A stretch of 24,271 bases of DNA from a virus: the IMG/VR virus record IMGVR_UViG_3300008262_001635, positions 1 through 24,271 of that record; one strand, given 5' to 3'. This document shows positions 1-24,271 of the stretch, in pieces. A program made the translations under genes and the position numbers. Positions within the stretch are counted from its first letter, which is position 1; the number at the start of each line of letters is the position of its first letter. The notes under the pieces were generated by a model. It ran no database searches, had not been told where the DNA came from, and saw only the letters and a list, made by a program, of their open reading frames with translations.

Positions 1-28
1 AAATACCTTTATAATATCCCACTTTCCC

Positions 29-184
29 TTATTTCTTTGGGGATTTAGCCTTAATCTTTTTCTCTTGTTTTAGCATTGCAGCTGTAGGTTTCTTTCCAGA
101 ACCTTTATTAGCTCGAATATTATCCCATAATCCTCTCTGCGAATAAGAGCCATCAGCTCTCTTAATCATCTCTTTCTTAGCCAT
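29..184 (-). CDS. Small basic phage protein, 51 aa
   Basis: The ATG at 184 opens a complete 51-residue frame ending in TAA at 29. The protein begins MAKKEMIKRADG and is very rich in lysine (C-terminal KKIKAKSPKK), with a central GLWDNIRANKGSGKKP stretch. Small lysine-rich proteins with this 'GLWDNIR..KGSGKKPT' look recur near head genes of many phages (memory, not searched), so a virion or nucleic-acid-binding role is possible but unproven. It follows the 711-aa gene with only one base between stop and start, so it belongs to the same leftward structural operon. There is no signal peptide or membrane segment. Function unknown. Confidence 0.75.
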   Translation of the reverse strand: MAKKEMIKRADGSYSQRGLWDNIRANKGSGKKPTAAMLKQEKKIKAKSPKK

Positions 185-185
185 A

Positions 186-2321
186 TTATTTATATTGATT
201 TAATGGATTTAATTGTCTTATCAAATCATAGTAAGAACCTGATGGAGGAGTAGGTTTTTTACCTTGAACCATTCTATTAAATTCCGTTAAAGCTGAATTT
301 GGGATTCCCATCTGTCTTGCTTTATTAGCGCTGGTTTCGAATCTTTCAATATCTTTTCCGTCTACAGCTTCTTTTCTTTTCCACCCTCGAAGCCATTGCT
401 CGGCTGAAGTGGTTTTTCCTTGAGCATACGCTCTCATATTAGTTCCTTCAGAGTAATTCATGTCTAATAAAAATAATGCTCTCTGTCTATCTAAAGATAA
501 GTTTCTAGCATCATTATTTGGAATATTTATCCAACTTGGGACTTTATTTCCTGTCTGCTCCGCATATTGTCTGACTCTTTGCTGCAATCTTGGAACAGTA
601 GATGCCTCAATTTGAAATGCTCCTTTTGCAATTCCACTTCCTCTTTGTACCATTTTAGGATCCATTGTATGCCCACTTTCATGATACCCAGATGTATCAC
701 TTAGAGCTAAATACTGTTGGGGAGTTCCTCCATGCATTCTAGCCATATGTTTTGCTACTTCAAACGCACTAAATGGATCTACATTTTTACTGCCCCCTCC
801 TTGGTATTTACTAACACTCCCAGATCTTAGTAATCCTCCATATTTTTTAAACCCTTGCTTTTGGAAAAAATATTTAGATGTAGCACCCTCACCGCTCCAG
901 TCAGCTTGCCATATAGGAGTTGTTGTTGGGGAAAATTCTCTTTCATCAGCTACTTGCGTTATTTTAGGAACAAGTCTCTCATATGTATCTTCAGTTCCCG
1001 TAAATACTCTTATTGAATTATTGTCATTAATGCCTCTTCTAGTATCTATTGGTTGGTTGAATGTTCTAAGTAAATTTTGATAAACTCGTTCATAGCTATC
1101 TCCAAATTGTGGATTTCCAATAAGGGAGTTTACAATTCCTTCGAATTGTTCCTGAGAATACAAACTATTTATACCTGGAGCATAAGGTCCTGACCCTTCT
1201 TGTATAAGCCCCTGAATTTGTCCCATTAGATATTTACCAGACATATTAGGAGTTATATCTATAGGCATAAGTTCTCCAATAACATTCCCATAATACCGTG
1301 CCCTGTCAAGATCTGAAGTACTATATATACCTGGTCCATAAGCCCTATCGCCTGATCCAAATGGGGATGTTAAAAATTTTGCAGCTTCGTCTAGATTGTT
1401 TGCGCGTACTCCTCTAAATGATGTTAAATATTGTCTCCCAAAATCTTGAACTGCCGAAGCAACTTCCGGGGAGTTCATCATTCCAGTATTATATGTAGCT
1501 GCAAGTTGTGGGTAATCTGCTAAAACAGTGTTTATAAGTCTACCAGTGTTATTTTGTCCACTTCCTCTCATTTGAGTATCGGGATAAATATCTCTATAAA
1601 GCTGTCTAGCATTATTGCCAGCTATACTAATTGTACCAGCAGCGTTAGCTAATTCCTCTGACATCCCCCCTGTATTATTATATGCTGCGCTACTCACAAG
1701 GTTAGCAGCTTCTTCAGCTGAGGTGATATCATGTCTTTTAAATGTATTTGCAGCTTCAAACAAATCTTGGGCCGAATTAGGAACTCTTATTGTTCCTGGT
1801 AATAGTACTGATGCAGCAGCTAATCCTGCTCCTAATCCTCCCTCAAGATAATTACCCTTTGCTATTTGTGCTCCAGATTCTATAATTCCCTGCAAATCTC
1901 CAGCAGGAGTTACGTATGTAGCTGGGGATACGCTCTCTGCTCTCCCGCTGGTCATAGCTGCACGTTTGTTGGGGTCTCTCCATTCATTAGTTTTGTTAAA
2001 CATTAATGTTTGGAAAGCCTGCTCTTCGGCCTGCCTTTGTGCCCTTGGATCTATAACTCTCTGTGCTGGTCTATCTCTTACCAACGGATCAGGACGTACA
2101 TCCATTGGTTGGAGGGTAGTTATTTCCGCATTAGGATTTCTTCTAGGACCTGCAGTTTGATATCTCCTCACACCTCCTGTCTGCATATTAGCAGGAGTTT
2201 CTACAACTGTTCCTTCCTGTGGACCTGTAGGAAGATTCTGTATCCCAGGAGGTACACTCTTGAATGATTCTATCAAATGCCCATTGTTATCATACTTATC
2301 AATATTTATTGGGGCTTTCAT
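186..2321 (-). CDS. Large virion-associated protein with ADP-ribosyltransferase-like region and C-terminal lysozyme-like domain, 711 aa
   Basis: The protein has three visible parts. The N-terminal ~130 residues are Pro/Arg/Gln-rich and of low complexity. Residues about 295-465 resemble an ADP-ribosyltransferase fold: FRGVR at 302-306, YGPGIYSTS at 328-336 followed by RARYYG, and a possible ExE turn (DEREF, 459-463). Residues about 515-680 resemble a lysozyme/lytic transglycosylase, with YHESG (E548 as candidate catalytic acid) and GAFQIE at 567-572. YQ-x-x-G motifs (RYQTAG near 53, KYQGGG near 505) flank the middle region. Its place downstream of portal genes suggests an internal or tail-tip virion protein carrying a cell-wall-cutting activity for DNA entry. 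The start overlaps the previous stop (ATGA). The lysozyme-like call is fairly good, the transferase call tentative. Confidence 0.72.
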   Translation of the reverse strand: MKAPINIDKYDNNGHLIESFKSVPPGIQNLPTGPQEGTVVETPANMQTGGVRRYQTAGPRRNPNAEITTLQPMDVRPDPLVRDRPAQRVIDPRAQRQAEEQAFQTLMFNKTNEWRDPNKRAAMTSGRAESVSPATYVTPAGDLQGIIESGAQIAKGNYLEGGLGAGLAAASVLLPGTIRVPNSAQDLFEAANTFKRHDITSAEEAANLVSSAAYNNTGGMSEELANAAGTISIAGNNARQLYRDIYPDTQMRGSGQNNTGRLINTVLADYPQLAATYNTGMMNSPEVASAVQDFGRQYLTSFRGVRANNLDEAAKFLTSPFGSGDRAYGPGIYSTSDLDRARYYGNVIGELMPIDITPNMSGKYLMGQIQGLIQEGSGPYAPGINSLYSQEQFEGIVNSLIGNPQFGDSYERVYQNLLRTFNQPIDTRRGINDNNSIRVFTGTEDTYERLVPKITQVADEREFSPTTTPIWQADWSGEGATSKYFFQKQGFKKYGGLLRSGSVSKYQGGGSKNVDPFSAFEVAKHMARMHGGTPQQYLALSDTSGYHESGHTMDPKMVQRGSGIAKGAFQIEASTVPRLQQRVRQYAEQTGNKVPSWINIPNNDARNLSLDRQRALFLLDMNYSEGTNMRAYAQGKTTSAEQWLRGWKRKEAVDGKDIERFETSANKARQMGIPNSALTEFNRMVQGKKPTPPSGSYYDLIRQLNPLNQYK

Positions 2322-2719
2322 CCCAACAGTATTGAATGGGGTTTAATAGTATCTAAATCATTTACAATCTCAGATTGCTCTATAGTCTCTTGTACTTCGT
2401 GGATCTTATCTCTAAGCTTTTTTATGTACGTAAGAGCTTGATCAATTGAGTTTAATTCAGGAGCATATACAAATTTATATTTAGGAATTTCTCCTGTAGC
2501 CCCTTGAAATGATTCTGCAACTTGATCAGTTAACTCTCTGAGTTTATCATAAAGTTCATTCAGCGCTTTGTGTTGAGCATATGCTGAAGTTCCTGTTACA
2601 ATTAAGTGCAAGATATGAAATTTATTAGAAGCATCCAATAACTCCACGATTAACTCTGGGAGTGTAGGATATTTCTCTTTCTCCTCTTTAACTTTATTAA
2701 GCTTCTCTATATACTTCAT
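2318..2719 (-). CDS. Ferritin/Dps-like helical protein, 133 aa
   Basis: The protein is almost entirely alpha-helical, with a segment (about 20-75) that reads like the first two helices of a ferritin-like/Dps fold: H35, H38, H50, D58, D65 and E69 are spaced as possible metal ligands (FHILHL, AYAQHKALNELYD, LTDQVAES). Proteins of this look occur in structural modules of Bacteroidota phages (recall of the DUF5856-type family, not searched). It may bind iron or protect DNA, or serve only as a helical virion component. Its start is 4 bases inside the preceding portal fragment, and its TGA overlaps the ATG of the 711-aa gene, so translation is probably coupled through the set. Confidence 0.6.
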   Translation of the reverse strand: MKYIEKLNKVKEEKEKYPTLPELIVELLDASNKFHILHLIVTGTSAYAQHKALNELYDKLRELTDQVAESFQGATGEIPKYKFVYAPELNSIDQALTYIKKLRDKIHEVQETIEQSEIVNDLDTIKPHSILLG

Positions 2720-3678
2720 TTCTGCTTAGCTTGTGGGGCTGATTGAGCTTGTTCTTTTAACCCAAGTTCTTGTTGCTTGAGGTCTAACTCTTTCTGACGA
2801 ATCTCAAAGTCAGATACCATCTTCTGCAGATCAATATCAAGTCTGTTTGTTTGATCAGATGCTTCTGCATTGATCAATGCAATCTCAATATCTTTCTGTC
2901 TATTTCTCTCGCTGTCCTGATACTTCATCTGAGACTCTTGCTGCTTAGATGCAAGTTCTTTCTGCTTCATCTCCATCTCAGCTTGCTGTTGTGCTTGCTG
3001 CAATTCTTGCTGAGCACGTTCTGCTCTTGCAATCTTATCCTTAATAGTTGCAAAGCTCTCAGTATCTAATAACTCTAGAACTGCAGATGCTGGAACTCCG
3101 TTCTGCATCATAGCCTGTGCAATAGAACGTGCCTGCTGTAAGTTCTCTTGATCCTTTCCTGAGTCAGACATAAATATCCCGTACTCAGTTTCCATATGCC
3201 CAAGAGAATCAAGATCTAAGTATTGAATAGAGGTATCTGGGAGTATGTATGTTCCCTTCTTCCCACTTACCCAAGCTTCTTTCGAATAATCCAACAATCC
3301 TTGAAGTTCTCTCTGTTCGAATTGAGCAAACTTCCTAAAGATATCTTCAGTGATATGTGAGGATTGTACAATAGCCTGCTGTGAAGCACCCTTTCCTTCA
3401 TACGTTCCAATACTCCCTTGTCTTTGTCTATTAACCCCAGATATCTTTTCCCACTCTAACATAATAGAGTCAAGTAACTGAATATACTGAGCTATTGTCT
3501 TTACAGACATATCAAGTACCGACTGGTGTGTTGGGGACAGCTGAATACCTTCTTGATTGTAGTCCACCCATGCAATACCTGTTCCTTCTAAGTAGTACAT
3601 GAACTTATCCATATCCCACTTCTTAGGGATAAGATTGATATCAAACTGAGCAATACATCTTAATATAAAATCTCCCAT
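2716..3678 (-). pseudogene. Portal protein, C-terminal part (out of frame with the rest)
   Basis: The recognisable portal sequence starts near residue 9 (IAQFDINLIPKKWDMDKFMY), continues as GTGIAWVDYNQEG, and runs into a long C-terminal helical tail (about residues 215-320) very rich in Gln, Lys and Glu, typical of portal proteins of crAss-like and related Bacteroidota podoviruses. The first eight residues (MGDFILRC) are read from DNA that encodes GRFYIKMY in the frame of the upstream fragment, so the ATG at 3678 is probably not a true start. The sequence usually found between the two pieces is absent. Portal subunits form the 12-mer at the capsid vertex through which DNA is packaged. The gene is either broken or misassembled. 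Confidence 0.7.
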
Positions 3679-3961
3679 CTATCCTTGTACCTTCCCATAC
3701 TTCGTTAACCCATTCAAACTTCAGCTTAGCTCCTTGAGCTTTAAGCTCTGGAGTTAACTTGTATGATTCATCTACCTCCATCTCCTCAATGGTTCCTGTA
3801 GTCTGATCCATGTACTCTACAAATCCAATTCTCTTTCTGCTCTTCCAGTAAACAGTGATACACTCAATGAGTCTATTTCTGTAGATATTGTCATTATTCC
3901 CTGCAGCTTCAGATCTGTACAATAAGTACGAAATCAATATCAGGGTCTTTATCAAAGTCAA
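3641..3961 (-). pseudogene. Portal protein, middle part (third frame)
   Basis: Only residues from about 12 on look like real portal sequence: YLLYRSEAAGNNDNIYRN, then LIECITVYWKSRKRIGFVEY and later FEWVNEVWEGTRIDGRFYIK. The first 11 residues overlap the end of the N-terminal piece in another frame, and the last few (MYCSV) run into the start of the C-terminal piece. No intron-like insertion lies between the pieces; the frames change abruptly and sequence seems to be missing at both joins. It therefore cannot be a free-standing gene in any obvious way. Both joins lack an evident slippery heptamer, which argues against programmed frameshifting. Confidence 0.65.
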
Positions 3962-4631
3962 TATCTAATGGGTTGAGTACCTCGTAGAAAGGTTCTTTCC
4001 TGCGGACACCTTTATGAGAATAGCATTCCCCAGAAACTAAGAAGTGAAAGAATTGCTTTTGAAACTTATCGTAGATCTCTTCTTTCTGCATAATGTAATT
4101 GATAGCAGCCTGTCCTTTGATGGCTCTATCATCTACATACGTTCTTTCGAATTGCTCAACAATCTGCTTAGGAAGCTCAGGCTGTTGCTGTTGCTGCTGA
4201 GGATTGTTTGGATCCATCTGCTGCTGAAGCTTGGCAATAAACGTAGCTTGTATGTTGGTTAAGAGTGATTGCTTTTTAGCCTCCTCTTTCATCGTAATAG
4301 CATCCGCATTCTCTACAACAACTGTGTAGTTCATAGGACGCTTTGACTTCTCCCCAAGTAATAAGTCTATAATTGGTTTGATGATTGGATAGTTACGTAA
4401 TTTAGATGGGAAGTTCTCTCTTGTTTTCCCATAAGGCTTCAATACGTACTTATAATCCTGCTCATCAATCTCCCCATTGTAGTAATCATACAGCGTCTTA
4501 AGCGTATTTCTGCGTTCAGACAGCCCAAATTTAGATATGTTAATGAATGCATTAACACAATCTTTTCTCCACTGCTCAGACTTCTGGCTTAGTGGGACTC
4601 TTTGTTTAGGTATTTTAGCGTATCCGTACAT
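3909..4631 (-). pseudogene. Portal protein, N-terminal part
   Basis: This 240-residue frame opens the portal gene. It begins MYGYAKIPKQRVPLSQKSEQ and has an adaptor-like helical region, a glutamine run (QQQQQQ near 146-151), and SGECYSHKGVRRKEPFYEVLNP near residues 203-224. The reading frame then ends five residues after DKDPDIDFV (LIVQI, stop), where homologues I recall continue with several dozen residues. It lies 18 bases after the terminase stop, the standard terminase-portal order. The fragment itself looks unmutated up to the join, so the lesion is recent or artefactual. Confidence 0.75.
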
Positions 4632-4649
4632 CCTTGCAAAGTTAATAAA

Positions 4650-6446
4650 TTATCTATAATTATTGTCAAACCAGTCATCCAACGCTCTATCGTTTACAAT
4701 TTCTACAACTTCTTTATTATATAACTCTCGTGTGTGGTACATCACAACCATAAAAGACATAACTCGGTCAAAGTTTCCCTTATGATTAAACTTGATTAAC
4801 TCTTCAAGTAACGCTAAGTCATTGATTGTATGAAGATTGAGCATTGTTTCCCCATCTTCATTTGTAGAACGTGGAGACACCAACCAGTCTCGTATATACA
4901 ACTCCCCTTGACGTTTTCTTTGTTCCGTCATGTGCATCCCATACTGTCTCTTTACAGTTCTAGATCTTAGTTCTTTTTTGTCTAACATCTCGAACTCTTC
5001 CTGCAGTCTGTGAAGTTTCCTAAATCGCTTAGCGTATGCTATGAGCTCTCCTCGGTCATTTTCAAATCCAATCTTTGCATTGTAGTACTCCGCAAGCATC
5101 ATTAGATTTTGATTGTATTCATCCTGTGTCTTTGGACGTCCAACATAAGATGCTACAATAATATCATCTGGTTTAGATAGATTGTTTGGGCGTTTGAATA
5201 CATATGCAGCTCCTAAAGATTCCCCACTTAATGATGTCCCGTGTGCGTACGGGTCATGACCTATAATATATAGGTTTGCGGGTGTTGTATTGTCTTTAGT
5301 TCTGAATGGGGGTTCGTATACAACTACTCCACCTTCTATATCGTCTCCCTTTCTATGCGGGAATTTAGTTATAGCTCTTACATCAGGACTTGGGCGAAAA
5401 GAAAGCTCAGAACCTTTGTAATATAAGTACCCTGTAATCCCTGATTTATCTAAGTCTCTAGTCTTAACTCTATTGTATTGTTCTTTTAGGGAAGCAACAT
5501 CGAAGAGATTTGCTGTAGTCTGAAGTGTAGCCTCTTGAGGAGTAAATGGATGCTCAGCAATATATTGATCATAAGATTTTGCATCACTTCCCTTTCTCTT
5601 ATTTTCTCTTTGAGCTTCCTCAAATGTTATTGCTTTCTCAATTTGTGAGTTTCCTTCATCATCAATAAATCCATCTAAGCTTTCGTAGATAGGAACAAAA
5701 TAACCACATCTTGTTCCCATTGCTCCTGGATCCCATTCATTTTCAAAACCTAAACAATCATATGCATCTGGGTGATAGAATAATTCATCCATCCCATCAA
5801 ATCCTACTCCTTCCTCTCCACCCGTCCCAAATGCAATCATTGTCCCAAGAGTTTTAGAACCTTGACGCATCGTAGGCATAGCTACTTCCCAAGCTTTTAG
5901 GAGCCCTGAGAAAGAACCAGCTTCCTCAAAGAATACTAACTCTCCTGCCTTACCTCTAAGTTTATCAGGATTGTCTTTCAAGCTAACTCCTAGAATCTGA
6001 GATTTCATCCCCAATTCTACGTCAGCCGAGTTACGTATCAGAAAGTAATTACGAGCAAGCATAGACCCAGCTTTGTAAGAATAACCCTTACGTCTAGCTT
6101 TTAGAACTACGATATGTTTGTTCTCTCTCCTTGCTCTATCTATTGCGTGAAAGTATTTATAATCCCCATCATAAAATGCTGGGAATGTTCTTTCACGTCG
6201 GGAGATCTTAGTCCCATCAAACATTACATCATCTACAGCTCTGTCAATGGGGCAGAAGTTCAAATAAAAATAGTGATACCCTGTAATTCTTACCTCATCT
6301 AATTCATATCCTTCAAGGCATCTCTTAGCCTGCTCATCCCAGTATTCATAATACTCTTTTGTTCCTAGGATTGCGTCTGTGTAGTACCCTTGTTTGAGAT
6401 ATGTATTGGCTGCTTCTGAGAATCTATGTGTATCCTTAAACGGCAT
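4650..6446 (-). CDS. terL: Terminase large subunit (ATPase plus nuclease), 598 aa
   Basis: This is the motor that packages DNA through the portal and cuts it. The N-terminal ATPase half shows a Walker A-type loop KARRKGYSYKAG (116-127), a Walker B segment ELVFFEEAG (169-177) and a coupling motif IAFGTGG (204-210). The C-terminal half shows RNase H-like nuclease acids: D398 (IIGHDPYAHG), E462/D464 (FENDRGE) and D560 (NFDRVMS). Compared with TerL proteins of this type that I remember, the stretch between LIRNS (136-140) and GMKSQILGVSLKDNP seems to lack roughly 55-65 residues, leaving only about 40 residues between Walker A and Walker B. The gene starts directly at the stop of the upstream gene. 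Identity is secure; whether the protein is functional is open. Confidence 0.92.
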   Translation of the reverse strand: MPFKDTHRFSEAANTYLKQGYYTDAILGTKEYYEYWDEQAKRCLEGYELDEVRITGYHYFYLNFCPIDRAVDDVMFDGTKISRRERTFPAFYDGDYKYFHAIDRARRENKHIVVLKARRKGYSYKAGSMLARNYFLIRNSADVELGMKSQILGVSLKDNPDKLRGKAGELVFFEEAGSFSGLLKAWEVAMPTMRQGSKTLGTMIAFGTGGEEGVGFDGMDELFYHPDAYDCLGFENEWDPGAMGTRCGYFVPIYESLDGFIDDEGNSQIEKAITFEEAQRENKRKGSDAKSYDQYIAEHPFTPQEATLQTTANLFDVASLKEQYNRVKTRDLDKSGITGYLYYKGSELSFRPSPDVRAITKFPHRKGDDIEGGVVVYEPPFRTKDNTTPANLYIIGHDPYAHGTSLSGESLGAAYVFKRPNNLSKPDDIIVASYVGRPKTQDEYNQNLMMLAEYYNAKIGFENDRGELIAYAKRFRKLHRLQEEFEMLDKKELRSRTVKRQYGMHMTEQRKRQGELYIRDWLVSPRSTNEDGETMLNLHTINDLALLEELIKFNHKGNFDRVMSFMVVMYHTRELYNKEVVEIVNDRALDDWFDNNYR

Positions 6447-6944
6447 TTATTGTGAGTATTTGTTAACTACAACCCCACCTCTATTTGGGTTGTCTTTCTG
6501 CTGCTCCTTCTTAACTAAGTCTTCTAGTTTACTCAATCCATCTATTACATCTGCAATCTTCCCAAGATTAGCAACTAAGTCTTTAGCTTGGTTAATTGGT
6601 CTCCCATTCTGGTCTACCATCGTTAAGTCAATTGTCTTGAAGTATTTCTCAAGAGTAGTGACCGATGTTTTGGCTGACTTTAAGAGTTTAACTGCAGATG
6701 TCTCAGACAGTTCTTTATATTTCTCTACTGCTCCCTTTATTTTAGGAGTTAATTTAACATTCAAATCAGTAGATATCTTTTCCCATCTCTCTTCTTCTTC
6801 GTAAACAAAGTAAGGAGATCTGTAATCTTCAAAGAAAAAGACTGCAGCAAGCTCGTTAGTCTTTAAATCTTTAAACTCAGAGATGGTTAATATATATGGA
6901 GATGGGATAACACTTGTCCCACTAATCGTTATCAGATCTTTCAT
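6447..6944 (-). CDS. Unknown protein upstream of terminase, 165 aa
   Basis: The protein begins MKDLITISGTSVIPSPYILT, includes EDYRSPYFVYEEEERWEKI near 39-57, and is mainly helical, with a C-terminal coiled-coil-like stretch (KIADVIDGLSKLEDLVKKEQ, about 129-148). I recall similar proteins directly upstream of terL in Bacteroidota phages. Position, size and helicity would fit a small terminase subunit that recognises DNA, but no helix-turn-helix is evident, so this is only a suggestion. Its start lies 22 bases inside the HU-like gene and its stop is adjacent to the terL start, consistent with tight translational coupling. No signal peptide or membrane segment. Confidence 0.6.
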   Translation of the reverse strand: MKDLITISGTSVIPSPYILTISEFKDLKTNELAAVFFFEDYRSPYFVYEEEERWEKISTDLNVKLTPKIKGAVEKYKELSETSAVKLLKSAKTSVTTLEKYFKTIDLTMVDQNGRPINQAKDLVANLGKIADVIDGLSKLEDLVKKEQQKDNPNRGGVVVNKYSQ

Positions 6945-7158
6945 TGTGCTTGTCTAAATAGTCAGTACGACCTCTACGAACATGAAACTTCCCAAGGTAT
7001 GGAAGTCTAACAGCTTCAAATTCTCCCTTACGTATTGTACTAGAAACAAATGCAAATTGGGAATATACTGCGTCTTCAATAACATGCAATGGAAGATTGT
7101 ATTTCGTAGCTAGTCTTTGAATTATAACTTTATCATTCAGATACTTTGGTACTTTCAT
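6922..7158 (-). CDS. HU/IHF-like DNA-binding protein, 78 aa
   Basis: The length and pattern match a short HU/IHF-like fold. An N-terminal helical pair (residues 7-41, LATKYNLPLHVIEDAVYSQF) is followed by a beta region VRLPYLGKFHVRRGR (50-64), where GKF corresponds to the conserved turn at the base of the DNA-binding arms. The long arm seen in cellular HU appears shortened, as in phage relatives. It probably bends or compacts DNA and may assist packaging. It overlaps the zinc-protein gene upstream by 26 bases and the next gene downstream by 23 bases. Confidence 0.7.
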   Translation of the reverse strand: MKVPKYLNDKVIIQRLATKYNLPLHVIEDAVYSQFAFVSSTIRKGEFEAVRLPYLGKFHVRRGRTDYLDKHNERSDND

Positions 7159-7399
7159 TGTCCCATCTATTATCAGGGCAAGCTGCTGTCCCCCATTTAG
7201 CTTTATGTTCTACAATACACCCACATAATCCACATCTTTTATTCCTAAGTAGATGCTCACAGCTCTGACAAGTATTTAATCTTCCTGTATATTGCTCTTT
7301 GGACACTACAGGAGCACCTGCTTTTACGTATTGGTAGAGTTCCTTAGAGAAATTCTTAACCATAGTCGTAATAGACAGCTTATTTTGTTGTTTGTCCAT
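7133..7399 (-). CDS. Small zinc-binding (Cys-rich) protein, 88 aa
   Basis: There are two CxxC pairs, C44-x2-C47 and C56-x2-C59, followed by C61, H65 and C74 (CGLCGCIVEHKAKWGTAACP). This arrangement is that of a small zinc ribbon, and proteins with the ending 'GCxxxxKxxWxxxxCPxxxW' are widespread in phages. The N-terminal 40 residues are helical. The function is not known; DNA or protein binding is the usual guess. It starts after an AAACCAAACCA leader shared with the GroES-like gene and overlaps the HU-like gene. Confidence 0.7.
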   Translation of the reverse strand: MDKQQNKLSITTMVKNFSKELYQYVKAGAPVVSKEQYTGRLNTCQSCEHLLRNKRCGLCGCIVEHKAKWGTAACPDNRWDNESTKVSE

Positions 7400-7408
7400 T
7401 GGTTTGGT

Positions 7409-7654
7409 TTATTTGAGTTTGTCTATAAATTGTATTTTGGCTCTCCCATCTACAATTTTAATCTGAGAACTGCTAGACTGATTGTTGAACTCTTCAACAT
7501 ATTCAGTGATATCCTCTCGTGTAATTAAGAAAGATAAAAAGACTTCAATCTCTTTAGCTGCTCTTATTGTCTTTTCTTTTGCATCATTGACTTTTTCATG
7601 CTCATATCTGAGCCTATCAAAGTCTTCTAGAGATATTGTGACTGTCCCATTCAT
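7409..7654 (-). CDS. Unknown helical protein, 81 aa
   Basis: A longer frame starts at 7678, but the better start is the ATG at 7654, which overlaps the GroES-like stop as TAATG. The protein begins MNGTVTISLEDFDRLR and continues with a charged helix (YEHEKVNDAKEKTIRAAKEIEVF) and a short C-terminal beta-like tail. 'VTISLEDFDxLR' openings are common in small phage proteins with coiled coils. No catalytic motif is visible. Cotranscription with the co-chaperonin suggests a morphogenesis role, but this is inference from position only. Confidence 0.65.
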   Translation of the reverse strand: MNGTVTISLEDFDRLRYEHEKVNDAKEKTIRAAKEIEVFLSFLITREDITEYVEEFNNQSSSSQIKIVDGRAKIQFIDKLK

Positions 7655-7935
7655 TAGTTTTCTGGGATAATTCCACAAATCATAAACTCATTAACCATAA
7701 CGAATTTACCTTCAGGGAGATCGATTACTAACCCATCAGATTGTGGGTGTACCATAACCATATCTCCTTTCTTAACTACTTGACAATCAGGTCCCGTCTT
7801 AATTACCTTTAAGATATTCTTACGCATGTTGCGTTCAGCACTAGCTGGGACAAGAATTCCTGACTCTGTTTTACTTACATCGGGAAAAGGGAGTAATACC
7901 CAGTCCCTTGTAGGATTAAATTTAATACTTTCCAT
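7654..7935 (-). CDS. groES-like: GroES-like co-chaperonin, 93 aa
   Basis: Length and pattern match the GroES family: an N-terminal strand (FNPTRDWVLLPF), the mobile loop that contacts GroEL (KTESGILVPAS, 22-32), the central VVKKGDMVMVHP segment (53-64), and a C-terminal strand (FVMVNEFMICGI). Phages such as T4 (gp31) and others encode their own GroES analogue to help the host GroEL fold the capsid protein, so a role in head assembly is likely. It sits first in the packaging module and is translationally coupled to the next small gene. No groEL is present in the window, so it would work with host GroEL. Confidence 0.88.
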   Translation of the reverse strand: MESIKFNPTRDWVLLPFPDVSKTESGILVPASAERNMRKNILKVIKTGPDCQVVKKGDMVMVHPQSDGLVIDLPEGKFVMVNEFMICGIIPEN

Positions 7936-7967
7936 TGTGTTTGGTTTGGTTTAGTTGGTTGGTTTGG
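7936..7967 (-). promoter_or_regulatory. CCAAA-repeat leader before the GroES-like gene
   Basis: Read leftward, the short gap before the ATG is a run of CCAAA/CCAA units with no Shine-Dalgarno sequence. The zinc-protein gene at 7399 has a similar AAACCAAACCA leader. Unstructured A/C-rich leaders are typical of Bacteroidota translation initiation, so this probably serves as a ribosome-standby region. No promoter is recognised here. Confidence 0.35.
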
Positions 7968-9224
7968 TTAGTGGTTATTTAAATACTCTAGTAATTCGTG
8001 TATGTCTTCTGGCTTTCTCATGTGTTGTATTGGGGTCATAACAAAACCACAATCACACGTTTGTCCATATACAGACAGTAAATATAGTAAATCTGATGAA
8101 TTTACTATATAATTTAAGTCTAAATCCCCAACAGTGCATCCTTCACAGTTGTAATTAGACAGAATAACCAGAAGATCAGAGGTTCCCACATGACAATCAT
8201 TGTCTATGTCCCCAAAACAAAAAACATCATCTGAGAATAACTCTGATCTCTGGTACTCAAGCATGGCATGCATACGTTCAATCTGTCCTGGAGTGAATTT
8301 ATCTCTACATAACTCGTGAGAATAATCCATATGATTATCTGCGGCAAATGGGACGTTGTTGTAGTTAGATGCTGGGCAGTAATAACCTGGAATACCTGGA
8401 CAACCTTGGCTAACTTTAGTTGGGGGTGTATCACATACGTAGTCCCCTGTGAATTCACAATCTCCTAAGTTCTGTCCGCAGTTTGACACTATCCCATTCC
8501 CATTTCTAAACACATGATGCAGACCACAGTAGTGCCCCATCTCGTGGGTCAGCGTTTCGTTCTCATATCTGAATGTTAAATGCGGACCACTTAACCCAAA
8601 CACTTCTGTTTCTACCCACACCCCATCAAGGTCTGACCAAGGTTGGTACAGAACCCATGCAAAACCAAGAATTGACGAGCAGAAATCAGGAGCAACATAG
8701 ATATTGCAGTATTCTGCAGTATTCCATCTAACCATATCAGTCCACTGCGCCATCTGTGTTCCATATTGTGGGAAACAGACACCGCTACCAGCTCTGTATG
8801 AATCTGCCCAAGCAAATGTTCCAAGATGAGTGTATGTTGTAGTAACTAAATTGAATGAAATATTAGTTGAATCAAAATCTACGTTTAACTGTTCAAATGC
8901 TTCTTCGATAATCTCTAACCCAATATTGCTATGTGGGAAATGTTGATTGTCATGCAGAACATGTACAACACAGTTAATTACTTTCTCATTGTATGTCCTA
9001 TTGTACTGAGAAGAATATCCTAATGGGAGTATATCTTCTTCATTACCCATAACTATACATTCGTTGTATAGAATGTCTTCATTTTCTGTTAGACTATTTG
9101 TTTGAGCTACAGATAGTGTTGCACATGTAGCTAATAAAATAGATACACAGAATAAACTAGCTATAATAGCTATTACTCTGTGTACAATTCTAGAGAAGAC
9201 GGGGTTTTGGGTAATTTGGGACAT
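7968..9224 (-). CDS. Secreted M43-type metzincin metalloprotease with dockerin-like repeats, 418 aa
   Basis: The N terminus has a hydrophobic export segment (about 14-40, ending LSVAQT). The catalytic signature HEMGHYCGLHH at 227-237 is the full metzincin zinc site HExxHxxGxxH, and NHMDYS (M299) is a plausible Met-turn. Together with multiple cysteines this suggests the M43 (cytophagalysin/pappalysin) family of secreted proteases. Residues 338-351 and 366-379 are two GDxDxxxxVxxxDLL repeats resembling calcium-binding dockerin-like or EF-hand loops, common at the ends of secreted Bacteroidota proteins. It follows the holin gene by 5 bases, so it is expressed with lysis genes. It may degrade host envelope or extracellular protein at lysis. 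It is probably acquired from a host; a host-morphon origin is inference. Confidence 0.85.
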   Translation of the reverse strand: MSQITQNPVFSRIVHRVIAIIASLFCVSILLATCATLSVAQTNSLTENEDILYNECIVMGNEEDILPLGYSSQYNRTYNEKVINCVVHVLHDNQHFPHSNIGLEIIEEAFEQLNVDFDSTNISFNLVTTTYTHLGTFAWADSYRAGSGVCFPQYGTQMAQWTDMVRWNTAEYCNIYVAPDFCSSILGFAWVLYQPWSDLDGVWVETEVFGLSGPHLTFRYENETLTHEMGHYCGLHHVFRNGNGIVSNCGQNLGDCEFTGDYVCDTPPTKVSQGCPGIPGYYCPASNYNNVPFAADNHMDYSHELCRDKFTPGQIERMHAMLEYQRSELFSDDVFCFGDIDNDCHVGTSDLLVILSNYNCEGCTVGDLDLNYIVNSSDLLYLLSVYGQTCDCGFVMTPIQHMRKPEDIHELLEYLNNH

Positions 9225-9229
9225 GGTTA

Positions 9230-9451
9230 TTAGGATTTTCTTTTGTATTGCACTTTCTCTATGGATCGTCCTGCAAAATATGCAGAGAATGCGGTTAATG
9301 CAAGTACTTCTAGTAGACTAACATACTCTTCTTTTACCTCAAATTTAATTGACTCTATAGAATCAGTTATTGCAAGTAAAAGATATAGGCCTAGAAGTGC
9401 AATAAGAGCAATAGGACGGACATTTTTCGCCAGTTTAGAGTCAGAAGACAT
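9230..9451 (-). CDS. Holin-like small membrane protein, 73 aa
   Basis: Two hydrophobic helices (about 13-31, IALIALLGLYLLLAI; and 45-60, LLEVLALTAFSAYFAG) are separated by a charged loop, with a basic C terminus (QYKRKS). The opening 'SKLAKNVRPIALI' and 'SAYFAGRSIEK' resemble phage holins of the 3TM group as I recall them. A holin forms holes in the inner membrane and times release of the endolysin. The gene overlaps the end of the M15 peptidase gene by 61 bases and precedes the metalloprotease, a compact lysis cassette. Confidence 0.78.
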   Translation of the reverse strand: MSSDSKLAKNVRPIALIALLGLYLLLAITDSIESIKFEVKEEYVSLLEVLALTAFSAYFAGRSIEKVQYKRKS

Positions 9452-9861
9452 ATCTGCTTCCCACCTACTTGTAACATTGTCTTGAGCATGTCTTTCTTGT
9501 TCTTGTTGTCATCCCCAAACTCCCAAATCAACTGATTGAACTCGAGGTTCGTTTTGATGAAGTCAAAAATCTCCTTGTTTGTGACCCCTCCAAAAACATC
9601 TGCGTCAAGATCGAATGCACGACCTTCAACATGTTCAGAATTCTTTGCACCCCCAATCAATTTATTGAGTTTCTTAGACCTATATCCAGAAGTTACCGAA
9701 ATGGGAACTTTAAAGTGTTCCCTCACTGGTTGGAAGATCTTCTCCGCCACCAGTTTTAGGTTTGCTATTTCTTCTTTTGATGGATTGTTGTCTATTCCAT
9801 TCCTTTTGGCGGTTTGAGACTTTGTTACTTCTGCGAGTGTTAGGTTTTTGCTTAAGTTCAT
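9391..9861 (-). CDS. M15-type peptidase (endolysin), apparently lacking its last zinc-ligand block, 156 aa
   Basis: The sequence matches phage D-alanyl-D-alanine-type M15 peptidases: a helical N-terminal half, TSGYRSKKLN (57-66), and the zinc motif SEHVEGRAFD (H77 and D84 as ligands). The family normally continues after 'LIWEFGDD' with a W-V-H segment whose histidine is the third zinc ligand. Here residues 111-119 are followed at once by KNKKDMLK, and no WxH is present. The remaining C terminus includes QVGGKQI, as in relatives, then runs on into the holin gene. It would cut peptidoglycan stem peptides if active. With the third ligand missing it may be inactive, or the sequence has a small deletion of about ten codons. 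Confidence 0.78.
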   Translation of the reverse strand: MNLSKNLTLAEVTKSQTAKRNGIDNNPSKEEIANLKLVAEKIFQPVREHFKVPISVTSGYRSKKLNKLIGGAKNSEHVEGRAFDLDADVFGGVTNKEIFDFIKTNLEFNQLIWEFGDDNKNKKDMLKTMLQVGGKQICLLTLNWRKMSVLLLLLHF

Positions 9862-10333
9862 CTTCTTTTTGCTTTTTAAGTTCTACTTCTTTCTCAAATT
9901 CTTCTTGAGCAACCTTGAGTTTGTTCAATATCTCAATTGTAGCTACTTTATTAGTCATATCTACTAACATAGCTACCTCACAGTGCTCGGCATCAAAGAA
10001 ATCTAAGAGCTTAACTAGGTATTTTCCCAGTTTGGAGATGGTATTGTAGTGGGCATTGTACCCAAGAACTGCAGATATGGTTTGATCTGCATTCCCAAAC
10101 AGATGAGTTGACTCTTTTTGCTTAATTAAGACAGCGTTAAAGAAGTCTGAGCAGAATACGTTCCCTGTTTGGTCAATAGATACTGCGCATATGTAGAAAT
10201 AATCCCCAAGTTTCCTTCTCCATCCTCTAAATTTCCAGACAAACAGTCTAGTTACAAAGGAAAATACTAGCCCGATAGGGATAAGTATAGCAGATAAGAT
10301 TACTGCAATTAAAAAGAGGAGAAATTTCATCAT
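9710..10333 (-). CDS. Membrane-anchored protein of the lysis cassette, 207 aa
   Basis: A single N-terminal transmembrane helix (about 4-31) is followed by a domain with YFYICAVSIDQTGNVFCSDFF and 'FGNADQTISAVLG', a pattern I recall from a small protein that often sits beside phage M15 peptidases. A helical charged stretch (VAQEEFEKEVELKKQKEDEL, about 141-160) follows, and then a basic tail. The last 50 codons lie in another frame over the start of the M15 gene, a 152-base overlap. Membrane anchor plus coiled coil plus overlap with the endolysin recall spanin-type lysis proteins, but no spanin family is recognised. The overlap may instead reflect a frameshift that extended the frame. Confidence 0.65.
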   Translation of the reverse strand: MMKFLLFLIAVILSAILIPIGLVFSFVTRLFVWKFRGWRRKLGDYFYICAVSIDQTGNVFCSDFFNAVLIKQKESTHLFGNADQTISAVLGYNAHYNTISKLGKYLVKLLDFFDAEHCEVAMLVDMTNKVATIEILNKLKVAQEEFEKEVELKKQKEDELKQKPNTRRSNKVSNRQKEWNRQQSIKRRNSKPKTGGGEDLPTSEGTL

Positions 10334-10341
10334 ATTTAAGG

Positions 10342-10746
10342 TTATTCTTCTTCAGGTTGTGCGGGGAACCATCCTTCAGCATCCATATACGCTTCATCAC
10401 GCACATTTGCAGTAGATGGGATGATATTCTGGAACTCAAAGTAGTCTTGAGCACTGTTGATGTACGCTGTAAGTTGATCTTTCTCTTGTTGAGGAACTTC
10501 AGGGAACAACGCAATCAACTCGTCAAGATTATTTTCAGGATGCACATAGATTGTGTAGTCAAGAATAACCTGCAGAGCGTATAAATCTTGATCTGGGTGC
10601 TTTATCCACCCAAAAACATATTTAGTTACATCTTCAGGCTGCTTGACATGCGGGGGACGAGAGATATTGAATAACTCTTCTGAGATTCTTTGTGTTCTTT
10701 CTAAAGAAGTCAACCCCGCCTCAGGGTTTACAATGATGTAGTTCAT
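10342..10746 (-). CDS. Unknown acidic protein, 134 aa
   Basis: The protein begins MNYIIVNPEAGLTSLERTQR and is acidic and mostly helical, ending PAQPEEE. No signal peptide, membrane segment or catalytic motif is visible. Its stop is 8 bases before the start of the lysis-cassette membrane protein, and it is the first gene after the best promoter-like sequence in the window, so it probably leads the lysis transcript. Function unknown; not recognised. Confidence 0.6.
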   Translation of the reverse strand: MNYIIVNPEAGLTSLERTQRISEELFNISRPPHVKQPEDVTKYVFGWIKHPDQDLYALQVILDYTIYVHPENNLDELIALFPEVPQQEKDQLTAYINSAQDYFEFQNIIPSTANVRDEAYMDAEGWFPAQPEEE

Positions 10747-10779
10747 TATCTATATATTTTAACTTATTGATTTGCCGTA

Positions 10780-10787
10780 CAAAGATA
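10780..10787 (-). promoter_or_regulatory. Bacteroidota-type promoter -7 box
   Basis: Read leftward this is TATCTTTG, an exact match to the Bacteroidota -7 consensus TAnnTTTG, about 34 bases before the ATG of the 134-aa gene. The upstream -33 region is AT-rich without a clear TTTG. It lies between the tail gene stop (10805) and the start of the lysis module, where a new transcript would make sense. Confidence 0.5.
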
Positions 10788-10804
10788 TAAATTTTATACT
10801 TATT

Positions 10805-13645
10805 TTAATATACTTTGTTATAATCATTTACAGCATCCAAAATTGTAGATTTACTATATCCATCATTTCCCCAAATTAATAATTCTTGTATAGTACCTGT
10901 TATTGTGCTTGTAGCGGTTGAAGTTGGGTTTGGATAGGCCGTAGAACTTATAACTTTTCCCCCAATAGATATACTTCTTACTATTGGAACAATTGTTACT
11001 GGAGAGTTTGCATTTACTATGACATCACTTCCATTATAACATGATGCATAAGCTCCCACATTTGATGTTACACTCAGTGTTGCAACAGTTAAATCTTGTA
11101 CTGCAGATCTAGTTGTTATTGTTATGTCTGTTCCTGCATTTGCGGCACTCCTAGAGTTATAATATTTATTTGTAGCATTTATTCCAAATCTTATAGTATC
11201 TCCAAATGTATCGTTATTTGCAACAGACGCTAGAAAGGTTGATGCCCCAAATAAAGCTATAGAAGCTGCTTGAGTTGCTATTGTAGATACCATTGCAAAT
11301 GTTATAGTTCCAACTATATCAGTATCAAATTGTGCTACCATGTGACTTCCAGAAAATTCCATTGCTGGATTTGAATTCTGAGTAACAAACCCTACACTAG
11401 ACTTGAATATTAAGGGTTGAAATGCAACATTTGTTTGTACTAAATCTTGTGCAGATGTAGAAGGAGCTTGGTTATAAATTTTAGTAACATAGCAATTAGT
11501 TCCTCTACAAAAGTCAATAAAAGTTTGAGATCCGCTTGATGTTTCTACTAAAGATTCATAAGACAATTTACCTTCAAAATCCCATCTAACGTCTGCTTCA
11601 ATATTATCACTTCCTCTTCTAATTCTTATTAATTTAGAAGAAGTCGTGTTTGCTAATTGTCTTAGTCCGTATGCGCCTTTTAAAGTATTTGAGAATGTAC
11701 TTCCAACTGCTGGGAGAAATACATTGCTTTGTGCCGGAGTTTTGTAGTATCTATATATTTCTTCTTCTATGTCTAGTTTATATGCTTCTGATGGTCTTTT
11801 TATGTAAGAAAACTCCTGTATATACCCATTTAAGTTATTTCCTAAAGTTATTTTTGCAGTTTGCGCAGTAGTTAAATCATTAAAATTTGTACCTGCTGTT
11901 ATGGTTGTTTTTGCATCTGAAAGTCCATTAGCTGTAGTATAAAATCTATTTCCTCTCTTTGATGCACTAATTATATATTGCGTATTAGCATTTATAACAT
12001 TAGAAGACGTATCTGATGTTTCAGTTGCATTGCTGTAAATACTGGATTTTAGTTTTCCATCAGCTGTAGTTCTCCTGATCTCTAATATAACCTTATTTGC
12101 GTCGGTGGTATTTATTATTTTAACAAACTCTTCGTCTGCTCCAGTTGCATTTACTGCTCCCACCATTGTGGTTAGAAATCCTTTACTAACTCCAGTTCCT
12201 CCTATATTAAAATCTCCTCCCAGAAGTTCTAAACTAATATTAGCTTCTAAAAAATCATCTCCATTAAATAAAAGAGCTGGTTTTCCATTTAACTTTTCAA
12301 TTCCATTTGTTGTATCATATATTCTGGGTTGATAAGCATTTGTATTTTGTTTTAAATGTCCCACTTGTATGTTTGCAGATGATACATCTATAGGACTGCC
12401 TGAGACGACAAGTGCTGTATCGTTATAAGTAGACTGCTCGTACCAGGTTCTTACAAATCCAAATGAGTGAGTAGCTCCTGCATTAGAGTATTTTGGGTGC
12501 CCTAAAAATTCTCCAAGTGTTTGATACGGAGTTAATTTAGGGAAAGTTGCTGTTCCTGAAGTAACTATTACTCTAGAGTTTAATGAAAGTTCCCCACTAG
12601 TATCTGGGTATACGTTAGCTGTAGCATTATCAGAACTTCTCCTTACTTCTACGAGTGGGAATATTCCTAGTGCTGCTAATTGCACACTTGTAAATGTATT
12701 CTGCACTGGAGCAGGGTGTACTTTATGGCTGGATATTGCTCTTAAACTATATCCAAGCGTAGGAGGATCATATGAGTCTGAAATTGTATCTAATTTAGAC
12801 TTTTTTCTAGATACACAGTTATAAATAGTATCTAAGTCTGCTTCTATCTCATGTTTATCCTTTAGAGCAAAATACCTGTAGTATATTAATTCATATATAT
12901 TCCCAGCAAATGCTGTTGTAGAGTCTCCCTCTTCTGTTTTTCCTACAGATATTTTTGTTGTAGTCGTATTTATTCCAGATGAAGTGTTTGACGATCCTTT
13001 TTCCCCACTATTGCTTAAGATATTTAAATAAGAACTAGCAGTATAAACTTCTCTTCCTGCAAATAAAACTATTTCTTTATTTGCTACGTATCCTCCTGGA
13101 ATAGCACTATTAAACCCTGTTGCTCCTGTGTAAGTTATACTAGAGTCTGCGTTTCTACTAAATGTTGCTTCTGGGATTTTTATTATCTCTCTTGTTCCAG
13201 CAACGTGGGCTCCTGCATAAGATATAACTGAAAATACAGAAAACTGAGAAGATGTAGTACCTGCTGAAAACTCTGAGTTTGTTCCTGATAAGTAACTGTT
13301 ATTAAATTTTACTGCAGGTTTTCCCTCTAGTCCTACTACAATTACCCCATTTTCACATATTATTGGGTAACTTCCTGCAGATGAAACATCTAAGTGATTT
13401 CCATTTCCAGATTGGTCATACCATACTTTTACATAACATGTATTATTTTCAGTAGCTAAGATTAAAATATCATCTGTATTTATGAATCCATCATTTGTGA
13501 ATGTAACTAGAAGTGTATTTGCATTAGTTTCAACTGCTTCTGGATCAATAGATACTTTTAGTGCCGGACCTGTATATTTTGAATTTAATTTCCTTAAAGA
13601 AAATGCTGCGGCTGCAAATGGGAATTTGTCTAATAAATAACTCAT
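10805..13645 (-). CDS. Tail adhesin with three concanavalin-like beta-sandwich modules, 946 aa
   Basis: The protein consists of three diverged copies of a module of about 300 residues (roughly 1-285, 295-635, 645-946). Each has 'SLRKL/GLRQL' near its start, a 'WYDQSG'-like turn (VWYDQSG 74-80, RTWYEQS 399-405, TKIYNQA 721-727) and an 'F-x-G' strand (KPAVKF, KPALLF, NPAMEF). Copies two and three also have RRSSDN/RRGSDN, which copy one lacks. This pattern is typical of concanavalin/AbfB-catalytic-like beta-sandwich modules in Bacteroidota phage tail proteins. Such modules probably bind or trim surface glycans. Ser/Thr/Asn-rich composition and lack of a signal peptide fit a virion protein. Expected in the tail fibre or spike; substrate unknown. 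Confidence 0.7.
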   Translation of the reverse strand: MSYLLDKFPFAAAAFSLRKLNSKYTGPALKVSIDPEAVETNANTLLVTFTNDGFINTDDILILATENNTCYVKVWYDQSGNGNHLDVSSAGSYPIICENGVIVVGLEGKPAVKFNNSYLSGTNSEFSAGTTSSQFSVFSVISYAGAHVAGTREIIKIPEATFSRNADSSITYTGATGFNSAIPGGYVANKEIVLFAGREVYTASSYLNILSNSGEKGSSNTSSGINTTTTKISVGKTEEGDSTTAFAGNIYELIYYRYFALKDKHEIEADLDTIYNCVSRKKSKLDTISDSYDPPTLGYSLRAISSHKVHPAPVQNTFTSVQLAALGIFPLVEVRRSSDNATANVYPDTSGELSLNSRVIVTSGTATFPKLTPYQTLGEFLGHPKYSNAGATHSFGFVRTWYEQSTYNDTALVVSGSPIDVSSANIQVGHLKQNTNAYQPRIYDTTNGIEKLNGKPALLFNGDDFLEANISLELLGGDFNIGGTGVSKGFLTTMVGAVNATGADEEFVKIINTTDANKVILEIRRTTADGKLKSSIYSNATETSDTSSNVINANTQYIISASKRGNRFYTTANGLSDAKTTITAGTNFNDLTTAQTAKITLGNNLNGYIQEFSYIKRPSEAYKLDIEEEIYRYYKTPAQSNVFLPAVGSTFSNTLKGAYGLRQLANTTSSKLIRIRRGSDNIEADVRWDFEGKLSYESLVETSSGSQTFIDFCRGTNCYVTKIYNQAPSTSAQDLVQTNVAFQPLIFKSSVGFVTQNSNPAMEFSGSHMVAQFDTDIVGTITFAMVSTIATQAASIALFGASTFLASVANNDTFGDTIRFGINATNKYYNSRSAANAGTDITITTRSAVQDLTVATLSVTSNVGAYASCYNGSDVIVNANSPVTIVPIVRSISIGGKVISSTAYPNPTSTATSTITGTIQELLIWGNDGYSKSTILDAVNDYNKVY

Positions 13646-13659
13646 GGTTATTATATGTA

Positions 13660-14784
13660 TTAAGAATATATTTTTAAAAGTCTGTTTAAGTCTGCATGTA
13701 CTTCATCTCTAATATAATTAATACTTCGATCGAAATATATAAATGCAGAACTTCCAGCTCTCCTACTATTATTTGTTAGAGAATATCCCCATAACCACAG
13801 TCCAAATATTCTATATCCAAACTTAAATGATGCTGCTCTATCCCATCTTCCTATATTTCCAGCTGAAGTATATTCTGCATCACTTAGTTGGTACATAAAG
13901 TTTCTGTTTGTTTTATTTAAACCACTTCCTACATAATATTCCCCAGAAAAACTAACACCTAAAGTTATAATATTTGTTTGATTAAATACCTTCCAGCTAG
14001 CTCCAGCTGCGGAATATCCCCCTTGAGAGTTAATGGTTTCCCCAACAATCCCACTATAGTATGTTCCAAAAATAGCTTCATAGGTTCTTCTAGCTCCTGT
14101 TGGGGCTGTAGAAGTCCAAGCCGCGTCTGTTGTAACTAAAGGAATTGTTGTTCCATTTGGGTATGTGCTTCCTGTAAAATTTGTTGTAGTTATGTAGTAT
14201 ACTCCTCCACTAGTTATAAGGGATATGTAGTTGTAAGTCACTCCTCCTATTGTTGGGTTTCCTGAAGGAGCTGTTGTGGTCATTAGTCTGATATTAACTC
14301 CAGCAGCTTTTGGGAGAAATTCTCCTGTTTCTCCTATATGTTTTGTGACGTTTACATCTTTCAATGTAAGCATGTATGTGTTTCCTGCAACTTGGAATAG
14401 ATCGGATTCTGCTGGAAAATATGCCGATTGTCCTACTTCTGTTCGAACTCCCGCTGCGGATATTACTCCTCCTGGAAGAGCTCTAAATCCTGTAGCATTT
14501 GTTGGGGAAAGAATTCCTTTTCCCCCAACATTTTCAAATGAGGATACATTATTTCCATAAAAATATGCTCTTTTTTTTGTTAAGTTCCCTTCTATAGTTT
14601 CCTCATGCATTTCTACAATTGCAGCTCTTACATTTCCCCTTTGACTAGGTACCGTAGCGCCAGTGTCCACTTTTCCATCCAGACATGCTGTAAATGAAGT
14701 TGCTCCCGTATTTTGCGCTACATAGTCCACTATGGTCTCCCCATTATATATTTCCTTTTTAAAATTTACAAGATTTCCATTCAT
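13660..14784 (-). CDS. Tail protein, C-terminal part of a probably frame-broken gene, 374 aa
   Basis: The ATG at 14784 opens 374 codons, but the same frame stays open upstream to about 14941 and reads as plausible protein (for example GTIGVNND and SNYIGGPTNNADRF) right up to the start. The gene therefore probably began further upstream, in the 117-aa frame, and was broken near 14880-14920. The body is beta-rich and Gly/Thr/Asn-rich, with a C-terminal region containing WDRAASFKFGYRIFGLWLWGYS near 310-331, typical of tail adhesins. It ends 14 bases before the 946-aa gene. No enzymatic motif seen. Confidence 0.6.
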   Translation of the reverse strand: MNGNLVNFKKEIYNGETIVDYVAQNTGATSFTACLDGKVDTGATVPSQRGNVRAAIVEMHEETIEGNLTKKRAYFYGNNVSSFENVGGKGILSPTNATGFRALPGGVISAAGVRTEVGQSAYFPAESDLFQVAGNTYMLTLKDVNVTKHIGETGEFLPKAAGVNIRLMTTTAPSGNPTIGGVTYNYISLITSGGVYYITTTNFTGSTYPNGTTIPLVTTDAAWTSTAPTGARRTYEAIFGTYYSGIVGETINSQGGYSAAGASWKVFNQTNIITLGVSFSGEYYVGSGLNKTNRNFMYQLSDAEYTSAGNIGRWDRAASFKFGYRIFGLWLWGYSLTNNSRRAGSSAFIYFDRSINYIRDEVHADLNRLLKIYS

Positions 14785-14873
14785 TGATAGAAATCTATCT
14801 GCATTATTTGTTGGACCTCCAATATAATTAGATGCTAATATATCATTGTTAACTCCTATAGTTCCAGATTTAA

Positions 14874-15227
14874 CTAATATGAAAGAAAAATCTTCGTAGT
14901 TTGAGAGTTTTGAATATATACTGCCGGAGAACTATTAGATAATCTTTTTGCTGCGTCTCCATATATATCTGCCTCTATACTATCAGATAATCTTCTAACT
15001 CTAATAATTTTTGTGTTATCATTTAAGTTAGTTTGACTAGACTTATCTGTCAAGTTTATAAGGGCAAAGCAAAGTGTTGGATTGTACGTATTTACAAAGC
15101 TATTTAAGTTTGTATTGCCGTATGTAAAGTCTGTCCCGTAATACGCATTTTGATCTAAACCCATAAGTATAGATCTCTTATGCGGGGGAAGAGGTTTAAA
15201 TAAATTTTTGATAGCGTTTCTACGCAT
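14874..15227 (-). pseudogene. Tail protein, N-terminal part (117 aa) ending at a frame break
   Basis: This frame has a basic leader (MRRNAIKNLFKPLPPHKRS) and then the start of a beta-sandwich module like those in the 946-aa protein: FALINLTDKS, and the conserved 'IIRVRRLSDSIEADIYG' (75-91). It stops at a TAG soon after NSQTTK, well before the WYDQSG-type segment that normally follows. The adjoining DNA continues as coding sequence in another frame into the 374-aa protein. I read the two as one original tail gene of roughly 500 residues or more, with a frame-changing loss near 14880-14920. Confidence 0.55.
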
Positions 15228-15239
15228 TTTATTTCTATT

Positions 15240-16049
15240 TTATTGAAATACAATTAATTCTTCTAACTTCCCAACCATTGATATGCTGGGAGGTGTTGCT
15301 GCCCCAATGTTTACTCCAGATATTTGAGCTTCTAATAAATTAAATCCCCCAGAAAATAAAGAATACAATTCTCCAGAAGTTGTTACATCGACAAATACCC
15401 CATTCTTTTTTACATAGTCTAGTGTACAACTTCCTATTGGGGAATCTGTTCCGTTTTGTTGGAATTTTAAAATATAGCTTGTTGTACTTAAATAGTCTCT
15501 AATCAAGTACCCATTTCCTGTTATTTGCAGAACAGCTTGAATATTTATTGTTCCTGTAAATTTTTGCTCTATAAGTCTGTAGTATTTAGATGCGGTTGTA
15601 AATTCTAAAGCATATGTACTGTTTGTACTTCCTGAAATTAAAACTCCTGCTGTTGCTAGTTTTGGGGCAGCAGCTATTGTTCCGGCACTATTTACTTGCA
15701 ATACACTAGCAGAAGTAGTGCTCCAACATTCTTGAAGTGGGAAAGCTTGGTTACTTACTATAGGAGCATACAGATCATAATTTAAGTTATTGTACTGTAT
15801 ATATTCTTGTATTGTATTATAAGGTCTATCAGGAATAGCTGTTCCTCCATATCCCACCGCATCATAATGTATCTTCGTGTTGTTTCCAGAGGCAATATGT
15901 TTAAGAGGTACTAGCAATGCTTCTCTATTTTGGTCTGAAGCATGGTCTCTTACTGCTGTTATCACATTTTGAGGACTTGCTAGTCCTGGGGCTATCAAAC
16001 TAGTCCCTATCCCAAAAATAAAATTTGGATTTACTGATTCTATAGGCAT
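15240..16049 (-). CDS. Tail-associated protein, 269 aa
   Basis: Starts at an ATG overlapping the preceding stop (TAATG at 16049). The N-terminal third (MPIESVNPNFIFGIG to about 110) is not recognised; the C-terminal part (about 125-269) is beta-rich with alternating polar/hydrophobic strands and ends KLEELIVFQ, the closing strand pattern seen in LamG/concanavalin-like modules in this module's other proteins. Likely a tail fibre or spike component. No catalytic residues are recognised. Confidence 0.6.
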   Translation of the reverse strand: MPIESVNPNFIFGIGTSLIAPGLASPQNVITAVRDHASDQNREALLVPLKHIASGNNTKIHYDAVGYGGTAIPDRPYNTIQEYIQYNNLNYDLYAPIVSNQAFPLQECWSTTSASVLQVNSAGTIAAAPKLATAGVLISGSTNSTYALEFTTASKYYRLIEQKFTGTINIQAVLQITGNGYLIRDYLSTTSYILKFQQNGTDSPIGSCTLDYVKKNGVFVDVTTSGELYSLFSGGFNLLEAQISGVNIGAATPPSISMVGKLEELIVFQ

Positions 16050-16720
16050 TATGTTTCGTATCTATCTAATTCTACAAATTTATCAAACCATATTTTAGAT
16101 ATTCTCCTCATTTCCATCTGACTTAAGTATCTCTGCTCTAAATATATTTCCCCAATATATCCTTCAAATCCCTCTAAAGTATTTCCCCCAAGTCTATCAA
16201 AATTAATTGTTCCTAAAGTATTAGTATCTGCAGTTATTACACTTATTAAGTCTCCATTTTCTCCCCTAATTTGTAATTGGTTTGCTGCAGTTCTCTGTAC
16301 AAATATTACATTTAACTCATTTGGGATAAATTTTTTAGTTTGATATGGGGTTTTTCCCGTGTACTCAAAATCTAAAGTTGCGTTTTTAGCTATTTTTCCG
16401 TCTATCTTAATATTTACAACTCCATATTGAGTTTGAGATTTTCCAAATTCAATGTACCCATCTGTGGATTCGGATAGTAAAATTTTTCCCAAACTAAATT
16501 GAGTTGTTGGGGCAAATGCAATCCCAAATGTAAATGCCCCAGTTATTGTTTGAAGTGCATCAAATTGCATTCTTTTATCCCCACTAAAATAATAAGATCT
16601 GCTTTTTAGTCTTAATCTCCCATTATCATCTAAAAAATTAGCTTCTACTGGAGCTCTGGGGTCTGATATTTTGCTTATGGTTCTCCCATCTGCAAAATTG
16701 ATAAATTTATCTATTGCCAT
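16049..16720 (-). CDS. Single-module LamG-like tail protein, 223 aa
   Basis: Nearly the whole length reads as one concanavalin/LamG-like sandwich: SYYFSGDKRMQFDALQTI (about 42-59) opens the fold, followed by strands 'FTFGIAFAP', 'GVVNIKIDGK' and 'LNVIFVQRT', and the end contains 'FEGYIGEIYLEQRYLS' followed by a helix, the usual closure of such domains. It probably binds carbohydrate as part of a tail. The stop overlaps the next ATG, and its start lies two bases after the stop of the 439-aa gene, so the tail genes are translated as a chain. Confidence 0.65.
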   Translation of the reverse strand: MAIDKFINFADGRTISKISDPRAPVEANFLDDNGRLRLKSRSYYFSGDKRMQFDALQTITGAFTFGIAFAPTTQFSLGKILLSESTDGYIEFGKSQTQYGVVNIKIDGKIAKNATLDFEYTGKTPYQTKKFIPNELNVIFVQRTAANQLQIRGENGDLISVITADTNTLGTINFDRLGGNTLEGFEGYIGEIYLEQRYLSQMEMRRISKIWFDKFVELDRYET

Positions 16721-16722
16721 AA

Positions 16723-18042
16723 TTATATAGAGAGACCATTAAATATATTAAAGTATTTAGCTGTAGCTTGAGGATTACTCGCTATAGTACTAACTGATTT
16801 ATTTATTGTGTATAAATTTTTAGTCGGGCTTACGTCTGGGGGAAAGCTGATTGGGAGAACGCTGCTTCCTGTTCCTCCTGAGTTATTACTTGCTGTATTA
16901 GGAATATTTTTCATTCCATACCTTCCGTAATTTATCCCATTTGTTTCTTTATACCCGTCAAATTTAAATCTAAAGTTACAGAATGATAGTGGTCCAATTA
17001 CATCTGGGGGATCTGCTGTTCTAAATCCTGGATTCCCATTTAAGTCTAGTCTATATTTATAGATGTATGTTATTTTAGGAGTACCTTGTGCTACTGATGT
17101 TACTTGTGTTTTTGGGTAAATTGTGCCTTGACCTGCTGCTTGATAATGCGGAATTAAAGTTAGTTCTTTATTAAATAGAATGTGCCAAGCTCTTGTCCCA
17201 GTATTGTTAAAGGAATATACTACGTCAATTATAACTTTCATTCCAGGAGGAGCGTATAAATCTACTGCAGATCCTCCAGTATAATTTACTTTTTTAACTT
17301 TATCAAATGGGGGTTGTATAAATAGATTTAATGAATTCCCCCCAACTGTAGTTTGGATAGCATCAAAAACTATTTCTAAATCTACAGTTCCTGGGTTTGC
17401 CCCAGGACTATACATTAAAATGTCATTTGTATAAGAGTTTGTTGTAAATCCTGATTGTGTATTAGATGGAGGAGTTCTTAAATTGTAACTTGTTTCTACT
17501 GTATACCCAGCTTGAATAGCTGCGGGTGTTACGGATGTAACTTGTTCGAATAAAACATCTTCTGCTGGGAGGAATGTATTATATGTAAATGTTCTAAATA
17601 ATAAGAATGAACATTTCTCAGTTATTCTCATTTGAGTTTCGTCTCCTGTATTTAAATCAATTACATATGCAAAGTTGCTATTTGCATCAACTTTTGGTCC
17701 CCATATATATCTACTCCCAATGTATTCTCTAGCGTAGTCCTGTCCCGCGTAATATGTGTTGTACCACTTTCTAAGTAAAAATGTATTTGGGTTTGTGGTT
17801 ATAATTTCTTGGTCTTGTGGGACCACTCCATATGCAGTTATAATTTGTGTAAAAAGCACTGCATCCCCAACTCCAATTACTTCTTGTGGGGCTACAGACT
17901 GATTATTGTTAGACTCTACATTACTCAACAAAAAAGCACCCCCATCTTGGGCGCTTCCAATTGTCCCAATGTCTACTTTAATAACTGGGATTGGGGGAGT
18001 TACTTTTCCAGTAGTAACAAGAGACTGTCTTAATCCAAGCAT
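16723..18042 (-). CDS. Tail or baseplate-associated protein, first gene of the leftward module, 439 aa
   Basis: The protein begins MLGLRQSLVTTGKVTPPIPV and is beta-rich with many Asn, Thr, Pro and Gly residues. It contains no signal peptide, membrane helix or enzymatic motif. The opening 'LGLRxSLVT' resembles N-terminal anchoring segments of tail proteins in Bacteroidota phages (memory). As the most upstream gene in the tail module it may attach the following adhesins to the tail. Upstream lies the large non-coding hub. Family not recognised with confidence. Confidence 0.55.
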   Translation of the reverse strand: MLGLRQSLVTTGKVTPPIPVIKVDIGTIGSAQDGGAFLLSNVESNNNQSVAPQEVIGVGDAVLFTQIITAYGVVPQDQEIITTNPNTFLLRKWYNTYYAGQDYAREYIGSRYIWGPKVDANSNFAYVIDLNTGDETQMRITEKCSFLLFRTFTYNTFLPAEDVLFEQVTSVTPAAIQAGYTVETSYNLRTPPSNTQSGFTTNSYTNDILMYSPGANPGTVDLEIVFDAIQTTVGGNSLNLFIQPPFDKVKKVNYTGGSAVDLYAPPGMKVIIDVVYSFNNTGTRAWHILFNKELTLIPHYQAAGQGTIYPKTQVTSVAQGTPKITYIYKYRLDLNGNPGFRTADPPDVIGPLSFCNFRFKFDGYKETNGINYGRYGMKNIPNTASNNSGGTGSSVLPISFPPDVSPTKNLYTINKSVSTIASNPQATAKYFNIFNGLSI

Positions 18043-18149
18043 TGTGATAAATTTTTGTAGGGATTATGCCCTGATAAAATTGTTGAGTTTAGGGTAGAGT
18101 ATGAGCGCCTATTGAGATTGTTTATGGTTAGTTGAATATTTTGTCCGTA
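18043..18149. other. Gap before the tail operon
   Basis: No gene is seen. Read leftward, this AT-rich stretch would be the proximal leader of the tail transcript and contains a short AGGG/CCCT hairpin near 18062-18075. Read rightward it holds TATTTTG at about 18135-18141, one base short of a Bacteroidota -7 box, which could serve the structured RNA that follows. Neither promoter can be called with confidence. Confidence 0.3.
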
Positions 18150-18503
18150 AAGTATTCTCAATCAGCTGTTTAATTATCTCTTAAATGATCACTCTTTTCC
18201 CCTTGGTTTTTTTCATGTTTAACTTTGGACTTCAAGTTCGCCGTTTCTAGCCTACGTGGGGACAATTTCTCTCAGCCTATAGTCTTAATCCCACCCGAAC
18301 TCTATACCAAAGCAATTTGCGTAGCTATCGGGGACAACTTTGGATATCTATTTAGGGTTGGTGATATCCTCTAAACCCGACTTCTGACCCCCTACTTATC
18401 TTTTGACCCTCAGGGGTGATTGCATCTCAAAGAGATTGCAGCTACTAAGATGCGAATATAACGAATAAAATTTACAATCTACAATGCCGTAGATTTATTT
18501 TTT
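18150..18503 (+). ncRNA. Candidate structured non-coding RNA
   Basis: The segment lacks a credible gene and is packed with foldable elements when read rightward. Helix 18248-18256/18320-18327 (8 pairs, one bulge) encloses two hairpins: 18257-18263 with 18282-18284 and 18290-18293, and 18308-18319, a four-pair stem closed by a GCAA tetraloop. 18235-18240 can pair with 18296-18301, crossing that helix (pseudoknot). 18342-18348/18363-18369 (7 pairs) has a loop, 18355-18359, that can pair with 18374-18378. Hairpins 18387-18417 and 18421-18440 follow, then a terminator. The GNRA loop and the T-tract favour the plus strand. It does not resemble tmRNA, RNase P or a group I intron. The 5' end is undefined. 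Confidence 0.5.
18476..18503 (+). terminator. Intrinsic terminator of the candidate RNA
   Basis: A 7-pair stem, AATCTAC/GTAGATT (18476-18482 with 18489-18495), with a 6-base loop is followed by TATTTTTT. Read leftward the T-tract is weaker, so the rightward direction is favoured, but some bidirectional activity downstream of the small leftward genes is possible. Confidence 0.6.
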
Positions 18504-18525
18504 ACTCAGCTTTAATATATGGCGC

Positions 18526-18654
18526 TTATCTCCCTTGTCCCCTGTATGGTTTCTTGTATCTCTTAGATGTCTTAAGCTTACTCTTAGACTTACTGTGCAC
18601 TCCACGCTTTACTCTTGGGCGAGGAATAAACTGATTGGCTGTTGCTTTTCCCAT
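18526..18654 (-). CDS. Tiny very basic protein, 42 aa
   Basis: A complete 42-residue frame, MGKATANQFIPRPR, followed by a lysine/arginine/serine-rich region (SKSKSKLKTSKRYKK) and ending YRGQGR. More than a third of residues are basic, so nucleic-acid binding is likely. Small proteins with '..FIPRPR.KR.GVH.K' and a '..YRGQGR' end occur in Bacteroidota phages as far as I recall. It lies 50 bases downstream of the 45-aa gene, both leftward, apparently one small transcript distinct from the tail operon. Confidence 0.7.
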   Translation of the reverse strand: MGKATANQFIPRPRVKRGVHSKSKSKLKTSKRYKKPYRGQGR

Positions 18655-18704
18655 TGTATTGTTATTTGATTTAGTTTAATTTAATTTATTATCTGTCTAT
18701 TTGA

Positions 18705-18842
18705 TTAACTCCCACAATTCTCACACTCTTCTGGGTTATCAATATTACATGTAACCTTACCTTCATCTACCTTTTTATTTAACTCGTTGAGTTTGCTTTG
18801 ATCTAAAAAGCTGATTTCGTTGATGTCGTTTTCTTCTTCCAT
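18705..18842 (-). CDS. Tiny acidic protein with C-terminal cysteines, 45 aa
   Basis: A complete frame beginning MEEENDINEISFLDQSKLNE. The N-terminal two thirds form an acidic helix; the C terminus carries C32, C40 and C43 (VTCNIDNPEECENCGS), which could bind a metal if paired with a partner or dimerised. Upstream DNA is AT-rich with TATATTTA about 35 bases before the ATG, a weak -7-like box. Its acidity next to the very basic 42-aa protein makes a pair conceivable, but nothing shows it. Function unknown. Confidence 0.6.
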   Translation of the reverse strand: MEEENDINEISFLDQSKLNELNKKVDEGKVTCNIDNPEECENCGS

Positions 18843-18894
18843 TGTGATTAAAATTTATTAATAATTGAGGGTTTAAATATACGGAAATTGTAAT

Positions 18895-18924
18895 AAAAAT
18901 TTTTTGAAAAATTTTTTAAAATTT
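18895..18924. repeat. Repeated A/T tract
   Basis: The 11-base unit AAAAATTTTTT occurs twice with a single G between them (18895-18905, 18907-18917), followed by AAAATTT. The 12-base repeat places A-tracts close to helical phase, giving intrinsically bent, easily melted DNA between divergent genes. Possible upstream promoter element or origin component; nothing more specific is seen. Confidence 0.45.
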
Positions 18925-18933
18925 GGGGAATTA

Positions 18934-18959
18934 GTGAGAGGGGATTCCTACACTCTCAC
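18934..18959 (+). other. Hairpin in the leader of the 56-aa gene
   Basis: GTGAGAG (18934-18940) pairs perfectly with CTCTCAC (18953-18959), with a 12-base loop. A second short stem, CCCG/CGGG (18963-18966/18976-18979), follows. Both lie within 65 bases upstream of the ATG at 18998, so the leader of that gene is structured, unlike the A/C-rich open leaders of other genes here. Confidence 0.45.
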
Positions 18960-18997
18960 AGACCCGGGGCACTATCGGGATTTTAAACCTACCCGCC

Positions 18998-19168
18998 ATG
19001 AAAATTCACATTTCAAACTTTCGCTTGATTGAAAGCAAAGGCCTGTTGGTCGCTAACCAAGTAACGATTGACGCTGACGGCTATGTCGAAGTTGGAGAGC
19101 CTGTGTTCCTCGACTACGTCGGAGACACAAAGAAGGCTTGGGATAACCATCACAAGAAGGGGGCATAA
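18998..19168 (+). CDS. Small protein of unusual composition, 56 aa
   Basis: The frame begins MKIHISNFRLIESKGLLVAN, contains VTIDADGYVEVGEPVFLDYVG (about 22-42) and ends KKAWDNHHKKGA. A short beta-rich fold with a C-terminal helix is plausible. Codons such as CTG, GTC, GAC and GGC are much more frequent than in neighbouring genes, suggesting separate ancestry or strong expression. The stop codon TAA lies in the loop of the following terminator, so the gene is a single-gene transcript. No family recognised. Start choice is the only ATG fitting the frame; no Shine-Dalgarno site. Confidence 0.7.
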   Translation: MKIHISNFRLIESKGLLVANQVTIDADGYVEVGEPVFLDYVGDTKKAWDNHHKKGA

Positions 19169-19179
19169 GCCCCCTTTTT
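19157..19179 (+). terminator. Intrinsic terminator overlapping the stop codon
   Basis: AAGGGGGC (19157-19164) pairs with GCCCCCTT (19169-19176), 8 pairs with loop ATAA, followed by TTTTT. The loop contains part of the stop codon of the 56-aa gene. Strong GC stem and T-tract make it a textbook terminator. Confidence 0.88.
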
Positions 19180-19288
19180 ATTGTGACTATGCGAGACAAC
19201 AAATCTCGTAGTTTACTTCAACTAAAGCGTTAACTAAACAGCGTAACTTATTGAAAGAGTGGGTGATACAAAGTCACCCATTCTTTTT
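19180..19288 (+). ncRNA. Candidate short RNA between two terminators
   Basis: About 110 bases lie between the previous terminator and the next. The segment can form a hairpin at 19187-19211 (CTA-CGAGA with TCTCG-TAG, 2-base bulge) and a looser TTCAA/TTGAA pairing, then ends in its own terminator. Only a 14-codon frame (ATG at 19189) fits inside, without recognisable features. No promoter is seen, so readthrough product or an independent small RNA are both possible. Confidence 0.3.
19255..19288 (+). terminator. Intrinsic terminator
   Basis: AAGAGTGGGTGA (19255-19266) pairs with TCACCCATTCTT (19274-19285), 12 pairs including one G-T, with a 7-base loop, followed by a run of five T ending at 19288. 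It isolates the hub from the gene series starting at 19345. Confidence 0.85.
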
Positions 19289-19344
19289 CCCCATTTTCAC
19301 AACAACCACAAACCAACAACATTCAACATTATAACACAATCATC

Positions 19345-19533
19345 ATGAAACCACCACGATCATTCATCTTCAAATGCATGCTATTCACAACATGTTTACT
19401 AGCTGGATTAATCGCAACACTAATATCCATTGACCCCCCAACAATGACTCATCCAGTCATCCTTGCACAACTATCACTAACAGCTGTCTGCATCATTGCA
19501 ACTGTCTATCTCCTCACTCAAGAACCAAGATAA
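19345..19533 (+). CDS. Small two-helix membrane protein, 62 aa
   Basis: Two hydrophobic segments, about residues 8-28 (FIFKCMLFTTCLLAGLIATL) and 36-57 (HPVILAQLSLTAVCIIATVY), flank a short proline-rich turn (DPPTMTHP). The ends are polar (MKPPR, TQEPR). It is the first gene of the rightward series. Small membrane proteins in this position often act early, for example in blocking a second infection, but there is no specific evidence. The leader is CA-rich and has no Shine-Dalgarno site. Confidence 0.62.
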   Translation: MKPPRSFIFKCMLFTTCLLAGLIATLISIDPPTMTHPVILAQLSLTAVCIIATVYLLTQEPR

Positions 19534-19543
19534 CTCAACTCAA

Positions 19544-19795
19544 ATGAAACACCTTCTCATCATCCTCATCTCAATCATCAGCTTCTCAAGCTGCACTCAA
19601 CAAAAATATGCTTACAAACATCCTGTCAATCACAGAACTAAACACCCAGCAGTCTGGAAAATAGACAGATTCAACACCCCATATCTGTATGCTCGTGACC
19701 GCTATAAGAACAGGATATTCAGTGGAGTATCAGCCTATAACAACCCACTATTCTACAACAGTCGTTCATCAAACAACTGTAGTGCAAACTGGTAA
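19544..19795 (+). CDS. Small lipoprotein, 83 aa
   Basis: The start at 19544 was chosen because it gives a classical lipoprotein signal, MKHLLIILISIISFSSC, with the lipobox cysteine at residue 17; a longer in-frame start at 19496 would bury it and overlap the previous gene. The mature part is short, basic and aromatic (YAYKHP, WKIDRFNTPYLYARDRYKN) and ends CSANW. It should be anchored in the host envelope. Phage lipoproteins are frequently involved in superinfection exclusion, which would also fit the membrane protein upstream, but this is inference from position. Confidence 0.72.
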   Translation: MKHLLIILISIISFSSCTQQKYAYKHPVNHRTKHPAVWKIDRFNTPYLYARDRYKNRIFSGVSAYNNPLFYNSRSSNNCSANW

Positions 19796-19806
19796 TACAA
19801 CTCATC

Positions 19807-19989
19807 ATGTCAATACTTGCAATAGAGAATGCATACACTGAGTTCACTCACTTTGCAGACTCAAACCCAATCACTGTTAGAGACTTCATCTTTAACAACC
19901 CAAACATTATCACAGAGTCAACAATTATCTGCGAGTACGAAAACTCAACGTCAATTGTCCCGACAGATGTCTTCTCGAATCCCTCTTAA
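19807..19989 (+). CDS. Small acidic protein, 60 aa
   Basis: The frame starts 11 bases after the lipoprotein stop, with an ACTCATC-ATG leader resembling those of neighbouring genes. The protein begins MSILAIENAYTEFTHFADSN and continues with VRDFIFNNPNIITESTIICEYE; it is acidic and probably a small globular domain. No motif is recognised. An overlapping 65-codon frame starting at 19829 is less likely, being serine/glutamine/threonine-rich with the look of a shifted reading. Confidence 0.5.
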   Translation: MSILAIENAYTEFTHFADSNPITVRDFIFNNPNIITESTIICEYENSTSIVPTDVFSNPS

Positions 19990-20032
19990 ACAAAAACAAA
20001 AACAGATCATTAAGATCACAATCTAACAAACC

Positions 20033-20635
20033 ATGTCTAACAACATCAACACCGGGAACATCGAGTTCCTCAACCCAAACGAAGTTATCCTCACTCAAGC
20101 AATCAAAGTTGCAGGAGGAAAAATTCAGCTCGAATTTGCAGAAATCATCTCTGACAATTCAAACCTCAATCCTCTGAGCCTGTTCAACAAATCAGATGAT
20201 CGGTTTAGTGGAGGTCGTGCTCGTCGTGCATGGTTGACTGCAGAGCCAACAGATGCATCTCAAATTCTTGGGGTAAGTCTCGATGATTCTCAGCCCTGGA
20301 AGCTTGGAGACAACAACAAAATGGTTCTCCCGTTGAACATCCTCAACCCTGTAGCAAACATTGGAGGGGTAGAATACAAACTCCGTGTGGAGATTGTTGA
20401 AACCACAACCCCAACCCAATGGCAAATGGAAAACATGGAGCGTGCTGCAAAGCGTCGTGGAGCCAACGGAGATTTCATCACACACCAAGGTAAGTACATC
20501 TTCGTCAACTCACGTATTGCCTTCAATCAAGCAAAACACGTGTTCTTGACAGCAGATGAGCGTACGGTTGATGCAAATCACCTTGTTAATCAAACTTTGT
20601 CAGTTGATTTCTCTTCAGGGGAAATCCTCAGCTAA
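20033..20635 (+). CDS. Unknown, probably abundant cytoplasmic protein, 200 aa
   Basis: The protein begins MSNNINTGNIEFLNPNEVIL and has a mixed beta-rich sequence with a basic patch FSGGRARRAW (58-67) and a second at MERAAKRRG (134-142). It has no signal peptide or membrane segment. Codons ending in C (AAC, ATC, CTC, TTC) are clearly preferred over the A/T-ending codons of the nearby polymerase gene, a hint of high expression. Position before DNA polymerase, basic patches and likely abundance would fit a single-stranded DNA-binding protein, but no OB-fold signature is identified. The transcript appears to continue through the tRNA-like RNA. Confidence 0.65.
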   Translation: MSNNINTGNIEFLNPNEVILTQAIKVAGGKIQLEFAEIISDNSNLNPLSLFNKSDDRFSGGRARRAWLTAEPTDASQILGVSLDDSQPWKLGDNNKMVLPLNILNPVANIGGVEYKLRVEIVETTTPTQWQMENMERAAKRRGANGDFITHQGKYIFVNSRIAFNQAKHVFLTADERTVDANHLVNQTLSVDFSSGEILS

Positions 20636-20647
20636 TAAAGTATCAGA

Positions 20648-20696
20648 AGCAGTTACTCATAGGGAGTTTAAGGGGGTTCGATTCCCCCAACTGCTC
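20648..20696 (+). ncRNA. tRNA-like element with no anticodon arm (49 nt)
   Basis: A perfect 7-pair acceptor stem (AGCAGTT at 20648-20654 with AACTGCT at 20689-20695) is joined directly to a canonical T arm: 5-pair GGGGG/CCCCC stem (20672-20676/20684-20688) and standard loop TTCGATT (20677-20683). Instead of D, anticodon and variable regions there are 17 bases: a 4-pair hairpin ACTC/GAGT (20655-20658/20664-20667) with loop ATAGG, whose GG could stand for the D-loop GG that meets the T loop, and a TTAA linker. C20696 is the discriminator; no CCA is encoded. It lies 12 bases after the stop of the 200-aa gene. It may be a processing signal, decoy or degenerate tRNA. Confidence 0.75.
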
Positions 20697-20800
20697 AAAA
20701 TAGAGTGTTCCCTGACAGGTTCAATCACCTCTATTAGGGGAATAGATTCAACGGAGTCATTCCCCTTTACAAAATCTATCTTGGCGGGTAGATATCTTAA
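20697..20800 (+). ncRNA. Hairpin series downstream of the tRNA-like element
   Basis: Three successive hairpins can form: ATAGAG/CTCTAT (20700-20705/20729-20734); AGGGGAAT/ATTCCCCT (20736-20743/20759-20766, extended inward by GATT/AGTC); and ATCTATC/GGTAGAT (20774-20780/20787-20793). They link the tRNA-like element to the terminator at 20801. No credible gene occupies the stretch, so tRNA-like element, hairpins and terminator probably form one structured 3' RNA of about 205 nt. Confidence 0.5.
20714..20725 (+). repeat. Repeat GACAGGTTCA, first copy
   Basis: The first copy (20714-20723, extended to 20725 as pairing partner) is repeated at 20802-20811. Each copy can pair with the 3' arm of the terminator (20834-20845): the first forms 12 pairs with one G-T, the second 12 with two G-T. 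The two foldings exclude each other, suggesting an alternative long-range structure. Confidence 0.5.
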
Positions 20801-20853
20801 AGACAGGTTCAGTAAACACATTAATTTGTGTGCATTGAGCCTGTCTTTTTTTT
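20801..20853 (+). terminator. Strong intrinsic terminator
   Basis: AGACAGGTTCA (20801-20811) pairs with TGAGCCTGTCT (20836-20846), 11 pairs with one G-T. An inner ACACA/TGTGT stem (20816-20820/20827-20831) caps it, and eight T run from 20846 to 20853. It should end the early transcript before the polymerase operon. Confidence 0.9.
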
Positions 20854-20901
20854 CTCAACGCACCTTATAACCCTTAAAATAAACCCTTAAAACTCAGTAC
20901 A

Positions 20902-21150
20902 ATGAGCCACATGAAGTATCTCTATCAAATCGCACAAGAACCACAGCGTATTTGGGAGTTAAAAACAGCACTTAAAAAAGCTGAATCAAACAATCTAAAC
21001 TATGCTATAGTCGATAGTGAGGTTGTAAGTTTGGATCAGCTAAAAGCTATGATTCACGTCGTAGAAAAACATGTCGCAGACGTAAAAGAACTCAAAAGAA
21101 AACAGGAACAACAACAAAAACAAATCAATGATCAAGTTCATAACGAATGA
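20902..21150 (+). CDS. Coiled-coil protein upstream of DNA polymerase, 82 aa
   Basis: The first ATG is used; a second four codons on (MKYLYQ) is equally possible. The protein is helical, with a C-terminal coiled coil rich in Lys, Glu and Gln (VADVKELKRKQEQQQKQIND, about 58-77). No domain is recognised. The end overlaps the polymerase start by 23 bases, so it is translationally linked and may be a replication accessory factor. Its leader contains CCCTTAAAA twice (near 20870-20891). Confidence 0.65.
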   Translation: MSHMKYLYQIAQEPQRIWELKTALKKAESNNLNYAIVDSEVVSLDQLKAMIHVVEKHVADVKELKRKQEQQQKQINDQVHNE

Positions 21151-22987
21151 CACATCAATAGACGAGTATTCAGACGAAATACAGCTATCAACCATTGAAG
21201 AATGTGTTGAATACTGTAAATCTAAACAGGTACTCGGAGTTGATACTGAGACTGAAGGATTCAACTTCCTCACAAAGAAACTAATCATGTTTCAGATTGG
21301 GGATGAAGAACAGCAGTTTGTAATAGATACAAGGACAACAAGTATCGAACAACTACGACCTGTTCTTGAATCAGAATCTATAATCAAAATCCTTCACAAT
21401 GCTAAGTTTGACTACAAATTCATCAAAAAGTGGGGAAACATAGATCTAAACAACATCTATGACACATTCTTAGCTGAAAAGATCTTGCATTGTGGGAAAG
21501 AGAACTATGGATTTGGACTTAGTAGGCTCACAGAAAGGTATTTAAGCGTCAAACTAAACAAAGAAGAGCGTAATCAATTTGTTCAGTTAGAAGGACGCCC
21601 ATTTAACTACAATCAAATACGATATGGAGCATATGATGTCAAGTATCTAGTTCAAATCTATAATGAACAACAACCAGAGATAGATAAACTAGACCTTAAT
21701 CATGTTGTTAAGCTCGAAAACAAAGTAGTTAAGATCTTAAGTGAGATTGAATACGAAGGTATTGGGTTAGATATTGAGAAATGGAAACTAATTTGGGAAA
21801 CAAACCACGATAAAACATTCAAGAAACAAAAAGAATTAGACATCGAATTACTCAAAGATCAAAAATTTGAGAAATACAGATCTGTTCAGTTTGATATGTT
21901 TACCCCAGAGAGTGAACTAAGAACAACATCTATCAATTGGGATTCCCCAACTCAAGTTCTTTCTGTATTCTCCCAACTAATCCCAACATTAGAGGATGTG
22001 AATGGGAAGAACTTGTACAAACACAAGTACAAATTCCCTCTCATTAAAGAGTATATCGAGTACAAAGAACTATCAAAGCTTACTAATGCTTATGGGGTTA
22101 AGTTCTTAAAGTACATTCACATAGATCAGAAGATACATACAAACTTTACTCAAGTATTAGACACAGGACGAATGAGTTCTAGTGACCCTAATATGCAGCA
22201 AATCCCTGCAGATAACATATACAGAAACTGCTTTATAGCCCCTAAGGACTATGTCTTTGTATCAGGGGATTATAAATCACAGGAGCTAAATGTTATTGCA
22301 TTTGGGAGTAAAGACCCAGTATGGTTGGATGCTCTTGAAACAGGGCAAGATCTTCATGGAGTATGTGCTGACTTAGTATTCGAAGATGAGTGGAGAAATG
22401 CAGATGCAGATAAGAAGAAGAAACTAAGAACGATGATAAAGTCAATCAATTTTGGATTGGCTTATGGGATGGGCCCTAACAAACTTGCAGATACGTTAAG
22501 TATTGATATACAAGAGGCTAAAGACTTGATTAACAAGTACTTTAAAGAGTTCCCAAACATCAAGAACTTCTTAGATTCTCTTGGGGATTTTGGGAAAAGA
22601 AATGGGTATATACGTACCTATGCCCCATTCAAGCGTATTAGATGGTTTGATACTTGGACTCCTAAGATGTACAATGATCAATCTAAGTTTGCTGAATTAG
22701 GGAGTATAGAACGAGCATCAAAGAATACCCCTATTCAGGGCTCATCTGCAGATATAACAAAGCTTGCTCTTATTTATATCTACAGAGCTATCAAGTCTAC
22801 CCCTAAATTCAAGGATGTAAAGATTGTAATGACTGTTCATGACCAGATTGATACAATAGCCCATAAAGATATCTCTGAAGAGTGGGGTAAAGTATTAACT
22901 GAGCTTATGGAAAAGGCTGGGAATATTGTGATTACAAACAATCTCCTCAAAGTTGATACAACAATATCAACTGTTTGGGAAAAATAA
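21128..22987 (+). CDS. polA-like: Family A DNA polymerase with proofreading domain, 619 aa
   Basis: This is the phage replicative polymerase. The N-terminal 3'-5' exonuclease is intact: VDTE (D39, E41), HNAKFD (N91-D95) and YGAYD (Y166-D170). There is no 5'-3' exonuclease domain. The polymerase domain shows QVLDTGRMSSSDPNMQQIP (about 342-360), motif A SGDYKSQELN (catalytic D381), motif B RTMIKSINFGLAYG (R434, K438, F442, Y446) and motif C VHDQ (catalytic D572). Motif A differs from the usual DYSQIELR, and motif C has Q573 where E is common; both catalytic aspartates are kept. Length is typical for phage enzymes of this kind. A separate operon probably starts near the 82-aa gene. Confidence 0.95.
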   Translation: MIKFITNDTSIDEYSDEIQLSTIEECVEYCKSKQVLGVDTETEGFNFLTKKLIMFQIGDEEQQFVIDTRTTSIEQLRPVLESESIIKILHNAKFDYKFIKKWGNIDLNNIYDTFLAEKILHCGKENYGFGLSRLTERYLSVKLNKEERNQFVQLEGRPFNYNQIRYGAYDVKYLVQIYNEQQPEIDKLDLNHVVKLENKVVKILSEIEYEGIGLDIEKWKLIWETNHDKTFKKQKELDIELLKDQKFEKYRSVQFDMFTPESELRTTSINWDSPTQVLSVFSQLIPTLEDVNGKNLYKHKYKFPLIKEYIEYKELSKLTNAYGVKFLKYIHIDQKIHTNFTQVLDTGRMSSSDPNMQQIPADNIYRNCFIAPKDYVFVSGDYKSQELNVIAFGSKDPVWLDALETGQDLHGVCADLVFEDEWRNADADKKKKLRTMIKSINFGLAYGMGPNKLADTLSIDIQEAKDLINKYFKEFPNIKNFLDSLGDFGKRNGYIRTYAPFKRIRWFDTWTPKMYNDQSKFAELGSIERASKNTPIQGSSADITKLALIYIYRAIKSTPKFKDVKIVMTVHDQIDTIAHKDISEEWGKVLTELMEKAGNIVITNNLLKVDTTISTVWEK

Positions 22988-23034
22988 AAATGTGTATAAT
23001 ATAACACTGAAAATCAACATTAAAACCAAAAACG

Positions 23035-23508
23035 ATGAAAAACATTCTCTTTATGGGGGCAATGCTCCTATGTGTTCAAGTAGCAAATGCTCAAAGATTT
23101 GTTACAAACGAAGTAGATCCTTTCACAGGAGTTAGGTGCGTAGTATCAGCCTTTGAACGTACAGGGAAGGGTACAGACTTTATCTACATCTCTACATTCT
23201 ATATTGGGGGACAAACAGGGTTGTACCTTCAAGCAGGAAGAGATGTCGGATGTGCAGGAGTCACAGGAAATAAGTTTATGATTCTGTGCACTGATGGAAC
23301 TGTAATCAATTGTGGAGAAGATTTAGGTCAAATAGATTGTGCAGATGATGCAACATCTATCTATACTATTGATGCAGAGAAACTTAGTGGGAAATCAATC
23401 ATGAAATTGCGTCTTGAGCAATCTAATGGGTACATTGATGCAGATTGGACAATGAACCAAACATTGTATCAATTCATTAAATTTGCAGAAAACGCACAAC
23501 TACCATGA
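23035..23508 (+). CDS. Secreted protein of unknown function, 157 aa
   Basis: A clear signal peptide (MKNILFMGAMLLCVQVANA, cleavage after residue 19) precedes a beta-rich mature part with several cysteines (VRCVVSAF, DVGCAGVTG, MILCTDGTVINCG, IDCADD), which could form disulphides in the periplasm. It resembles small secreted Bacteroidota host proteins more than phage proteins. The leader has TATAAT at 22995-23000 and an A-rich stretch before the ATG. It ends 4 bases inside the next gene (ATGA-type overlap). Possibly a host-derived envelope factor acting on the infected cell; function unknown. Confidence 0.7.
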   Translation: MKNILFMGAMLLCVQVANAQRFVTNEVDPFTGVRCVVSAFERTGKGTDFIYISTFYIGGQTGLYLQAGRDVGCAGVTGNKFMILCTDGTVINCGEDLGQIDCADDATSIYTIDAEKLSGKSIMKLRLEQSNGYIDADWTMNQTLYQFIKFAENAQLP

Positions 23509-23816
23509 CATTCGACGAACTTATCTACAAAGTAGAAAATTGGGGACATTCTAAGCACCTAATTCACAAAGACAACGTAAGACAGCAAATGCTTAAAGTT
23601 GTTGAAGAGGTTGGGGAATTGTCCGCAGCAATCTTAAGAAAGGATGAAAACAAAACCATTGACTCAATTGGGGATGCATTCGTTACTCTTATCATACTAT
23701 CTGCCCAGTTGGATATTAGTCCCAATTTTGCGCTTGAACAGGCTTATAACGAGATTAAAAACCGAACAGGAAGAACGCAGAATGGAACATTTATTAAAGA
23801 CCAAGAGTCCGTATAA
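23505..23816 (+). CDS. mazG-like: MazG-like nucleotide pyrophosphohydrolase, 103 aa
   Basis: The four-helix MazG-type core is visible: VVEEVGELSAAILRKD (32-47) carries the first ExxE metal-binding motif (E35, E38), and TIDSIGDAFVTLIILSAQL (51-69) carries the second, here SxxD (S54, D57) with D53 just before it instead of ExxD. The C terminus, YNEIKNRTGRTQNGTFIKD, is a very common ending of phage MazG-like proteins. The enzyme would hydrolyse (d)NTPs to monophosphates, adjusting nucleotide pools or alarmone levels during infection. The altered second motif suggests checking activity. Confidence 0.8.
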   Translation: MTFDELIYKVENWGHSKHLIHKDNVRQQMLKVVEEVGELSAAILRKDENKTIDSIGDAFVTLIILSAQLDISPNFALEQAYNEIKNRTGRTQNGTFIKDQESV

Positions 23817-24057
23817 TAAACCAGAGCTAAAGATTAAGTCTACTTCTATCCCTGATAGAGATGGGACTTCATTTATAGATTGGTGTCAAGATATGGCTTT
23901 CGAAAAAGCTCTCAATGCAGAAATTGAGAACTGGAGCTATCAAATCAAGATGCAAGTCAAAGACCTCTATTACTCTATGAGTGAATCTAAATCTAAATTT
24001 AGAACCCCAGATGAGTTAAAATCAGAGATCAAAAAGATTGTAAACAACAATATGTAA
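23782..24057 (+). CDS. Unknown helical protein, 91 aa
   Basis: A longer frame exists, but the start at 23782 (MEHLLKTKSPYNKPE) is preferred because earlier codons overlie the MazG-like gene by more than 130 bases, and an AGGA lies about 11 bases upstream. The overlap is then 35 bases. The protein contains FIDWCQDMAFEKALNAEIEN and LYYSMSESKSKF and looks helical and charged. No family recognised. It is the last gene before the tRNA. Confidence 0.55.
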   Translation: MEHLLKTKSPYNKPELKIKSTSIPDRDGTSFIDWCQDMAFEKALNAEIENWSYQIKMQVKDLYYSMSESKSKFRTPDELKSEIKKIVNNNM

Positions 24058-24073
24058 TCATAGTCGTCTTTTA

Positions 24074-24147
24074 GCTCCCTTAGCTCAGTCGGTTAGAGCA
24101 GCGGACTCATAATCCGCGGGTCGTTGGTTCAAGCCCAACAGGGAGCA
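24074..24147 (+). tRNA. tRNA with anticodon CAT, probably Ile2 (lysidine) or elongator Met
   Basis: Complete cloverleaf of 74 nt: acceptor GCTCCCT/AGGGAGC, D stem GCTC/GAGC, anticodon stem GCGGA/TCCGC with loop CTCATAA (anticodon CAT), variable GGGTC, T stem GTTGG/CCAAC with loop TTCAAGC, discriminator A. CCA is not encoded. The first acceptor pair is G-C, so it is not a bacterial initiator. The CTTAGCTCAGT D region and GGTCG-TGGTTCAAG part resemble bacterial tRNA-Ile2, which reads AUA after lysidine modification; AUA is frequent in this AT-rich genome. Elongator Met cannot be excluded. Confidence 0.95.
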
Positions 24148-24271
24148 CAATGATGCGAATAGACTCTTTTATCGGCTCAAAACGGGCTTAATGATGGTTT
24201 TAAGCTTCAATTTGTATACCCGATAGGTTGTAAAAACACCCTATAATTTACAACGAATACCCGATGAGGTA
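24148..24271. repeat. Gene-free end with direct and inverted repeats
   Basis: No gene is seen. ATACCCGAT occurs at 24216-24224 and again at 24257-24265, each followed by a purine-rich AGGT/GAGGT. Between them lies an 8-base perfect inverted repeat GTTGTAAA/TTTACAAC (24227-24234/24247-24254) with a 12-base loop. The period is 41 bases and the window ends just after the second copy, so this may be the start of an array (iterons, operators or a CRISPR-like array) or a single palindromic operator. Confidence 0.45.

Follow-up and report, generated by a model that had tools for sequence, protein, structure and literature searches.

Positions 20648-20696 of the window, as we call the whole 24,271-nt stretch of viral DNA analyzed here (IMG/VR record IMGVR_UViG_3300008262_001635), read AGCAGUU-ACUC-AUAGG-GAGU-UUAA-GGGGG-UUCGAUU-CCCCC-AACUGCU-C. 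They raise the question of whether an RNA with the acceptor stem and T arm of a tRNA, and with no anticodon arm, is a broken gene or a working signal. Dozens of similar non-decoding tRNA mimics adjoin replication genes in relatives; the element is thus probably no broken tRNA but a signal by which viral messages are cut or their ends marked.

A 49-nt tRNA-like structure and its setting

crAss-like phages, which also occur in water, rank with the most abundant viruses in the human gut. Judged by its protein matches, the window is from an aquatic crAss-like phage: its terminase is matched best by crAss-like phage proteins, at up to 40% identity, and the top matches of its DNA polymerase include crAss-like ones. 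The terminase relatives point to Bacteroidota phages; Dojkabacteria were set aside as host, the single 32% match in one MAG contig being judged uninformative. Structural genes on the minus strand include those for a peptidase M43-like protein (7968-9224) and a virion protein with an arabinofuranosidase B-like match (10805-13645). The tRNA-like structure (TLS) starts 12 nt past the stop codon of a gene for a 200-aa protein (Table 1). AlphaFold modeled this protein with a pLDDT of 77, and searches returned no PHROG, Pfam or PDB fold match (PDB at E ≤ 0.001), so that we do not call it a single-stranded DNA-binding protein.

A sequence-only reading of the locus had described an acceptor stem of seven pairs, a D-like hairpin of four pairs with GG and a T arm of canonical form, the anticodon arm being absent. 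RNAfold returned exactly this fold (-18.8 kcal/mol; z = -2.65), with a short linker between the D-like hairpin and the T arm, and kept it when the whole intergenic region was folded (235 nt), which is strongly structured overall (z = -6.59) and includes a long U-tract hairpin. The acceptor stem and T arm are those of a canonical elongator tRNA, and the 5-bp anticodon stem with its 7-nt loop is absent; with no anticodon arm the element is unable to decode, as that reading had claimed. As expected of a processing TLS, the top half carries the elbow motifs (T loop and D-loop GG), whose tertiary contact is predicted, and it lies at the border of other genes on the same strand. CCA is not encoded, CAAAA following the element. 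An alternative register, with a 6-bp acceptor (20649-20654 with 20689-20694), U20695 as discriminator, C20696 as C74 and A20648:U20695 as an extra pair, fits the encoded-C pattern described below equally well, and the mature 5′ end could therefore be 20648 or 20649.

Standard annotation passed over this RNA. ARAGORN called the tRNA-Met at 24074 and, in the window, neither the 49-nt element nor a tmRNA; at gathering score Rfam reported the tRNA-Met only, the element scoring below the RF00005 gathering threshold. Permissive Rfam scanning of the element strand matched the T arm alone, to tmRNA (13.9 bits; gathering, 47). With this T-arm match only, no tmRNA called by ARAGORN and no coding part with a tag peptide, tmRNA identity was rejected, and a sub-threshold minus-strand match to Plastid-ycf2, the mirror of a tRNA 3′ half, was ignored. 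We used a descriptor defined by 7/7 acceptor pairs, 5/5 T-stem pairs and a UUCRA loop, which matched two places in the window, the 49-nt element and the real tRNA-Met. Among 300 dinucleotide shuffles of the window, four held descriptor matches of ≤52 nt (0.013 per 24 kb). The exact 23-mer spanning T arm and acceptor had no match in viral_contigs, and blastn of the intergenic region retrieved merely tRNA-like scraps in phages.

Table 1. Coordinates of the features discussed
Feature	Source	Coordinates	Strand	Evidence or remark
200-aa beta-rich protein gene, function not assigned	Window	20033..20635	+	TLS in its 3′ UTR; conserved in ~100 viral contigs
49-nt TLS without anticodon arm	Window	20648..20696	+	Sequence, RNAfold, descriptor vs shuffles
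Acceptor stem, 5′ strand AGCAGUU	Window	20648..20654	+	7/7 pairs with AACUGCU 20689-20695
D-like hairpin ACUC-AUAGG-GAGU, 4 pairs	Window	20655..20667	+	GG 20662-20663 at G18-G19 position
T arm GGGGG-UUCGAUU-CCCCC	Window	20672..20688	+	Sequence, RNAfold, permissive Rfam
Acceptor stem, 3′ strand	Window	20689..20695	+	C20696 discriminator, or U20695 discriminator and C20696 = C74
GC-rich hairpin 3′ of TLS	Window	20736..20766	+	Fold of intergenic region, sequence
Strong intrinsic-terminator-like hairpin with U tract	Window	20799..20853	+	Similar one at same place in L002
82-aa ORF, first in DNA polymerase operon	Window	20902..21150	+	
Family A DNA polymerase	Window	21128..22987	+	PHROG 17, E 1e-109
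Ordinary tRNA-Met(CAU)	Window	24074..24147	+	ARAGORN, Rfam; relatives have TLSs and/or tRNA-Arg/Met in block
Mini-TLS, 43 nt	cr6_1, NC_055894.1	57451-57493		Descriptor
Mini-TLS, 42 nt	cr53_1, NC_055889.1	75415-75456		Descriptor
Mini-TLS, 60 nt	cr115_1, NC_055898.1	60690-60749		Descriptor
Second TLS type	G003	2694-2801, 3014-3106, 3172-3281		
Second TLS type	G002	379-471		
Second TLS type	G006	26522-26627		
Second TLS type	G019	81146-81261		

Non-decoding TLSs in aquatic and gut relatives

Scans with the 200-aa protein gathered about 100 distinct viral contigs, among which "freshwater" and "marine" are our working labels for two tree groups and not sample provenance. Non-decoding TLSs occupy the same intergenic site in 18 relatives (9 freshwater-type and 9 marine-type); they retain acceptor and T arm but have a remodeled middle. 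In the freshwater-type genomes they lie 13-23 nt past the stop codon of the 200-aa gene and combine normal acceptor, D and T arms with an aberrant anticodon arm (e.g., UAACGAG-UUUUAUACUAUU-CUCGUUA); ARAGORN mostly reports them as "tRNA-???" and Rfam scores them at 52-58 bits. Those of the marine-type genomes measure 76-118 nt, several directly behind a terminator-like hairpin. Many members of the 200-aa family have no TLS at this site. L002, which is closest to the window (68% identity in the 200-aa protein; sister in the protein tree, support 100/100), has an intact tRNA-Thr(UGU) some 120 nt past the gene, on the far side of a further hairpin; with a real tRNA at the site in the sister genome, the conserved features are those common to tRNA and TLS.

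The L002 tRNA bears directly on origin, since the sequence-only reading had held that a relative with a full tRNA at this position would show the element to be a deletion or an assembly error. Such a relative exists, but its tRNA has a different sequence and lies at the distance just given, beyond a hairpin of its own. That a normal tRNA recently suffered an internal deletion is not supported as the whole story, given this difference in sequence, that distance and the recurrence of TLSs at many other sites in related phages. The anticodon arm was likely lost at some time in the past, whereas neither an error of assembly nor decay of a single isolated gene is a likely origin.

Other structured RNAs were seen at the site. 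Just downstream of the 200-aa gene in L006, L011, L014, L016 and L132, a near-invariant 44-nt element, CCCCTGTAACTGAGTTCAAAGCAAGGAGCGAAACCTTGCAGGGG, replaces the TLS between diverging flanks; RNAfold favors another fold for it, and it was therefore not counted as a TLS. L048-L056 carry a different, multi-branched junction RNA (in L054, ~50 nt past the gene) of the pattern TATTTGTA..TGCAC [CTTGA..TCAAG][CAAGAT..ATCTTG] GTGCA..TACAAATA. A group I intron (Rfam RF00028) was also found in a relative (L010, 3483-3698).

TLSs are not restricted to the downstream site. Marine-type genomes also have them on the upstream side of the 200-aa gene, among them anticodon-less forms of 57 and 66 nt, and forms of ~41-43 nt with 6-bp acceptors occur in L080/L082, L140 and L153. 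The short anticodon-less TLSs found elsewhere (41-66 nt) are those of L080/L082, L140, L153, L049/L059/L137, L063 and the gut genomes cr6_1, cr53_1, cr115_1 and cr52_1. Upstream of the 200-aa gene, L049, L055, L059, L063 and L137 share a TLS family, TAGTGCGCATTGGCGTGGGGGG...GGTTCGATTCCTTCCGCACTA, with middles very unlike in length. A second TLS type stands beside tRNA-Arg(UCU), sometimes in tandem; its ends (AGTCAGGTGGCG ... ACAGGTTCGAATCCTGTCCTGACTA / CAGGTTCGAATCCTGTCCTGACTA) are nearly identical, whereas its middles differ. Across five near-complete or large aquatic contigs, tRNAs and TLSs found with the 7/7 descriptor are confined to the block of the 200-aa gene, polymerase and tRNA-Arg/Met, all those of the block on the coding strand, with one exception, a tRNA-Met in G019; shuffles gave 0-0.2 descriptor matches per genome. 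Remaining matches inside polymerase or other ORFs (e.g., one of 111 nt) were treated as chance, as was an apparently intergenic 111-nt match in G003, which corresponds to a polymerase-internal match of G002. Flavobacterium phage Fpv3 and Cellulophaga phage phi14:2 were searched and yielded no TLS.

In annotated gut CRASSVIRALES genomes, the descriptor revealed mini-TLSs in cr6_1, cr53_1 and cr115_1, each 14-20 nt before the start of the DNA primase gene. Reading the primase leaders of ten more Suoliviridae genomes (loci L249-L258) brought the count to 13 of 13, the TLS (42 to ~124 nt long) ending ~14-24 nt before the primase ATG. Eight of these were recognized by the descriptor and five by eye (cr114, cr125, cr60, cr10 and cr272), the latter showing a mismatch in the T stem, a T-loop variant or an extended middle. 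The distance from TLS 3′ end to ATG (mean 18, SD 3 in ten genomes) is far steadier than TLS length. In cr52_1, a 59-nt TLS lies 20 nt before the DNA polymerase gene, and the linker AAUGGUUAAU is common to L080 and gut cr53_1.

Selection on acceptor and T-stem pairing

Because the hits were first found by pairing, the test was repeated starting from T arms. In the 270 nt that follow the 200-aa gene, every true TTCRA T arm had a Watson-Crick acceptor partner (6-7/7 pairs), and four chance matches to TTTRA did not stand out. In 16 aligned elements, 98.4% of the acceptor and T-stem cells pair, and 10 of the 12 pairs show two-sided (compensatory) changes. The covariation score was 0.878, compared with no more than 0.198 when the pairings were slid and 0.22 in shuffles; the shuffle control is inflated by kinship of the sequences, and the slide control and the number of pair types agree. 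Selection thus acts on acceptor and T-stem pairing, while acceptor sequences as well as the length and sequence of the middle vary freely. Stems kept by compensation around a freely changing middle are not the behavior of a decaying tRNA, which bears out the earlier claim that the element is not a product of random decay. In a catalogue of 52 TLSs compiled by hand from the outputs of this analysis, 45 have a C directly 3′ of the discriminator, like the tRNAs of these phages; the other seven have that C in the alternative register.

A candidate role in mRNA processing

Three features fit RNA processing: placement at gene borders, interchange with a true tRNA at one of the sites, and a C encoded next to the discriminator. 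Architecture, recurrence, stem selection and placement being as described, we consider it just probable that the TLS family at replication-gene borders serves as RNA-processing signals read by host tRNA-maturation enzymes, with transcription, cleavage and the enzymes as predicted components. What TLSs keep is the acceptor, the T loop and, in most, a GG-containing D-like segment; what they have lost are parts needed for decoding only. The anticodon arm would be free for loss, shortening or replacement because nothing decodes with it. RNase P, RNase Z and the CCA-adding enzyme all use the retained parts, as the sequence-only reading had suggested, and the elbow is what RNase P and RNase Z measure from (PMC11693755). 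In the window, the element would be transcribed together with the upstream 200-aa gene, fold as acceptor plus D/T elbow and be recognized by host tRNA-maturation enzymes. RNase P would cut at 20648/20649, trimming at 20695/20696 would fall to RNase Z or exonucleases, and the 3′ end may be a substrate of the CCA-adding enzyme; mRNAs would be separated or defined by the end so cut or capped. Of the roles suggested earlier, 3′ processing is the one that fits this explanation, its cleavage step being a prediction. More tentatively, at somewhat short of even expectation, we suggest that Crassvirales-type phages use virus-encoded tRNA punctuation, in which non-decoding TLSs (down to 41-49 nt) at the mRNA ends of replication genes (primase, DNA polymerase and the 200-aa gene) would have host RNase P and RNase Z mature messages as in mitochondria.

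The order of elements does not point one way. The TLS precedes the hairpins in the window and the freshwater clade, so that a cut by RNase P would leave the upstream mRNA with no 3′ hairpin, a point against processing, as are the many 200-aa family members that lack a TLS here; the terminator-like hairpin comes before the TLS in the marine clade, and gut TLSs lie in a 5′ leader. As hairpin and TLS order differs by clade, the consequence for flanking mRNAs may differ as well, and one uniform role across clades is not proven.

The strongest rival, although unlikely, is a structure that stays in the UTR uncleaved, as a stable mRNA fold blocking exonucleases or binding a translation-regulating protein, with a tRNA shape and no excision. 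Positions in the 3′ UTR (window and freshwater) or ~14-39 nt before a start codon (gut and marine) would suit it, as would the replacement of the TLS by the 44-nt element and the junction RNA in sister clades. However, a UUCRA T loop, D-loop GG, 6-7-bp acceptor and encoded C are more tRNA-specific than a generic stabilizer needs, and the true tRNAs that adjoin these genes have to be cut out of the transcript. A decoy or anti-defense RNA, occupying host tRNA-targeting nucleases, toxins or translation factors, or immune to anticodon nucleases, we regard as decidedly improbable. The anticodon arm is exactly the altered part, and phage tRNAs have been proposed to evade anticodon nucleases (PMC10264068), which we count in its favor; yet a molecule that does not decode gains nothing from such resistance and is a poor decoy for those nucleases, acceptor sequences vary freely, and strict placement at replication-gene borders is unexpected for a trans-acting RNA.

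That TLSs are relics, old phage tRNA genes decaying after loss of the anticodon arm, is hardly probable. The intact tRNA-Thr near the position in L002, and the resemblance of the element's D-stem letters (CUC/GAG) and UCAAA trailer to it, speak for this reading, but the purifying selection that keeps stems through compensatory changes, the acceptor found with each true T arm and the recurrence of the class at many sites, across Suoliviridae subfamilies, do not fit decay. Random decay is accordingly disfavored, as is the view that TLSs are bacterial Y RNAs (YrlA-like), tRNA mimics bound by a phage Ro60/TROVE protein, to which we give almost no credence. In crAss001 (MH675552.1), two long non-decoding tRNA-like RNAs (96203-96341 and 96453-96596), possibly phage Y RNAs, lie directly downstream of a TROVE-domain (Ro60-like) gene. 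Among 30 phage records, however, TROVE occurs in crAss001 only; the remaining 29, some of them nearly complete genomes related to the window, lack it; G000 and 20 other IMG/VR records had none, the window itself being a fragment. A 49-nt RNA also has no room for a Ro-binding stem, and the Y RNA reading was rejected for the window family on the TROVE search. Finally, a role in replication, with the processed 3′ end as DNA primer or the element as origin mark, is very doubtful: TLSs do flank the primase, DNA polymerase and 200-aa genes, but there are several per genome, always on the coding strand, and nothing points to such a role specifically.

As a kind, then, tRNA-like processing signals are known; the phage-borne, anticodon-less, replication-gene-linked form across crAss-like phages appears to be new, and a search of the open PMC subset found no description of such elements in phages. 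Plant mitochondrial t-elements, cut by RNase P and RNase Z, CCA-tailed and not aminoacylated (PMC11658184), are likewise tRNA-like sequences at gene ends, and their cleavage defines mRNA ends. They are organellar and homologous to tRNA genes, whereas the TLSs are phage-encoded and recurrent, some of 41-49 nt, at replication genes, and cleavage is predicted. The mascRNA of MALAT1 and menRNA of MEN-beta share an acceptor, T arm and small D arm with two elbow Gs, have an altered anticodon-region stem and begin at an RNase P cut that ends the upstream RNA (PMC11693755). These belong to mammalian long noncoding RNAs, and mascRNA keeps an anticodon-region stem where the window element has none. We know of no family-wide placement at gene borders for the phage M3 RNA or the antisense C4 RNA. 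Both are non-tRNA phage RNAs cut by host RNase P (bacterial RNase P substrates listed in PMC11143913) and are set beside the TLSs here by this property, not by sequence comparison.

An RNA element of this kind, conserved but so far unannotated beside replication genes, would reveal by what means crAss-like phages determine where their replication mRNAs end and at what level these are kept. If the processing reading is true, mitochondrial-style tRNA punctuation would extend to bacterial viruses, the TLSs would be natural minimal RNase P and RNase Z substrates, and some "tRNA-???" calls in phage annotation would be explained. Part of the question is testable now, as long-middle TLS relatives are present in crAss001, a cultured phage that infects Bacteroides intestinalis; besides the two near the TROVE-domain gene, it has a non-decoding TLS at 4141-4235. 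Several longer TLSs resemble ordinary phage tRNAs in their Rfam tRNA-model scores, but TLSs have no usable anticodon loop, and the window element falls below all tRNA thresholds. tmRNA and permuted tmRNA (the latter present in gut relatives) also have a tRNA-like domain without an anticodon arm; the window element, in contrast, has no coding part and matches the tmRNA T arm only. The tmRNA genes noted in gut crAss-like phages lie at L211 1183-1625, L212 1245-1625, L213 1299-1534 and L214 1253-1614, and two of the four match Rfam permuted tmRNA (RF04321).
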